Part shown: piece by piece, positions 1-64,000 of the stretch | How positions within the stretch are numbered: the stretch's first letter is position 1 | Layout of the letters: the number at the start of each line of letters is the position of its first letter | Assembly (NCBI RefSeq): GCF_018327685.1 | Contig: NZ_BNEL01000001.1 | Span: forward strand, 620,001 to 684,000 | Source of the DNA: Streptomyces sp. TS71-3 | Lineage (GTDB): Bacteria > Actinomycetota > Actinomycetes > Streptomycetales > Streptomycetaceae | Direction: 5' to 3' | Length of the DNA stretch: 64,000 bases | Made by a program: the position numbers and the translations under genes | The notes under the pieces: generated by a model | Seen by the model: only the letters and a program-made list of their open reading frames with translations | What the model was told of the DNA's origin: nothing | Database searches by the model: none

Positions 1-588
1 GACGAGAACAACCGTGTCGTCCCGGTGACCGTGGTCAAGGCCGGACCCTGCGTCGTGACCCAGGTCCGCAGCGGCGACCGCGACGGCTACGAGTCCGTCC
101 AGATCGCCTTCGGCGAGATCGACCCGCGCAAGGTGAACAAGCCCCTCAAGGGCCACTTCTCCAAGGCCGACGTCACGCCCCGCCGCCACCTCGTCGAGAT
201 CCGTACCGCCGACGCGAGCGAGTACACCCTCGGCCAGGAGGTGACCGCCGAGACCTTCGAGTCGGGCGGCAAGGTCGACGTGACCGGCAAGAGCAAGGGC
301 AAGGGCTTCGCCGGTGTCATGAAGCGCCACAACTTCAAGGGCCTCGGCGCCGGCCACGGCACGCAGCGCAAGCACCGCTCTCCCGGCTCCATCGGCGGCT
401 GCGCCACCCCCGGTCGGGTGTTCAAGGGCCTGCGCATGGCGGGCCGCATGGGCAACGAGCGGGTCACCACCCAGAACCTGACCGTCCACGCCGTTGACGC
501 GGAGAAGGGCCTGCTGCTCATCAAGGGCGCGGTTCCCGGTCCGAACGGCGGCCTCGTCCTGGTCCGCACCGCGGCCAAGGGGGCCTGA
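1..588 (+). CDS. rplC: 50S ribosomal protein L3, 5' truncated by the window edge
   Basis: L3 is an early-assembling 23S rRNA-binding protein of the large subunit whose extended loop approaches the peptidyl-transferase centre. The reading frame is open from base 1 (it begins [15 protein letters not shown]), so roughly the first 19 codons lie outside the window; the remaining 195 codons match L3 to its end. The central loop with [20 protein letters not shown] is the conserved rRNA-contacting segment. The TGA is followed after 7 bases by rplD, as expected in the S10 operon. Identity is certain; only the true start is unseen. Confidence 0.97.
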
Positions 589-595
589 GGGAACG

Positions 596-1255
596 ATGAG
601 CACTGTTGACATCCTTTCGCCGGCGGGCGACAAGGCCGGTACCGTCGAGCTCCCCGCGGAGATCTTCGACGCCAAGATCAGCATTCCGCTGATCCACCAG
701 GTCGTCGTCGCGCAGCTGGCCGCGGCCCGTCAGGGCACGCACAAGACCAAGACGCGCGGCGAGGTCCGCGGCGGTGGCAAGAAGCCGTACCGCCAGAAGG
801 GCACCGGCCGCGCCCGTCAGGGCTCGACCCGCGCGCCGCAGTTCGCGGGCGGTGGCGTCGTGCACGGTCCCGTGCCGCGCGACTACTCGCAGCGGACGCC
901 CAAGAAGATGAAGGCCGCCGCCCTGCGCGGTGCCCTCACCGACCGGGCCCGCAATGACCGCATCCACGTCGTCTCCGGTGTGATCGAGGGCGACGCCCCG
1001 TCCACCAAGGCGGCCAGGAGCCTGCTCGGCAGGATCAGCGAGCGCAAGAACGTGCTGCTGGTCGTCGACCGCACCGACGAGGCCGCGTGGCTGTCCGCCC
1101 GCAACCTCCCCCAGGTGCACATCCTGGAGCCGGGCCAGCTCAACACGTACGACGTGCTCGTCTCGGACGACGTGGTCTTCACCCAGGCCGCCCTGGAGGC
1201 CTTCGTGGCCGCCCGTACGCCGGCCGCCGCGACCGCTGAAGGGAGCGAGGCCTGA
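596..1255 (+). CDS. rplD: 50S ribosomal protein L4
   Basis: L4 (219 aa) binds 23S rRNA domain I and lines the peptide exit tunnel; in E. coli it also represses the S10 operon, a role not shown for actinomycetes. The start ATG follows GAGGGAACG and gives [20 protein letters not shown]. The basic tunnel loop is visible around residues 45-80 ([19 protein letters not shown]). A longer in-frame upstream extension would run into rplC and is unlikely. The stop overlaps the rplW start (ATGA-type), which implies translational coupling. Confidence 0.97.
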
Positions 1256-1671
1256 TGGCTACGCGTCACCCGAGCATTGCCCCCAAGGCGGCCAAGGCCG
1301 CGAAGGCGGCCCGCATCGCCAAGGCGAGGCGGCACGCCACCGAGGGCAGGAACACCGTCGAGACGCCGCTGAGCAAGTCGTACACGGACCCCCGTGACAT
1401 CCTGCTCAAGCCGGTCGTCTCCGAGAAGAGCTACGCGCTGCTCGACGAGAACAAGTACACGTTCGTCGTCGACCCGCGTGCCAACAAGACCCAGATCAAG
1501 CAGGCCGTCCAGGCGGTCTTCTCGGTCAAGGTCACCGGGGTCAACACGATCAACCGCCAGGGCAAGCGGAAGCGCACCCGCACCGGTTTCGGCAAGCGCG
1601 CCGACACCAAGCGCGCGATCGTGACCCTTGCCGAGGGCGACCGTATCGACATCTTCGGCCAGGCCTCCTGA
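1255..1671 (+). CDS. rplW: 50S ribosomal protein L23 with basic N-terminal extension
   Basis: L23 (138 aa) sits at the exit-tunnel rim and is the docking site for trigger factor and SRP. The core begins near residue 47 ([19 protein letters not shown]). The first 35-40 residues are an Ala/Lys/Arg-rich extension ([17 protein letters not shown]) absent from the roughly 100-residue E. coli protein but, from what I know of the family, present in Streptomyces L23. The start overlaps the rplD stop by one base, which fixes it. The extension probably makes additional rRNA contacts; that is inference. Confidence 0.96.
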
Positions 1672-1710
1672 GGGAGCGCCCTGGTCCGAATATCGGACGA
1701 GGACTGAGAA

Positions 1711-2547
1711 ATGGGAATCCGCAAGTACAAGCCGACGACGCCGGGCCGCCGTGGCGCCTCCGTCGCCGACTTCGTCGAGGTGACGCGGTCCACGCCGGAG
1801 AAGTCGCTGGTCCGCCCCCTGCACAGCAAGGGCGGCCGTAACAACGCCGGTCGTGTGACCGTTCGCCACCAGGGCGGCGGGCACAAGCGTGCCTACCGTC
1901 TGATCGACTTCCGCCGCCACGACAAGGACGGCGTTCCGGCGAAGGTCGCGCACATCGAGTACGACCCGAACCGCACCGCACGCATCGCGCTGCTGCACTA
2001 CGCCGACGGCGAGAAGCGCTACATCCTCGCGCCGCGCGGCCTGACCCAGGGCGACCGGGTCGAGAACGGCCCCGCGGCCGACATCAAGCCGGGCAACAAC
2101 CTGGCGCTGCGCAACATCCCGGTCGGTACGACGCTCCACGCGATCGAGCTCCGTCCGGGCGGCGGCGCCAAGTTCGCCCGCTCCGCCGGCGCCTCGGTGC
2201 AGCTGCTCGCGAAGGAGGGCTCGATGGCCCACCTCCGCATGCCCTCCGGAGAGATCCGGCTGGTCGACGTCCGCTGCCGCGCCACCGTCGGCGAGGTCGG
2301 CAACGCCGAGCAGTCGAACATCAACTGGGGCAAGGCGGGCCGCAAGCGCTGGCTGGGCGTCCGCCCGACCGTCCGCGGTGTCGCGATGAACCCCGTCGAC
2401 CACCCGCACGGTGGTGGCGAGGGCAAGACCTCCGGTGGCCGCCACCCGGTGAGCCCCTGGGGTCAGAAGGAAGGACGTACGCGCTCCCCCAAGAAGGCGA
2501 GCAACAAGTACATCGTCCGCCGCCGCAAGACGAACAAGAAGCGCTAG
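1711..2547 (+). CDS. rplB: 50S ribosomal protein L2
   Basis: L2 (278 aa) is a primary 23S rRNA-binding protein needed for subunit association and for peptidyl-transferase activity. The length is standard. The C-terminal motif [20 protein letters not shown] contains the near-universal histidine implicated in function. It lies 39 bases after rplW and 12 before rpsS, with a weak GAGGA-type ribosome site about 10 bases upstream. Nothing unusual is seen. Confidence 0.98.
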
Positions 2548-2559
2548 GAGCGGGTTCAG

Positions 2560-2841
2560 ATGCCGCGCAGTCTCAAGAAGGGGCCCTTCGTCGACGACCA
2601 CCTGATCAAGAAGGTGGACGTCCAGAACGAAGCCGGCACCAAGAACGTCATCAAGACCTGGTCCCGTCGCTCGATGATCGTCCCGGCCATGCTCGGCCAC
2701 ACGATCGCGGTGCACAACGGCAAGACCCACATCCCGGTGTTCGTCACCGAGTCGATGGTCGGCCACAAGCTCGGCGAGTTCTCGCCGACGCGCACCTTCC
2801 GGGGCCACGTCAAGGACGACCGCAAGTCGAAGCGCCGCTGA
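2560..2841 (+). CDS. rpsS: 30S ribosomal protein S19
   Basis: S19 (93 aa) binds the head of the small subunit together with S13 and contacts A-site tRNA through its C-terminal tail. It begins [15 protein letters not shown], the conserved N-terminus, and ends in the basic DDRKSKRR. The ATG follows AGGAGCGGG. It is the fifth gene in the operon and is followed by a 50-base spacer before rplV. Length and sequence are ordinary. Confidence 0.98.
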
Positions 2842-2891
2842 CGCGGGGTGCAAACGACATGACGAACGTGTCAGACACTGAAGGGACAACC

Positions 2892-3239
2892 ATGGAAGCC
2901 AGGGCTCAGGCGCGGTACATCCGCGTCACGCCCATGAAGGCCCGCCGCGTGGTGGACCTCATCCGTGGCATGGACGCCGCGGAGGCTCAGGCGGTCCTGC
3001 GTTTCGCCCCGCAGGCCGCGAGTGAGCCGGTGGGCAAGGTGCTCAACAGCGCCATCGCCAACGCCGCGCACAACTACGACCACACCGATGTCACCAGCCT
3101 CTTCGTTTCCGAGGCCTTTGTGGACGAGGGCCCGACCCTGAAGCGGTTCCGGCCGCGCGCCCAGGGCCGTGCCTACCGGATCCGCAAGCGGACCAGCCAC
3201 ATCACCGTGGTCGTCAGCAGCAAGGAAGGAACCCGGTAA
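2892..3239 (+). CDS. rplV: 50S ribosomal protein L22
   Basis: L22 (115 aa) binds all six 23S rRNA domains; its beta-hairpin lines the exit tunnel and is the site of macrolide-resistance mutations. The chosen start gives [12 protein letters not shown] and has GAAGGGAC a few bases upstream. An in-frame ATG 33 bases earlier would add [11 protein letters not shown], a poorly conserved stretch that may be translated in some annotations. The hairpin loop is in [19 protein letters not shown] near the C-terminus. The TAA overlaps the rpsC ATG by one base. Confidence 0.93.
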
Positions 3240-4096
3240 TGGGCCAGAAGGTAAACCCGCACGGGTTCCGGCTCGGTGTCACCACCGACTTCAAGTCGCG
3301 CTGGTACGCCGACAAGCTGTACAAGGACTACGTCAAGGAAGACGTCGCCATCCGCCGGATGATGACGAAGGGCATGGAGCGCGCCGGCATCTCCAAGGTG
3401 GAGATCGAGCGCACCCGTGACCGTGTGCGGGTCGACATCCACACCGCGCGCCCCGGCATCGTCATCGGCCGCCGCGGCGCCGAGGCCGACCGCATCCGCG
3501 GCGACCTGGAGAAGCTCACCGGCAAGCAGGTCCAGCTGAACATCCTCGAGGTCAAGAACCCCGAGGTCGACGCTCAGCTGGTGTCGCAGGCCGTCGCCGA
3601 GCAGCTCTCCTCGCGCGTCTCCTTCCGCCGCGCCATGCGCAAGAGCATGCAGTCGGCGATGAAGGCGGGCGCCAAGGGCATCAAGATCCAGTGCGGTGGC
3701 CGCCTCGGCGGCGCCGAGATGTCCCGCTCGGAGTTCTACCGCGAGGGCCGCGTGCCCCTGCACACGCTCCGTGCCAACGTGGACTACGGCTTCTTCGAGG
3801 CCAAGACCACCTTCGGCCGGATCGGCGTGAAGGTGTGGATCTACAAGGGCGACGTGAAGAACATCGCCGAGGTCCGCGCCGAGAACGCGGCCGCCCGTGC
3901 CGGCAACCGCCCGGCCCGTGGTGGCGGCGGCTCCGACCGCCCGGCCCGTGGCGGCCGCGGTGGCGAGCGGGGCGGCCGTGGCCGCAGGCCGCAGCAGCAG
4001 CCGAGCGCCGCCGCGGCGAGCGCCGAGGCACCCAAGGCCGAGGAAGGCGCCGCGGCTCCCGCGGCACCCGCCGAGACCAGTGGAACGGAGGCCTGA
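3239..4096 (+). CDS. rpsC: 30S ribosomal protein S3 with long Arg/Gly and Ala/Pro tail
   Basis: S3 (285 aa) forms part of the mRNA entry channel and, with S4 and S5, has helicase activity. The type-2 KH domain is at about residues 40-110 with the GxxG loop in [13 protein letters not shown], and the S3 C-terminal domain follows to about residue 210. The last 70 residues are a low-complexity tail, first Arg/Gly rich ([17 protein letters not shown]) then Ala/Pro/Glu rich, making it about 50 residues longer than the E. coli protein. Such tails are usual in Streptomyces S3. Confidence 0.97.
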
Positions 4097-4101
4097 CCGA
4101 C

Positions 4102-4521
4102 ATGCTGATCCCACGTAGGGTCAAGCACCGCAAGCAGCACCACCCGAAGCGCAGCGGCGCTGCCAAGGGCGGTACGCAGGTGTCGTTCGGCGAGTTCGGT
4201 ATCCAGGCGCTCACCCCGGCGTACGTGACGAACCGTCAGATCGAGGCCGCTCGTATCGCGATGACGCGTCACATCAAGCGTGGCGGCAAGGTCTGGATCA
4301 ACATCTACCCGGACCGCCCGCTGACGAAGAAGCCCGCCGAGACCCGCATGGGTTCCGGTAAGGGTTCGCCGGAGTGGTGGATCGCGAACGTCAAGCCTGG
4401 CCGGGTGATGTTCGAGCTGTCCTACCCGAACGAGAAGATTGCGCGTGAGGCGCTTACCCGCGCTGCTCACAAGCTTCCGATGAAGTGCCGCATCGTTCGG
4501 CGCGAGGCAGGTGAAGCGTGA
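4102..4521 (+). CDS. rplP: 50S ribosomal protein L16
   Basis: L16 (139 aa) helps shape the A-site tRNA elbow-binding region of the large subunit. It begins [15 protein letters not shown] and carries the conserved [17 protein letters not shown] segment. A much longer upstream reading frame exists, but it runs through rpsC in another frame; the ATG five bases after the rpsC stop gives the family length. The stop TGA overlaps the rpmC ATG. Confidence 0.97.
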
Positions 4522-4745
4522 TGTCGGCCGGTACCAAGGCCTCCGAGCTGCGCGAACTGGGCAACGAGGAGCTTCTGGGGAAGCTCACCGAGGCCAAGGC
4601 AGAGCTGTTCAACCTCCGCTTCCAGGCGGCGACCGGCCAGCTCGAGAACCACGGGCGGCTGAAGGCCGTCCGCAAGGACATCGCCCGGATCTACACCCTG
4701 ATGCGCGAGCGTGAGCTGGGCATCGAGACGGTGGAGAGCGCCTGA
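4521..4745 (+). CDS. rpmC: 50S ribosomal protein L29
   Basis: L29 (74 aa) is a small two-helix protein beside L23 at the tunnel exit. The ATG at the ATGA overlap with rplP gives [14 protein letters not shown]; a GTG one codon upstream is in frame but less likely. The conserved helical segment [20 protein letters not shown] is present. The stop again overlaps the next start (rpsQ), so rplP-rpmC-rpsQ are tightly coupled. Confidence 0.97.
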
Positions 4746-5044
4746 TGAGCGAGACGAACGTGACTGAGACTGCAACCAAGAGCGACTCCGAGGAGCGCGG
4801 CTTCCGCAAGACCCGTGAGGGTCTCGTCGTCAGCGACAAGATGGACAAGACCGTCGTCGTCGCTGTCGAGGACCGCGTCAAGCACGCGCTGTACGGCAAG
4901 GTCATCCGCCGTACCAGCAAGCTCAAGGCGCACGACGAGCAGAACGCCGCGGGTGTCGGCGACCGTGTCCTCCTGATGGAGACCCGGCCGCTCTCCGCGA
5001 CGAAGCGCTGGCGCGTCGTCGAGATCCTCGAGAAGGCGAAGTAA
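4745..5044 (+). CDS. rpsQ: 30S ribosomal protein S17
   Basis: S17 (99 aa) is an OB-fold protein that binds 16S rRNA helix 11 early in assembly. The core starts near residue 19 ([19 protein letters not shown]); the first 18 residues are a polar extension seen in actinobacterial S17. It is the last gene of the S10 operon; the 141-base gap after it carries two overlapping hairpins and separates it from the spc operon. Confidence 0.97.
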
Positions 5045-5048
5045 TACT

Positions 5049-5114
5049 GCGGGGCCCCAGCGCCCCGCATGCCCCCGCTGGGGCCCGCCGCCCGGGCAGA
5101 GAACCGGGCGGCGG
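5049..5114 (+). terminator. two overlapping, mutually exclusive hairpins between the S10 and spc operons
   Basis: The first inverted repeat pairs GCGGGGCCCCAGC (5049-5061) with GCTGGGGCCCGC (5077-5088). The second pairs CCGCCGCCCGG (5085-5095) perfectly with CCGGGCGGCGG (5104-5114). The 3' arm of the first shares four bases with the 5' arm of the second, so both cannot form fully at once. There is no T-tract. It could be a partial terminator, a processing site or an attenuator; the structure is seen, the function is inferred. Confidence 0.55.
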
Positions 5115-5185
5115 CCTCCAGCACCAGTTCCGCCAGGCTCTCCGGCTCACCCCGGAGGGAACCGGCAGACGATCAGGAGAAAGAC

Positions 5186-5554
5186 GTGATCCAGCAGGAG
5201 TCGCGGCTGCGCGTCGCCGACAACACCGGTGCCAAGGAGATCCTTTGCATCCGTGTTCTCGGTGGCTCGGGCCGCCGCTACGCGGGCATCGGTGACGTCA
5301 TCGTCGCCACCGTCAAGGACGCGATCCCCGGTGGCAACGTGAAGAAGGGTGACGTCGTCAAGGCGGTCATCGTTCGCACCGTCAAGGAGCGCCGCCGCCC
5401 GGACGGCTCGTACATCCGTTTCGACGAGAACGCCGCCGTCATTCTGAGGAACGACGGCGACCCCCGAGGCACCCGTATCTTCGGCCCGGTCGGCCGTGAG
5501 CTGCGCGAGAAGAAGTTCATGAAGATCATCTCGCTGGCCCCGGAGGTGCTGTAG
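5186..5554 (+). CDS. rplN: 50S ribosomal protein L14
   Basis: L14 (122 aa) forms part of the intersubunit bridge with 16S rRNA and is the docking surface for the silencing factor RsfS. The GTG start is chosen because it has AGGAGA six bases upstream and gives exactly the family length ([18 protein letters not shown]). An upstream in-frame ATG would add 39 residues of low-complexity sequence read from the hairpin region. First gene of the spc operon; two bases separate it from rplX. Confidence 0.97.
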
Positions 5555-5556
5555 GC

Positions 5557-5880
5557 ATGAAGATCAAGAAGGGCGACCTGGTCCAGGTCATCACCGGCAA
5601 GGACAGGGGCAAGCAGGGCAAGGTCATCGCGGCCTTCCCCAAGCTCGACCGTGTTCTCGTCGAGGGTGTCAACCGGGTCAAGAAGCACACCAAGACCGGC
5701 CAGACCGCACGCGGCTCGAAGACCGGCGGCATCGTGACCACCGAGGCCCCGATCCACGTGAGCAACGTCCAGCTCGTGGTGGAGAAGGACGGCAACAAGG
5801 TCGTCACCCGCGTCGGCTACCGCTTCGACGACGAAGGCAACAAGATCCGCGTTGCCAAGCGGACCGGTGAGGACATCTGA
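5557..5880 (+). CDS. rplX: 50S ribosomal protein L24
   Basis: L24 (107 aa) is one of the assembly initiators of the large subunit and lies near the tunnel exit. The KOW motif is at residues 4-30 ([19 protein letters not shown]). The start overlaps closely with the rplN stop and the TGA overlaps the rplE ATG by one base. Length is normal. Confidence 0.97.
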
Positions 5881-6443
5881 TGACGACTGCTGCCACCACC
5901 GCGCCGCGTCTGAAGACGCGCTACCGCGAAGAGATCGTCGGCAAGCTGCGTGACCAGTTCAAGTACGAGAACGTCATGCAGGTGCCCGGTCTGGTCAAGA
6001 TCGTGGTCAACATGGGTGTGGGCGACGCCGCCCGCGACTCCAAGCTGATCGAGGGCGCCGTGCGCGACCTCGCCACGATCACCGGCCAGAAGCCCGCCGT
6101 CACCAAGGCCCGGAAGTCCATCGCGCAGTTCAAGCTGCGCGAGGGCCAGCCGATCGGTGCGCACGTCACGCTCCGCGGCGACCGGATGTGGGAGTTCCTG
6201 GACCGCACGCTGTCGCTGGCGCTCCCGCGCATCCGCGACTTCCGCGGTCTGTCCCCGAAGCAGTTCGACGGCCGGGGCAACTACACCTTCGGTCTCACGG
6301 AGCAGGTCATGTTCCACGAGATCGACCAGGACAAGATCGACCGCGTCCGGGGTATGGACATCACCGTGGTCACCACGGCGACCAACGACGAAGAGGGCCG
6401 CGCGCTCCTCCGTCACCTCGGCTTCCCGTTCAAGGAGGCGTGA
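5880..6443 (+). CDS. rplE: 50S ribosomal protein L5
   Basis: L5 (187 aa) binds 5S rRNA with L18 and contacts P-site tRNA. The start lies in the ATGA overlap with rplX and gives a short Thr/Ala-rich lead ([19 protein letters not shown]). Conserved signatures include [14 protein letters not shown] and [18 protein letters not shown]. It is followed five bases later by rpsN. Confidence 0.97.
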
Positions 6444-6448
6444 GCGAG

Positions 6449-6634
6449 ATGGCGAAGAAGGCCCTGATCGCGAAGGCTGCCCGCAAGCCCAAGTTCGGCG
6501 TGCGTGCCTACACCCGCTGCCAGCGGTGCGGCCGTCCGCACTCCGTGTACCGCAAGTTCGGCCTCTGCCGTGTGTGCCTGCGTGAGATGGCACACCGCGG
6601 CGAGCTGCCGGGCGTCACCAAGAGCTCCTGGTAG
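6449..6634 (+). CDS. rpsN: 30S ribosomal protein S14, zinc-binding (type Z)
   Basis: S14 (61 aa) stabilises the 16S rRNA head at the decoding side. This is the short type with a zinc ribbon: CQRCGR and CRVC supply the four cysteines. Streptomyces genomes usually also carry a zinc-independent S14 elsewhere, repressed by Zur; this one is the constitutive spc-operon copy. The ATG has AAGGAGGCGTGAGCG upstream, overlapping the rplE end. A 104-base gap without a clear hairpin follows. Confidence 0.97.
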
Positions 6635-6738
6635 TCACCACTACGCCGTAGGTCCCCGCACCACACCCGTCCCGTCCCGTACGGGGAGAGGGATGGCGCA
6701 GACAGGAAACCCCGGCGAGAAAGGCCATAGGCCACTTC

Positions 6739-7137
6739 ATGACCATGACTGATCCCATCGCAGACATGCTGACCCGTCTGCGGAACGCGAACTCGGCGTA
6801 CCACGACACCGTGGGAATGCCGCACAGCAAGATCAAGTCGCACATCGCGGAGATCCTCCAGCAGGAGGGCTTCATCACCGGCTGGAAGACCGAGGACGCC
6901 GAGGTGGGCAAGAACCTCATCCTCGAGCTGAAGTTCGGCCCGAACCGCGAGCGCTCCATCGCGGGCATCAAGCGGATCTCGAAGCCCGGTCTGCGGGTCT
7001 ACGCGAAGTCCACCAACCTGCCGAGGGTGCTGGGCGGCCTGGGCGTGGCGATCATCTCCACGTCCCACGGGCTCCTCACCGACAAGCAGGCCGGCAAGAA
7101 GGGTGTGGGCGGGGAAGTCCTCGCCTACGTCTGGTAA
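6739..7137 (+). CDS. rpsH: 30S ribosomal protein S8
   Basis: S8 (132 aa) binds the central domain of 16S rRNA and in E. coli is the translational repressor of the spc operon. It begins [18 protein letters not shown], the usual start, and contains the conserved SKPGLRVY and [19 protein letters not shown] segments. The upstream 104-base gap is the largest within the operon, but I see no convincing mimic of the 16S S8 site there. Confidence 0.97.
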
Positions 7138-7158
7138 TCGGGAAGAGGAGGAAAAGCA

Positions 7159-7695
7159 ATGTCGCGTATCGGCAAGCTTCCCATCCCGGTTCCCACCGGC
7201 GTGGACGTCACCATCGACGGCCGTACGGTCCAGGTGAAGGGCCCCAAGGGCGCCCTTTCCCACACCGTTGTCGCGCCGATCGAGATCGAGAAGGGCGAGG
7301 GCGTGCTCAACGTCACCCGCCCCAACGACGAGCGGCAGAACAAGGCCCTGCACGGCCTGTCCCGCACGCTGGTGGCGAACATGATCACCGGTGTGACCGC
7401 GGGATACGTCAAGAAGCTCGAAATCAGCGGTGTCGGTTACCGTGTCGTGGCGAAGGGCTCCAACCTGGAGTTCTCGCTCGGCTACAGCCACTCGATCCTC
7501 GTCGAGGCCCCCGAGGGCATCACCTTCAAGGTCGAGAACCCGACCCATTTCTCGGTCGAGGGCATCGACAAGCAGAAGGTCGGCGAGGTCGCCGCGAACA
7601 TCCGCAAGCTCCGCAAGCCCGACCCGTACAAGGCCAAGGGCGTCAAGTACGAGGGCGAAGTCATCCGCCGCAAGGTCGGAAAGGCGGGTAAGTAA
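7159..7695 (+). CDS. rplF: 50S ribosomal protein L6
   Basis: L6 (178 aa) has two tandem repeats of one fold and lies near the factor-binding centre and sarcin-ricin loop. It begins [17 protein letters not shown]; the C-terminal signature is [30 protein letters not shown] precedes the ATG. Three bases separate the stop from rplR. No anomalies. Confidence 0.97.
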
Positions 7696-7698
7696 GCC

Positions 7699-8082
7699 AT
7701 GGCATACGGAACGAAGATCGCCAAGGGTGACGCCTACAAGCGCGCCGCGATCAAGCGCCGCCACATCCGGATCCGCAAGAAGGTCTCCGGTACGGCGGAG
7801 CGTCCGCGCCTGGTCGTGACCCGGTCCAACCGCCACATCGTGGCCCAGGTCATCGACGACCTGAAGGGGCACACCGTGGCGTCCGCGTCGACGCTGGACA
7901 GCTCGATCCGCGACGGCGAGGGCGACAAGTCCGCGCTGGCCGGCAGGGTCGGCGCCCTGGTCGCCGAGCGCGCCAAGGCGGCGGGTGTCGAGGCCGTGGT
8001 GTTCGACCGTGGCGGCAACAAGTACGCGGGGCGCATCGCCGCCCTGGCCGACGCAGCCCGCGAAGCCGGTCTCAAGTTCTGA
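7699..8082 (+). CDS. rplR: 50S ribosomal protein L18
   Basis: L18 (127 aa) anchors 5S rRNA in the central protuberance. The basic N-terminus ([20 protein letters not shown]) and the C-terminal [24 protein letters not shown] match the family. It lies between rplF and rpsE in canonical order; the 39-base spacer to rpsE contains GAAGAGAGGTAA as ribosome site for the next gene. Confidence 0.97.
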
Positions 8083-8121
8083 GCCTGCCGTAGCTAGCGG
8101 AGACGAAGAGAGGTAATTCCA

Positions 8122-8727
8122 ATGGCTGGACCCCAGCGCCGCGGTAGCGGTGCCGGTGGCGGCGAGCGGCGGGACCGGAAGGGCCGTGACGGCGGCGCAG
8201 CTGCCGCCGAGAAGACCGCGTACGTTGAGCGCGTCGTCGCGATCAACCGCGTCGCCAAGGTTGTGAAGGGTGGTCGTCGCTTCAGCTTCACCGCGCTGGT
8301 CGTGGTGGGCGATGGTGACGGCACCGTCGGTGTCGGCTACGGCAAGGCCAAGGAGGTGCCGGCCGCCATCGCCAAGGGTGTCGAGGAGGCCAAGAAGCAC
8401 TTCTTCAAGGTCCCCCGGATCCAGGGCACCATCCCGCACCCGATCACGGGAGAGAAGGCCGCGGGCGTCGTCCTGCTCAAGCCCGCTTCCCCCGGTACCG
8501 GCGTTATCGCCGGTGGCCCGGTGCGTGCGGTGCTGGAGTGCGCCGGCGTCCACGACATCCTGTCGAAGTCGCTCGGCTCGTCCAACGCGATCAACATCGT
8601 GCACGCCACGGTGGAGGCCCTGAAGGGCCTCCAGCGTCCCGAGGAGATCGCGGCCCGCCGCGGTCTGCCCCTGGAGGACGTCGCCCCCGCGGCGCTGCTG
8701 CGTGCACGTGCCGGGGCGGGTGTGTGA
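8122..8727 (+). CDS. rpsE: 30S ribosomal protein S5
   Basis: S5 (201 aa) acts in decoding accuracy with S4 and in mRNA unwinding. It has a 35-residue Gly/Arg-rich extension ([16 protein letters not shown]), then the N-terminal double-stranded-RNA-like domain (about residues 37-100) and C-terminal domain. The position of known spectinomycin-resistance mutations is in the loop near [10 protein letters not shown]. The stop overlaps the rpmD ATG. Confidence 0.97.
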
Positions 8728-8909
8728 TGGCCCGGCTCAAGATCACGCAGACAAAGTCGTACATCGGCAGCAAGCAGAACCACCGTGACACCCTTCGTAC
8801 GCTGGGCCTCAAGCGCCTGCACGATGTGGTCGTCAAGGAGGACCGCCCCGAGTTCCGCGGCATGGTGCACACCGTCCGCCACCTCGTGACGGTCGAGGAG
8901 GTCGACTGA
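8727..8909 (+). CDS. rpmD: 50S ribosomal protein L30
   Basis: L30 (60 aa) is a small large-subunit protein contacting 23S rRNA domain II and 5S rRNA. It begins [20 protein letters not shown] and ends LVTVEEVD. The start is set by the one-base overlap with the rpsE TGA. Two bases separate it from rplO. Confidence 0.97.
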
Positions 8910-8911
8910 TC

Positions 8912-9364
8912 ATGGCGGAGCAGAAGCCGCTCAAGATCCACAACCTCCGTCCGGCCCCCGGCGCCAAGACCGCCAAGACCCGCGTCGGTCGTGGTGAGGC
9001 GTCGAAGGGCAAGACGGCCGGTCGTGGCACCAAGGGCACCAAGGCCCGCTACCAGGTTCCGGAGCGCTTCGAGGGCGGCCAGATGCCGCTCCACATGCGG
9101 CTGCCGAAGCTGAAGGGCTTCAAGAACCCGTTCAAGACGGAGTACCAGGTCGTCAACCTCGACAAGCTCTCCGTCCTCTACCCCGACGGCGGGGACGTCA
9201 CGGTGGCCGACCTGGTCGCCAAGGGCGCCGTTCGCAAGAACAGCCCCGTCAAGGTCCTCGGCCAGGGCGAGCTCTCCGTGGCGCTGCGGGTGACGGTCGA
9301 CGCCGTCTCCGGCTCCGCCAAGGAGAAGATCACCGCGGCCGGCGGAACCGTCACCGAGGCATGA
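8912..9364 (+). CDS. rplO: 50S ribosomal protein L15
   Basis: L15 (150 aa) is a late-assembly protein of the large subunit. It begins [19 protein letters not shown] and has the basic, extended N-terminal half ([20 protein letters not shown]) typical of the family. It is the last gene before a strong hairpin, so the ribosomal part of the spc operon ends here and secY is at least partly separately transcribed. Confidence 0.97.
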
Positions 9365-9383
9365 CCAGGTGACCTGAATCACG

Positions 9384-9421
9384 CCAACCGGGGATACCGC
9401 AAACGGGGTATCCCCGGTTGG
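9384..9421 (+). terminator. strong 15-bp hairpin after rplO
   Basis: CCAACCGGGGATACC (9384-9398) pairs perfectly with GGTATCCCCGGTTGG (9407-9421) around an 8-base loop, 19 bases after the rplO stop. Only a short T-poor tail follows, as is common for Streptomyces terminators. It probably ends or reduces transcription before secY. Confidence 0.85.
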
Positions 9422-9597
9422 TCATTCCACGGGGGCAGAGTCGCCGGTAAGGTTGCCTCCACTGCCAACTTTCACACGCGCCGGAGCACACAAGGCGCCG
9501 GGGCGCGTGGGTTGACAGGTACACAGACCGGTATTCGTTGGAACCTCAAGACCGTCACCTCTGACGCACGCGCGCGGGGGTCGCTGCAGGAGGCACC

Positions 9598-10911
9598 GTG
9601 CTCACCGCGTTCGCCCGGGCGTTCAGGACGCCCGACCTGCGCAAGAAGCTGCTCTTCTCGCTCGGCATCATCGCCGTGTACCGCATCGGGACGCACATCC
9701 CGATTCCAGGGGTCAGCTACAAGAACGTCCAGACGTGTATGGACCAGGCCAGCGCGAATCAGGGCCTGTTCGGTCTGGTCAACATGTTCAGTGGTGGCGC
9801 GCTGCTCCAGATCACGGTCTTCGCGCTCGGCATCATGCCGTACATCACAGCGAGCATCATCCTCCAGCTGCTGACCGTGGTCATTCCACGCCTGGAAGCC
9901 CTGAAGAAGGAGGGCCAGGCGGGTACCGCGAAGATCACGCAGTACACCCGCTACCTGACGGTCGCGCTGGCCGTGCTCCAGGGCACCGGCCTGGTCGCCA
10001 CCGCCCGCAGCGGCGCGCTCTTCCAGGGCTGCCCGGTCGCCACGGACATCGTCCCGAACCAGTCGATCTTCACCACCATCGTGATGGTCGTCACCATGAC
10101 CGCCGGCACCGGCGTCGTGATGTGGCTCGGCGAGCTGATCACCGACCGGGGCATCGGCAACGGCATGTCGATCCTGATGTTCATCTCGATCTGCGCCACG
10201 TTCCCGTCCCGCCTCTGGGCGATCAAGAAGCAGGGCACGCTCGCCGACGGCTGGATCGAGTTCGGCACGGTGATCCTGATCGGGCTCGTGATGGTCGGCC
10301 TCGTGGTCTTCGTGGAACAGGCGCAACGACGCATCCCGGTCCAGTACGCGAAGCGGATGATCGGCCGTCGCTCGTACGGCGGCACCTCGACCTACATTCC
10401 GCTCAAGGTCAACCAGGCGGGCGTGATCCCCGTCATCTTCGCGTCGTCGCTGCTGTACATTCCGGCGCTGGTCGCCCAGTTCTCCAGCGGGAATTCCGCC
10501 TGGAAGACCTGGATCGAGACCAACCTCACCAAGGGCGACCACCCGATCTACATCGCGATGTACTTCCTGTTGATCGTGTTCTTCGCTTTCTTCTACGTGG
10601 CGATCTCGTTCAACCCCGAGGAAGTCGCGGACAACATGAAGAAGTATGGTGGTTTCATCCCCGGCATCCGCGCCGGTCGCCCGACCGCTGAATACCTGGG
10701 TTATGTGCTCAACCGCATCACCTGGCCGGGCTCGCTGTATCTGGGTCTGATCGCCCTTGTGCCGACGGTGGCGCTGGTCGTCTTCGGGGCGAGTCAGAAC
10801 TTCCCCTTCGGCGGTACCAGCATCCTGATCATCGTGGGAGTCGGCCTGGAGACGGTGAAGCAGATCGAGAGCCAGCTTCAGCAGCGCAACTACGAAGGGT
10901 TCCTCCGCTGA
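9598..10911 (+). CDS. secY: preprotein translocase subunit SecY
   Basis: SecY (437 aa) is the ten-helix channel of the Sec translocon in the cytoplasmic membrane. Conserved features include the first periplasmic loop IPIPGV, the second helix region GGALLQITVFALGIMPYI, and the cytoplasmic loop NPEEVADNMKKYGGFIPG before TM10. The GTG start has AGGAGG five bases upstream. A TTGACA hexamer (9512-9517) in the 176-base leader could be part of its own promoter, though I see no matching -10. It overlaps adk by one base, forming secY-adk. Confidence 0.97.
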   Translation: MLTAFARAFRTPDLRKKLLFSLGIIAVYRIGTHIPIPGVSYKNVQTCMDQASANQGLFGLVNMFSGGALLQITVFALGIMPYITASIILQLLTVVIPRLEALKKEGQAGTAKITQYTRYLTVALAVLQGTGLVATARSGALFQGCPVATDIVPNQSIFTTIVMVVTMTAGTGVVMWLGELITDRGIGNGMSILMFISICATFPSRLWAIKKQGTLADGWIEFGTVILIGLVMVGLVVFVEQAQRRIPVQYAKRMIGRRSYGGTSTYIPLKVNQAGVIPVIFASSLLYIPALVAQFSSGNSAWKTWIETNLTKGDHPIYIAMYFLLIVFFAFFYVAISFNPEEVADNMKKYGGFIPGIRAGRPTAEYLGYVLNRITWPGSLYLGLIALVPTVALVVFGASQNFPFGGTSILIIVGVGLETVKQIESQLQQRNYEGFLR

Positions 10912-11564
10912 TGCGAATCGTCCTCGTCGGACCGCCCGGTGCCGGCAAGGGAACGCAGGCCGCGTACCTAGCCAAGAACCTCTCGATCCCGCACATCTCG
11001 ACGGGCGACCTGTTCCGGGCCCACATCAGCAACGGCACCGAGCTGGGCACGAAGGCCAAGGCGTACATGGACGCCGGAAACCTCGTGCCGGACGAGATCA
11101 CCATCGCCATGGCGAAGGACCGCATGTCCCAGCCGGACGCCGAGGGCGGCTTCCTGCTGGACGGCTTCCCGCGGAACGTCGCCCAGGCCGAGTCGCTCGA
11201 CGAGATGCTCAAGGCCGAGTCCATGAAGCTGGACGCGGTGCTGGACCTGGAGGTCCCGGAGGACGAGGTGGTCAAGCGGATCGCCGGCCGCCGCGTCTGC
11301 CGCAACGACGCGAGCCACGTCTTCCACGTCAGCTACGCCCCGCCGAAGCGGGAGGGCGTCTGCGACGCCTGCGGCGGGGAGCTGTACCAGCGCGAGGACG
11401 ACAGCGAGGACACCGTCCGCAAGCGGCTGGAGGTGTACCACACCCAGACCGAGCCGGTGATCGACTACTACCGGTCCCAGGGGCTCGTGGTGACCATCTC
11501 GGCGCTCGGCAAGGTCGAAGAGGTCACCGAGAGGGCGATGGCGGCCCTGGGGTCCGCCGACTAG
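10911..11564 (+). CDS. adk: adenylate kinase
   Basis: Adenylate kinase (217 aa) interconverts ATP+AMP and 2 ADP in the cytosol. The P-loop GPPGAGKGTQ is at residues 7-16, the AMP-binding segment has STGDLFR, and DGFPRN is present. The LID region contains VCRND and a CDACGG pair, suggesting a zinc-stabilised LID as in many Gram-positive enzymes. Translationally coupled to secY. The gene is followed by a 450-base gap filled with repeats rather than coding sequence. Confidence 0.97.
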   Translation: MRIVLVGPPGAGKGTQAAYLAKNLSIPHISTGDLFRAHISNGTELGTKAKAYMDAGNLVPDEITIAMAKDRMSQPDAEGGFLLDGFPRNVAQAESLDEMLKAESMKLDAVLDLEVPEDEVVKRIAGRRVCRNDASHVFHVSYAPPKREGVCDACGGELYQREDDSEDTVRKRLEVYHTQTEPVIDYYRSQGLVVTISALGKVEEVTERAMAALGSAD

Positions 11565-11652
11565 CCGTTTCAGCGTCTGTGGGGAGCCACCCCGGTTCCG
11601 TGAGGCCCGGGGCGCGAGCAGGTTTCTGTGGGGGGCCACCGCGGTGCCCTCA

Positions 11653-11805
11653 AGGGGCGCGGGGAACTGCGCGACCGGCCACGACGAGACCGTCGGATCG
11701 TCACTGTCCCGAAGGGGCAGATGCTGTCGTATCCAGACCACCGGCCGGTATGGGTTGCTCGCGCTCACGCGGCGGAGCCGCAAATCGACACAGCCCCGCG
11801 CCCCT
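11653..11805 (+). repeat. composite intergenic repeat with 12-bp terminal inverted repeats
   Basis: AGGGGCGCGGGG (11653-11664) and CCCCGCGCCCCT (11794-11805) are a perfect inverted pair that bounds a 153-bp unit. The left end is the first copy in the window of a core, GGGGCGCGGGGAACTGCGCG, that recurs in nearly every large gap here (called family A below). A closely related whole unit occurs at 34.5 kb. No protein-coding capacity is evident; it may be a miniature element or an RNA hairpin element. Confidence 0.75.
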
Positions 11806-11886
11806 ACCTGGTCCGGCCTTCGGCCGGGTCCGTCAGGGGGTGACCCTTGCGGCCGGTGGCGGTCCCCGGGTCTCGCGCGGCTTGCT

Positions 11887-11906
11887 CGCGCAGTTCCCCG
11901 CGCCCC
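11887..11906 (-). repeat. family A repeat, inverted copy upstream of map
   Basis: A complete core in reverse orientation (CGCGCAGTTCCCCGCGCCCC) lies about 110 bases upstream of the map start. Between it and map, TAAGGT (11954-11959) is a possible -10 element, without a clear -35. The rest of the adk-map gap shows only GC-rich inverted repeats. Confidence 0.75.
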
Positions 11907-12016
11907 TGCCGGGGCGCTGCTTCCCGCGCCCCTTCGGAGCGCGACGTTGGCCTTAAGGTTGAAGGTCGGTGAATCCGGGCCGCCAGGCCCGCCGGCCAAG
12001 AAAGGCGACAGCCGCC

Positions 12017-12859
12017 ATGGTGCAGATCAAGACCCCCGAGCAGATCGCCAAGATGCGTGAGGCGGGGCTGGTCGTGGCCGCCGTCCACGAGGCGACCAGG
12101 GCCGCCGCCGTGCCGGGAGCCACCACCAAGGACCTCGACGACATCGCCCGCAAGGTCCTCGCCGAGCACGGCGCCACCTCGAACTTCCTGGGCTACGGCG
12201 GCTTCCCCGCCACCATCTGCACTTCGGTGAACGAGGTCGTGGTCCACGGCATCCCGCGCTCCGACGTCGTCCTCAAGGACGGCGACATCATCTCGGTGGA
12301 CGCCGGAGCCGTGGTCGACGGCTGGCACGGCGATGCCGCGTACACCGCCTTCGTCGGCAGCGGTCACCCCGCGGAGCTGGTCGAGCTGTCCCGGGTGACC
12401 GAGGAGTCCATGTGGGCCGGGCTCGCCGCCGTGAAGAACGGCAACCGGCTGGTGGACGTCTCCCGCGCCATCGAGACCTACATCCGCCGCCAGCCCAAGC
12501 CGGGCGGCGGCAAGTACGGGATCATCGAGGAGTACGGCGGGCACGGCATCGGGACCGAGATGCACATGGAGCCCCACCTGCTGAACTACGTGGAGCGACG
12601 GCGCGGGCGCGGACCCCGCCTGGTCCCCGGCTTCTGCCTCGCCATCGAGCCCATGGTCAGCCTCGGCACCCCCCGTACCCAGGTGCTCGACGACGACTGG
12701 ACGGTGATCACGACCGACGGCACCTGGTCCTCGCACTGGGAGCACACCATCGCCCTCACCGAGGAGGGCCCGCTCGTGCTCACCGCCCCGGACGGCGGCA
12801 AGGCCAGGCTCGCCGAGTACGGGATCACCACCGCCCCGGATCCGTCCGCGGCGTCCTGA
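12017..12859 (+). CDS. map: type I methionine aminopeptidase
   Basis: Removes the N-terminal Met from nascent proteins in the cytosol (280 aa). The five metal ligands of the pita-bread fold are visible: Asp in SVDAGAVVDGWHGDAA (two Asp), His in GGHGIG, Glu in IEPMVS and Glu in HWEHTIALTEEG. The ATG start (MVQIKTPEQIAKM) gives normal length; an in-frame extension of 16 residues upstream is not conserved-looking. Streptomyces normally have more than one MetAP; this is the copy linked to secY-adk. Confidence 0.95.
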   Translation: MVQIKTPEQIAKMREAGLVVAAVHEATRAAAVPGATTKDLDDIARKVLAEHGATSNFLGYGGFPATICTSVNEVVVHGIPRSDVVLKDGDIISVDAGAVVDGWHGDAAYTAFVGSGHPAELVELSRVTEESMWAGLAAVKNGNRLVDVSRAIETYIRRQPKPGGGKYGIIEEYGGHGIGTEMHMEPHLLNYVERRRGRGPRLVPGFCLAIEPMVSLGTPRTQVLDDDWTVITTDGTWSSHWEHTIALTEEGPLVLTAPDGGKARLAEYGITTAPDPSAAS

Positions 12860-12962
12860 GGCTCGGCGATCAGGTCCGGCGGTGAGGTCGGCTGGGGTCT
12901 TCAGGAATAAAGTTCACCGTCACTGGGAATCCATGCGAGTACGCTGCTCCGGGCAGCGGCGA

Positions 12963-13015
12963 TTCGTCTTTCCGGGTGCACTGACGTAGACTGACTCGTC
13001 GGCTCTCGTGCACCC
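12963..13015 (+). promoter_or_regulatory. candidate infA promoter inside an 8-bp inverted repeat
   Basis: TTCGTC (12963-12968) and TAGACT (12987-12992) are 18 bases apart, a fair HrdB-type pair. The -10 is bracketed by a perfect inverted repeat, GGGTGCAC (12974-12981) and GTGCACCC (13008-13015). The region is less GC-rich than its surroundings. Whether the repeat is an operator or chance is unknown. Start of infA lies 120 bases further on. Confidence 0.45.
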
Positions 13016-13137
13016 GCCAATCAGCATGCGCTCCACCGGTGGTCCACCGCGCCTCCGTGCGGCCCTGGACCCCTGTGACGCCTGTACCAGTGGGGTCACA
13101 GGGAGTCGACTCAGGTAGTCGATTCGAAGGGCGAAGC

Positions 13138-13359
13138 GTGGCCAAGAAGCAAGGTGCCATCGAGATCGAGGGCACTGTCGTCGAGTCTCTTCCGAACGCG
13201 ATGTTCAAGGTCGAGCTCCAGAACGGCCACCAGGTCCTGGCACACATCAGCGGCAAGATGCGCATGCACTACATCCGCATCCTCCCTGACGACCGGGTCG
13301 TGGTGGAGCTTTCTCCGTACGACCTCACCCGTGGCCGAATCGTCTACCGCTACAAGTAG
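13138..13359 (+). CDS. infA: translation initiation factor IF-1
   Basis: IF-1 (73 aa) is an S1/OB-fold protein that occupies the ribosomal A site during initiation. The GTG start gives [19 protein letters not shown], exactly the family length, with GAAGGGCGAA just upstream. Conserved [16 protein letters not shown] and [15 protein letters not shown] are present. An upstream in-frame extension is noncoding leader. It leads the infA-rpmJ-rpsM-rpsK cluster. Confidence 0.97.
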
Positions 13360-13418
13360 ATCTTGCTGAGGCCCCGCTCCCGTGGGGTTCCAGCACTGAC
13401 CCGGAGAACTTCGATCCC

Positions 13419-13532
13419 ATGAAGGTCAAGCCGAGCGTCAAGAAGATCTGCGACAAGTGCAGGGTGATCCGCCGTCACGGCCGGGTCATGGTCATCTGCG
13501 ACAACCCGCGCCACAAGCAGCGCCAGGGCTGA
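13419..13532 (+). CDS. rpmJ: 50S ribosomal protein L36, zinc-binding form
   Basis: L36 (37 aa) begins [16 protein letters not shown] and ends PRHKQRQG. Cys11, Cys14, Cys27 and His32 form the zinc ribbon, so this is the C+ (zinc-dependent) paralogue; a zinc-free copy elsewhere is usual in Streptomyces. A GGAGAA ribosome site lies about 10 bases upstream of the ATG. It is separated from rpsM by 218 bases that include an 8-bp hairpin (13642-13660). Confidence 0.96.
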
Positions 13533-13750
13533 GCAGGACCGCATCTCTGCACCCGCAGACTTCGCGCGACGCAAGCACGACACGTACATACGCAGGTCCC
13601 GGATCCCGTGCACCTCACCAGAGGCCGCAGGAATCCGACACCCCCGGTCGGAGGCCGGGGACCCAGCCGTACCGCATTTTCCCGCAAGGGGAGCCGGCGG
13701 CTGGGAGCCGGTCCTGTGGAAGACCTCCGACGATCAACTGGAGCCATTGA

Positions 13751-14131
13751 ATGGCACGCGTTTCCGGTGTCGACATCCCGCGCGACAAGCGCGTGGAGGT
13801 CGCCCTCACCTACGTGTTCGGCATTGGCCGGACCCTGTCCCAGCAGACGCTGGCGGCCACGGGCGTGAGCCCCGACACCCGCGTCCGTGACCTGTCCGAA
13901 GAGGAACTGGTCCAGATCCGCGAGTACGTGGACGCCAACCTCAAGACCGAGGGTGACCTCCGCCGCGAGGTCGCGGCCGACATCCGCCGCAAGGTGGAGA
14001 TCGGGTGCTACCAGGGCCTGCGGCACCGCCGTGGCTTGCCCGTACACGGCCAGCGCACCAGCACGAACGCCCGCACCCGCAAGGGCCCGCGTCGCGCCAT
14101 CGCCGGCAAGAAGAAGCCGGGCAAGAAGTAG
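13751..14131 (+). CDS. rpsM: 30S ribosomal protein S13
   Basis: S13 (126 aa) sits in the head of the small subunit, bridges to L5 and contacts P-site tRNA. It begins [19 protein letters not shown]; the C-terminal [18 protein letters not shown] is the family signature. GGAGCCATTGA precedes the ATG. Followed by rpsK after 60 bases. Confidence 0.97.
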
Positions 14132-14191
14132 TCCTCAGCGGTCGATCGACAGCTGACGCTGCAGGACCGACCACCTCCACGGGAGAAATAC

Positions 14192-14596
14192 ATGCCTCCG
14201 AAGGGCCGTCAGGGCGCTGCCAAGAAGGTGCGCCGCAAGGAAAAGAAGAACGTCGCTCACGGGCACGCCCACATCAAGAGCACGTTCAACAACACCATCG
14301 TCTCGATCACCGACCCCACGGGCAACGTGATCTCCTGGGCCTCCGCCGGCCACGTCGGCTTCAAGGGCTCGCGCAAGTCGACCCCGTTCGCCGCGCAGAT
14401 GGCCGCCGAGTCGGCCGCGCGCCGCGCGCAGGAGCACGGCATGCGCAAGGTGGACGTCTTCGTCAAGGGCCCGGGTTCGGGCCGTGAGACCGCCATCCGC
14501 TCGCTCCAGGCGACCGGCCTCGAGGTGGGCTCCATCCAGGACGTGACGCCCACGCCGCACAACGGCTGCCGCCCGCCGAAGCGCCGCCGGGTCTGA
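14192..14596 (+). CDS. rpsK: 30S ribosomal protein S11
   Basis: S11 (134 aa) forms the platform of the small subunit near the Shine-Dalgarno helix. The segment [18 protein letters not shown] and the C-terminal [14 protein letters not shown] are diagnostic. As is usual in Streptomyces, rpsD does not follow; the next gene is rpoA. The last 30 bases of the gene are repeated about 98 bases downstream (see the repeat entry). Confidence 0.97.
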
Positions 14597-14659
14597 CGCG
14601 CGGGTGCCGGCATGGCTGCCCGGCTGGGGGTGAGGGGGTCGTCCCCCTCATGTCACAGC

Positions 14660-14695
14660 ACGGCTGCCGCCCGCCGAAGCGCCGCCGGGTCCGAC
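14660..14695 (+). repeat. partial duplication of the 3' end of rpsK
   Basis: 36 bases here match 35 of 36 bases at 14562-14597, the sequence that encodes the S11 C-terminus [11 protein letters not shown] plus its stop. The one mismatch (T to C) destroys the TGA. The copy lies in the rpsK-rpoA gap with no start codon and no support for translation, so it looks like a short displaced duplication that survived next to its source. Confidence 0.85.
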
Positions 14696-14750
14696 ACCGT
14701 GCGACGGCCGGATTCCGGCCTTCGGCAGCGGGTCCCACCGCTGATGGTTA

Positions 14751-14784
14751 CGGGTGGTACGGCACGGTTTCGCCGTACCACCCG
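14751..14784 (+). terminator. 13-bp perfect hairpin between rpsK and rpoA
   Basis: CGGGTGGTACGGC (14751-14763) pairs with GCCGTACCACCCG (14772-14784) around an 8-base loop. No T-tract follows. It lies 87 bases before the rpoA ATG and may terminate the S11 transcript or fold in the rpoA leader; no clear promoter is seen between it and rpoA. Confidence 0.65.
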
Positions 14785-14870
14785 TACCCTTGCAGTACAC
14801 CGCGCGAGTGCGCGCGGTCCGTCGGGCGTCAAATAGCGGGCGTCCACGAACTGAAGGATCTGATCCACAC

Positions 14871-15893
14871 ATGCTGATCGCTCAGCGTCCCTCGTTGACC
14901 GAAGAGGTCGTCGACGAGTTCCGCTCCCGGTTCGTCATCGAGCCGCTGGAGCCGGGCTTCGGCTACACGCTCGGCAACTCCATGCGCCGTACGCTCCTCT
15001 CCTCGATCCCGGGTGCGGCGATCACGTCCATCCGCATCGACGGCGTCCTGCACGAGTTCACCACCGTGCCGGGCGTCAAGGAGGACGTGACCGACCTCAT
15101 CCTCAACATCAAGCAGCTCGTCGTCTCCAGCGAGCACGACGAGCCCGTGGTGATGTACCTGCGCAAGCAGGGCCCGGGCCTGGTGACCGCGGCCGACATC
15201 GCGCCGCCCGCGGGCGTCGAGGTGCACAACCCGGACCTCGTCCTCGCCACGCTGAACGGCAAGGGCAAGCTGGAGATGGAGCTGACCGTCGAGCGCGGCC
15301 GCGGCTACGTCTCCGCCGTGCAGAACAAGCAGGTCGGCCAGGAGATCGGCCGGATCCCGGTCGACTCGATCTACTCGCCGGTGCTCAAGGTCACGTACAA
15401 GGTCGAGGCGACCCGTGTCGAGCAGCGCACCGACTTCGACAAGCTGATCGTCGACGTCGAGACCAAGCAGGCCATGCGGCCGCGCGACGCCATGGCGTCC
15501 GCGGGCAAGACCCTGGTGGAGCTCTTCGGCCTCGCCCGTGAGCTCAACATCGACCAGGAGGGCATCGACATGGGTCCGTCGCCGACGGACGCCGCCCTCG
15601 CCGCGGACCTGGCGCTGCCGATCGAGGAGCTGGAGCTGACGGTCCGGTCCTACAACTGCCTCAAGCGTGAGGGCATCCACTCCGTGGGTGAGCTGGTCGC
15701 GCGCTCCGAGGCGGACCTGCTGGACATCCGCAACTTCGGTGCCAAGTCGATCGACGAGGTCAAGGCGAAGCTCGCGGGTATGGGCCTGGCGCTCAAGGAC
15801 AGCCCGCCCGGATTCGACCCGACCGCCGCGGCGGACGCGTTCGGTGCGGACGACGACGCGGATGCGGGTTTCGTCGAGACCGAGCAGTACTAG
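14871..15893 (+). CDS. rpoA: DNA-directed RNA polymerase subunit alpha
   Basis: The alpha subunit (340 aa) dimerises to scaffold RNA polymerase assembly and its C-terminal domain binds UP elements and activators. The N-terminal domain spans about residues 1-230 ([19 protein letters not shown]), followed by a linker and the alpha-CTD at about 250-315 ([31 protein letters not shown]). The last 25 residues are acidic. The ATG ([15 protein letters not shown]) gives the Streptomyces family length; the longer upstream frame runs through the hairpin region. The gene is followed by hairpin repeats, then rplQ. Confidence 0.97.
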
Positions 15894-15961
15894 GCGCTCC
15901 GCGCCTGCGCTCCTTCGGGTGCGCAACGATGTATCTCGGCTGCGGGTCGGCTGCGGCCGGT

Positions 15962-16021
15962 CGCGCAGTTCCCCGCGCCCCCCTTAGGGGGCGCGAGGTC
16001 TCCGGGTCCTTCGGGGCCCGG
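15962..16021 (+). terminator. family A repeat and two stem-loops between rpoA and rplQ
   Basis: An inverted family A core (15962-15981) runs into CGCGCCCCC/GGGGGCGCG (15974-15982 with 15987-15995), a 9-bp stem. A second stem with a TTCG tetraloop follows (CCGGGTCC 16002-16009 with 16014-16021). Together they could attenuate transcription into rplQ or stabilise the upstream mRNA end. No T-tract. Confidence 0.55.
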
Positions 16022-16100
16022 ATCTCCGACGGGCGACCGCCCGCTCGGATACTGACTCCGGTACCTGATACGGCCGGGGCAGACACCTAGGAGAATCACC

Positions 16101-16613
16101 ATGCCGAAGCCCACCAAGGGTGCCCGTCTGGGCGGCAGCGCCGCGCACGAGCGGCTGCTCCTGGCGAACCTGGCCAGGTCGCTGTTCGAGCACGGCAGGA
16201 TCACCACGACCCAGGCGAAGGCCCGCCGCCTGCGGCCGTACGCCGAGCGTCTGATCACCAAGGCGAAGAAGGGCGACCTTCACAACCGCCGCCAGGTGCT
16301 TCAGGTGATCACCGACAAGGGCGTGGTCCACACGCTCTTCACGGAGATCGGTCCCCGCTACGAGAACCGCCCGGGTGGCTACACCCGGATCACCAAGATC
16401 GGTAACCGTCGGGGCGACAACGCCCCCATGGCGGTCATCGAGCTGGTGGAGGCGCTGACGGTGGCGCAGCAGGCCACCGGCGAGGCCGAGGCGGCCACCC
16501 AGCGTGCCGTCAAGGAAGACGCCCTGAAGAAGGCCGAGACGCCCGCCGAGGCCGAGGCCGAGGCCCCGGCCGAGGGCGGCTCCTCCGAGGGCGCGGCCTC
16601 GTCGGAGGACTGA
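16101..16613 (+). CDS. rplQ: 50S ribosomal protein L17 with Ala/Glu-rich tail
   Basis: L17 (170 aa) is a large-subunit surface protein near the tunnel exit. It begins [20 protein letters not shown] and contains [19 protein letters not shown]. The final 45 residues are a low-complexity acidic Ala/Glu extension ([12 protein letters not shown]) beyond the bacterial core of about 120 residues, a feature common in actinomycetes. AGGAGAATCACC is a clear ribosome site. Confidence 0.97.
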
Positions 16614-16638
16614 GGCGATCGGTTGCCTGGCCGTGTGA

Positions 16639-16669
16639 GCGGGTCTGCCCCTCGGGGCGGGCCCGCTTT
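16639..16669 (+). terminator. terminator hairpin after rplQ
   Basis: GCGGGTCTGCCCC (16639-16651) pairs with GGGGCGGGCCCGC (16654-16666), allowing two G-U pairs, with a TCGG-type tip, followed by TTTC. It is 25 bases after the stop and before truA. Confidence 0.8.
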
Positions 16670-16713
16670 CACATGTGCCGGAGGGTGCGAGCGGCGGTGC
16701 GAAGGGTGATCGG

Positions 16714-17607
16714 GTGAGTGACGAGGTAGTGGCCGAAGGTACCGAGGACGCGGGCGAGTACACGGGCGAGGACACGGTCAGGGTCCGCCTGGACCTGTCC
16801 TACGACGGGGCGGGGTTCCACGGCTGGGCCCGGCAGGGGGAGCGGCGGACCGTTCAGTGGGAGGTCGAGGAGGCGCTCAGGATCGTGCTGAGGGTCGCCC
16901 GGGGCCCCGAGCTGACCGTGGCCGGCCGCACCGACGCCGGGGTGCACGCGCGCGGCCAGGTGGCCCATGCGGACCTGCCCGCGCCGCTGTGGGCGGAGCA
17001 CCGCGAGAAGCTGCTCAAGCGGCTCGCTGGGCGGCTGCCGAAGGACGTGCGGGTCTGGGCGGTCAGCGAGGCCCCGGCGGGCTTCAACGCGCGGTTCTCG
17101 GCGCTCTGGCGCCGCTACGCCTACCGCGTCACCGACCACCCCGGCGGCGTTGACCCGCTGCTGCGCGGCCACGTCCTCTGGCACGACTGGCCGCTCGACC
17201 TGGACGCCATGAGCGAGGCGGCCCGGCTGCTGCTCGGGGAGCACGACTTCGCCGCCTACTGCAAGCGGCGCGAGGGCGCCACCACCATCCGGACCCTCCA
17301 GCACCTCTCGCTGGAGCGCGGCGCGGACGGGGTGATCACGGCGACGGTGCGCGCGGACGCGTTCTGCCACAACATGGTGCGCTCGCTGATCGGCGCGCTG
17401 CTGTTCGTCGGGGACGGGCACCGGCCTCCCGACTGGCCGCGGCAGGTGCTGGCGGCCGGGGTCCGCGACTCCGCGGTGCACGTGGTGCGGCCGCACGGGC
17501 TCACCCTGGAAGAGGTCGGCTACCCGCCCGACGAGCTGATCGCGGCCCGTAACCGCGAGAGCCGGCAGCGGCGCACGGCGCCCGGCGTGGCGGCGGCCCG
17601 GGGCTGA
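16714..17607 (+). CDS. truA: tRNA pseudouridine(38-40) synthase
   Basis: TruA (297 aa) isomerises U38-U40 in the anticodon arm of many tRNAs. The catalytic Asp74 is in GRTDAGVHA (71-79). Other conserved pieces are YDGAGFHGW and [14 protein letters not shown]. The GTG start with GAAGGG upstream is preferred; the frame is open slightly further upstream but without a better ribosome site. The placement directly after rplQ is the normal Streptomyces order. Confidence 0.95.
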
Positions 17608-17655
17608 GGGGGACCCGCCGCCCCTCTGGGCTGCCTGTGCCGCGCCCCCGGGTCG

Positions 17656-18594
17656 CTAGCGGCCGTTCGCCGCGGCGGAGGCCTGCATCTGGCCGCGGTG
17701 GATGATCTGGCGGAACGTGTACTCGGCCAGGTCGTCGCCGGCCGTGAAGACCCCGGTGTCCTTCTGGGTGACGTTGTCGCCGCTCGTGAAGCCCGCGACG
17801 GTGAAGTACGCGTAGCGGCCGTACGAGTTCGAGGTGGAGCGGCAGACCGCCGTGGTGCAGAAGGCGGACACGCCGGATCCGGAGAGCGACACGACGTTGC
17901 CCTTGTCGGTCTGCTGCGCCGCCTTCGCGGCCTGCGCCTGACCGTCGAAGACCGCGACGCCGACGGTGACCGCCACGCCGCCCTTGGCGGTGTAGGTGAC
18001 GCGCATGAGGCGGGTGCAGTGGTTCCCGGTGAGGGCGGGGCCGAGGTCGCCGTGGGCCGCGGACGCGCAGCTCTTGGTGTCGCGCGTCGGACCCTTCGCG
18101 TACTCGTGGTCACCCATGGTGACCTTCGCCAGCGGGAAGAGGCTTCCGGGGCTCAGCGGGGCCTTGTCCTTCGCGGCGCTGGAGACGTAGTCCTTCGGGT
18201 TCGGCGGGGGCGGGGGAGTGGTGGCTTCGAAGGAGGGACCCGGCTGCGTGGGCTCGCTGGGTATGTCGGCGGTGGCCGGCAGGTGGTCGGAGGGCTTGTC
18301 GGACTCGCTGGAACCGTTCGCGCTGACCACCGCGATGGCCACGGCCGCCCCTATGACGACGGTGGCCAGCGCGCCGCCGCCGATCATGAGCCACCTGCGG
18401 CGCTTGGTGCGGGACTGCGAGGCCTCGGCGAGTGCGTTCCAGTCCGGGGTCTGCGACCCCGAGCCCCACTCCGGGGTGTGCGACTGCTGGGGGCCGGGGT
18501 TCCACCCCTGCTGCTGGTCGTTCGAGCCCCACTCGGGCGGCTCCGAACCCGATCCCCCGGGCCCCCACTGGGGTCCCCCCTGCCCAAAACTCAT
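17656..18594 (-). CDS. membrane-anchored protein with Gln/Trp-rich cytoplasmic N-terminus (unknown function)
   Basis: A 312-residue protein I do not recognise by name. The first 60 residues are Gly/Pro/Gln/Trp rich with the repeat PEWGS twice; one transmembrane helix follows RTKRRR at about residues 68-91; then a Pro/Ser/Thr linker (TTPPPPPNPKD) and a roughly 170-residue extracytoplasmic domain with four cysteines. The start MSFGQGGPQ is preferred because a -10-like TAAGAT lies seven bases upstream, the layout of a leaderless gene, and no ribosome site is present. It converges on truA. Similar Pro/Trp-rich single-pass proteins are common in Streptomyces. Confidence 0.85.
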   Translation of the reverse strand: MSFGQGGPQWGPGGSGSEPPEWGSNDQQQGWNPGPQQSHTPEWGSGSQTPDWNALAEASQSRTKRRRWLMIGGGALATVVIGAAVAIAVVSANGSSESDKPSDHLPATADIPSEPTQPGPSFEATTPPPPPNPKDYVSSAAKDKAPLSPGSLFPLAKVTMGDHEYAKGPTRDTKSCASAAHGDLGPALTGNHCTRLMRVTYTAKGGVAVTVGVAVFDGQAQAAKAAQQTDKGNVVSLSGSGVSAFCTTAVCRSTSNSYGRYAYFTVAGFTSGDNVTQKDTGVFTAGDDLAEYTFRQIIHRGQMQASAAANGR

Positions 18595-18601
18595 GGGCCG
18601 C

Positions 18602-18607
18602 ATCTTA
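18602..18607 (-). promoter_or_regulatory. -10-like TAAGAT for a probable leaderless transcript
   Basis: Read on the minus strand, TAAGAT stands 7 bases before the ATG of the membrane-anchored protein, with no Shine-Dalgarno sequence between. Several other genes in the window show the same arrangement. Confidence 0.4.
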
Positions 18608-18723
18608 GAGGGGGATGGGGCGCTGCGCTCCGTGCAGGAGGGCCCTACGGGCCCGGTGTTGCGAGGGTGTGATGTTGCCCTCGTCCTCGGGGTGCGGCGC
18701 CGCTCGCCGAGGCGGGAGGGTCC

Positions 18724-19013
18724 GCCCTCCGGGCTGGTCCTCAATCGCCGGACGGGCTTGTTTTGGGTGCGGCTGTGTGTTCGCCTGCGGGTCGTTTCGG
18801 GTGGGTTCGCCCTCCGGGCTGGTCCTCAGTCGCCGGACGGGCTTGTTTTGGGTGCGGCTGTGTGTTCGCCTGCGGGTCGTTTCGGGTGGGTTCGCCCTCC
18901 GGGCTGGTCCTCAGTCGCCGGACGGGCTTGTTTGGGGTGTGTGTGGGTGCTCGGCCGCGGGTCGTGCGGGGTGGGTTCGCCCTCCGGGCTCGTCCGCAAT
19001 CGCCGGACGGGCT
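18724..19013 (+). repeat. four tandem copies of an 85-bp intergenic repeat
   Basis: The string GCCCTCCGGGCT starts at 18724, 18809, 18894 and 18979, an exact 85-bp period. Each copy continues into an intergenic motif (CAATCGCCGGACGGGCTT or close) that I know as abundant in Streptomyces genomes. Copies two and three are nearly identical; four has diverged and is cut short. The rest of the 18.6-19.3 kb gap holds no gene. It is 530 bases upstream of rplM. Confidence 0.85.
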
Positions 19014-19054
19014 TCGTTTGGCGCCGTCGCCGTCCGGTGCGGGCAAGCCGGCCA

Positions 19055-19107
19055 GGGGCGCGGGGAACTGCTGGGGGCCCCTCCCACGCCCTTCAGGCAG
19101 TGGGGGA
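19055..19107 (+). repeat. family A half-copy fused to a GTGGGAG-type repeat (family C)
   Basis: GGGGCGCGGGGAACTG is followed by an imperfect palindrome, CTCCCACGCC...CAGTGGGGGA. The second motif (family C) recurs at 38143-38171, 58826-58853 and twice, head to head, at 60814-60880. It can fold into a hairpin and may act as a terminator. Confidence 0.7.
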
Positions 19108-19302
19108 CAGCCACAGTGGACCTGTAGATCGCCACAGGTCTGAGGAGGTACCCCCTGTCGCCCCGGGCCACCGGTCTGACGGGACCGACATGCCTGATGG
19201 ACCCGGTAGGGTCGGGCCCGCCGAGGGGCCGGACGGAAGTGTCACACCGAAGCCCGGGGTGCCCCGCACATCGGCTCACCCGGCCGTCAGGCCGGCGTCG
19301 TT

Positions 19303-19332
19303 TTGACCCGTGTGGCCCCGCACCGGTATTCT
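19303..19332 (+). promoter_or_regulatory. rplM-rpsI promoter
   Basis: TTGACC (19303-19308) and TATTCT (19327-19332) are 18 bases apart, close to the principal-sigma consensus and in a locally AT-richer stretch. The predicted transcript has a leader of about 205 bases before rplM, long enough for an autoregulatory L13 site, though I see no specific structure. Confidence 0.7.
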
Positions 19333-19546
19333 GCCAGTTCGTTATGTGTATTGGCTTTCTCAAACTCACGTGAGGGGCCCTTACACCGGTCCACCGGGCC
19401 GATGACCAGCGGCCAGCATGTGGTTTGCGTCGACCGACGTGCGGCCAGGGCTGTCGTGATCGTCCGTGGTGGCCTTGTCAGGACCCGTCCCCAGCCCCAT
19501 CCGGGGCCGGGACACCCCATCACTGAAGAAGCGAAGGCTACGAACC

Positions 19547-19990
19547 GTGCGTACGTACAGCCCCAAGCCCGGCGATGTGACGCGCCAGTGGCATGTCATC
19601 GATGCCCAGGACGTCGTTCTGGGCCGCCTGGCCACCACCGCCGCCAGCCTCCTGCGGGGCAAGCACAAGCCGATCTACGCGCCCCATGTCGACACCGGTG
19701 ACTTCGTCATCATCATCAACGCCGACAAGGTGCACCTCTCCGGCAACAAGCGGACCCAGAAGATGGCGTACCGCCACTCGGGATACCCGGGTGGTCTGCG
19801 CGCCGTCCGCTACGAGGACCTGCTCACGAACAACCCGGAGAAGGCCGTCGAGAAGGCCGTCAAGGGCATGCTCCCCAAGAACACCCTGGGCCGCCAGATG
19901 CTCTCCAAGCTGAAGGTCTACGCAGGTGACCAGCACCCGCACGGCGCCCAGCAGCCGGTGCCGTACGAGATCACCCAGGTCGCGCAGTAA
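19547..19990 (+). CDS. rplM: 50S ribosomal protein L13
   Basis: L13 (147 aa) is an early large-subunit assembly protein. The GTG start gives [19 protein letters not shown], the known actinobacterial N-terminus, with GAAGAAGCGAAGG upstream. The signatures [11 protein letters not shown] and [13 protein letters not shown] are present. It forms the rplM-rpsI operon, unlinked from spc in function but close by here. Confidence 0.97.
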
Positions 19991-20032
19991 GTCCGGCCAC
20001 CCCCTTAAGACGAAGAGAATCTGAGGAGCATC

Positions 20033-20551
20033 GTGGCCGAGACCACTGCTGAGCAGCCGCTCGAAGAGACCGAGACCGACGTCGAGTCCTACACGACCGA
20101 GTCGGAGACCCCCGTCGAGGGTGAGTACACCAGCGAGTCCCTCGCGTCCCGCTTCGGCGAGCCCCAGCCCGCCGCGGGCCTGGGCCGCCGCAAGAACGCC
20201 ATCGCGCGCGTCCGGATCGTCCCGGGCTCCGGCCGGTGGAAGATCAATGGCCGCACCCTTGAGGACTACTTCCCCAACAAGGTGCACCAGCAGGAAGTGA
20301 ACGAGCCGTTCAAGGTCCTTGAGCTGGACGGCCGCTACGACGTCATCGCCCGGATCGCCGGCGGCGGCGTCTCCGGCCAGGCCGGCGCCCTGCGCCTCGG
20401 CGTGGCCCGCGCGCTCAACGAGGCCGACGTGGACAACAACCGCGGCGCCCTCAAGAAGGCCGGATTCCTGCGCCGCGACGACCGCGCCGTGGAGCGGAAG
20501 AAGGCCGGTCTGAAGAAGGCCCGCAAGGCCCCGCAGTACAGCAAGCGCTGA
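20033..20551 (+). CDS. rpsI: 30S ribosomal protein S9 with acidic N-terminal extension
   Basis: S9 (172 aa) contacts P-site tRNA through its C-terminal arginine (ending [11 protein letters not shown]). The core begins near residue 47 ([19 protein letters not shown]); the first 45 residues are acidic and Thr/Glu rich, an extension seen in actinomycete S9. The GTG start has TGAGGAGCATC just upstream. A strong hairpin follows. Confidence 0.97.
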
Positions 20552-20558
20552 CCCCGGT

Positions 20559-20597
20559 CGCCCGCGCGGCCTGACCTCGTGTCAGGGTGCGCGGGCG
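20559..20597 (+). terminator. terminator after rpsI
   Basis: CGCCCGCGC (20559-20567) pairs with GCGCGGGCG (20589-20597) and, inside it, CCTGAC (20570-20575) with GTCAGG (20581-20586), giving a long stem with a small internal loop. It starts 8 bases after the stop codon. Confidence 0.8.
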
Positions 20598-20743
20598 CCT
20601 TCGCGTGCGGTGCGCAAGGCGTGCCGCACGCGCGTGCGTACGGTCCCCGTGGCTTGTCCCGGGGGCCTACGACAGCCCCTCGCGCTCCGGGCGCCACGGG
20701 GGCTACCACAGGCCCCGGAGGCACGTTCCGTGCCACCGGGGCG

Positions 20744-20773
20744 TTCGTGTATCCGCGGCCTCCGGCGTATAAG
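20744..20773 (+). promoter_or_regulatory. candidate glmM promoter
   Basis: TTCGTG (20744-20749) and TATAAG (20768-20773) are 18 bases apart in an AT-richer patch. Downstream, TGAGCTGATCATG occurs twice (20798-20810 and 20814-20826), each containing the palindrome TGATCA; this direct repeat lies near the expected start of transcription and could be a regulator site. The rest of the 368-base gap holds nothing else I can name. Confidence 0.5.
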
Positions 20774-20919
20774 GGCATAAGATTTTCAGAGGCTTCCTGA
20801 GCTGATCATGCCGTGAGCTGATCATGTCCGGAGCTTCTGCGACCGCTTCGGTCTCTTCGGGGGCTGGGATACGACCCGGGCCCCTTACGGCACCGGAGGA
20901 GAAAGTTCGGAGGACACCA

Positions 20920-22278
20920 GTGGGACGACTCTTCGGTACGGACGGTGTGCGCGGCAGGGCCAACGCGGATCTGACGGCGGAGCTGGCGCTCGGCCTCTCC
21001 GTGGCGGCCGCCCATGTGCTGGGGGAGGCCGGCTCCTTCGAGGGCCACCGTCCCGTGGCCGTGGTCGGGCGGGACACACGGGCCTCCGGAGAGTTCCTGG
21101 AGGCGGCCGTGGTGGCCGGCCTCGCCAGCGCCGGCGTGGACGTGCTGCGCGTCGGGGTGCTGCCCACCCCCGCGGTCGCCCACCTCACCGGCGCGCTCGG
21201 CGCCGACCTCGGCGTGATGCTCTCCGCCAGCCACAACGCCATGCCCGACAACGGCGTCAAGTTCTTCGCACGCGGCGGCCAGAAGCTCGCCGACGAGCTG
21301 GAGGACCGCATCGAGCGGGTCTACGAGGAGCACCGCACCGGCGCCCCCTGGGACCGCCCCACCGGCGCGGGCGTCGGCCGGGTCCGGGAGTACGCGGAGG
21401 GCTTCGACAAGTACGTGGAGCACCTCCTCGGGGTGCTGCCGAACCGGCTCGACGGCCTGAAGGTGGTGCTCGACGAGGCGCACGGCGCCGCGTCCCGGGT
21501 GTCGCCCATGACCTTCACCCGCGCGGGCGCCGAGGTCGTCACCATCGGCACCGACCCGAACGGCCTCAACATCAACGACGGCTGCGGCTCCACCCATCTG
21601 GACCTGCTCAAGGGCGCCGTCGTCGAGCACGGCGCCGACTTCGGCATCGCGCACGACGGCGACGCCGACCGCTGCCTCGCCGTGGACCACACCGGCGCTG
21701 AGGTGGACGGCGACCAGATCCTCGCCGTGCTGGCGCTCGCGATGCGCGAGCGGGGCGAGCTGCGCTCCGACACCGTCGTCGCCACCGTGATGTCCAACCT
21801 CGGCTTCAAGCTCGCCATGGAGCGCGAGGGGATCCACCTGGTGCAGACGGCCGTGGGCGACCGGTACGTGCTGGAGGAGATGAAGGAGCACGGCTACGCC
21901 CTCGGCGGCGAGCAGTCCGGGCACGTCATCGTCGTGGACCACGCCACCACCGGGGACGGCATCCTGACCGGGCTGCTGCTCGCGGCCCAGGTCGCCAGGA
22001 CCGGCCGGCCGCTCGCCGACCTCGTCGCCGTGATGGAGCGGCTGCCGCAGGTCCTCGTCAACGTCCGCGACGTCGACAAGTCACGCGTGGCCACCTCCGT
22101 CGAGCTGGCCGCCGCCGTCGCCGACGCGGAGCGCGAGCTGGGCAGCACGGGCCGCGTCCTGCTGCGTCCGTCCGGCACCGAGCCGCTGGTCAGGGTGATG
22201 GTGGAGGCCGCCGACAGCTACCAGGCGCGGTCCGTCGCGGCGCATCTCGCGGATGCGGTGAAGTCGGCGCTCGGGTAA
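20920..22278 (+). CDS. glmM: phosphoglucosamine mutase
   Basis: Converts glucosamine-6-phosphate to glucosamine-1-phosphate on the way to UDP-GlcNAc and peptidoglycan (452 aa). The phosphoserine loop SASHN (102-106, Ser104) and the Mg-binding DGDADR (246-251) are intact, as is the C-terminal phosphate-binding [12 protein letters not shown]. The GTG start ([12 protein letters not shown]) has CGGAGGACACCA upstream. glmS, the preceding step of the pathway, is 2.7 kb downstream. Confidence 0.96.
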
Positions 22279-22344
22279 CCTCCCGGCCCGGCCGGCCGCA
22301 TGGTGCCGGCCGGTGCCGTCGGCCCGCCCCCGCGGCCGGTGCCG

Positions 22345-23298
22345 TCAGCCCGTCCCCGGGCGGGAGACCGGCGGCGTGGTGCGCCGCCGGGCCCAGAAGT
22401 ACCGCTGGGCCAGCAGGGTGAGCGTGCCCGCCACCACGATCCCGAGCATGTTCAGCAGCAGTTGACTGGCGGAGCCCCAGGTCTGGCCGCCGTCGCCGTA
22501 GCTGAGCGCCACCGCGGCGTTGGCCGCGGCCGGCACCGTGGTCACCGAGATGGCGACGCCGATCAGCGCACCGGACTTGGTCGAGGTGAGCGAGAGGGTG
22601 CCGGCGGCGCCGGCGAGCACGGCCACCACGAACGAGAACCAGTCCGGCGCGAACACGAAGGAGGTGTTGGGCCGCGGTCCTTCGAGCTGCGCACGGGTGA
22701 AGAGCCCTACGCCGTTCATGAACAGGCTGAAGACGACCGTCACCGCCATGGCCGCGGCGAACCCGCCGATCAGCGCGATCAGTGACCGCAGCACCAACTG
22801 CGGCGTCCGGCGCACCAGTGCCGTGCAGAATCCGGCGAGCGGGCCGAACTCCGGGCCCACCGCCATGGCTCCCACGATGAGGATGGCGTTGTCGAGCACC
22901 ACGCCGCAGGCGGCGATCATCGTCGCGATGGTCAGGAGGGCCACGTAGGTGACGGAGAGCGTGGACTCCTCCTGGGTGGCTTCCGTCATCTGGTCCCACA
23001 GCACCGCGTCCGCGCCCTCGCCGGGCGCCTCCTCCTCCGCGCGGTCCGCCCGTTTCGAGAGGGTGAGGTCGGTCTGCTCCACGGCGATGGAGCCGTCCTC
23101 GCCGATGCCGAGGGCCTGGAGCCGGCCGATCAGCTCGTCGCCGGCCTCCCGCGCCACGTCGCACAGGACGACATCCCCCCTGGGGATGCGGGCGGCGCCC
23201 GTCAGGACGGCGAGGTGGGCGGTCCCGACGGTCTCCTCGACGGCCCTGACCACGTCCTCGGTGCGGTCGGGCGGTGTGATCATGCGCAGATGCAGCAT
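22345..23298 (-). CDS. DUF389-family membrane protein
   Basis: A 317-residue integral membrane protein of the DUF389 family. The first 100 residues form a soluble alpha/beta domain (MLHLRMITPPDRTEDVV); about six hydrophobic helices follow from residue 117 (YVALLTIATMIAACGVVLDN, AILIVGAMAVGPEFGPLAGF, and later segments). The GPEFGPL motif in the second helix region is typical of the family. Function is not established; a transport role has been suggested for relatives. A -10-like TACTCT six bases before the ATG and no ribosome site suggest a leaderless transcript. Confidence 0.88.
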   Translation of the reverse strand: MLHLRMITPPDRTEDVVRAVEETVGTAHLAVLTGAARIPRGDVVLCDVAREAGDELIGRLQALGIGEDGSIAVEQTDLTLSKRADRAEEEAPGEGADAVLWDQMTEATQEESTLSVTYVALLTIATMIAACGVVLDNAILIVGAMAVGPEFGPLAGFCTALVRRTPQLVLRSLIALIGGFAAAMAVTVVFSLFMNGVGLFTRAQLEGPRPNTSFVFAPDWFSFVVAVLAGAAGTLSLTSTKSGALIGVAISVTTVPAAANAAVALSYGDGGQTWGSASQLLLNMLGIVVAGTLTLLAQRYFWARRRTTPPVSRPGTG

Positions 23299-23321
23299 GG
23301 GCGCAGAGTAGCGGCCGTCCT

Positions 23322-23359
23322 GGCCCGTGCCGGGGCTGGGCCCAGCCCCGGCACGGGCC
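23322..23359 (-). terminator. 38-base perfect palindrome ending coaA
   Basis: GGCCCGTGCCGGGGCTGGG and its exact complement stand back to back (23322-23340 and 23341-23359), just after the coaA stop and before the DUF389 gene on the same strand. Such a loopless 19-bp stem is a strong terminator in either direction. Confidence 0.85.
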
Positions 23360-23362
23360 CGC

Positions 23363-24352
23363 TCAGAGCTTGCGCAGGCTCAGGCGCTGGGCTTTGTGGT
23401 CGGGGCCCTTCCTGAGGATCAGGGTGGCGCGGCCCCGGGTCGGGGCGATGTTCTCCAGGAGGTTGGGGCGGTTGATGGTGCGCCAGGTGGTGCGGGCGTA
23501 GTCCATCGCCTCCTCCTCGCCGACGCGGGTGTACTTCCGGAAGTACGACGACGGGTCCTGGAAGGCGGTCTGCCGCAGCTTCCGGAACCGCTGGAGGTAC
23601 CAGTGCTCGATGTCCTCCGTGCGCGCGTCGACGTACACGCTGAAGTCGAAGTAGTCCGCGAGCGCCACCCGCGTGCGGCCGTCCTCGCCCGGCAAGGCCG
23701 GTTGGAGGACGTTCAGGCCCTCCACGATCAGTATGTCCGGGCGCCGGACGGTGAGCAGCTCGTCCGGCACGATGTCGTAGATGAGGTGCGAGTAGACGGG
23801 CGCGGTCACCTCGTCCTTGCCCGCCTTGATGTCCGCCACGAACCGGGTCAGCGCCCTGCGGTCGTATGACTCGGGGAAACCTTTCCTCGACATCAGGCCG
23901 CGGGCCGTGAGCTCCTTCATGGGCAGCAGGAAGCCGTCGGTGGTGACCAGCTCGACCCGCGGGTGCTCGGGCCAGCGCGCCAGCAGGGCCTGGAGCAGGC
24001 GCGCGACGGTGGACTTTCCGACGGCCACGGAGCCCGCGACCCCGATCACGAAGGGCGTGCCGGACTGGGAGCCGCGGGCGCCGAGGAAGGTGTTGAGCGC
24101 GCCGCGCAGGCCGTGGGTGGCGCCGACGTAGAGGTTGAGCAGCCGGGAGAGCGGCAGGTAGACGTCGCGCACCTCGTCGAGGTCGATGACGTCGCCGAGG
24201 CCCCGCAGCTTCTCCACTTCCGTGGCGGTGAGGGGGAGCGGGGTCTTGTCGCGCAGGGCGCTCCACTCGGTGCGGGTGAGGTCGACGTACGGGGTTGCCT
24301 CCGGGCGGGGGCGGTGGGGGGTTCGGGGGGCCGGGTGGAGCGGAGCGGTCAC
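23363..24352 (-). CDS. coaA: type I pantothenate kinase
   Basis: Phosphorylates pantothenate, the first step of coenzyme A synthesis (329 aa). The P-loop [12 protein letters not shown] is at residues 104-115; [16 protein letters not shown] and IVEGLNVLQ are conserved. The first 20 residues are Pro/Arg rich and variable. The start is a GTG with CACAAT close upstream and no ribosome site, so translation may be leaderless. Its transcript ends in the palindrome described above. Confidence 0.95.
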
Positions 24353-24518
24353 AGTTCATTGTGACTCGTGCACGTCACACTCTGCTTTTCGGGTGGGCCC
24401 GGGGGCGGCGGGTGGCCCGGTGCGGGTGCGCTGTTGGTGGGCCGGGGGTCCGGGGTCCGGGGGTTTTGCGGCTCCGCCGCGTGCGCATGCGCCTGCGGAG
24501 GGCCATCGGGGCGAGTGT

Positions 24519-24840
24519 GTTGCGGGTTCGTTGTTGGCTGCAGGTTGGTGAGGGTGTTTGCGCAGTTCCCCGCGCCCCTTATGGGGTGGTGTCTGTTGCG
24601 GGTTCGTTCCTGGCTGCCGGCTGGTGGGGGTGTTGCGCAGTTCCCCGCGCCCCTTATAGGGCACCGCACCTTGCGGTTTTGGTGTCGGGTGTCGGTTGGG
24701 TGTGGTTGATCGCGCAGTTCCCCGCGCCCCTTATCGGGCGGTGTCTGTTGCGGGTTCGTCTTCGGCCGGCGGCTGGTGCGGGGTGTTCGCGCCCGCGCGG
24801 CGGAGCCGCAGATCGAATCCAGCCCCGCGCTCCTTATAGG
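24519..24840. repeat. family A array with a 76-bp unit in the coaA-glmS gap
   Basis: Three reverse-oriented family A cores lie at about 24559-24578, 24634-24653 and 24711-24730, and a degenerate end at 24822. The flanking phrase GTTGCGGGTTCGT starts at 24519, 24595 and 24747, i.e. one and two steps of exactly 76 bases. The 610-base gap otherwise has no gene. Reading frames across it encode repeats such as AQFPAPL and are artefacts. Confidence 0.85.
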
Positions 24841-24949
24841 GCGCCGGGCGGCGGAGCCGTAGATCGGAACCAGCCACCTGCCCCTTCCTCCGTTTCCTCC
24901 GTGCCGCCAACCGGAGGGTGGTCGGAAGGTGGGGCCGGGGGGACGGCCT

Positions 24950-24955
24950 TAGGCT
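24950..24955 (+). promoter_or_regulatory. -10-like TAGGCT six bases before the glmS ATG
   Basis: TAGGCT is followed by GCCGGT and then the ATG, with no ribosome site. The same TAGGCT plus six bases precedes tsaB. This is the layout of leaderless actinobacterial genes; start-site mapping has not been done here. Confidence 0.5.
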
Positions 24956-24961
24956 GCCGGT

Positions 24962-26809
24962 ATGTGTGGAATTGTGGGATATGTGGGTGGTCAGTCGGCC
25001 CTGGACGTGGTGGTGGCGGGGCTGAAGCGGTTGGAGTACCGGGGGTACGACTCGGCGGGAGTGGCCGTTCTCGCGGACGGGGGGCTGGCCACCGCGAAGC
25101 GGGCCGGGAAGCTCGTCAACCTGGAGAAGGTGCTCAAGGACCGGCCGCTGCCGTCCGGTACCACCGGCCTCGGGCACACCCGCTGGGCCACTCACGGCGC
25201 ACCCAACGACACCAACGCCCACCCGCACCTGGACGACGCGGGCCGGGTCGCCGTCGTGCACAACGGCATCATCGAGAACTTCGCCGAACTCCGCGCCGAA
25301 CTCGCCGGGCGCGGCCACGAGCTGCGCTCCGACACCGACAGCGAGGCGGTGGCGCATCTGCTCGCCGAGGAGTTCTCCTCCTGCGGCGACCTCGGCGAGG
25401 CGATGCGGCTGGTGTGCCGGCGGCTCGACGGGGCGTTCACCCTGGTGGCGGTGCACGCCGACGCCCCGGGGGTGGTGGTGGGCGCGCGCCGCAACTCCCC
25501 GCTGGTGGTGGGCGTCGGCGAGGGCGAGGCCTTCCTCGCCTCGGACGTGTCCGCCTTCATCGCCCACACCCGCTCCGCCCTGGAACTGGGCCAGGACCAG
25601 GTCGTGGAGGTCCGCAAAGACTCGGTCGCGGTCACCGGCTTCGACGGACGGCCCGCAGAGGGCCGCGCCTACCACGTGGACTGGGACGTGTCCGCGGCGG
25701 AGAAGGGCGGCCACGCCTCCTTCATGCTCAAGGAGATCGCGGAGCAGCCCAAGGCGGTCGCCGACACCCTGCTCGGCAGGATCGACGCGCGAGGCTCGCT
25801 GGTCCTGGACGAGCTGCGGATCCCCGCCTCGGAGCTGCGCGAGGTCAACAAGATCGTCATCGTGGCGTGCGGCACCGCGTTCCACGCCGGCCTCATCGCC
25901 AAGTACGCCATCGAGCACTGGACCCGGATCCCCTGCGAGGTGGAGCTGGCCAGCGAGTTCCGCTACCGGGACCCGATCCTCGGGGCCCGTACGCTCACCG
26001 TCGCCATCTCGCAGTCCGGCGAGACCATGGACACCCTCATGGCCGTGCGGCACGCCCGCGAGCAGGGCTCCCGGGTGCTGGCGATCTGCAACACCAACGG
26101 TTCCACCATCCCCCGCGAGTCCGACGCCGTGCTCTACACGTACGCGGGGCCCGAGATCGCGGTGGCCTCCACGAAGGCTTTCCTGACGCAGCTCGTGGCC
26201 TGCTACCTGGTCGCCCTCTACCTGGGCCAGGTGCGCGGCACCCAGTGGGGCGAGGAGGTGCGGGCCGTCATCCGGGACCTGGCCGGGATCGCGGGCGCGG
26301 TCGAACGGGTGCTCGGCACCATGGAGCCGGTGCGTGCCCTGGCCCGTACCCTCGCGGACAAGCGGACGGTGCTCTTCCTGGGCCGGCACGTCGGCCACCC
26401 GGTCGCCCTGGAGGGCGCGCTCAAGCTGAAGGAGCTGGCGTACATGCACGCGGAGGGCTTCGCCGCGGGCGAGCTGAAGCACGGGCCGATCGCGCTGATC
26501 GAGGACGACATGCCGGTGGTGGTCGTGGTGCCCTCGCGCGACGGGCGGTCGCTGCTGCACGACAAGGTGGTCTCCAACATCCAGGAGATCAGGGCCCGCG
26601 GCGCGCGCACCATCGTCATCGCCGACGAGGACGACGAGGCCGTCGTGCCCTACGCCGACCACCTCATCCGGGTGCCCGCCACCCCGACGCTGCTCCAGCC
26701 GCTCGTCGCGGCCGTACCGTTGCAGGTGTTCGCGTGCGAGCTGGCGACCGTGCGCGGCAACGAGGTGGACCAGCCGCGTAATCTCGCCAAGTCCGTGACG
26801 GTGGAGTGA
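24962..26809 (+). CDS. glmS: glutamine--fructose-6-phosphate aminotransferase (isomerizing)
   Basis: Makes glucosamine-6-phosphate from fructose-6-phosphate and glutamine, the entry to amino-sugar and cell-wall synthesis (615 aa). The N-terminal glutaminase has Cys2 as nucleophile ([10 protein letters not shown]) and GHTRWATHG; two SIS sugar-phosphate domains follow ([23 protein letters not shown]; and [19 protein letters not shown]). The C-terminus [18 protein letters not shown] is canonical. Works with GlmM, encoded 2.7 kb upstream. No glmS ribozyme is present, as expected outside Firmicutes. Confidence 0.97.
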
Positions 26810-26905
26810 GTGCCGGCGGAGTGAGCGTCGGTGGTGCGGCTGCCGGTGGCGTAACGGCCGGCGGTGCGCGTGCCGGCGGAGTGAGCGCGGGCGGGTCCGG
26901 GCGCG
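26810..26905 (+). repeat. Gly/Ala-coding 30-bp repeat after glmS
   Basis: The sequence repeats with a period near 30 bases (variants of GCCGGCGGAGTGAGC and GGCGGTGCG). It is readable as a 66-codon frame starting at a GTG that overlaps the glmS stop and giving AGGVxxGG-type decapeptides. A direct repeat containing CGGCGGGTACGGCGTGG follows at about 26937-26979. There is no ribosome site and no recognisable product; I treat it as a noncoding or decaying repeat. Confidence 0.5.
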
Positions 26906-27029
26906 GCCGGTGCGAGCCTGGTGGTCATGGCGCGGCGGGTACGGCGTGGTGCCAGGGCACGGCGGGTACGGCGTGGCGGGCCCGCCCGGGGAAAGGCGCC
27001 CGGTGAGGGGGCCGGGGAGTGAGGGTGTC

Positions 27030-27398
27030 GTGATCATCGGGGTGGGGATCGACGTGGCGGAGATCGACCGCTTCCGCGCGTCGCTGGAGCGCACGCCGGG
27101 GCTGGCCGACCGGCTCTTCGTGGCCGAGGAGCTGCTGCTGCCCTCAGGCGAGCGGCGCGGCATCGCGTCCCTGGCCGCCCGGTTCGCCGCGAAGGAGGCC
27201 CTCGCGAAGTCGCTCGGGGCGCCCCGGGGCCTCAGGTGGACCGACGCCGAGGTCTGGACGGAGGACACGGGCCGGCCCCGGCTGCGGGTGCGCGGCACCG
27301 TCGCGGCCTGCGCCGCCCGGCTCGGCGTCCGCTCCTGGCACGTCTCGCTCAGCCATGACGCGGGGGTGGCGTCGGCGGTGGTGATCGCGGAGGGGTAG
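27030..27398 (+). CDS. acpS: holo-[acyl-carrier-protein] synthase
   Basis: Transfers 4'-phosphopantetheine from CoA to the serine of fatty-acid ACP (122 aa). The Mg-binding [12 protein letters not shown] and the second motif [13 protein letters not shown] are present, and WHVSLSHD supports the C-terminal half. The GTG start with GGGGAGTGAGGG upstream gives the family length. The CoA-consuming enzyme lies near the CoA-making coaA. Confidence 0.93.
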
Positions 27399-27539
27399 GC
27401 CGCGCGGTGCGGCCCGGCTGCCCCGGCCCGTCCGTGCCGCTCCCACGCGAGTACGGTCACCTTCCACGGCCGTACGGTGCCGCGCGGGGCGGCCGACCGC
27501 GGGGGCGCCGGATCGGCACCCGACTCCGAGGGGGACTCC

Positions 27540-28385
27540 GTGATCGTAGTGACCGGTGCAACGGGCAACATCGGGCGCAGCCTGGTCGACCAGCTCCTCG
27601 CCGAGGGCGCCCCCGTGCGCGCCCTGACGCGCGACCCCGCCGCGGCGGGCCTGGCGGACGCGGCCGAGACCGTCCGGGCCGACCTTCTCGACCCGTCGGC
27701 GCTCGGTTCCGTCTTCGGCGGGGCGACGGCGGTCTACCTGAACCTCGCCGCCGGCGGCATGGGCGGCATCGAGGAGATCGTCGGCGCCGTCGTGAGGTCG
27801 GGCGCCCGGCGCATCGTCCTGAACTCCTCCTACTCCGTCACCATCAAGGGTGCCGAGGACACCATGATCCCCCGGATCCACGCCGAGGCGGAGCGCGCGG
27901 TGCGCGACTCGGGCCTGGAGTGGACGTTCGTCCGCGGCGGTTACTACGCCACGAACACGCTGCGCTGGGCCGCGGCCATCAAGGCGGACGGCGTGGTGCG
28001 CGGCGCGTACGCGGAGGCGGTGATGGCTCCGGTGCACGAGGCCGACCTGGCGGCCGTGACCGCCCGCGCCCTGCTGGACGACGCGCACGTCGGCACGGCA
28101 CCCGTCCTGACGGGGCCCGCCGGGCTGACCCAGGCCGAGCAGGTCGCCGTGATCGGCAGGGTCGCCGGTGTTGCGGCACGCTATGAGGAGATCTCGCCGG
28201 AGGAGGCGGTCGAGGCGATGGCGACCGCCCACTTCCCGGCCGAGGTCGCCCGGCAACTCGTCGACGGGATGGGCGAGCTGGTGGGGGCCGAGCCCGACAT
28301 CACCGGCGAGGTCGAGCGGGTCGCCGGGCGTCCGGCGAAGACGTTCGAGGAGTGGGCGACGGAGCACGCGGCGGCGTTCCGCTGA
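27540..28385 (+). CDS. NmrA-like NAD(P)-binding oxidoreductase
   Basis: A 281-residue Rossmann-fold protein of the atypical SDR/NmrA group. The dinucleotide motif VTGATGNIG is at residues 4-12; WTFVRGGYY and the C-terminal helical half match the family that includes NmrA and QorB-type quinone reductases. Substrate unknown. The GTG start follows GAGGGGGACTCC. It is a single gene flanked by gaps, and sits at the edge of the accessory patch. Confidence 0.85.
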   Translation: MIVVTGATGNIGRSLVDQLLAEGAPVRALTRDPAAAGLADAAETVRADLLDPSALGSVFGGATAVYLNLAAGGMGGIEEIVGAVVRSGARRIVLNSSYSVTIKGAEDTMIPRIHAEAERAVRDSGLEWTFVRGGYYATNTLRWAAAIKADGVVRGAYAEAVMAPVHEADLAAVTARALLDDAHVGTAPVLTGPAGLTQAEQVAVIGRVAGVAARYEEISPEEAVEAMATAHFPAEVARQLVDGMGELVGAEPDITGEVERVAGRPAKTFEEWATEHAAAFR

Positions 28386-28461
28386 CGGCCGGTCGCGGCA
28401 CGCGTGCCAATCGCGGAGAGCCCATGTCGCCGCCGGCTGGCACTCTGACAGCGTGATCCAC

Positions 28462-28977
28462 ATGCGTGTGGAAGATCAGAGCGATGATGAAAAGGTCGGT
28501 ACTGCCGCCTCGCCGGGGCGGCGTTCAGTGCGGGCGTTGTGCATCTTGGCTGCCGTGGTGCTTGCTCTATCCGTGGCGCCGTTCATCTCAACACCCCAGT
28601 CGCCAGGCCTTCGTGATGGCTTTCCGGCAGGGGGGTATATGCATTGCTCCGACGACGGGAGGTGCCCGTCGCCAGCCACCGGTACACAGATAGCCAACGG
28701 CTTCACGGACTCAGTGGGTGTAGTGGGCACCCTGTCCACGAGCCTGTTTGCTCTTGTCGGCACGGCCATAGCAGTCAGGGGCGAACTGCGGCAAAGTCGC
28801 ACCCAGACGCGAACGCGAGCAGCGCGAAGGACCCGCATCACGCGTCAGCCTCGCGCTCTGCTCAGGTGCTCACTCCACCGTCGGCGCCGGGGGGCCACGG
28901 ATGTGGCCGGACATGCGGAACGCAGGCGTGGTCGAGCTAGGGGGCAAGGCGCAAATCCCAACCGCCGGCGCCGCTGA
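28462..28977 (+). CDS. small predicted membrane protein, possibly with a scrambled 3' end
   Basis: A 171-codon frame with no family I recognise. Residues about 26-44 (LCILAAVVLALSVAPFI) and 88-107 (VVGTLSTSLFALVGTAIAV) are hydrophobic helices with a Cys-containing loop between them. The first 370 bases are noticeably richer in A and T than the neighbours, suggesting acquisition. After about residue 122 the product becomes a run of Arg-rich sequence that overlaps the truncated esterase on the other strand, so the original C-terminus has probably been lost at a rearrangement junction. A GTG three codons upstream is an alternative start. Confidence 0.45.
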   Translation: MRVEDQSDDEKVGTAASPGRRSVRALCILAAVVLALSVAPFISTPQSPGLRDGFPAGGYMHCSDDGRCPSPATGTQIANGFTDSVGVVGTLSTSLFALVGTAIAVRGELRQSRTQTRTRAARRTRITRQPRALLRCSLHRRRRGATDVAGHAERRRGRARGQGANPNRRRR

Positions 28978-29579
28978 CCAGAGTTGGCACGTAGCTCTCG
29001 GGCGTCGTCCAGGGCCGGGCTGCACAGGTACTGGAAGCAGATCGCGGGCCCGCCGCGGTCCCGTGCCAGCAGGGCCAGCGCCGCGGCGAGCCCGGCGCCC
29101 GCGCTGTCGCCGCCCACCGCGATCCTGTCGGGCCTGATGCCCAGCTCCGCGGCGTCCCGCGCCAGGGCCGACAGGCCCGCGTAGCAGTCCTCCAGCGCGG
29201 CGGGGTACGGGTGCTCCGGAGCCAGCCGGTAGTCCGGGGAGACCACGATGGCGCCGAGTTCGCGGGTCAGCCGCAGGTTCGTCTCGTGGTCGACGTCGGG
29301 GGAGCCGAGCACGAAGCCGCCGCCGTGCGGCGCGTAGAGCGCCGGCAGCGGCTCACCGCGGCTGCCCGCGGGCCGGTAGACGCGCAGGGGCACGTCGGGT
29401 GCGCCGTCGGAGCCCGGCGCCGTCAGCAGGGTCACCTCCACACCGGTGGCGTCGGACGCGGCGAACCGGGCCGCCACCTCCCGGGCCTGGGCGGCGCGGG
29501 CGGCGGCCAGGTCGGAGATGTCGACCTCGGCCATCATCGCCAGGGCCGCGGCCAGCTCGGGATCGTACGGGCGGCACAT
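28845..29579 (-). pseudogene. 3'-truncated alpha/beta hydrolase of the HSL/lipase family
   Basis: The N-terminal two thirds are a good hormone-sensitive-lipase-type esterase: oxyanion motif HGGGF and nucleophile GDSAGAG. The match stops after about 195 residues, at FQYLCSPALDDA; the region that should carry the catalytic Asp and His is replaced by unrelated Arg-rich sequence. Intact relatives are about 310 residues. The break, around 28.98-29.01 kb, coincides with the end of the AT-richer membrane ORF, so a deletion or insertion joined the two. Very likely inactive. Confidence 0.75.
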
Positions 29580-29842
29580 GTGCTCGACCTCCGGTCGGTG
29601 CCCGCCGGCCGGCGGGTTCCCGGCACGATGCCACGCCCGTGGAGCCGCGCCCATCCGACGTACGTCGGGACCTATCGCCCAGGTCCCCGACAGCCGTGCC
29701 GGAGGGCTGGGCAGGGCGGTGCCCGGCGCTGTATGCCGTACGGATCGCGCCCCTTGCCGTACGGGTGGCGCATCCCATGCCGTACGGGCCGCGCACCGTA
29801 GGCCGTACGGGTCGCACCGGTGGAGCGGAGGACGCACCCCTG

Positions 29843-31312
29843 ATGAACAGACCGTTCGCGAAGAGCCCGTTCTCGAAGAGACCGTTCACGAAGAGACCGG
29901 CTGTGACAAGCGCGTTCACGAAGAGTCCGGTTGTGACAAGCCCGTTGGCGGAGAGTCCGGCTGTGAAGGGCCGGGTGGTGAAGAGGCGGACGTGGGCCGT
30001 CGGCCTCGTGGCGGCCGGGCTGCTCGCCGGCGCCCACTTCGCGGGCGGGGGCGCTGCCCCGGACCATGCCGCCGCCCCCGACCGCATCGCCCCGGAGCAC
30101 GCCGCCGTGCCCGCGGCCGCGGCCGGCTCCGACGGCGGGCGGGTGCATACCTGGACGGCCATGCCGCAGCTCACCGAGCCCGCCAACATGCCCCCGGCGC
30201 CGTTCACGCAGGACGGCCGGGTGCTGGCCGACAGCACGTTGCGGCAGACGGTGCACGTGTCCGTGGGCGGGCCGCGCATCCGGCTGCGCATGTCGAACGC
30301 GTTCGGCGGCGCGCCGCTGCCGGTCACCTCGGTCTCCGTGGCCCTGCCGAGCGGCGGGCGGGCCGGGGTCGCCGCGATCCGGCCGGGCAGCGCGCACCCG
30401 GTCACCTTCCGCGGCCGGGCCGCCGTGACGGTGCCGACCGGCGCGGACATGGTCTCCGACCCGCTGGACTTCACGGTGCGCCCCGGCACGAACCTGACGG
30501 TCACGGTGTACCTGGCCGAGGGGCAGGCATCGAACGACATCACGTCCCACCCCGGCTCCCGCACCACGTCCTACATGCTGGCCGGCGACCACACCGACGA
30601 CACCGACCTGCCGGGCGCGGCCACCGCGGACCACTGGTACTTCCTGAGCGGCGTCGAGGTCCTCTCGCGCACCGCCACCGGGGCGGCGGTGGTGCTCGGC
30701 GACTCGCTCTCCGACGGCCGCGGCTCCACCACCAACGCCAACGACCGCTGGCCCGACCAGCTGCTGGCCCGCCTCCAGGCGCACCGTCCCACCACCGGGA
30801 CCGCCGTGCTCAACGAGGCCGCGGGCGGCAACCAGGTCCTGGCGGCCGGCCTCGGTCCCACCGCGCTCTCCCGCTTCGACCGGGACGTCTTGGCGCAGAG
30901 CGGTGTCACGTCGCTGATCGTCTTCGAGGGCGTCAACGACATCGGCACCGCACCGGCCACGGCCGAGGCGCAGCACACCGTCGCCCAGGACCTGATCACG
31001 GCCTACGACCAGATGATCCTGCGCGCGCACGCCCACGGCATCCACGTCTACGGCGCGACGCTCACCCCGTTCGGCGGCAACACCATGTACGACGATCCCG
31101 ACGGCCTCCGCGAGGCGGGCCGGCAGGAGGTCAACCGGTGGATCCGCACCAGCGGCAGGTTCGACGCGGTCATCGACCTGGACCGCGCGGCCCGCGACCC
31201 GGAACGGCCCCGGGCTCTCGACCCCGCGTACGACGTCGGCGACCACCTGCACCTGAACCCGGCGGGGTACGGGGCGCTGGCGAAGGCGTTCCCGCTGGGC
31301 CTGTTCCACTGA
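29843..31312 (+). CDS. secreted SGNH/GDSL-family esterase or lipase
   Basis: A 489-residue hydrolase. Ser288 lies in VVLGDSLSDGRGS (block I), GVNDIG is block III and the DHLHLN motif gives Asp467 and His470 (block V). The signal peptide begins at VKGRVVKRRTWAVGLVAAGL, so the protein is exported. From the first ATG there is a 40-residue lead of repeats (PFAKSPFSKRPFTKRP); a GTG at 29963, with GGAGAG seven bases upstream, would start directly at the signal peptide and may be the real start. About 190 residues precede the catalytic domain. A rho-independent terminator follows. Substrate unknown. Confidence 0.85.
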   Translation: MNRPFAKSPFSKRPFTKRPAVTSAFTKSPVVTSPLAESPAVKGRVVKRRTWAVGLVAAGLLAGAHFAGGGAAPDHAAAPDRIAPEHAAVPAAAAGSDGGRVHTWTAMPQLTEPANMPPAPFTQDGRVLADSTLRQTVHVSVGGPRIRLRMSNAFGGAPLPVTSVSVALPSGGRAGVAAIRPGSAHPVTFRGRAAVTVPTGADMVSDPLDFTVRPGTNLTVTVYLAEGQASNDITSHPGSRTTSYMLAGDHTDDTDLPGAATADHWYFLSGVEVLSRTATGAAVVLGDSLSDGRGSTTNANDRWPDQLLARLQAHRPTTGTAVLNEAAGGNQVLAAGLGPTALSRFDRDVLAQSGVTSLIVFEGVNDIGTAPATAEAQHTVAQDLITAYDQMILRAHAHGIHVYGATLTPFGGNTMYDDPDGLREAGRQEVNRWIRTSGRFDAVIDLDRAARDPERPRALDPAYDVGDHLHLNPAGYGALAKAFPLGLFH

Positions 31313-31317
31313 GAGCC

Positions 31318-31360
31318 GACGGGGATGGCCGCTGACCACCCCCGTCCCCGTTATCTTTTT
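31318..31360 (+). terminator. rho-independent terminator after the GDSL gene
   Basis: GACGGGGATGG (31318-31328) pairs with CCACCCCCGTC (31336-31346), one mismatch, followed by TTATCTTTTT. The T-tract is rare in this window and makes this the most classical terminator in it. Confidence 0.85.
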
Positions 31361-31398
31361 CGCGGTCCTGCAAGAGGGCCGCTGGCCTCCGGGCCCGG

Positions 31399-31600
31399 CA
31401 TGACTGTGTCCCCCTGTCCGAGATGACGTGGGGGGTGGTGTTCACCGGGCCCGAGAGGTGCCGTCGGAGCCGCTGATGAGAGGTCCGGCCACCGTCCGGT
31501 CCGGCGCAACGCCGGACAGTTCACGGGCGGCAGGTCTGCATAACGTGGATGCGCGCGTACGACACCGAAGCCCAGGCCAGCCGCACCAAAGGAGCTGACA
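31399..31600 (+). ncRNA. candidate bridge RNA (seekRNA) of the IS110 element
   Basis: IS110-group elements are known to express a structured RNA from the 5' noncoding end that guides target and donor recognition. This leader has the right size and strand and contains foldable parts, including GTCCGGCG/CGCCGGAC (31499-31506 with 31510-31517) and an internal GTCCGG repeat. The stretch GGGGGGTG (31430-31437) could pair with CACCCCCC at the right end, as a donor-binding loop would, but both are low-complexity. Existence is inferred from family knowledge. Confidence 0.35.
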
Positions 31601-31605
31601 GCACG

Positions 31606-32808
31606 ATGTTCGACACCGGCGACGTGGGCGTCTTCCTCGGCCTTGACGTCGGCAAGACCGCCCACCACGGCCACGGACTCACCCCAGCCGGCAAGAAGGT
31701 CTTCGACAAGCCCCTGCCCAACAGCGAACCGAAACTGCGAGCCGTCTTCGACAAGCTGGCCGCCAAATTCGGCACCGTCCTGCTGATCGTGGACCAGCCC
31801 GCCTCGATCGGCGCTCTGCCACTGACCGTGGCCCGGGACGCAGGCTGCAAGGTCGCCTACCTGCCCGGACTTGCGATGCGCAGGATCGCCGACCTCTACC
31901 CGGGCGAGGCCAAGACCGACGCCAAGGACGCCGCGGTCATCGCGGACGCCGCCCGCACCATGCCCCACACCCTGCGGTCCCTGGAACTGACCGATGAGAT
32001 CACCGCCGAACTCACCGTGCTGGTCGGCTTCGACCAGGATCTTGCCACCGAGGCCACACGCACCAGCAACCGCATACGCGGCCTGCTCACACAGTTCCAC
32101 CCCAGCCTCGAACGCGTCCTGGGCCCGCGGCTGGATCACCAAGCAGTCACCTGGCTGCTGGAGCGCTACGGATCCCCATCCGCCCTCAGGAAAGCCGGCC
32201 GCCGCAAACTCGTCGAAACCATCCGACCCAAAGCCCCGCGCATGGCCCAGCGGCTGATCGACGACGTCTTCGACGCACTCGACGAACAGACCGTCGTGGT
32301 CCCGGGGACCGGCACGCTCGACATCGTGATCCCCTCGCTGGCCCGCTCGCTCGCGGCTGTCCACGAACAGCGCCGCGCTCTTCAAGCGCAGATCGAGGCC
32401 CTGCTGGAGGAGCACCCTCTTTCCCAGGTCCTGATCTCGATGCCGGGGATCGCGGTCAGGACCGCTGCCACCCTGCTGGTCACCGTCGGCGACGGCACCA
32501 GCTTCCCCACCGCCGCCCATCTCGCCTCCTACGCCGGCCTGGCCCCGACCACCAAGTCGTCGGGCACATCGATCCACGGCGAACACGCGCCACGAGGCGG
32601 AAACCGCCAGCTCAAACGGGCGATGTTCCTGTCCGCTTTCGCCGCCTTGCACGATCCCGTCTCCCGCACCTACTACGACCGCTGCCGAGCCAGGGGAAAG
32701 ACTCATACCCAGGCTCTCCTCCGCCTGGCCCGCCAGCGCATCAGCGTGCTCTTCGCGATGCTCCGCGACGGCACCTTCTACGAACACCGAACCCCACGCC
32801 CCGCTTGA
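31606..32808 (+). CDS. IS110-family DEDD transposase
   Basis: A 400-residue recombinase that, with its guide RNA, would excise and insert the element. The N-terminal RuvC-like domain shows FLGLDVGK (Asp14) and KTDAKDA (about residues 104-110); IVDQP stands where the Glu of DEDD is usual. The C-terminal Tnp_IS116 domain has SMPGIAVRTAATLL, YAGLAPTTKSSG with the catalytic-type serine, and GNRQLKRAMF. The ATG with AAAGGAG upstream is chosen; an upstream in-frame ATG adds 19 residues. Full length, no frameshift: probably active. Confidence 0.93.
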   Translation: MFDTGDVGVFLGLDVGKTAHHGHGLTPAGKKVFDKPLPNSEPKLRAVFDKLAAKFGTVLLIVDQPASIGALPLTVARDAGCKVAYLPGLAMRRIADLYPGEAKTDAKDAAVIADAARTMPHTLRSLELTDEITAELTVLVGFDQDLATEATRTSNRIRGLLTQFHPSLERVLGPRLDHQAVTWLLERYGSPSALRKAGRRKLVETIRPKAPRMAQRLIDDVFDALDEQTVVVPGTGTLDIVIPSLARSLAAVHEQRRALQAQIEALLEEHPLSQVLISMPGIAVRTAATLLVTVGDGTSFPTAAHLASYAGLAPTTKSSGTSIHGEHAPRGGNRQLKRAMFLSAFAALHDPVSRTYYDRCRARGKTHTQALLRLARQRISVLFAMLRDGTFYEHRTPRPA

Positions 32809-32895
32809 CCAAGGACATAGAGGCACCCCCCCTCGGCCGCAACTCGCGTCACCCGCCCCCGCTCCCCGGCGCGCGGCGTGCGGGAGACTCGTGCC

Positions 32896-34365
32896 ATGCG
32901 GAGTGCGTACAGCGTGGAAACGGTGAGGGCGGCCGAGCGGGAGCTCATGGCACGGCTGCCGGAGGGTGCCCTGATGCAGCGGGCCGCGAGCGGGCTCGCG
33001 GCCGTCTGCGCCGAACTGCTCGGACGGGTCTACGGGTCCCGGGTCGTCCTGCTGGTCGGCAGCGGCGACAACGGAGGTGACGCCCTGTATGCGGGCGCCC
33101 GGCTCGCGCGCCGTGGCGCGGGCGTCACCGCGCTGCTGCTCGCGCCGGACCGGGCGCATCCGGGCGGACTCGCGGCCCTGCGCGCCGCGGGCGGCAGCGC
33201 ACGGAACGCCCCGTCGGGCGATCGCTCGACGGACGGGGCGGCCGGCGGCGCCGAGGAGCTGATCCGCCGGGCCGACGTGGTCGTGGACGGCATCGTCGGC
33301 ATCGGAGGCACCGGGGGCCTGCGGCCCGCCGCCGTGCCGCTCGCCGTGCTGGCCCGTGCATCGGGCGCCGTCGTCGTCGCCGTCGACCTGCCCAGCGGCA
33401 TCGAGGCGGACAGCGGCGAGGTGCGGGGCGAGGCGGTGCACGCCGATGTGACGGTCACCTTCGGCACCCACAAGCCCGGCCTGCTCGTCGACCCCGCGCG
33501 CGAGTACGCGGGCGCCACCCGCCTGATCGACATCGGCCTCGGCCCCCACCTGCCGCCCACCGCCGACCTGGAGGCCCTCCAGCACGCGGACGTGGCCGCG
33601 CTGTTGCCGCGCCCCGTGGCGGAGAGCGACAAGTACCGGCGCGGCGTGGTGGGCATCGTCGCGGGTTCCGCCCGCTACCCGGGGGCGGCGGTGCTCGCCG
33701 TCTCCGGCGCGCTGCACGGCGGTGCGGGTGCGGTGCGGTACGTGGGTCCGGCGGCGGATGCGGTGATCGCGCGGTTCCCGGAGACGCTGGTGTCGGCGGG
33801 GCCGCCCTCGAAGGCCGGGCGGGTGCAGGCGTGGGTGGTCGGCCCCGGCGTCGGCGACGACGCCGCGGCGGTGGACGAGGTGCTGGCCGCCGACGTGCCG
33901 GTGCTCGTGGACGCGGACGGGCTGCGGCTCGCGGACCGCGAGGCGGTACGGCGGCGCACGGCACCGACCGTGCTGACACCGCACGCCGGCGAGGCGGCGG
34001 CGCTGCTCGGCTCCACCCGGGAGGAGGTCGAGGGCGCCCGGCTCGCGGCGGTGCGGGAACTGGCGGCGCGGTACGGGGCGACGGCACTGCTGAAGGGTTC
34101 GACGACGCTGGTCGCGCGCCCGGACGGCGGTGCGGTCCGGGTGAACCCGACGGGCACGCCGTGGCTGGCCACGGCGGGCAGCGGCGACGTCCTCTCCGGC
34201 CTCGCCGGTTCCCTGCTCGCCGCGGGCCTCGGCGCGCAGGACGCGGCGTCCGTCGCGGCGTACCTCCACGGGCTCGCGGGGCGGCGGGCAGCGGAGGCGC
34301 CTGTCGGCGCGTCTGAGCTGGCGGGTGCGTTGCCGTCGGTCTGGCGTGACGTGACAGTGCCCTAG
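32896..34365 (+). CDS. nnr: bifunctional NAD(P)H-hydrate epimerase / ADP-dependent dehydratase
   Basis: Repairs hydrated NADH and NADPH: the N-terminal YjeF domain (about residues 1-225, LVGSGDNGGDAL) epimerises NAD(P)HX, the C-terminal kinase-like domain (about 235-489) dehydrates S-NAD(P)HX using ADP, with TAGSGDVLSGLAGSL as the nucleotide motif. Total 489 residues, the usual fused form. The ATG gives MRSAYSVETVRAAERE. It precedes alr in the same orientation, as in other actinobacteria. Confidence 0.94.
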   Translation: MRSAYSVETVRAAERELMARLPEGALMQRAASGLAAVCAELLGRVYGSRVVLLVGSGDNGGDALYAGARLARRGAGVTALLLAPDRAHPGGLAALRAAGGSARNAPSGDRSTDGAAGGAEELIRRADVVVDGIVGIGGTGGLRPAAVPLAVLARASGAVVVAVDLPSGIEADSGEVRGEAVHADVTVTFGTHKPGLLVDPAREYAGATRLIDIGLGPHLPPTADLEALQHADVAALLPRPVAESDKYRRGVVGIVAGSARYPGAAVLAVSGALHGGAGAVRYVGPAADAVIARFPETLVSAGPPSKAGRVQAWVVGPGVGDDAAAVDEVLAADVPVLVDADGLRLADREAVRRRTAPTVLTPHAGEAAALLGSTREEVEGARLAAVRELAARYGATALLKGSTTLVARPDGGAVRVNPTGTPWLATAGSGDVLSGLAGSLLAAGLGAQDAASVAAYLHGLAGRRAAEAPVGASELAGALPSVWRDVTVP

Positions 34366-34411
34366 CGGACGCGACCTTGCAGGTCGCCACCGGCGGAAGT
34401 GGGTGGTTCGG

Positions 34412-34700
34412 GTCGTGTCCGGACCACCTGCCGGTGGGTGGTTGCTCGCGCCCGCGCGGCGGAGCCGCATATAGACACAGCCCCGCGCCCCTGAGGTTGG
34501 CCGGGGCGGAGCCCCGCCGTAAAGCGTGGGGAACTGCGCGACCAGCCACGACGGCACCGTCAGGTCGTCACTGTCCGAAGGGGGCGGTCTCTGTCGTGTC
34601 CGGACCACCGGTGGGTGGGCGGCTCGCGCCCGCGCGGCGGAGCCGCGTATCGATACAGCCCCGCGCCCCTGGGTTGGCCGGGGCGCAGCCCCGATTCGCT
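34412..34700 (+). repeat. two composite family A units (181-bp period) between nnr and alr
   Basis: GTCGTGTCCGGACCACC starts at 34412 and, with one base changed in context, again at 34593. Each is followed by a GCGGCGGAGCCGC palindrome and the end CAGCCCCGCGCCCCT. Between them lies a degenerate left end (GTGGGGAACTGCGCG at 34526). The second unit closely matches the TIR-bounded element at 11.65-11.81 kb. The 386-base gap holds nothing else; alr lacks an obvious -35/-10 pair. Confidence 0.8.
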
Positions 34701-34751
34701 CTCCGGGCCGCCCGGTGGCAGCCGGCGTTGGCTTTGAGACACTGGTGAACG

Positions 34752-35906
34752 ATGAGTGACAGTGCGACGGCGCGCGCGCGTGCCGAGATCGATCTTGGGG
34801 CCGTACGGGCGAACGTACGGACCCTGCGCGCCCTCGCGCCCGGCGCCGCCTTCATGGCCGTGGTGAAGGCGGACGGCTACGGGCACGGCATGGTGCCCAT
34901 CGCCCGTGCCGCACTCGACGCGGGCGCCACCTGGCTGGGAACCGCCACCCCGGAGGAGGCGCTGGAGCTGCGCGCCGCCGGGTTCGGCCCGGACCGGGCC
35001 CGCATCATGTGCTGGCTGTGGGCGCCCGGCGGACCCTGGCGGGAGGCCGTCGACGCGGGGCTCGACATGTCCGTCAGCGGACCCAGGGCGCTGCGGGAGG
35101 CCGCGGAGGCCGCCCGCGTTGTCGGGGTGCCGGCGCGTGTCCAGCTCAAGTCGGACACCGGCCTGGGCCGCGGCGGCTGCCAGCCCGCTCAGTGGCCCGC
35201 CCTGATTGCCGAGGCACTGCGCGCCGAGCGCGCCGGGCTGGTCCGCGTCACCGGCATCTGGTCGCACCTGGCCTGCGCCGACGAGCCGGGGCACCCCTCC
35301 ATCGCCCCCCAGCTCGCCCGGTTCCGCGACATGGTCCGCTACGCCGAACAGCAGGGCGCACGCCCGGAGGTCCGGCACATCGCCAACTCGCCGGCCACCC
35401 TCACCCTCCCCGAGGCGCACTTCGACCTGGTGCGCCCCGGCATCGCCATGTACGGGCTCTCGCCGAGCCCCGAGATCGGCGCCCCGGCCGACTTCGGACT
35501 GCGCCCCGCGATGCGGCTGTCCGCGTCGATGGTGCTGGTCAAGCAGGTGCCGGGCGGCCATGGCGTGAGCTACGGCCACACCTACGTCACCCCGGGCGAG
35601 ACCACCCTCGGCCTGGTCCCCCTCGGCTACGGCGACGGCATACCGCGGCACGCCTCCGGCACCGGCCCCGTGCTCGTCGGCGGCAAGTGGCGGACGATCG
35701 CGGGCCGGGTGGCGATGGACCAGTTCGTCGTGGACCTGGGCGGGGAGGAGCCGCCGGAGGGCACCGAGGCGGTGCTGTTCGGCGCGGGCGACCGGGGCGA
35801 GCCGACCGCCGAGGACTGGGCGCAGGCGGCGGGCACCATCGCGTACGAGATCGTGACCCGGATCGGCGCGCGCGTACCGCGTGTCCATCTCGACGGGACG
35901 CCGTAA
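34752..35906 (+). CDS. alr: alanine racemase
   Basis: PLP-dependent interconversion of L- and D-alanine for peptidoglycan (384 aa). The PLP lysine is Lys39 in VVKADGYGHG and the second catalytic residue Tyr274 is in GVSYGHTYVT. The beta/alpha-barrel fills the first 240 residues, the beta domain the rest. The ATG lies just after GGTGAACG, a weak ribosome site. It heads the alr-hydrolase-tsaE run. Confidence 0.96.
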   Translation: MSDSATARARAEIDLGAVRANVRTLRALAPGAAFMAVVKADGYGHGMVPIARAALDAGATWLGTATPEEALELRAAGFGPDRARIMCWLWAPGGPWREAVDAGLDMSVSGPRALREAAEAARVVGVPARVQLKSDTGLGRGGCQPAQWPALIAEALRAERAGLVRVTGIWSHLACADEPGHPSIAPQLARFRDMVRYAEQQGARPEVRHIANSPATLTLPEAHFDLVRPGIAMYGLSPSPEIGAPADFGLRPAMRLSASMVLVKQVPGGHGVSYGHTYVTPGETTLGLVPLGYGDGIPRHASGTGPVLVGGKWRTIAGRVAMDQFVVDLGGEEPPEGTEAVLFGAGDRGEPTAEDWAQAAGTIAYEIVTRIGARVPRVHLDGTP

Positions 35907-36074
35907 CCGCCGGGTGCCCTCCGCCGTGATCTCCGCCACCCGAGGGTGGAGGACGCCTCCGCCGGGGAACACCACGTGGAAGGGCCGGGCAGCCGAACGG
36001 CGGCGAGACCGCACGTCACGGGCCGGACGGCGGAGCACCGGCGGGGACCGGGGACGGCGAAGGGGAGCGGGCAG

Positions 36075-37355
36075 GTGAGCGAGAGCAGCGCGGAGGCCGC
36101 CACGGGGGCGGTGAACGCCGTCTGGCGGAAGGCCGGCTTCGCCGGCGCCGCCCTCGGCATCATCGCGGCCGGCGCCGCCGCCTCGGTGGCCATGGAGCGC
36201 CTCACGGTCGGCCGCGGCATACGCAGGCAGGCCCAGCTCGACCTGGACTCCACGGGCCCGTACGGCACGCTGCGCGGCAACCCCGGAAAGGCGTACGCGG
36301 AGGACGGCACCGAGCTCTACTACGAGGTCGACGAGGTCGAGCCGGACGGCGGCCCGGTGCCGCGGCGCAGGCGCCTGTTCGGGCGCAGGACCCCGGCGCC
36401 GGTGACCGTCGTCTTCAGCCACGGCTACTGCCTCACCCAGGACTCCTGGCACTTCCAGCGCGCCGCGCTGCGCGGCGTCGTGCGCACCGTCCACTGGGAC
36501 CAGCGCAGCCACGGCCGCTCCGGACGGGGCGTCACCCAGCGGGAGCAGGACACCCCGGTCACGTTCGAGGAACTGGGCGGGGACCTCAGGGCCGTCATCG
36601 ACGCCGCCGCGCCCGAGGGGCCGTTGGTGCTCGTCGGCCACTCGATGGGCGGCATGACGGTGATGGCGCTCGCCGACCGGTTCCCCGAGCTGATCCGGGA
36701 GCGGGTGGCCGCCGCCGCGTTCGTGGACACCTCGGCCGGGCGCCTGGGCGAGGTCAGCTTCGGACTGCCGGTGATGGGCGTCAACGCCGTGCGGCGGGTG
36801 CTGCCCGGGGTGCTGAGGGCGCTGGGGCAGCGGGCCGAGCTGGTGGAGCGGGGGAGGCGGGCCACGGCGGACCTGTTCGCGGGGATCGTCAAGCGGTACT
36901 CGTTCGCGTCGAAGGACGTGGATCCGGCGGTGGCGCGGTTCGCGGAACGGATGATCGAGAGCACCCCGATCGACGTGGTCGCCGAGTTCTACCCGGGCTT
37001 CGTCTCGCACGACAAGACGGCGGCGCTGCGGCACTTCGCGGACCTGCCGGTGCTGGTGCTCGCGGGCGACAAGGACCTCGTCACGCCAAGCTCGCACAGC
37101 GAGGCCATCGCGGACGCGCTGCCCGGCGCGGAACTCGTCCTGGTGCCCGACGCGGGGCACCTGGCGATGCTGGAGCACCCCGAGGCCGTCACGGACCGCA
37201 TCGCCGACCTGCTGGCGCGCGCCGGGGTCGCCCGGCCCCCGGCTACGGTGGGCGGCTATGGACCCCACACCCGAACCCGCCGCCCCTCCGGCGGCCGCCC
37301 ACGCACCGGCCGCGGACGCACGTCCCGCGGCGGAACACCGCAGTCCGGTGGCTGA
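36075..37355 (+). CDS. alpha/beta-fold hydrolase with N-terminal membrane helix
   Basis: A 426-residue hydrolase of the alr-tsaE interval in Streptomyces; substrate unknown. Residues 20-40 (AGFAGAALGIIAAGAAASVA) are a probable signal anchor; the hydrolase fold follows from about residue 110, with HGYCLTQDSW as oxyanion region and Ser190 in GHSMGG. Asp and His of the triad fit AGDKDLVTP and DAGHLAML. The GTG start has GGGGAG upstream. The last 33 codons overlap the start of tsaE in another frame and are Arg/Gly rich, so the true stop may reflect drift. Confidence 0.85.
   Translation: MSESSAEAATGAVNAVWRKAGFAGAALGIIAAGAAASVAMERLTVGRGIRRQAQLDLDSTGPYGTLRGNPGKAYAEDGTELYYEVDEVEPDGGPVPRRRRLFGRRTPAPVTVVFSHGYCLTQDSWHFQRAALRGVVRTVHWDQRSHGRSGRGVTQREQDTPVTFEELGGDLRAVIDAAAPEGPLVLVGHSMGGMTVMALADRFPELIRERVAAAAFVDTSAGRLGEVSFGLPVMGVNAVRRVLPGVLRALGQRAELVERGRRATADLFAGIVKRYSFASKDVDPAVARFAERMIESTPIDVVAEFYPGFVSHDKTAALRHFADLPVLVLAGDKDLVTPSSHSEAIADALPGAELVLVPDAGHLAMLEHPEAVTDRIADLLARAGVARPPATVGGYGPHTRTRRPSGGRPRTGRGRTSRGGTPQSGG
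37244..37249 (+). promoter_or_regulatory. -10-like TACGGT eight bases before the tsaE ATG
   Basis: The hexamer and spacing fit a leaderless tsaE transcript beginning inside the preceding hydrolase gene, and no ribosome site is present, which supports the long tsaE form. Confidence 0.3.
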
Positions 37356-37977
37356 GCGGGGACCCGGCTCCGAGCACGGCTCCGGCCCCGCCCCGCAAGG
37401 ACGGCCGGAACCCGGCGCCGGCGGCCCCGCGGGCGAGCCCGTCAGCGTCCGCATCACCGTGTCCTCCCCCGAACGCATGCAGGAACTCGGCCGCCGGCTC
37501 GCCCGCCTGCTGCGCGCCGGGGACCTGGTGCTGCTCACGGGTGAGCTGGGCGCAGGCAAGACGACGCTGACCCGGGGGCTCGGCGAGGGCCTCGGGGTAC
37601 GGGGCGCGGTCACGTCCCCGACGTTCGTGATCGCCCGCGTCCACCCGCCGCTCGGCGACGGCCCCCCGCTCGTACACGCCGACGCGTACCGCCTGGGCGG
37701 CGGGCTCGACGAGATGGAGGACCTGGACCTGGACGTCTCGCTGCCCGAGTCGGTGGTCGTGGTCGAGTGGGGCGAGGGGAGGGTCGAGGAACTCTCCGAG
37801 GAGCGGCTGCACGTGGTCATCGACCGGTCCACCGGGGGTGCCGGCGGGGCCGGCGGGGCCGGCGGTGAGGCCGTGGACGGCACCGTGGACGAGGTCCGCG
37901 AGGTGACCCTCGTCGGGGTCGGCCCGCGCTGGGCGGGGGCGCCGCTGGGTGATCTCGCAGGCGGCTCGCCTGCGTGA
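37258..37977 (+). CDS. tsaE: tRNA t6A biosynthesis ATPase TsaE
   Basis: TsaE is the ATPase partner of TsaB and TsaD in making N6-threonylcarbamoyl-adenosine at A37 of ANN-decoding tRNAs. The P-loop GELGAGKTT is at residues 95-103 and SPTFVI, HADAYRL and VVEWGEG are conserved. Relatives are about 150 residues; this frame has an extra 65-residue Ala/Pro/Gly lead, so the start could be later (for example a GTG near ITVSSPERMQ). It overlaps the hydrolase by 98 bases if the long form is right. The C-terminus carries a Gly-Gly-Ala repeat. Confidence 0.9.
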   Translation: MDPTPEPAAPPAAAHAPAADARPAAEHRSPVAERGPGSEHGSGPAPQGRPEPGAGGPAGEPVSVRITVSSPERMQELGRRLARLLRAGDLVLLTGELGAGKTTLTRGLGEGLGVRGAVTSPTFVIARVHPPLGDGPPLVHADAYRLGGGLDEMEDLDLDVSLPESVVVVEWGEGRVEELSEERLHVVIDRSTGGAGGAGGAGGEAVDGTVDEVREVTLVGVGPRWAGAPLGDLAGGSPA

Positions 37978-38058
37978 CCGCTTCACGACCCTCCGGGTCG
38001 CCACCGTCCGGGTGGGGTGGTTCTGCTGTCTCCGGACCACCGGCGGGTGCCGGGTTGC

Positions 38059-38765
38059 TCGCGCAGTTCCCCGCGCCCCTGATCGGCCACCCCTCACACC
38101 AACGGTGCCCCGACGAGGGGCGCGGGGCTGAGCCGTGGGGCACCTCCCACGCCCTTGAGGCAGTGGGGGAGGCTCCGCCGCGCGGGCGCGAAAACCACGA
38201 CGAGACCATCAGATGGCCGCCGGTTCAGCCGAAGCGCCTGATGAGGGGCGCGGGGAACTGCGCGGATAAGCGGATAAGGGGCGCGGGGAACTGCGCAAGA
38301 AACCACGACGAGAGCCGCGGATTGGTCGCTGGTTCAGTCGAAGCGCCCTGATCAGGGGCGCGGGGAACGGCGCGGATAAGGGGCGCGGGGAACTGCGCAA
38401 AAGCCACGACGAGAGCCGCGGATTGGTCGCTGGTTCAGTCGAAGCGCCCTGATCAGGGGCGCGGGGAACGGCGCGGATAAGGGGCGCGGGGAACTGCGCA
38501 AAAGCCACGACGAGAGCCGCGGATTGGTCGCTGGTTCAGTCGAAGCGCCCTGATCAGGGGCGCGGGGAACGGCGCGGATAAGGGGCGCGGGGAACTGCGC
38601 AAGAAACCACGACGAGAGCCGCGGATTGGTCGCTGGTTCAGTCGAAGCGCCCTGATCAGGGGCGCGGGGAACTGCGCAAAAGCCACGACGAGAGCCGCGG
38701 AATGGTCGCTGGTTCAGTCGGAACGCCCTGATAAGGGGCGCGGGGAACTGCGCGAACAAGGGGCG
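38059..38765 (+). repeat. family A tandem array, 101-bp unit, about six copies
   Basis: The landmark AAGCG of TCGAAGCGCC occurs at 38232, 38341, 38442, 38543, 38645 and (degenerate) about 38722: steps of 109, 101, 101, 102 and 77. A full unit holds two family A cores, one ending AACGGCGCG and one AACTGCGCA, the palindrome CCTGATCAGG, and GCCACGACGAGAGCCGCGG. An inverted core (38059-38078) and a family C hairpin (38143-38171) precede the array. The 1,060-base gap from tsaE to the next gene has no believable coding sequence. Confidence 0.9.
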
Positions 38766-38818
38766 CGCGGCTGTGTCGATGTGCAGCTCCGCCGCGTGAG
38801 CGCAGAACAACGGCGAGA

Positions 38819-38912
38819 CGGGCAGACGCACACCGTCAGGAAGCCCCACCCCGCGGCCCCGGGGCTGAACCCAACGTTCCGGTACCCCGGCACGGCGTGC
38901 CCACGGCAACCA
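38819..38912 (+). repeat. family D element, copy 1
   Basis: About 94 bases, from GGCAGACGCACACCG through GGGGCTGAACCCAACG and TTCCGGTACCCCGG to CGTGCCCACGGCA, are repeated with about 90% identity at 48168-48258. In both places the element lies directly downstream of a 101-bp family A array, so array and element appear to be one composite module. Confidence 0.8.
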
Positions 38913-38982
38913 TTGCCGACACTCTGTCGGGAAGATGTTGCGTGCGGTACCCGGCGCATGGTCCCATGGGTGGACAGACCGA

Positions 38983-39000
38983 GGTTAGGTCTACCTAACC
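38983..39000. promoter_or_regulatory. 18-bp palindrome GGTTAGGT-CT-ACCTAACC
   Basis: Two perfect 8-bp half sites separated by CT lie 40 bases upstream of the next start codon in an otherwise GC-rich region. The TTAGG/CCTAA parts resemble half sites of the DmdR/IdeR iron box, but the centre spacing (4 rather than 9) is wrong. It is best described as an operator candidate for an unknown regulator. Confidence 0.5.
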
Positions 39001-39039
39001 AACCGGCGTACGTCCCGCCCCGGAGCCAGGAGGCGCCCC

Positions 39040-39324
39040 ATGTCCGCGACAGAGCGCGAGGGCCGGCCGCAGGCGCCTGCGGCGGGCGCGGGCCGGGTGT
39101 CCATGCGGGAGCTGCTGGCGTCCTGTGCCGCCGCCCGCGCGGTCTCCACGCCACCGTGGTCCCCGTCGCCGCCCGCCACCCCGGCTCGTGGCGGGCCCGC
39201 CGCCCCCGGCACACCGGCGGACACCGCCCACCTCGCCGGCCCCTCGGACCCGTCCGGCCTGCCCGAGGCCGTCACCTCCACCGTTCACCCGGGTGACGAC
39301 GGCACCCGGGGAGCAGCCGCGTAG
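39040..39324 (+). CDS. small conserved-looking actinomycete protein of unknown function
   Basis: A 94-codon frame preceded by a good ribosome site (CAGGAGGCGCCCC). The segment RVSMRELLASCAAARAVSTPP (roughly residues 19-39) looks conserved in Streptomyces in my recollection; the rest is Ala/Pro rich. The TAG at 39322 is followed in the same frame by more than 50 codons of TAKPPTAEP-like repeats, so the gene may once have been longer. No enzymatic motif. Cytosolic by lack of signal or helix. Confidence 0.55.
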   Translation: MSATEREGRPQAPAAGAGRVSMRELLASCAAARAVSTPPWSPSPPATPARGGPAAPGTPADTAHLAGPSDPSGLPEAVTSTVHPGDDGTRGAAA

Positions 39325-39522
39325 CCGGAACGCCCCGACGGGCCAGGCGACCCCGGAACCACCGAGCACGAAACCACCGAACAGGCGCCTGCGACCGCGA
39401 AACCGCCGACCGCCGAACCATCGACTGCGAAACCGCCGATCGCCGAACCGCCGACCGCCGAGGACCGCGACTCGACCAACCGCGAACCACCGAACAGACG
39501 CCTGCGCCCGCCGAACCCCCAC

Positions 39523-40074
39523 CTACCGAACGACGACGACCTTCTCGCCGACCCCCGCGAACCCCCACAGCGCCGCCCCGTCCGCCCTGCTCTCCCGGAT
39601 GCCGCCCGTCTTCTTGCCGGGGTCCGGCTTAGGCGTGGAACCGTCGACCGCCGCGCTGAACCCGATCGTCACGCCGTCAACGCTGGTGAAGCGGACGACG
39701 TGCTCGATCGAGACGCCGTCCGAGCCCGCGGTGACCGCGGAGCGCGAGGTGACCGCGAAGGTGCCGGGCGCGGGGTGGACCGTGCTGGGCGTGACGGTGA
39801 ACGTGCGCTGCACCTGGTTGCCGGCCGTGACCAGCCAGACCCGGTCGGTGCCCAGCGAGTACACCACCCGCTCGCCGCTGCCCGAGCCGGCCGGCAGTGC
39901 CGGGGCCTTGTGGGGCGGAGGGGAGGCCGGGGTGCTCGGGGACGCGCTCGCGCCGGGGCCCGGGGCGCCCAGGCTGTCCGGGGCGCTGGCGGACGCCTGG
40001 TAGGCCAGGTAGCCGACCATCGCGACGGCCACCGCCGTCAGCCCGGCCACGAAACCCGAGCTGCTCCTAGACAC
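39523..40074 (-). CDS. single-pass membrane protein with extracytoplasmic beta-rich domain (unknown)
   Basis: A 183-residue protein, GTG start (MSRSSSGFVAGLTAVAV) with GAGAGG about nine bases upstream; a much longer frame upstream is not supported. One transmembrane helix (FVAGLTAVAVAMVGYLAYQA), a Ser/Pro/Ala linker, then about 115 residues with alternating Val/Thr (ERVVYSLGTDRVWLV, IEHVVRFTSVDGVTIGF). It diverges from tsaB. No family recognised; a conserved extracytoplasmic protein in this place in Streptomyces is plausible. Confidence 0.75.
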   Translation of the reverse strand: MSRSSSGFVAGLTAVAVAMVGYLAYQASASAPDSLGAPGPGASASPSTPASPPPHKAPALPAGSGSGERVVYSLGTDRVWLVTAGNQVQRTFTVTPSTVHPAPGTFAVTSRSAVTAGSDGVSIEHVVRFTSVDGVTIGFSAAVDGSTPKPDPGKKTGGIRESRADGAALWGFAGVGEKVVVVR

Positions 40075-40176
40075 CGCTGCCCACCTCTCGCCCGGGGCCC
40101 ACCGCCTCGCCCTGTCCAACGGAACGGAGCCTGCCGTGCCGCTGCTCCGGCGGGCCGGGCGCTGACGGTGGTGCCG

Positions 40177-40231
40177 GGCATCATGTTGTATGCCAGGAAT
40201 GCCGCTTATGCCCCGTACATACGACCTGTAC
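40177..40231. promoter_or_regulatory. inverted repeats in the divergent gap before tsaB
   Basis: GGCAT-CATGTTGT-ATGCC (40177-40194) and CGTACA-TACGACC-TGTACG (40214-40232) are short inverted repeats in the AT-richest part of the gap between the divergent membrane-protein gene and tsaB. They could be operators or promoter parts; nothing identifies the regulator. Confidence 0.3.
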
Positions 40232-40304
40232 GTACGCCTAGACGGTGACGGTAGCAGCACGGGTGCACCCGATCGGGGCGGGCGCCTGGCGGGCGCCGGA
40301 GCCG

Positions 40305-40310
40305 TAGGCT
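40305..40310 (+). promoter_or_regulatory. -10-like TAGGCT six bases before the tsaB GTG
   Basis: TAGGCT then GTTGGT then GTG: identical hexamer and spacing to glmS. There is no ribosome site, so tsaB is a likely leaderless start. Confidence 0.5.
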
Positions 40311-40316
40311 GTTGGT

Positions 40317-41063
40317 GTGTTGTTGCTCGCCCTGGATACCGCCACCCCAGCCGTGACCGTCGCCCTGCACGACGGCGCCGCGGTCGTCGCCGAATCGAGC
40401 CAGGTGGACGCCCGCCGGCACGGGGAGCTGCTGCTGCCCGCCGTCGACCGGGTGCTCGCCTCGGCGGGCGTGAAGCTCGCCGAGGTCACGGACATCGCCG
40501 TCGGCGTGGGCCCCGGCCCCTACACCGGGCTGCGCGTCGGCCTCACGACCGCGGACACGTTCGGCTTCGCCCTCGGCGTCCCCGTGCACGGCGTCTGCAC
40601 GCTCGACGCCCTCGCCCACGCCTTCGGCACCTCCTCGGGGGGCCCGGCCGGCCCCTTCGTGGTCGCCACCGACGCCCGGCGCAAGGAGGTCTACTGGGCC
40701 AGGTACGAGGACGCGCGCACCCGCGCCTTCGGACCGGCCGTGGACCGCCCCGCCGACATCGCGGAGCGGGTGGCCGGGCTGCCCGCGGCGGGGGAGGGCG
40801 CGTTCCTGTACCCGGAGGCGTTCCCGGACGTCGGGGAGCCGCGGCACGTCACGGCCGCGGCGCTCGCGGCGTTCGCGGTGGAACGGCTCGCCGCCGGCGA
40901 AGGGCTGCCCGCCGGTGGCGGGCGCGCGGTACCGCGGGCCATGGGGGACGGGTCCGAGGGGGACGGCGAGGTCCCCCAGGGCCTGCTGCCGCCCCGCCCG
41001 CTCTACCTGCGCAGGCCGGACGCCCAGGTGCCCAAGAACTACAAGGTGGTCACCCAGCGGTGA
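40317..41063 (+). CDS. tsaB: tRNA t6A biosynthesis protein TsaB
   Basis: TsaB (248 aa) is the catalytically silent ASKHA-fold partner that dimerises with TsaD. It begins MLLLALDTATPAVTVALHDG and has GPGPYTGLRVGLTTAD, the conserved family motif, then WARYEDAR. The second half is variable. The GTG start is supported by the promoter-like hexamer just upstream. The stop overlaps the rimI start by four bases. Confidence 0.94.
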   Translation: MLLLALDTATPAVTVALHDGAAVVAESSQVDARRHGELLLPAVDRVLASAGVKLAEVTDIAVGVGPGPYTGLRVGLTTADTFGFALGVPVHGVCTLDALAHAFGTSSGGPAGPFVVATDARRKEVYWARYEDARTRAFGPAVDRPADIAERVAGLPAAGEGAFLYPEAFPDVGEPRHVTAAALAAFAVERLAAGEGLPAGGGRAVPRAMGDGSEGDGEVPQGLLPPRPLYLRRPDAQVPKNYKVVTQR

Positions 41064-41698
41064 CCCACTCCGCCCCGCGCACCTCACCCGGAGGGCCGCC
41101 CCCCGCCACGACCCCGCGGCAGACCCCGGCCGCGGCCGACGTCCGCCTGCGCGAGATGCGCTGGTGGGACATCGACCCGGTGCTGGAGCTGGAGCGCGCG
41201 GTGTTCCCGGACGACGCGTGGTCACGCGGCATGTTCTGGTCGGAGCTGGCGCACGCCCGGGGCCGGGGCGCCACCCGCGGCTACCTGGTCGCCGAGACGG
41301 ACGGCCGGCTGCTCGGCTACGCGGGCCTCGCGGTCTCCGGCGACCTGGCCGACGTCCAGACCATCGCCGTGGCCCGCGAGCAGTGGGGGACCGGGCTCGG
41401 CGCGCGGCTCCTCACCGACCTGCTGCGGCACGCGACGGCCGCGGAGTGCGCGGAGGTGATGCTGGAGGTGCGGGTGGACAACACCCGCGCCCAGCGGCTC
41501 TACCTGCGCTTCGGCTTCGAGCCGGTCGGGTTCCGGCGCGGCTACTACCAGCCGGGCAACGTGGACGCCCTGGTCATGCGGCTGCTGCTGCGGGGCGCCC
41601 CCGCCCCTGCCCCCGACTCACCCCCCGCCCCCTCTTCCTCCGGCTTCTCACCCGTTTCCGGCCCAACAGGACAACAAGGACCCGACACCCATGCCTGA
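41060..41698 (+). CDS. rimI: ribosomal-protein S18 alanine N-acetyltransferase family (RimI)
   Basis: A GNAT acetyltransferase (212 aa). The GTGA overlap with the tsaB stop sets the start, giving about 30 Pro/Thr-rich residues before the GNAT core ([20 protein letters not shown]). The acetyl-CoA site is [12 protein letters not shown], and [17 protein letters not shown] is the canonical C-terminal motif. A variable Pro/Ser tail follows. In actinobacteria RimI is coupled to tsaB and tsaD and may have broader substrates than S18. Confidence 0.92.
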
Positions 41699-42824
41699 CT
41701 CCCGCGACGAGCCGCTAGTCCTCGGCATCGAGACCTCCTGCGACGAGACCGGGGTCGGTGTCGTCCGCGGCACGACGCTGCTCGCGGACGCGATCGCCTC
41801 CAGCGTCGACGAGCACGCGCGCTTCGGCGGCGTGGTGCCGGAGGTGGCCTCCCGGGCGCACCTGGAGGCCATGGTCCCCACCATCGAGCGGGCCCTGAAG
41901 GAGGCCGGCATCGCCGCCTCCGACCTGGACGGCATCGCGGTCACCGCGGGCCCCGGCCTCGCGGGTGCGCTGCTGGTGGGCGTCTCGGCCGCGAAGGCGT
42001 ACGCGTACGCGCTCGGCAAGCCGCTGTACGGCGTCAACCACCTGGCCTCGCACATCTGCGTCGACCAGCTCGAACACGGCCCGCTGCCCGAGCCGACGAT
42101 GGCGCTGCTGGTCTCCGGCGGGCACTCGTCCCTGCTGCTCGCCTCCGACATCACCGCCGACGTACGGCCGCTGGGCTCGACCATCGACGACGCCGCGGGC
42201 GAGGCCTTCGACAAGATCGCGCGGGTGCTCGACCTGGGCTTCCCCGGCGGCCCGGTCATCGACCGGTACGCGCGCGAGGGGGACCCCGGGTCCATCGCGT
42301 TCCCGCGCGGCCTCACCGGGCCGCGGGACGCGCCGTACGACTTCTCGTTCTCCGGCCTGAAGACGTCCGTGGCCCGCTGGATCGAGGCGAAGCGCGCGGC
42401 CGGCGAGGAGGTGCCCGTGCGGGACGTGGCGGCGTCCTTCCAGGAGGCGGTCGCCGACGTGCTGACCCGCAAGGCCGTGCGGGCCTGCCGGGACGAGGGC
42501 GTGGACCACCTGATGATCGGCGGCGGCGTCGCCGCCAACTCCCGGCTGCGCGCCCTCGCCCAGGAGCGCTGCGAGGCGGCCGGCATCCGGCTGCGGGTGC
42601 CCCGCCCGAAGCTCTGCACGGACAACGGCGCGATGGTCGCCGCCCTCGGCGCCGAGATGGTCGCCCGGGACCGCGCCGCCTCCGACTGGGACCTGCCCGC
42701 CGACTCGTCCCTCCCGGTCACCGACCCCCACGTCCCGGGCCGCCAGCCACTCGTCCCCGCCCCGGTCGCGGGCCACTCCCACGACCATGTGCACGAGACC
42801 GCGAAGGACAACCTGTACTCGTGA
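41691..42824 (+). CDS. tsaD: tRNA N6-threonylcarbamoyladenosine synthase TsaD
   Basis: TsaD (377 aa) transfers the threonylcarbamoyl group onto A37. The metal-binding His117 and His121 are in [17 protein letters not shown] begins the ASKHA fold, and [12 protein letters not shown] and [11 protein letters not shown] are conserved. The last 30 residues are an unusual tail that includes HSHDHVHE, possibly metal-binding. The ATG overlaps rimI by eight bases. Confidence 0.96.
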
Positions 42825-42864
42825 CCGCGGTCGCCGCGCTCACAGCGCTCGTTCGGGAGGCACG

Positions 42865-43125
42865 ATGACCGTCGCGCTGATGTGGGAGGCCCGAGCACTG
42901 CCCGGCCGCGGCCCCGACCTCCTCGCCTGGGTCCGCGACCAGCCCCTCACCCCCGAGCCGTCGCGCCGCGAGACCCTCAGGGCCGCCGAGGACCGCGTCC
43001 TCGTGATCACCTGGTGGCCCGCTGACGGCTCCGGCGCCGACGCCGACTTTCCGGAACTCCCCGAACCGGGACCGGACCTGGTCGGCCGGGCGGTGCACCG
43101 GTGGCGGTTCGAGACGGTGGACTGA
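42865..43125 (+). CDS. small hypothetical protein
   Basis: 86 residues with a strong GGGAGG ribosome site. Contains VALMWEARALPGRGPDLLAW at the start and VITWWP in the middle; Trp and acidic residues are frequent. It resembles short conserved actinomycete proteins adjacent to tsaD, possibly a one-domain ferredoxin-like fold of the antibiotic-biosynthesis-monooxygenase type, but that is only a guess. No signal or transmembrane helix. Confidence 0.65.
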   Translation: MTVALMWEARALPGRGPDLLAWVRDQPLTPEPSRRETLRAAEDRVLVITWWPADGSGADADFPELPEPGPDLVGRAVHRWRFETVD

Positions 43126-43180
43126 GGGCGAGCCGGATCACCCGAAGGTGTCTCCTTTTCCATTCTCCGATGCCCGCATG

Positions 43181-43209
43181 TTCGGCATATGCCAGGTTCA
43201 TATGCCGAA
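43181..43209. promoter_or_regulatory. 11-bp perfect inverted repeat upstream of the Uma2 gene
   Basis: TTCGGCATATG and CATATGCCGAA are separated by seven bases and end 35 bases before the ATG. The surroundings are AT-richer than average. Position and symmetry fit an operator or a translation-attenuating hairpin. Confidence 0.5.
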
Positions 43210-43244
43210 GGCCCGGACGGGCGGGTAGGGATGGGGGACCACTT

Positions 43245-43886
43245 ATGGCGATTCAGGGGAACGCTGCGTCGCAGGCAAGGGCGCCGTGGAGGGGAAGGGG
43301 CGAGGCCAGGCCCCCGAGTGCGGTTGCCCCGCCAAAGGTCACGATCGAGGAGTTCGAGCAGATCGCGCGCACGTCGCCGGAGACGGTGCGGTTGGAGTTC
43401 CTGAACGGAAGGATCGAGGTCAAGGCAGTGCCGGACGGCAACCACCGGGAGATCGTGATGTGGCTGCTGGAGCAGTGCATGCGGCACCGCACGGACTTGC
43501 GGTTGTACAGCGAGGCAGGTCTCAAGGTCGGGCACCACCCCAGGGGCCGCGCCCGGCCCGACGGCACTCTGGCACCTCGCAGGCACTTCACGGGTACGGG
43601 CGAGTGGGTGGAGCCCGGCGGTGTCCTCATGGTCGTCGAGGTGACCTCCCGCGCCCCGGACACCAATCGGCGCGACCGCGTCGAGAAGCCCGCCGGCTAC
43701 GCGGCCGCGGGGATTCCCGTCTATCTGCTGGTCGATCGGGACACGGCCAGCGTCGTCGTGCATGCCGAGCCCGAGGACGGCCGGTATCGCAGCATCACCT
43801 CCAGGGCCTACGGGACCGCCGTCGACCTGCCCCAGCCCGTGGGCTTCACCCTCGACACGAACGAGCTGAAGGAGTTCGCGGACTGA
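43245..43886 (+). CDS. Uma2-family (DUF820) putative endonuclease
   Basis: A 213-residue protein of the PD-(D/E)XK-like Uma2 family, which is scattered in many copies in Streptomyces and cyanobacteria without an assigned pathway. The core begins near residue 32 (VTIEEFEQIARTSPETV); RLEFLNGRIEVK, ARPDGTLAP (Asp) and VLMVVEVTS (Glu) supply the usual acidic residues, and VEKPAGYAAAGIPVYLLVD is the signature. The ATG has GGGGGA upstream. An inverted repeat precedes it. Confidence 0.85.
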   Translation: MAIQGNAASQARAPWRGRGEARPPSAVAPPKVTIEEFEQIARTSPETVRLEFLNGRIEVKAVPDGNHREIVMWLLEQCMRHRTDLRLYSEAGLKVGHHPRGRARPDGTLAPRRHFTGTGEWVEPGGVLMVVEVTSRAPDTNRRDRVEKPAGYAAAGIPVYLLVDRDTASVVVHAEPEDGRYRSITSRAYGTAVDLPQPVGFTLDTNELKEFAD

Positions 43887-43923
43887 GGCCTCGCCCGGCC
43901 CGCGGAGAAAACTTCGGCGGACG

Positions 43924-43950
43924 TGTCGAACCGGCCGCCCCCTGTTCGAC
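43924..43950 (+). promoter_or_regulatory. ECF42-type promoter TGTCGA-N17-CGAC
   Basis: TGTCGA (43924-43929) and CGAC (43947-43950) match, from memory, the promoter signature reported for ECF42 sigma factors (TGTCGA at -35, CGA/TC at -10), found upstream of DGPF genes. Here it lies about 100 bases before a DGPF gene that is followed by an ECF42-like sigma gene, so context and motif agree. Confidence 0.65.
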
Positions 43951-44048
43951 GCACGGGGTGAGAGCGGGGAGAGGCCCCGCCGGGCCGGGTGTCGTCGAGG
44001 CGCTGTCGCGCAGGGTGCCGGGCCGTCGTCGGAGGTTGGGAGAGACCG

Positions 44049-44405
44049 ATGCCGCGTTACATGTCGCTGATCCGGGTCGACGAGAGCACCGCACCGTCCG
44101 AGGGCCCCAGCAAGGCTCTGATGGAGCGGATGAACGAGCTGCTGGACGAGATGACCAAGGCCGGCGTGATGCTGGACACCGCCGGTCTGGCCCCTGCCGA
44201 CCAGGGCAGCCGGGTGCACTGGGAGGGCGGGCGGATCTCCGTCACCGACGGGCCGTTCGCCGAGTCCAGGGAGGTGGTCGGCGGCTACGCGATCATCCAG
44301 GCCAAGGACAGGGCCGAGGCCGTCGAGTGGACGAAGCGGTTCCTGCGGGTCCACGAGGAGTACTGGACGGTGACCTGCGAGGTCCGGGAGATCGCGGAGG
44401 GCTGA
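44049..44405 (+). CDS. DGPF/YCII-related domain protein
   Basis: A 118-residue ferredoxin-fold protein named for the TDGPFAESREV motif (here at about residues 75-85). It begins MPRYMSLIRVDES. Such proteins are typically encoded next to ECF42 sigma factors and are their main regulatory target; their biochemical role is unknown. GGAGGTTGGGAGAG lies upstream. The sigma gene follows after 123 bases. Confidence 0.88.
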   Translation: MPRYMSLIRVDESTAPSEGPSKALMERMNELLDEMTKAGVMLDTAGLAPADQGSRVHWEGGRISVTDGPFAESREVVGGYAIIQAKDRAEAVEWTKRFLRVHEEYWTVTCEVREIAEG

Positions 44406-44528
44406 GGCGGGGGCGCGCGGTGGGGCGGTCATGGCCGCGCGGGGCGGTCCCGCCCAGCGCGTCGGCGCCGCCCGCCCCACGTGCGTCGCCCCGATGCTTT
44501 GAGACCGGCCGGGGTACTGCTGTGATGG

Positions 44529-45929
44529 GTGGCCGTGACAGCAGACCCCACCGCCGGGGACCCCAGGGCCACCGCGGGCCGCGCCACCGAGGCCGTCTTC
44601 CGGATCGAGGCGCCCCGCATCATCGCCGGGGTGGCCCGGATCGTGCGGGACGTCGGGATCGCGGAGGAACTGGCACAGGACGCGCTGGTGGCCGCCCTCG
44701 AACAGTGGCCCGAGTCAGGCGTCCCGGACAACCCGGGCGCCTGGCTCATGGCCACCGCCCGGCGCCGCGCGATCGACCTGGTGCGCCGCCGGGAGCGGTA
44801 CGCGCGCAAGCTGGCCGAGGTCGGTCGTGATCTTCAGAGCGCGCCGCCGCCCGCCGATCTGGCCGACCCCGCCCAGGCGGACCCCGAGGCCATCGACGAC
44901 GACCTGCTCCGGCTGGTGTTCACGGCCTGCCACCCGGTGCTCCCCGCGCCCTCCCGGATCGCCCTCACGCTCCGGCTGCTCGGCGGGCTCACCACCGCGG
45001 AGATCGCCCGCGCCCTGCTCACCGGCGAGAGCGCCGTCGCCCAGAGGATCGTCCGCGCCAAGCGCACCCTCGCCGCCCGGAACATCCCGTTCGAGGTGCC
45101 GTACGGGCCCGACCGCGAGGCCCGGCTCGGCTCGGTGCTCGAAGTGATCTACCTGATCTTCAACGAGGGCTACGCGGCGACCGCGGGCGACGACCTGCTG
45201 CGGCCCGCGCTCTGCGAGGACGCGCAGCGCCTCGCGCGGGTCCTCGCGGAACTGATGCCGCGGGAGCCCGAGGTGCACGGCCTGGCCGCGCTGCTGGAGC
45301 TCCAGGCCTCCCGCACCCCGGCCAGGACCGCCCCGGACGGCACCCCCGTCCTGCTCGCCGACCAGAACCGCGCCCGCTGGGACCGCCTCCTGATCCGCCG
45401 CGGCTTCACCGCCCTGGCCCGCGCCGAGGCGGTCGCCAGGGACGCGGGGGAGGCGGGCGGCGCACGGCGCGCGGCCGAAGCGGGCGGGGCGGGGGCGGTG
45501 GGCGGCGCGGTGGGCGGGGAGGAGCGGGGCGCACGCGCCGCCGCCCCGGGCCCGTACACCCTTCAGGCCGCCATCGCCGCCTGCCACGCGGCCGCGGCCC
45601 GCTACGAGGACACGGACTGGCCGCGCATCGTCGCCCTGTACGGCCTCCTCGCGGCCCGCGCGCCCACCCCGGTCGTCGAGCTGAACCGCGCCGTGGCCGT
45701 CTCCATGGCGGAGGGCCCCGAAGCGGGCCTCGCCCTGGTGGACGCCCTCGCCGAGGAGCCGGCGCTGCGCGACTACCACCTGCTGCCCAGCGTCCGCGGC
45801 GACCTGCTGGCGCGGCTGGGCCGGGGCGCCGAGGCCCGCGCGGAGTTCCAGCGGGCCGCGGCACTGGCCCGCAACGAGCGCGAGCGCGAACTGCTGCTGA
45901 AGCGGGTCGCCGAGCACGGCGGGGTCTGA
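44529..45929 (+). CDS. ECF42-group RNA polymerase sigma factor with C-terminal TPR-like extension
   Basis: A 466-residue sigma factor, far longer than classic ECFs. Region 2 (about residues 20-85, AQDALVAALEQWP, ARRRAIDLVRRRERYARKL) and region 4 (about 135-185, ALTLRLLGGLTTAEIARALL, AVAQRIVRAKRTL) are followed by a 270-residue helical extension with IFNEGYAAT and VELNRAVAVSMAEGP, diagnostic of ECF42. The extension is thought to replace an anti-sigma factor in control. A Gly/Ala-rich insert of about 35 residues interrupts it. The GTG start fits. Paired with the DGPF gene upstream. Confidence 0.88.
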   Translation: MAVTADPTAGDPRATAGRATEAVFRIEAPRIIAGVARIVRDVGIAEELAQDALVAALEQWPESGVPDNPGAWLMATARRRAIDLVRRRERYARKLAEVGRDLQSAPPPADLADPAQADPEAIDDDLLRLVFTACHPVLPAPSRIALTLRLLGGLTTAEIARALLTGESAVAQRIVRAKRTLAARNIPFEVPYGPDREARLGSVLEVIYLIFNEGYAATAGDDLLRPALCEDAQRLARVLAELMPREPEVHGLAALLELQASRTPARTAPDGTPVLLADQNRARWDRLLIRRGFTALARAEAVARDAGEAGGARRAAEAGGAGAVGGAVGGEERGARAAAPGPYTLQAAIAACHAAAARYEDTDWPRIVALYGLLAARAPTPVVELNRAVAVSMAEGPEAGLALVDALAEEPALRDYHLLPSVRGDLLARLGRGAEARAEFQRAAALARNERERELLLKRVAEHGGV

Positions 45930-45946
45930 CCGGTCCTGCCACTCCG

Positions 45947-46885
45947 CTACACGGTCAGGGCCGGCAGCGTCACCCCCGTGAGCGCCTCCGACTCGCTCCA
46001 CAGCCGGGCGGCCACGGCCTCGTCGCGCGCCCTGCGCACCGCCCTGGCCTCACCGGTGGGGCCGACCAGCTCGAAGCGCCTGCTGGGCCCGTAGTACGCG
46101 TCCGCGACGGCGTCGGGGCTGGTCGCTGCGTACAGCAGCGGCTCCGCGCCCTGCTCGGCCTGCTGGGTCGGCAGGAGGTTCGCGCCCACCGGAGTCATCA
46201 ACCGGTACAGCAGCGGCGGCCTGTCACCGCCCAGACTGGGGCCCGCCGTCTGGAGGTTCGTCCTGGTGAACCCGGGATGGGCGGCGTTGCTCATCAGCTT
46301 CCAGCCGCGCTCGGCGGCGGTCCGGGCGAGCTGCCGGCTCATCAGGAGGTCGGCGAGCTTGGACTGCGCGTACGACCCGCTGGGGCTGTAGCGGCGCCGC
46401 TCCCACTGGAGGTCGTCGAAGTCGATCCGGCCCCGGTGGGCCATGCCGCTGCTCATCGTGGCCACCCGGGGCTCCCGTGCCGCGAGCAGCAGGGGCAGCA
46501 GGCGGACGGTGAGGGCGAAGGGGCCGAGGTAGTTGGTGCCCATCTGGAGCTCGAAGCCGTCCACCGTGGCGAACCGGCGCGGCGGTGTCATCACCCCGGC
46601 GTTGTTGAGCAGCAGGTCGAGCGGGGTGCCCTCGGCGAGCAGGGCCTCGGCGAACTCCCGTACCGACGCCTGATCGGCCAGGTCCAGCCTCCGTACCTCC
46701 AGGGCGGCGCCAGGGTGCGCGGCCAGGATCTCCTCGCGCGCCTGCTCGCCCTTGGCGGGCGTGCGCACCGCGAGCACGACCCGGGCGCCGGCGCCCGCCA
46801 GGCGCTTGGCGGCCTCCTTGCCCGTGCCGCTGTTGGCGCCCGTGACGACGGCGAACTTTCCGGTCTGATCAGGGACTCGGTACAT
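45947..46885 (-). CDS. short-chain dehydrogenase/reductase
   Basis: A 312-residue SDR related to retinol-dehydrogenase/WW-oxidoreductase-like enzymes. The cofactor motif [12 protein letters not shown] is near residue 14, NNAGV follows, and the catalytic SYAQSK (YxxxK) is present. A variable loop region follows [10 protein letters not shown]. Substrate unknown. GGAAGGAG lies seven bases before the ATG. It is divergent from a TetR gene and shares three operators with it, so it is probably the repressed target. Confidence 0.9.
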
Positions 46886-46908
46886 CGTGGCTCCTTCCGG
46901 GGAAATAG

Positions 46909-46981
46909 CAGACCGGTGGTCTGTTGTGTCTGGCGCCAAGCTAGCAGACCGGTGGTCTGATAACAACAGACCGCCGGTCTG
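46909..46981. promoter_or_regulatory. three palindromic TetR operators in the SDR/TetR gap
   Basis: CAGACCGGTGGTCTG occurs at 46909-46923 and 46945-46959, and CAGACCGCCGGTCTG at 46967-46981. All share CAGACC-N3-GGTCTG. The spacings between centres are 36 and 22 bases. They cover the whole promoter space between the two divergent genes and sit 22 bases from the TetR ATG, so autorepression and repression of the SDR gene are expected. Confidence 0.85.
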
Positions 46982-47003
46982 TAGGGTCTGTAGAATCGGT
47001 CAT

Positions 47004-47933
47004 ATGCCCGCACCGTTCCAGCGCGCCCGCAGTGACGAGCAGCGCGCCGCGCGCCGCCAGGCGATCCTCGACACCGCGGCCCAGATGCTCGCGGACATGC
47101 CCGTGGCGGAGGTCAGCCTCAACGCCCTGAGCAGGCGGGTCTGCCTGGCGAAGTCGAACGTGCTGCGCTACTTCGAGTCGCGCGAGGAGATCCTTCTGGA
47201 GCTGCTGGACGCGGAGTCCCGGGCATGGCTGGACCGGCTGGCCGAGACGCTGCCCACGGCGGTCCTCGCGGGGGGCTCCGAGGGGCGCCTGGGGCCCTCC
47301 ACGGGCCGTGCGGGGGACTCCGCGGCCGGTGAGGGGGACTTCCCGGGTGCGCGCGCCTCGGCGGGCGCCAGTGGGTCCGCGGGGGCGGACGGCTCGGGCG
47401 ACCCGGGCGACCCGCTCGGAACCGGGGACAAGGGCACCTCGACGGCCCCGGACGACGCCCCGGACGGCGACTCACCCATGGCCCGCGGCGACCGCCTGTC
47501 CGCGGTCCTGGCGACCTCCCTGGCCGCCCGCCCGGTCCTCTGCGACCTGACCAGCGCCCAGGCGGGCGTCCTGGAGCGCAACGTCTCCCCGCAGGTGGCC
47601 CTCGCGTACAAGCGGGCCACCGTCGAGAACGCCCACGTGCTCGCCGGGCTCGTGCGCCAGTGCGTCCCGGAACTCGACGAGTACGACGCGCTGCGGTTCG
47701 CCGGGGTCGTCATGCTGACCGCCGGCTCCGTGTGGACCCACGCCCATCCGTCCGAGGCCATGCTGTCCGCCTACGAGGCCGACCCCGCCCTGGCCGCCCT
47801 GCGCCTGGACTTCACCGACACCCTCCGGCAGGCCCTGGAGGTCTTCATGGCGGGCCTGCTGGCCCGCAGGGGGACCAGGGGCGAGACGCTCGCCCCTGGA
47901 GCCGCGGGAGCCGCGGGCGGCGTGCTCGCGTAG
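47004..47933 (+). CDS. TetR-family regulator with low-complexity insert
   Basis: A 309-residue TetR protein. The HTH is at about residues 18-62 (ILDTAAQMLADMPVAEVSL, LAKSNVLRYFESREEIL). Between residues 88 and 155 there is a Gly/Ser/Asp-rich insert (SAGADGSGDPGDP) that separates the first core helix from the ligand domain; typical relatives are about 200-240 residues. The rest (LLTAGSVWTHAHP, DTLRQALEVFMAG) is a standard core. It likely binds the palindromes next to it. Ligand unknown. Confidence 0.9.
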   Translation: MPAPFQRARSDEQRAARRQAILDTAAQMLADMPVAEVSLNALSRRVCLAKSNVLRYFESREEILLELLDAESRAWLDRLAETLPTAVLAGGSEGRLGPSTGRAGDSAAGEGDFPGARASAGASGSAGADGSGDPGDPLGTGDKGTSTAPDDAPDGDSPMARGDRLSAVLATSLAARPVLCDLTSAQAGVLERNVSPQVALAYKRATVENAHVLAGLVRQCVPELDEYDALRFAGVVMLTAGSVWTHAHPSEAMLSAYEADPALAALRLDFTDTLRQALEVFMAGLLARRGTRGETLAPGAAGAAGGVLA

Positions 47934-47981
47934 GCCGCCGGGCGAACGCCTGGCAGGGCGCCGTCGGATGGTCGCCGGGCC

Positions 47982-48147
47982 AAGCCGAAGCGCCCTGATA
48001 GGGGGCGCGGGGAACTGCGCGGATCAGGGGCGCGGGGAACTGCGCGAAAACCACGACGAAACCGTCGGATGCTCGCCGGGCCAAGCCGAAGCGCCCTGAT
48101 AGGGGGCGCGGGGAACTGCGCGGACAAGGGGCGCGGGGAACTGCGCA
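47982..48147 (+). repeat. family A array, two 101-bp units
   Basis: Cores at 48002-48021, 48027-48046, 48103-48122 and 48128-48147 form two units of exactly 101 bases (AAGCCGAAGCG at 47982 and 48083). The organisation is the same as in the 38-kb array, with two cores per unit and CCACGACGA between units, although spacer bases differ. Confidence 0.9.
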
Positions 48148-48167
48148 AGAAACCACGGCGACACTGG

Positions 48168-48258
48168 CAGACGCCCACCGCCCGTAAGCCCCACCCGGCG
48201 GCGCCGGGGCTGAACCCCACGTTCCGGTACCCCGGCCCGGCGTGCCCACGGCACCCCA
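48168..48258 (+). repeat. family D element, copy 2
   Basis: Matches 38819-38912 at roughly nine bases in ten, including GGGGCTGAACCCCACG and CGTGCCCACGGCA. Again directly follows a 101-bp family A array. It ends five bases before the stop of the methyltransferase gene. Confidence 0.8.
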
Positions 48259-48263
48259 ACCGC

Positions 48264-49556
48264 TCAGGCCGGACCCCCGATGAGCATCGCCGGCGCGCCC
48301 GCGAGCCGGGTCAGGAAGACCGTCGCGGAGTTCGGGCCCTGCGGCCTGACCTTGCGGCGCAGTTCCTCCGGCTCGATCGCCGAGCCGCGCTTCTTCACGG
48401 TGAGGGTGCCGACGCCCCGTTCGCGCAGCAGCGCCCGAAGCCGTTTCAGGTTGAACGGCAGCGCGTCGGTGATCTCGTAGGCGGTGGCGAACGGCGTGGA
48501 CCGCAGCCCGTCGGCCGTGACGTACGCGATGGTCGCGTCCAGCAGCCCGCCGTCCACCTCCCGCGCCACCTCGGCGACCAGGTGGGCCCGGATGACGGCC
48601 CCGTCGGGCTCGTAGAGATAGCGCCCCGGAGCGCGGACGTCCGGATCCGGCGGCAGGGCCGACAGCGGGGCGCTCAGCGACGGGGGCCCCTCCGGGGCCG
48701 TCCGGGCACCGGGGGACTGCGGGCCGTCCGGGGAAGCGGGCAGGAGGGTGGCGCGGCGGCCGGGCGGTGCGCCCGTGCCGAACCACAGCACCGCCTCCTT
48801 CACCTCCCCGCCGTCCGAGATCCACTCCGTCTCGACGTCCTCGGGGATCGCCTCGTACGGGATGCCAGGCGCCGTCTTCAGCGCCGCGCACGGCGCACGT
48901 CGCGCCGTCTCCACGGCCCAGGAGAGCGGCGGCGAGTAGTCCTCGGGACGGAAGATCCGGCCCCGGCCTCCCCGCCTCCCGCCGCCCTCGGACGAGGCGC
49001 CCCGGTCCGCCCCGGGGACCCGGCGCGCCGGGTCGGCGAAGACCGCGTCGTACGGCGCCGTGTCGACCTCGGTGACGTCCGCCTCGACGACCTCGATGCG
49101 GTCGGCGAGGCCCAGTACCTCCGCATTGGCCCGGGCCACGGCGCAGACCAGCGGCGAGCGGTCCACGGCGCGCACGGTGATCCCGGCGCGGGCCAGGGCG
49201 ATGGCGTCGCCGCCGATCCCGCAGCACAGGTCGGCCAGGGACCGCACTCCCAACGCGCGCATCCGCTGCGCCCGGTGCGCCGCGACACTGGCGCGCGTCG
49301 CCTGCTCCACGCCGTCCGCGGTGAAGAACATCCGGCGGGCGTCCGCCGCCCCGAACTTCGCCTCGGCACGGCGCCGCAGCCGCGCCTGCGTGAGGGCCGC
49401 GGAGACCAGGTCCGGAGGGTGCGCCCGGCGCAGCCGGGTGGCGGCGGCCAACTCCTCGCCGGGGCCGACGTCCCGCACCTCCTCCAGCAGGGCGCGGCCC
49501 TCGTCGGTCCGCAGTGCGGCGAGCCGGTCCGCCGCGTCGTTCACCTCGTCGTTCAT
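48264..49556 (-). CDS. SAM-dependent methyltransferase with THUMP-like C-terminal domain
   Basis: A 430-residue predicted methyltransferase found in actinomycetes. Motif I is LCCGIGGDAIALA (about residues 109-121), motif II region VRAVDRSPL, and the catalytic loop fits VFADPARR. The C-terminal 100 residues (PFNLKRLRALLRERGVGTL, VKKRGSAIEPEELRRKV) form the THUMP-like domain. RNA is the likely substrate, unproven. The ATG at 49556 (MNDEVNDAADRL) has CACAAT seven bases upstream and no ribosome site. Divergent from the deacetylase gene. Confidence 0.85.
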   Translation of the reverse strand: MNDEVNDAADRLAALRTDEGRALLEEVRDVGPGEELAAATRLRRAHPPDLVSAALTQARLRRRAEAKFGAADARRMFFTADGVEQATRASVAAHRAQRMRALGVRSLADLCCGIGGDAIALARAGITVRAVDRSPLVCAVARANAEVLGLADRIEVVEADVTEVDTAPYDAVFADPARRVPGADRGASSEGGGRRGGRGRIFRPEDYSPPLSWAVETARRAPCAALKTAPGIPYEAIPEDVETEWISDGGEVKEAVLWFGTGAPPGRRATLLPASPDGPQSPGARTAPEGPPSLSAPLSALPPDPDVRAPGRYLYEPDGAVIRAHLVAEVAREVDGGLLDATIAYVTADGLRSTPFATAYEITDALPFNLKRLRALLRERGVGTLTVKKRGSAIEPEELRRKVRPQGPNSATVFLTRLAGAPAMLIGGPA

Positions 49557-49647
49557 CGGGTCTATTGTGGGCCAGCCGGGCGAGCGGGTACGCCGGGTGG
49601 CCCGGCCGGCGGGTGCGGTGCGGGCACCGCTGGCACGATCAGAAGTC

Positions 49648-51291
49648 ATGCGCCTCATACGACGGAACGGCCTCGGGCCGAGAGCGCGGTCGTGGCAGGC
49701 GGGCGGCACCGTGGCGGTCCTCGCCCTGGCCGCCCTGGCGACCGGCTGGGTGGGCCCGGCGGGACAGTGCGGCAGCACCGGCGCCGGTGACCTCACCGGC
49801 ACGACGGCGGCGTCCCGACCAGGGCCCCGGCCCGGGGAGGGCCGCCCGATGCGCTCGTCGGAGCGTGCACCGGACCGTGGACCGGCGAGTGCCGTGGACG
49901 AGCCCGGCGTGGAGCACGCGGCGGACGAGTCCGGTACGGAGCACGCGGCCGGCGGACTCGGCACGGGGCGCGCCCCGTCGCCGTCCCCCGCGGCACGACG
50001 GGAAGCCGCGCCGGGCCGGCCCGAGCAGCGCCCCTCATCGACGGAGCCTCCCGCGGCTGCGGAGCAGCGCCCCGTCCCCGGGGCCGGTCGTTCCGCGCCG
50101 GGCGAGGAGGCCGCAGGGCCGCACGCCGCGGGTGCCGGGGCCGGTGCCGGGCTGCCCATGGACCCCACGGAGCCCATGGACCCCACGGAGCCCATGGGCG
50201 CCTGGGCGGCCATGAAAGTACAGCGCGCCACCGGTACGGGGCGCGAACCCGGAACACCACACGCCACCGACAGGCGCCACGCCACCGAGGGGCGCCACAC
50301 TGCCGGCAAGCGACCGTCCACCGACACGCGCCACGCCACCGACGAGCAGGACCCCACAAGGCGCCACGCCGCCGGACGCCACGCCACCGGCATGCACACC
50401 CACCCGTCACCCGAAGCAACGCGACCCCGATCCCGACCCCGCCCCAGCCCCCGAGCCCGTGCACGAGCCGGAGCCGCCCCCGCCGCGCCGCGCGCCAAAC
50501 GCGCGAAACGCGCCGAGCGCCCTCGACGCGCGGGACACCCGCTCCGTGCGCGCCGTGCGCCCCGCGAGGCCCGAGCGCTGCGCGCCGCCATGGCCCGCCG
50601 CTGGCGCCTGGCCTCCGTCCCCGTCCTCGCCCCGCCCCCGCCGGCCGCCAAGCCGCGCCTGAGCACCCCGCGGGACCTGCGCGTCCGAGGACCGCAGAAG
50701 GGCCTGCCGCCGGTCGTCACCCGCATCCCCACCAGGGACAAGGTCGTCTTCCTGACCATCGACGACGGCCAGGACAAGGACCCGGCCCTCATCCGGATGA
50801 TGGAGGATCTGGGGATCCCCTACACCGCGTTCCTCACCGGCGACCTCATCGCGAACGACTTCCGCTACTTCGCGGGCATGCGGGAGCACGGCGTCGCGCT
50901 CCACAACCACACGCTCCACCACGGCGACCTGCGCGGCATGAGCCGGGCGCGGCAGCAGCGCGAGATCTGCGGCATGCAGGAGGTCCTGGCACACCACTAC
51001 GGCCGCCGGGCCGAACTCTTCCGCCCGCCCTACGGCAGGTACGACCGCGCCACCCTGCGGACGGCCGCGGGCTGCGGGATCAAGGCGGTGCTGCTCTGGA
51101 ACGAGGAGGCGCTCGTGAACCGCGTGGAGTACCGGCGGGCCCCGCACGTCCTGCATCCGGGGGACATCATCCTCACCCACTTCAGGGGCCGCCACCAGTG
51201 GGGCGCCACCATGCCCGAGGTGCTGCGCAACCTGCTGAGGACGGTGGCCGCCCAGGGGTACGCGGTGGCCAGGCTGGAGGACTACGTCTGA
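49648..51291 (+). CDS. exported polysaccharide deacetylase with a very long low-complexity linker
   Basis: A 547-residue NodB-homology protein. Residues 1-40 are a signal peptide or lipoprotein-like leader (GGTVAVLALAALATGWVG ... CG). The deacetylase domain occupies about residues 350-547: TIDDGQDKD with the metal/catalytic Asp372-Asp373, HNHTLHH (419-425) and RPPYGRYD. In between are about 300 residues of disordered sequence with MDPTEP repeats, HAT-type His repeats and an Arg/Ala-rich run. The domain is intact; relatives usually have a far shorter linker. Probable substrate: cell-wall glycan. Confidence 0.85.
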   Translation: MRLIRRNGLGPRARSWQAGGTVAVLALAALATGWVGPAGQCGSTGAGDLTGTTAASRPGPRPGEGRPMRSSERAPDRGPASAVDEPGVEHAADESGTEHAAGGLGTGRAPSPSPAARREAAPGRPEQRPSSTEPPAAAEQRPVPGAGRSAPGEEAAGPHAAGAGAGAGLPMDPTEPMDPTEPMGAWAAMKVQRATGTGREPGTPHATDRRHATEGRHTAGKRPSTDTRHATDEQDPTRRHAAGRHATGMHTHPSPEATRPRSRPRPSPRARARAGAAPAAPRAKRAKRAERPRRAGHPLRARRAPREARALRAAMARRWRLASVPVLAPPPPAAKPRLSTPRDLRVRGPQKGLPPVVTRIPTRDKVVFLTIDDGQDKDPALIRMMEDLGIPYTAFLTGDLIANDFRYFAGMREHGVALHNHTLHHGDLRGMSRARQQREICGMQEVLAHHYGRRAELFRPPYGRYDRATLRTAAGCGIKAVLLWNEEALVNRVEYRRAPHVLHPGDIILTHFRGRHQWGATMPEVLRNLLRTVAAQGYAVARLEDYV

Positions 51292-51394
51292 CCGGGGTGC
51301 CGCAGGGGAGCCCCCGGACCGTCCCCGGACCGTCGCCGGACGGGCGCCGAGAGGCCCGCCGCACCCGCGCCGGAGGGGCGCGCTCCGCGTGGCG

Positions 51395-51421
51395 TTGGCA
51401 CTCCGCTTGACCGAGTGCTAA
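51395..51421. promoter_or_regulatory. CIRCE element 1 (HrcA operator)
   Basis: TTGGCACTC-N9-GAGTGCTAA matches the CIRCE consensus TTAGCACTC-N9-GAGTGCTAA at all but one position. It overlaps the -35 of the groES promoter, so HrcA binding would block RNA polymerase directly. Confidence 0.92.
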
Positions 51422-51436
51422 TCGCAGTCATAGTCT
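51407..51436 (+). promoter_or_regulatory. groES-groEL promoter
   Basis: TTGACC (51407-51412) and TAGTCT (51431-51436) with an 18-base spacer. The -35 lies within CIRCE 1 and transcription would start just before CIRCE 2, so the promoter is bracketed by both operators. Confidence 0.8.
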
Positions 51437-51441
51437 CGGCT

Positions 51442-51468
51442 CTGGCACTCCTCAATGGAGAGTGCCAA
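51442..51468. promoter_or_regulatory. CIRCE element 2 (HrcA operator)
   Basis: CTGGCACTC-N9-GAGTGCCAA, 47 bases (centre to centre) downstream of the first CIRCE, near the transcription start. As part of the mRNA leader it would also form a hairpin. Confidence 0.9.
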
Positions 51469-51567
51469 TGAAGCGACGGGCAGGTCCGGCACCCGCGACG
51501 ACGGATCGACCTGGTCGCCACCTCAGACAGTCAACCCCGTGAGATCTCCGAAGGGGGAGGTCGGATC

Positions 51568-51876
51568 GTGACGACCGCCAGCACCAAGGTTGCCATCAAG
51601 CCGCTCGAGGACCGCATCGTGGTCCAGCCGCTGGACGCCGAGCAGACCACGGCCTCGGGCCTGGTCATTCCGGACACCGCGAAGGAGAAGCCCCAGGAGG
51701 GCGTCGTCCTGGCCGTCGGCCCGGGCCGTTTCGAGAACGGCGAGCGCCTGCCGCTCGACGTCAAGGACGGCGACGTCGTGCTTTACAGCAAGTACGGCGG
51801 TACCGAGGTCAAGTACAACGGCGAGGACTACCTCGTCCTCTCGGCGCGCGACGTCCTCGCGATCGTCGAGAAGTAA
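51568..51876 (+). CDS. groES: co-chaperonin GroES
   Basis: GroES (102 aa) caps the GroEL folding chamber. The GTG start ([20 protein letters not shown]) has GAAGGGGGAGG upstream. The mobile loop region [18 protein letters not shown] and the C-terminal [15 protein letters not shown] are canonical. Forms an operon with groEL1 under double CIRCE control, the standard Streptomyces arrangement. Confidence 0.97.
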
Positions 51877-51902
51877 GACGACGCAGAGCGTCGACGTGCG
51901 GT

Positions 51903-51951
51903 GCAACGGGACCGTGTGCGGTCCGGACGGACCGGGGCCCGAGCCCGTTGC
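51903..51951 (+). other. branched hairpin in the groES-groEL spacer
   Basis: GCAACGGG (51903-51910) pairs with CCCGTTGC (51944-51951); within it CGGTCCG (51919-51925) pairs with CGGACCG (51928-51934). The 183-base spacer otherwise lacks a gene. Such structures between groES and groEL serve as processing or stability sites in other bacteria; here that is inference. Confidence 0.5.
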
Positions 51952-52050
51952 CCGCGAATACCGCTTGTGAGCTGCGCCCCTGGCCCCCGTCACCATGAGA
52001 ACCGGGCGCCCGGGGCGCAGTTCGTACCACCCGCATTCCGAGAGGGCTGA

Positions 52051-53685
<1,635 letters not shown>

Positions 53686-53712
53686 GGCTCCGGTTCCCAC
53701 CGAGCCCGGCCA

Positions 53713-53745
53713 GGGCCCGGCCCCCGTTCGCGGGGCGCCGGGCCC
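53713..53745 (+). terminator. terminator after groEL
   Basis: A 14-bp stem with one bulged C: GGGCCCGGCCCCCG (53713-53726) with 53731-53745, closed by a TTCG loop. It begins 28 bases after the stop codon. Confidence 0.75.
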
Positions 53746-53869
53746 TCGGCGTCTCCGGGCGGGGCCGGCCCGGGCGCCCCGGGCCTCGTAGCCCCTTGGG
53801 TTCTTCCGGCGCGCTTGTCGCGGCCGGTGCAAGCGGCCTTCGTGCTCACCGCGGCCCGTGCGAGCGGCC

Positions 53870-54643
53870 TTACCGCGGTCCGTACGAGCGGCCCGCCTTG
53901 GACGAGATGCCGCCCAGCATCCTGCGGGGCGTCAGCCTCGCGAGGCCCATCAGCGCCTTGTAGCGGGGGTCCGGGATCGACACGGTCCTGCCGCGGACGA
54001 GGTCGGCGAGGCCGGCTTCGACCACCTTGTCGGCGTCGAGCCACATCCAGTTGGGGATGTTCTCGGTGCCCATGCCGGCCCGTTCGTGGAACTCCGTGCG
54101 GACGAACCCGGGGCACAGCGCCATCAGCCGCACGCCGGAGCTGGCCAGGTCCCGCGCCACGCCCTCGGTGAACTGCACCACCCACGCCTTGGACGCGCCG
54201 TAGGTCCCGCGGGGCACGAAGGCGGCGGTCGAGGCGACGTTGACGATGGCCCCGCGGCGCCGCTCGCGCATGGGCTCGGCCGCGGCCGACGTCAGCCGCA
54301 GCACGGCCTCGCAGTGCACCTTGAGCATGGTCAGCTCGTCCGTGACCGGGACGTCGAGATAGCGGCCCTTGTTGCCGAACCCGGCGTTGTTCACGAGCAG
54401 GTCGACCGGGTTGGCAAGGTCGGACAGCCGGCCCACCACCGCCTCGATGCCCCGCTCCGTGGCCAGGTCCGCGGACAGCACCTGCGCCTCGATGCCGTGT
54501 CTGTCATGCAGTTCGGTGGCCTGTTCCTGGAGTCGCTCCGTGGTGCGCGCCACCAGGACCAGACTGTGCCCGTCCGCCGCGAGGCGCCGCGCGAAGGCGG
54601 CGCCGAGGCCCGACGTGGATCCCGTGATCAGAGCCGTGGTCAT
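53870..54643 (-). CDS. short-chain dehydrogenase/reductase
   Basis: A 257-residue SDR. GSTSGLGAAFA (residues 8-18) is the cofactor motif, NNAGFGNKG the NNAG segment and YGASKAW the YxxxK active site, followed by LCPGFVRTEFH. Related to the DltE/YqjQ-type subfamily. The substrate is unknown. Adjacent to a MOSC gene on the same strand, 24 bases apart, so possibly co-transcribed. Confidence 0.9.
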   Translation of the reverse strand: MTTALITGSTSGLGAAFARRLAADGHSLVLVARTTERLQEQATELHDRHGIEAQVLSADLATERGIEAVVGRLSDLANPVDLLVNNAGFGNKGRYLDVPVTDELTMLKVHCEAVLRLTSAAAEPMRERRRGAIVNVASTAAFVPRGTYGASKAWVVQFTEGVARDLASSGVRLMALCPGFVRTEFHERAGMGTENIPNWMWLDADKVVEAGLADLVRGRTVSIPDPRYKALMGLARLTPRRMLGGISSKAGRSYGPR

Positions 54644-54667
54644 GGAGCAAGGTTAGTGACCCCGGTG

Positions 54668-55438
54668 TCACACCGCCTCCGGCGCCCCGTCCCGCTCATC
54701 CGGCCCGGCCTGCCCCTGCCCCTCTGCCTGTCCCTGTCCCTGCTGTCGCCCGGCCTGCTGCCGGGCCAGGTACGCCCGCGCCCGCTCGATCGTCTCGGGG
54801 TGCAGCGCCTCGCCGGCCGCGAGCACCTCCGGCAGCAGCCGGTTCTCGCCGGCGATGGCGCGGAACTGGAGGGCGACCGTGACCCCGTGGCCCGGCCGGT
54901 GCACGATCTCGATGGGGTCGCCGGCGCGGATCTCACCCGGCTCCAGCACGCGCAGGTACGCGCCCGGCGCCCCGCGCTCCGTGAAGCGCTTCATCCAGTG
55001 GTCGGTCCGGCCCTCGGGCACCCGGGCCTTCAGCTCCCCGGCGAACGTCCGGCAGGGGATGCGGCCGCTGGTCACCTCCAGGACCACCTCGCGCCCGATC
55101 CGCCACCGCTCGCCGATCAACGCGCCGGACACGTCCACGCCCTCGGTCGTGAGGTTCTCCCCGAAGATGCCGTCGGGCAGCGCCGCGCCCAGGGTCTCCT
55201 GCCACTCGTCCAGGTCCTCGCGGGCGAACGCGTACACCGCCTGGTCGTTCCCGCCGTGGTGCCGCCTGTCGCAGATGGCGTCACCGGCCACCCCGCTGCC
55301 CGCCTTGCCCTTGGGTCCGGGCGCCGCCACCCGTACGGGCCCGGCCGCCGGCGACTTCTCGATGCCGGTCAGGCCCTCTGGCTGCGCCGTGTACGGAACG
55401 GACTTGGGGCGGCCCACGTTCAGGGACAGAACTCTCAT
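54668..55438 (-). CDS. MOSC-domain protein (YiiM-like)
   Basis: A 256-residue protein with a MOSC domain, the sulfur-carrier fold of molybdenum-cofactor sulfurases, used in relatives for N-hydroxylated base or substrate reduction. DRRHHGGNDQAVYAF and SGRIPCRTFAG (the conserved Cys) are visible. A C-terminal alpha-helical 3-alpha domain follows, ending with a QGQGQAEGQGQ repeat encoded by a hexanucleotide repeat. Streptomyces MOSC proteins of this type often stand alone. It precedes the SDR gene. Confidence 0.88.
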   Translation of the reverse strand: MRVLSLNVGRPKSVPYTAQPEGLTGIEKSPAAGPVRVAAPGPKGKAGSGVAGDAICDRRHHGGNDQAVYAFAREDLDEWQETLGAALPDGIFGENLTTEGVDVSGALIGERWRIGREVVLEVTSGRIPCRTFAGELKARVPEGRTDHWMKRFTERGAPGAYLRVLEPGEIRAGDPIEIVHRPGHGVTVALQFRAIAGENRLLPEVLAAGEALHPETIERARAYLARQQAGRQQGQGQAEGQGQAGPDERDGAPEAV

Positions 55439-55534
55439 GACGGCACGTTAAGACGTTCGCGCCCGCACCGCACACTCATTTCGGGTCACTCCTGACTCGG
55501 CCACCTGGGCGTCCGATTGTGCAGAAACGTTACG

Positions 55535-56770
55535 TCAAGAAGAAGCGGCGGGCGGGTCCGACGTACGGGACGACGGTGAGGGAGTGGGGTCCGGGGCGTA
55601 CGGCGCTGAGGGGCCGGGGCCGAGGGAGGGGCCGTATCCGTAGGGGAGCGAGGGGGAGGCGCCGGGCACGCGGACGGGCGACGGTGAGAAGTCCGACGTG
55701 TGGGGGAGCGGTGGGAAGGGGCGGGAGGAGTCCTCCGGCTGGTGAGGGCCGTCCGGCCGCCGAGAGTCCGCCGGCTGGTGGACGGCCTCCTGTTGGCAGG
55801 AGGTCTCCTGCTGGCAGGAGGCGTCCCCCTGGTAGGGGCTCTCCGGTCGGTAGGAGGTCTCCACGCGGTAGGAGGTCTCCGCGCGGTAGTCGTCGGCGTC
55901 CTCCGGGTGCTGCGCTGCCTCGCCGTAGGGCGCGTCCTCGGCGCGGGCGTGATGGACGTCTTCGAGGTGGGGGAAGTCCTCGGGGCGGCCGAAGTCTTCG
56001 AGGTGGGCGGGGGCCCCGGGGCGGTAGGCGTCTTCGGAGAGGTAGGAGTCCTCGCCGTAAGAGAAGTCCTCAGGAGGCTGGAAGTCCTCAGGAGGCTGGA
56101 AGTCCCCGGGGCGCTGGAAGCCCTCCGGGTCGTGGAAGTCCTCTGGATCGTGGAAGTCCCCGGGACGGTGGGAATCCTCGGGATGCCGGGGCTGCTCGGG
56201 GTGGTGGAGGTCCCGGGGATGGTGAGGCTCTTCCAGGTGCTGGGGCCCGTCCAGGCGGTAGAAGTCGTCGTCCAGGTCATCGTCGGGATCCGCCGGGTCG
56301 TGGGCGTCCGCCGGGTCCAGCGGCCCCCCGCCCCCGGAGGACCCCGGCCGGCCGCCCGCCGGAGGGGTGCGCGGCGCCGAGCCCGGGGAGCCGCCGTTCA
56401 CGCCAGGGCCCTTCGCCGCGTCGGCGCCGCCGTCCGCCGCGCCCGTGCCGTTCGCCGCTCCCGCGCCGCCCGCCGGGGTGGAGACCAGACGGTTCCTGGC
56501 CCGCCCCATCAGCTCCTCACGCTCGTCCTCGGTCAGCCCGCCCCACACCCCGTACGGCTCGCGTACCGCGAGGGCGTGTGCGGCGCACTCCGCGCGGACC
56601 GGGCACCGCATGCAGACTTCCTTGGCCGAGTTCTCCCGCGCGCTGCGCGCCGCGCCGCGCTCGCCCTCCGGGTGGAAGAAGAGCGAGCTGTCGACGCCGC
56701 GGCAGGCGGCGAGCAGCTGCCAGTCCCACAGGTCCGCGTTGGGTCCCGGAAGGCGGGAGAAGTCTGCCAT
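55535..56770 (-). CDS. whiD: WhiB-family developmental regulator WhiD with giant acidic tail
   Basis: The first 96 residues match WhiD, needed for late sporulation in Streptomyces: iron-sulfur cysteines Cys23, Cys53, Cys56 and Cys62 (CMRCPVRAEC) and GVWGG (74-78) with the basic ARNR segment. WhiD is normally about 110-130 residues; here the frame continues for about 315 residues of Gly/Ala linker, then a repeat-rich acidic region (PEDF, PGDF and HDPEDF units), then a Pro/Ser tail. An AAGGGGACAG ribosome site precedes the ATG, and there is no stop or frameshift before 55535. Divergent from bldM. Confidence 0.85.
   Translation of the reverse strand: MADFSRLPGPNADLWDWQLLAACRGVDSSLFFHPEGERGAARSARENSAKEVCMRCPVRAECAAHALAVREPYGVWGGLTEDEREELMGRARNRLVSTPAGGAGAANGTGAADGGADAAKGPGVNGGSPGSAPRTPPAGGRPGSSGGGGPLDPADAHDPADPDDDLDDDFYRLDGPQHLEEPHHPRDLHHPEQPRHPEDSHRPGDFHDPEDFHDPEGFQRPGDFQPPEDFQPPEDFSYGEDSYLSEDAYRPGAPAHLEDFGRPEDFPHLEDVHHARAEDAPYGEAAQHPEDADDYRAETSYRVETSYRPESPYQGDASCQQETSCQQEAVHQPADSRRPDGPHQPEDSSRPFPPLPHTSDFSPSPVRVPGASPSLPYGYGPSLGPGPSAPYAPDPTPSPSSRTSDPPAASS
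56063..56188 (-). repeat. seven 18-bp tandem repeats inside whiD
   Basis: On the plus strand GAAGTCCTC-type units start at 56063, 56081, 56099, 56117, 56135, 56153 and 56171, a constant 18-base step. Each encodes six residues such as DFQPPE or DFHDPE. The in-frame period allows expansion without frameshift, so the tail length is likely variable between strains. Confidence 0.9.
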
Positions 56771-57062
56771 GAGCTGTCCCCTTGTAGCCGTTTTGCGGCC
56801 GCTGTTGTGCGGGTTGGTGGGCGCACGCCGTCTCTACTGTCTAAGGAGATGAAAATATGACTCTTTATGAATCTAGCCGCAGACACTAGAAACAGTGGAG
56901 AAAACCAGCTAAATGGGTCATGACTCTTCGTGAAGGAATTGCCAGGGAAGGGGTGGGGTCCGTGAAGACCGTGGTGCCGGAGCAGTCGCGGAGCAGGGCG
57001 GATGCGCGCCGCTGTACCGTGTCGGCCCCCTCACGTAGAGTGCCGGACGTGGCTGCCCTACC

Positions 57063-57090
57063 CGTAACTCTTTCGAGTGACCGTCGTTGA
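57063..57090 (+). promoter_or_regulatory. ECF-type bldM promoter CGTAAC-N16-CGTTGA
   Basis: CGTAAC (57063-57068) and CGTTGA (57085-57090) fit the pattern I recall for sigma-BldN-dependent promoters, of which bldMp1 is a known target in S. coelicolor. It is 130 bases upstream of the bldM ATG. The remaining gap to whiD (56771-57060) includes an AT-rich stretch with only a 10-codon mini-ORF (ATG at 56856) and no other feature. Confidence 0.6.
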
Positions 57091-57223
57091 GAGTGCGGAA
57101 GCGGTTGATGGAACCAAGCTCGTCGGGCAGGCGTCCGAGGGCTCAACCGCAGAGGTGACGACTCGTACCAGCCTGGAGGCTCAAGGTGACGCGCATCCGC
57201 TGCGAGAGCCACGGAGGTCAGTC

Positions 57224-57835
57224 ATGACTTCCGTCCTCGTCTGTGATGACTCCCCGCTCGCCCGAGAGGCGCTGCGCCGTGCGGTGGCGACCGTACCCGG
57301 CGTCGAGCGCGTGACGACGGCGGCCAACGGCGAGGAAGTGCTCCGCCGCTGGGGCGCCGACCGCTCGGACCTGATTCTGATGGACGTACGCATGCCGGGC
57401 CTCGGCGGCGTGGAGACCGTCCGGCGGTTGCTCTCGGCAGACCCGGGTGCCCGCATCATCATGCTCACCGTCGCCGAGGACCTGGACGGCGTGGCACTCG
57501 CGGTGGCCGCCGGGGCACGTGGCTATCTTCACAAGGACGCCTCCCGCGCGGAGCTGCGGGCCACCGTGACCCAGGCCCTGGCCGACCCCACCTGGCGGCT
57601 GGCCCCGCGCCGCCTGCGCTCCGCCGAGATGGGCGCGGCGCCCACCCTCACCGCCCGTGAGATCCAGGTCCTGGAAGGCATGAGCCATGGCCGGTCGAAC
57701 GCGGAGATCGGCCGCGAGCTGTTCCTCTCCGAGGACACGGTCAAGACGCACGCCAGACGCCTTTTCAAGAAGCTCGGCGCCTCGGACCGGGCGCACGCCG
57801 TCGCGCTGGGTTTCCGCTGGGGCCTGGTTCGCTGA
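57224..57835 (+). CDS. bldM: orphan response regulator BldM
   Basis: BldM (203 aa) activates aerial-development genes, alone as a homodimer and with WhiI as a heterodimer. The receiver domain has CDDSPLAREALRR (acid pair Asp8-Asp9) and LILMDVRMPG (Asp54); in S. coelicolor phosphorylation of Asp54 was reported to be unnecessary. The LuxR-type HTH is at about residues 137-200 (LTAREIQVLEGMSHGRSN, FLSEDTVKTHARRLF). GGAGGTCAGTC precedes the ATG. Next to whiD, as in S. coelicolor. Confidence 0.95.
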   Translation: MTSVLVCDDSPLAREALRRAVATVPGVERVTTAANGEEVLRRWGADRSDLILMDVRMPGLGGVETVRRLLSADPGARIIMLTVAEDLDGVALAVAAGARGYLHKDASRAELRATVTQALADPTWRLAPRRLRSAEMGAAPTLTAREIQVLEGMSHGRSNAEIGRELFLSEDTVKTHARRLFKKLGASDRAHAVALGFRWGLVR

Positions 57836-57997
57836 GTGGCACCGCAGCGGGGATGCGACGCTCCCCGTCCGCCTTTCGGTGGACGGGGCGACGGATGCCC
57901 GCTGCTCGTTTCGCCGACGATGCCGCATCCTTGAATGGTGGAGTTCCTCAGGGACAAGACGGCAGAGCGGAACGAGCGTGAGGGGAGAGCGCAGGAG

Positions 57998-58663
57998 ATG
58001 AGTTCCGGCGCACCTGCTCATAACGCTTCAGTGCACAACTACGGACGCGGTGCCACGGGTCAATCCGCCCCGAGGCACCATGGACCGATGCGTGACGACG
58101 GGACGACGGTGACTGGTGCACTCGTCCACCGCGCCGTGGGCGGCGACGAACAGGCCACGCACGATCTGCTGGCCCACGTACACCCATTGGCGCTGCGGTA
58201 CTGCCGCACCCGCCTGTCCCGGCTGCCGGGTGACGCACGGCACTTCGTCGAGGACCTGGCCCAGGAGGTGTGCGTCGCGGTGCTGCTGGCGCTGCCGCGC
58301 TACCGCGACACCGGGCGCCCCTTCGAGGCCTTCGTCTTCGCGATCGCCTCGCACAAGGTCGCCGACCTCCAGCGCGCCGCCATGCGCCACCCCGGGTCCA
58401 CGGCCGTGCCCTCCGACGAGATGCCCGAGCGGCCCGACGACTCGCTCGGCCCCGAGGAGCGCGCGCTGCTGAGCAGCGACGCGGAGCGCGCCAAGGAACT
58501 CCTCGCGAGCCTCCCGGACAACCAGCGCGAGCTGCTGCTGCTCCGGATCGCCGTGGGGCTCACCGCGGAGGAGACCGGCCAGGTGCTCGGGATGTCACCC
58601 GGCGCCGTCCGGGTCGCCCAGCATCGCGCGCTCAGCCGGCTGCGGGCGCTTGCCGAGCAGTAG
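57998..58663 (+). CDS. shbA: ECF sigma factor ShbA/SigD
   Basis: A 221-residue ECF sigma factor. Region 2 is at about residues 50-115 ([35 protein letters not shown]) and region 4 at about 160-218 ([39 protein letters not shown]). By position (bldM, this gene, guaB) it is the orthologue of SCO4769 and S. griseus ShbA, which drives transcription of the principal sigma gene hrdB, and of M. tuberculosis SigD. An internal ATG at 58088 ([12 protein letters not shown]) is an alternative start. No anti-sigma gene is adjacent. Confidence 0.85.
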
Positions 58664-58825
58664 TCGCGGGCTCCGGTTGGCCGGTTGCCGGGCTGGCCGC
58701 ATACCGTTCGCTGGCTGCTGCCCTGGCCCGCTGCCTTGGCCTGCGGCTTCGGACCTGCGGTCCGGATGCGACAGCGTCTGCCCCCTCGGGTCGGCTGCGA
58801 TCCGCGGGTTGCGTGTGGCTTGTCG

Positions 58826-58853
58826 CTCCCCCACTGCCTTAAAGGCGTGGGAG
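58826..58853 (+). repeat. family C hairpin repeat
   Basis: CTCCCCCACTGCC...GGCGTGGGAG folds as an imperfect hairpin. It lies in the 510-base shbA-guaB gap, which otherwise contains only GC-rich leader sequence and the direct repeats listed next. Confidence 0.65.
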
Positions 58854-59010
58854 GTGCCCCCACCCCGCGCCCCTAATGGAACCGGGGCGGGCCCGCAGAA
58901 GCGCGTGCCCTCGGCAGTGACGCCCCCACGTGACGCCCCTCACATGGCGCCCTCGCATGACACCTCCACGCGGCGCCCCCACCTGAGGCCCCCGTGAGTT
59001 CGCACGTGCA

Positions 59011-59041
59011 TCTGTACGTGTACGTGCGTCTGTACGTGTAC
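59011..59041 (+). promoter_or_regulatory. direct repeats of TCTGTACGTGTAC upstream of guaB
   Basis: The 13-mer occurs at 59011-59023 and 59029-59041 (period 18), each containing the palindrome GTACGTGTAC-like core; a related CACGTGCATCTG precedes them. The patch is AT-richer and 137 bases upstream of the guaB ATG. Further down ATGACA-N16-TAGCAT (59112-59139) could be the promoter. Confidence 0.4.
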
Positions 59042-59051
59042 ACAGGGGTGA

Positions 59052-60681
<1,630 letters not shown>

Positions 60682-60683
<2 letters not shown>

Positions 60684-60913
60684 GTCGTGTCCGGCGGATC
60701 TTCGTGGATCAGCCTGCGGCGTCTGGTGCCGTGCATCGCAAGGCGGAGGATCGTCCTCGTACTGGGCGTACTCGGATGACTCCGACAACGCGGCGAGGTG
60801 CGGTGCTGGGGGCACTCCCCCACTGCCTGAACGGGCGTGGGAGGTACCCCCACCCACGCCCGTTCAGGCAGTGGGGGAGTCGCGGGCCCACGAAGATCCG
60901 CCGGACACGACCT
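60682..60913. mobile_element. 232-bp MITE-like element with nested inverted repeats
   Basis: A 26-base sequence (60682-60707, starting AGGTCGTGTCCGGCGG) recurs exactly inverted at 60888-60913. Inside it a second perfect inverted repeat of 28 bases (60814-60841 and 60853-60880), made of two head-to-head family C repeats, surrounds an 11-base loop. No coding sequence. The left end lies within the guaB stop codon, so the stop is shared with the element. No target duplication is evident. Confidence 0.75.
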
Positions 60914-60998
60914 GGCCCGCCCGGTCACCGGTCCTGTCCGAGGGCAGGTCGAGCAGCCCTGACACCACGGACAGCACGGACACCACGGACCCCACTGA

Positions 60999-61034
60999 GG
61001 GCGGCCCGGGGCGCATCCCCTGGGCCGCCCTTTC
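60999..61034 (+). terminator. terminator between guaB and guaB3
   Basis: GGGCGGCCCGGGG (60999-61011) pairs with CCCCTGGGCCGCCC (61017-61030) with one bulge, followed by TTTC. It lies beyond the MITE-like element, so the element appears to have been inserted between guaB and this older terminator. Confidence 0.8.
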
Positions 61035-61187
61035 GCGCGAAAACGCGGGCCGCTGTGGTGGGCGCGGAATGAACGCGCGCCGGCGCCGCCCGGGTGGCGG
61101 TCGCGGCGACGGCCGCCCTTTCGGTGCCCGGGGGGCCGGGTCGGGGATACTGGAGGGCGCTGAGACGCAGAGGGAAAGGCCACAGAC

Positions 61188-62312
61188 GTGACTGAGATCG
61201 AGATCGGGCGGGGCAAGCGCGGCCGCCGGGCGTACGCCTTCGACGACATCGCCGTCGTCCCCAGTCGCCGCACCCGCGACCCGAAAGAGGTCTCCATCGC
61301 GTGGCAGATCGACGCCTACCGCTTCGAGCTGCCGTTCCTGGCCGCCCCGATGGACTCGGTGGTCTCCCCCCGGACCGCCATCCGCATCGGTGAGCTCGGC
61401 GGGCTGGGCGTGCTCAACCTTGAGGGCCTGTGGACGCGGTACGAGGACCCGCAGCCGCTCCTGGACGAGATCGCCGACCTGCCGGGCCACAAGGCGACCA
61501 GCCGCCTCCAGGAGATCTACGCCGCCCCGATCAAGGAGGAACTGATCGGGCAGCGGATCAAGGAGGTGCGGGACTCCGGCGTGATCACGGCCGCCGCGCT
61601 CTCCCCGCAGCGCACGGCCCAGTTCTCCAAGGCCGTGGTGGACGCGGGCGTCGACATCTTCGTCATCCGCGGCACCACCGTCTCCGCGGAGCACGTGTCG
61701 GGCGCGGCGGAACCGCTGAACCTGAAGCAGTTCATCTACGAGCTGGACGTGCCCGTGATCGTCGGCGGTTGCGCCACGTACACGGCGGCGCTGCACCTGA
61801 TGCGCACCGGTGCGGCGGGCGTGCTGGTCGGCTTCGGCGGCGGGGCGGCGCACACCACCCGCAACGTCCTCGGCATCCAGGTCCCCATGGCGACCGCGGT
61901 CGCGGACGTCGCCGCGGCCCGCCGCGACTACATGGACGAGTCCGGCGGCCGCTACGTGCACGTGATCGCGGACGGCGGCGTGGGCTGGTCGGGTGACCTC
62001 CCCAAGGCGATCGCCTGCGGCGCGGACTCCGTGATGATGGGCTCCCCGCTGGCACGCGCCACGGACGCGCCCGGGCGGGGCCACCACTGGGGCATGGAGG
62101 CGGTGCACGAGGAGGTGCCGCGCGGCATGAAGGTCGACCTCGGCACCGTCGGCTCCATCGAGGAGATCCTGACGGGTCCCTCGCACAACCCCGACGGCTC
62201 CATGAACTTCTTCGGCGCCCTGCGCCGCGCGATGGCCACGACCGGGTACAGCGAGCTCAAGGAGTTCCAGCGGGTCGAGGTCACGGTGGCGGACTCGCAA
62301 CACAAACGGTAA
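61188..62312 (+). CDS. guaB3: GuaB3-family IMP dehydrogenase-related protein
   Basis: A 374-residue barrel protein of the GuaB3 branch of the IMPDH/GMP-reductase superfamily, lacking CBS domains. The phosphate-binding loops VGWSGDLPKAIACGADSVM and the GGCATYTAAL segment are present, but the GSICTT catalytic loop of GuaB is absent. Its reaction is not settled; cyanobacterial relatives have been reported to act as GMP reductase. The GTG start gives MTEIEIGRGKRGRRAY. Encoded directly downstream of guaB, as across actinobacteria. Confidence 0.93.
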   Translation: MTEIEIGRGKRGRRAYAFDDIAVVPSRRTRDPKEVSIAWQIDAYRFELPFLAAPMDSVVSPRTAIRIGELGGLGVLNLEGLWTRYEDPQPLLDEIADLPGHKATSRLQEIYAAPIKEELIGQRIKEVRDSGVITAAALSPQRTAQFSKAVVDAGVDIFVIRGTTVSAEHVSGAAEPLNLKQFIYELDVPVIVGGCATYTAALHLMRTGAAGVLVGFGGGAAHTTRNVLGIQVPMATAVADVAAARRDYMDESGGRYVHVIADGGVGWSGDLPKAIACGADSVMMGSPLARATDAPGRGHHWGMEAVHEEVPRGMKVDLGTVGSIEEILTGPSHNPDGSMNFFGALRRAMATTGYSELKEFQRVEVTVADSQHKR

Positions 62313-62469
62313 CGCTGCGGTGCGCTGCGCTGCGCTGCGCTTCGCTGTGGCCGGGGTGTGCGGTGCCCACGGCGGCTCTGCGTTGCCCCCGGGATGCCCT
62401 TTCCAGACGCTCCGCGCCGGCCCGCGTGGACTGCTCTTGGCGGTTCGGCTGAGGTTGGGTGTGGTTGTT

Positions 62470-62933
62470 CGCGCAGTTCCCCGCGCCCCTTTGGTGAGGC
62501 TGCTCTCGACGGGTCAGTTCAGGCTGGGTGTGGTTGTTCGCGCAGTTCCCCGCGCCCCTTGGACGGCGCTTCGCGCCTCATCAGGGGCCTGGGCTGGTTC
62601 GCGAGGTGACTCCGCCGGAACTGCGCGAGCGAGTACCACGGCCGGTGGTCGAACGGCGAACGGGAAGGGGCAGCGCCCCGATGGGGGCGCGGGGAACTGC
62701 GCGAGTAGCCACGACGGGCCGGTGGTTGAAGGACTGAGCGCAGGGGGCTGGGCCCCGATGGGGGCGCGGGAACTGCGCGAGTAGCCACCGAGGGCCGGTG
62801 GTTGAAGGGTGGACCGCGGGGGGCTGGGTCCTGATAGGGGCGCGGGGAACTGCGCGAGTAGCCACGACGGGCCGGTGGTTGAAGGACTGAGCGCAGGGGG
62901 CTGGGCCCCGATGGGGGCGCGGGGAACTGCGCG
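62470..62933. repeat. family A cores: two inverted, then a 77-bp tandem array of four
   Basis: Inverted cores lie at 62470-62489 and 62539-62558. Forward cores start at 62684, 62761 (one G missing), 62837 and 62914, a step of 76-77 bases, with unit text CGAGTAGCCACGACGGGCC and GGTGGTTGAAGGACTGAGCG. The 690-base gap after guaB3 contains nothing else, apart from a GCTGC run at 62325-62345. Reading frames here only translate the repeat. Confidence 0.9.
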
Positions 62934-63005
62934 AGGAGTCGGCACCCGCCGGCGGCAGGACGCAAGGAGGCGGGGCCCAGAGAAGGTGCGGGGAACCGGG
63001 GGCGC

Positions 63006-64000
63006 TCAGAGGCGTTCCGCCGCCCCCGCCGGCGTCGCCCCGCGAGTGTCCAGCAGAAGCTGCGCCTTCACCGACAGCCCCTGAAGGTCATACGTACGGT
63101 GATGCTGCAGCAGCAACGTGAGATCGGCGGCCGCAACCCCCTCGTAGAGCGCATCGGCCCGCGGCACCGCCCGCCCCCGCACCTCCCAGGCGGGCACGTA
63201 GGGATCGTGGTAGCCGACCCGCGCCCCCAGCTCCATCAGCCGCAGCGCGATCTCCTCCGCAGGTGACCCCTGCCGATCGGCCATATCGGGCTTGTACGTG
63301 ACCCCGAGCAGCAGCACGTGGGCACCGCGTGCCGACTTCCCGTGCTCGTTCAGGAGCGCGGCGCCCCGCTGGACGACGTACTGCGGCATGCGGTGGTTGA
63401 CCTGCTGGGCGAGCTCCACCATGCGCAGCGTCCGCAGTCCCTGCCCCTGCCCCTGCCCCTGCCCCTGCCCCGGGGGACGCACCACGGCGGTGCGGCCCGG
63501 CAGGTGTTGCGGCACGGTGTGGCCGCCCACTCCGGGGCCGGGCCGGAACGCGTGGAACCCGAACGGCTTCGTCTCCGCGCACCGGATCACGTCCCAGATG
63601 TCGACGCCGAGGTCGTGGCAGAGCACGGCCATCTCGTTGACGAGGGCGATGTTGACGTGCCGGTAGTTGGTCTCCAGAAGCTGCACCGTCTCCGCTTCCC
63701 GCGGCCCACGCGCGCGTACCACCTTCTCCGTGAGCCGCCCGTAGAACTTCGCGGCGGACTCGGTGCAGGCCGGCGTGAGGCCGCCGATGACCTTGGGGAT
63801 CGCCCGGTAGCCGGGGGCGCCCTGCCCAGGGTCGGTGCGCACGGGGGAGTAGGCCAGGTGGAAGTCCCGGCCCGCGCGCAGCCCCGAGCCGTCCTCCAGC
63901 AGCGGCCGCAGGAAGTCCTCCGTGGTGCCGGGTGGCACCGGGGACTCCAGGATCACCGTCGTGTGCGGACGCAGCCGGGCCGCCAGGGCGCGGCCGGCCT
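63006..64000 (-). CDS. nucleotide-sugar dehydrogenase family protein, 5' truncated by the window edge
   Basis: Open to the window end; about 331 codons visible. The middle and C-terminal domains of UDP-sugar 6-dehydrogenases are seen: ESPVPPGTTE, NEMAVLCHDLGVDIWDVI, FRPGPGVGGH, LLLGVTYKPDMADRQGSPA and LDTRG. The GGHCxP motif, whose Cys is the usual thioester nucleophile, reads GGHTVPQH, and a run of five Gln-Gly pairs from a CCCCTG repeat follows. The enzyme may therefore be inactive or altered. The product is normally a sugar acid for surface polysaccharide. Confidence 0.8.
   Translation of the reverse strand, partial: AGRALAARLRPHTTVILESPVPPGTTEDFLRPLLEDGSGLRAGRDFHLAYSPVRTDPGQGAPGYRAIPKVIGGLTPACTESAAKFYGRLTEKVVRARGPREAETVQLLETNYRHVNIALVNEMAVLCHDLGVDIWDVIRCAETKPFGFHAFRPGPGVGGHTVPQHLPGRTAVVRPPGQGQGQGQGQGLRTLRMVELAQQVNHRMPQYVVQRGAALLNEHGKSARGAHVLLLGVTYKPDMADRQGSPAEEIALRLMELGARVGYHDPYVPAWEVRGRAVPRADALYEGVAAADLTLLLQHHRTYDLQGLSVKAQLLLDTRGATPAGAAERL

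Follow-up and report, generated by a model that had tools for sequence, protein, structure and literature searches.

The window analysed here, a stretch of 64,000 nucleotides from Streptomyces sp. TS71-3, carries on its minus strand an open reading frame (55535-56770, with an ATG start) for a WhiD protein of 411 aa in which an intact core is followed by a tail of 315 residues. WhiD is a regulator of spore maturation in Streptomyces. The core comprises residues 1-96 (56483-56770, minus strand), with a Pfam Whib match and an alignment of 17 sequences (A1) as evidence, while residues 97-411 and the stop codon run from 56482 to 55535 on the same strand with zero in-frame stops, in agreement with the original prediction of an unbroken frame past about residue 96. 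From the core outwards, the tail consists of a Gly/Ala/Pro linker read from the sequence (residues 97-150, 56321-56482), a short acidic stretch taken from the hexad table (residues 151-170, 56261-56320), a region of degenerate hexapeptide (18-bp) repeats defined by autocorrelation, the hexad table and TRF (residues 171-350, 55721-56260), and a Pro/Ser-rich end that closes with the stop codon, taken from the sequence and the ORF list (residues 351-411, 55535-55720), all on the minus strand. Upstream of whiD and divergent from it, on the plus strand, lie a gene for a bldM-like response regulator (57224-57835; 203 aa from the ATG at 57224, with Response_reg and GerE domains), which we take to be bldM from its position beside whiD and shbA, and shbA itself, an ECF sigma factor gene (57935-58663; NCBIfam NF007230, RNA polymerase sigma factor ShbA, 262.8 bits, cut-off 209); the ORF list starts the bldM-like gene at GTG 57077, not at ATG 57224. 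Downstream and on the same strand comes the usual neighbour, a gene for a MOSC-domain protein (54668-55438, minus strand; PF03473, 124.6 bits), which by its coordinates is separated from the whiD stop by a 96-bp gap (55439-55534) without the usual lysR. There were zero Rfam matches for structured RNA at the gathering threshold in 53000-60000, and neither a promoter and terminator scan of 55300-57300 nor a tRNA scan across the whole window found anything.

The protein belongs to the WhiB-like (Wbl) family: it has the Whib domain (PF02467, residues 17-87, 90.1 bits, cut-off 23.6), and alignment A1 places the four family cysteines (C23, C53, C56 and C62) and a GVWGG turn, of the family form G[IV]W[GA]G, within the core. 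Within the family it falls into class III (WhiD/WhiB3) by its near-identical core, its bldM-like and shbA neighbours, and WhiB3 as the closest solved relative of the core (PDB 8cyf and 8cwr; query residues 5-90, E 1.7e-36). The identification as WhiD that was made from the sequence at the outset is borne out by the same near-invariant core and the same neighbours. A length of 411 aa departs from what is usual in class III, but membership stands, since short length is common among members and not defining. Residues 1 to about 95 are near-invariant in the Streptomyces WhiD sequences read and, taken together with published work on S. venezuelae, they make it most likely that the core, like that of the S. 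venezuelae protein, has a [4Fe-4S] cluster and binds sigma HrdB domain 4; the four cysteines would hold the cluster, a role taken from the literature. The strain's genome (9.79 Mb in 3 contigs, 99.99% complete) yielded a single full WhiD match and seven weaker ones of at most 53% identity, so the tail belongs to the sole WhiD of this genome.

The tail itself is strongly acidic, with 60 Asp/Glu, 19 Lys/Arg, 18 His and 2 Cys among its 315 residues, a pI of 4.4 and a net charge of about -41, and the charge-hydropathy rule places it on the disordered side (0.361 versus a boundary of 0.46). Hexapeptide periodicity extends over residues 161-340, where protein self-identity reaches 0.385, 0.298 and 0.259 at lags 6, 12 and 18, compared with 0.012-0.12 at lags 1-5 and 7-11, and hexads can be read across residues 171-350 with a register shift near 273-290. 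TRF lists eight rows in the tail, every one with a period divisible by three (18, 36 or 54 bp); the largest arrays hold 6.7 and 5.9 copies of 18 bp, and half of the rows (4/8) contain indels of 4-6%. In-frame 18-bp repeats, as originally proposed, are therefore real, although the count of seven given for them was too low for a periodicity of this extent. Two extra cysteines of this Fe-S protein, residues 319 and 325 (window 55796-55816), lie within tail repeats that read SCQQETSCQQ. Relatives of the tail were sought in several ways: a protein search with residues 98-411 gave zero relatives at E 1e-3 with 8000 candidates scored, and a full-length search of the same depth (8000 candidates scored) gave 37 proteins, none spanning more than 26% of the query. 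Among the contigs of the genome collection, from which records very near this genome were perhaps excluded, 472 stretches fitted a pattern in the scan with the tail and none was confirmed; within the strain's own genome, residues 151-357 or so had no second strong match and one weak extra (E 0.023), and a plasmid megablast found no donor of the tail.

Such a length is exceptional in the genus. WhiD was detected at E 1e-50 or better in 388 of 392 sampled Streptomyces genomes, and in 386 of these it is at most 179 aa long, the two above that length being the present protein and that of Streptomyces sulfonofaciens (371 aa); the contrast with other Streptomyces WhiD that had been drawn beforehand thus holds. 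Length was measured for all 388 genomes as the stop-to-stop frame, an upper bound for the protein, and every genome with a frame of at least 180 was read as sequence, the longest other WhiD so read having 159 aa. A second genus search (380 genomes, all of them in the first sample) revealed no further members of the clade. The four genomes with zero WhiD matches at E 1e-50 were G074, G106, G300 and G398; in G106, which is 94% complete in two contigs, a true loss of WhiD or a divergent WhiD is possible.

The second long protein, from S. sulfonofaciens JCM 5069 (G069; contig NZ_BNCD01000007.1, locus L088, 3809-4924), shares with ours the absence of lysR, a MOSC gene close downstream (76 bp), a long low-complexity tail and a related proximal stretch within it. 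The two strains form a pair with support 1.0 in a DNA tree of shbA, MOSC and bldM (65 rows; excluded were five MOSC-bearing rows that lacked another gene, together with L156 and L158-L167, whose titles name other actinomycetes). Their WhiD proteins are identical at 95 of 95 positions over residues 1-95, with 93% identity of the core DNA, and the DNA flanking whiD is 90.6-91.8% identical in four blocks and 80.7-83.8% in three. Within the tails, a proximal stretch of 52 nt (residues 125-142 here, 107-124 in S. sulfonofaciens) is 77% identical and scores 41.0 bits, a score matched by none of 500 codon-shuffled controls, whereas the distal tails score 25.6 bits, which 311 of 500 such controls reach. 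The distal tail of S. sulfonofaciens is unrelated to ours, being Gly-Ser-Thr and Pro/Ala/Ser/Thr-rich and weakly charged. The S. sulfonofaciens tail as a whole has a net charge of about -11, consists of P/A/S/T/G to about 78%, and has protein periods of three and six. By the charge-hydropathy rule it counts as ordered (0.445 versus 0.428), so that this rule does not establish disorder as common to both tails.

The missing neighbour was followed through 80 loci fetched by their MOSC protein, 64 of which had a complete whiD upstream and were read; because MOSC similarity was the basis of their choice, they do not sample the genus at random. Of these 64 named loci, 62 have a lysR gene, convergent to whiD and with 77-100% identity to the query, in the interval from the whiD core to MOSC; it is missing from S. 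sulfonofaciens and from Streptomycetaceae bacterium MP113-05. The distance from the whiD stop to MOSC has a median of 1087.5 bp, against 76 bp in S. sulfonofaciens, 181 bp in MP113-05 and 96 bp in our strain. A search of our genome for a lysR ortholog found none, the best LysR match having 39% identity, compared with 35% in S. sulfonofaciens and 86% in G014. MP113-05 (L148, 4496-4819) combines the lack of lysR with a WhiD of normal length, 107 aa, and loss of lysR alone is therefore insufficient to produce a tail.

Since the tail occupies the lysR position, one might suppose that a separate or foreign coding sequence replaced lysR and became fused to whiD. The searches described above found no homologue of the tail, however, nor was a credible lysR remnant seen within it, and the beginning of the tail looks, by reading, like the Gly/Ala/Ser ends found on WhiD proteins elsewhere in Streptomyces; we regard such a fusion as extremely unlikely. 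A related idea, that the tail is an antisense remnant of lysR, was rejected: tblastn with a clean LysR query returned a single match (30% over 83 residues, E 0.037), and its strand is that of whiD, whereas an antisense remnant would need the opposite one. Other LysR tblastn rows came from the doubtful queries L094, L137 and L141 (E 1.6e-11, 0.007 and 0.14) and were discarded; the L094 row (E 1.6e-11) falls outside the tail altogether, within a gene beyond MOSC.

As no stop intervenes, ribosomes that translate the core would continue into the tail. By codon position, the GC content of the tail (0.787/0.575/0.883) comes close to that of the four neighbouring genes used for comparison. Both non-repeat ends have their highest GC at the third position (0.944 for residues 97-150, 0.836 for the last 61 codons, 351-411), although in these two ends the second position exceeds the first. 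A codon model derived from 18 other window ORFs ranks the sense frame of the tail first of six but at only 0.007 bits per codon, with the next frame at -0.258 and the WhiD core at 0.263; when synonymous choices alone are scored, the sense frame gives 0.057 against -0.006 for the next. An open frame is by itself weak evidence of coding, because 5.7% of 2000 dinucleotide shuffles of this tail are open in frame 0 by chance (33.6% for the S. sulfonofaciens tail) and because one antisense frame is open too. Nor are the repeat blocks independent evidence, since every copy inherits the period-three pattern of its founder. The tail of S. sulfonofaciens is without the GC pattern by codon position seen in our strain (0.695/0.822/0.771).

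These data bear on the possibility that an indel behind the core, introduced by sequencing or assembly, has put WhiD in register with a frame that the cell does not translate. In the two remaining sense frames behind the core, a stop would follow at codon index 123 or 163, which gives lengths within or close to those read for other WhiD proteins of Streptomyces (up to 159 aa), and a run of six G at codon 148 offers a place for such an error, although a shift there could reach only the stop at 163. Yet a long open tail that includes a related proximal stretch is present in the independent assembly of S. sulfonofaciens too, and in our strain the third position is still the most GC-rich in the last 61 codons, which leaves this explanation very unlikely.

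Whether selection acts on the tail can be approached through its repeats. Adjacent copies, compared in the sense frame at two thresholds of identity, gave pN/pS of 0.93 and 0.85; the remaining five frames gave three lower values (0.53, 0.87 and 0.52) and two higher ones (1.66 and 1.77). Given the GC bias, the few independent differences and this spread among frames, the test is weak and has little power. Differences at lag 18 amount to 0.287, 0.477 and 0.351 at codon positions 1, 2 and 3, so that position 3 is not the highest, compared with 0.644, 0.661 and 0.554 for random codon pairs. As regards protein-level constraint, this weak test leans to the negative: it gives no evidence of constraint, and no proof of neutrality either.

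Published work on related C-termini offers some guidance. According to the available parts of one study, the C-terminus is the only place where WhiD differs between S. venezuelae and S. coelicolor, SvWhiD having an extension of 18 residues there; dimerisation of SvWhiD depends on its last 33 residues, whereas the cluster and sigma HrdB4 binding do not (PMC7363131). The SvWhiD extension is short, predicted to be helical (residues 104-121) and tied by experiment to dimerisation, whereas our tail is 315 residues long, repetitive and known from its sequence. Residues 104-121 here read as a linker rich in Gly/Ala/Asn/Thr/Asp. For M. tuberculosis WhiB3, which has 102 residues and a short C-terminal end with basic residues, the accessible portion of another report describes a C-terminus that is variable within the subclass, with residues 91-102 required for DNA binding in gel shifts but hardly affecting activation of the gene assayed (PMC10245118).

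Against this background, the tail could be a selected disordered interaction domain, in the form of a flexible array of acidic repeats with His and Phe, serving to recruit a partner, to self-associate or to contact DNA or RNA polymerase, with only bulk composition and length conserved. Both sister species do retain a long tail, the overall codon pattern of the tail is gene-like in our strain, and the dimerisation of SvWhiD and the DNA binding of WhiB3, as described in the available parts of these sources, provide precedents. However, the distal sequence differs between the sisters, their charges are very different, the repeats are without clear constraint in the weak test above, and in the same portions of these sources the C-terminus is dispensable for sigma binding by SvWhiD and for activation by WhiB3 in the assay covered. 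We consider a selected interaction domain unlikely, and the activation or partner-binding role suggested in the original prediction is left unsupported by the unrelated distal tails and the repeats.

It is also conceivable, if quite unlikely in our judgement, that proteases clip the tail and that a short WhiD, rather than the 411-residue form, does the work. Purified SvWhiD included forms cut 26 and 33 residues from the C-terminus, and the 33-residue truncation kept its cluster and sigma binding, but in the part of that study available the cut forms made up only about 10% of the recombinant protein (PMC7363131), and the precedent comes from S. venezuelae and not from our strain.

The explanation we prefer, and hold to be somewhat better than an even bet, is that this is an ordinary sigma-binding WhiD whose stop codon was lost at about the time that lysR vanished, and which has since carried a tolerated, probably disordered tail subject to turnover of in-frame repeats. 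The convergent lysR between whiD and MOSC would have been lost in the common ancestor with S. sulfonofaciens, and in the same ancestor the whiD stop codon would have been lost or replaced, so that the frame ran on. That lysR is absent and a tail present in both strains, and that the two group together in the tree, is observed; a single event, and the order of its steps, we infer. The new 3' coding DNA would then have grown and turned over fast by short in-frame repeats, giving 18-bp hexads in our strain and Gly-Ser-Thr units with Pro/Ala-rich sequence in S. sulfonofaciens. The product would be a probably disordered tail, strongly acidic in our strain and under little constraint on its sequence, whose effect would most probably be physical (through bulk, charge, solubility or altered self-association) rather than through one specific partner. 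The C-terminus data for SvWhiD and WhiB3, as far as the available parts of those sources reach, suggest that the core would work as usual and that the tail would at most modulate it.

Two observations could speak against a tail that is simply tolerated: the gene-like overall codon-position pattern could reflect selection on the coding frame, and the retention of a very long tail in both sisters could reflect selection for length. There is some room, though we think it rather improbable, for a selected, sequence-free disordered arm at the vacated lysR site, held to its length and composition. If this were so, the arm might have changed the oligomeric or condensate behaviour of WhiD or replaced the input of the former LysR regulator, and spore maturation might be tuned by a repeat array that is hypervariable and free to differ from strain to strain. 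The pair amounts to a natural experiment, in which one developmental regulator bears two unrelated long tails at the same place in two sister species, and it is the extreme case seen among the sampled Streptomyces of a frozen WhiD core with a free C-terminus. What the C-termini of Wbl proteins do, and how fast probably disordered segments arise from repeats after the loss of a neighbour, thereby become testable questions.

A likeness in mode of growth is found in Borg elements, where, in the available part of the report, in-frame tandem repeats with units divisible by three add fast-evolving disordered segments; those elements are archaeal and extrachromosomal and their repeats near-perfect, whereas ours are degenerate and lie in a chromosomal developmental regulator (PMC9879509). 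To find WhiD-like proteins, 5.8 billion proteins were searched with residues 1-98, the permitted length being 0.55-1.75 times 411 aa; of 153 candidates, 45 passed E 1e-3. Their identities are at most 84%, apart from P0001 (94%, discarded as explained below) and P0033, which is partial (96% over 46% of the query); among the names shown, two read Actinocrinis and one S. griseosporeus (45% identity). Absence from this search means little, as S. sulfonofaciens itself did not appear in it. P0001 (254 aa, from ENA, longest contig 3414 bases, with WhiB and MOSC Pfam matches) was discarded because by reading it looks frame-shifted after about residue 90.

Long-tailed WhiD-like proteins do occur in other actinomycetes (P0002, P0005, P0019 and P0024; loci L085 and L086), with total lengths of 160-318 aa. 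In the first four, the WhiB domain is 75-84% identical to the query, and the tails are by reading Ala/Lys-rich rather than built of acidic hexads, with no convincing similarity to ours. Two of these long-tailed proteins outside Streptomyces are labelled Actinocrinis, the character of their tails being the opposite of an acidic one. Among the titles and abstract openings listed from the open-access literature, none describes a WhiD with such a tail. The initial remark that no described WhiD resembles this one needs qualifying by the 18-residue extension reported in the part of the SvWhiD study available and by the long tails (up to 318 aa) of other actinomycetes. Low complexity at a gene end recurs next door, as the C-terminus of the MOSC protein (window 54668-54760) is Gln/Gly-rich, and tandem repeats of 6 and 12 bp lie at 54709-54743 within it, a hint that genes of this genome may more widely gain repeats at their ends.
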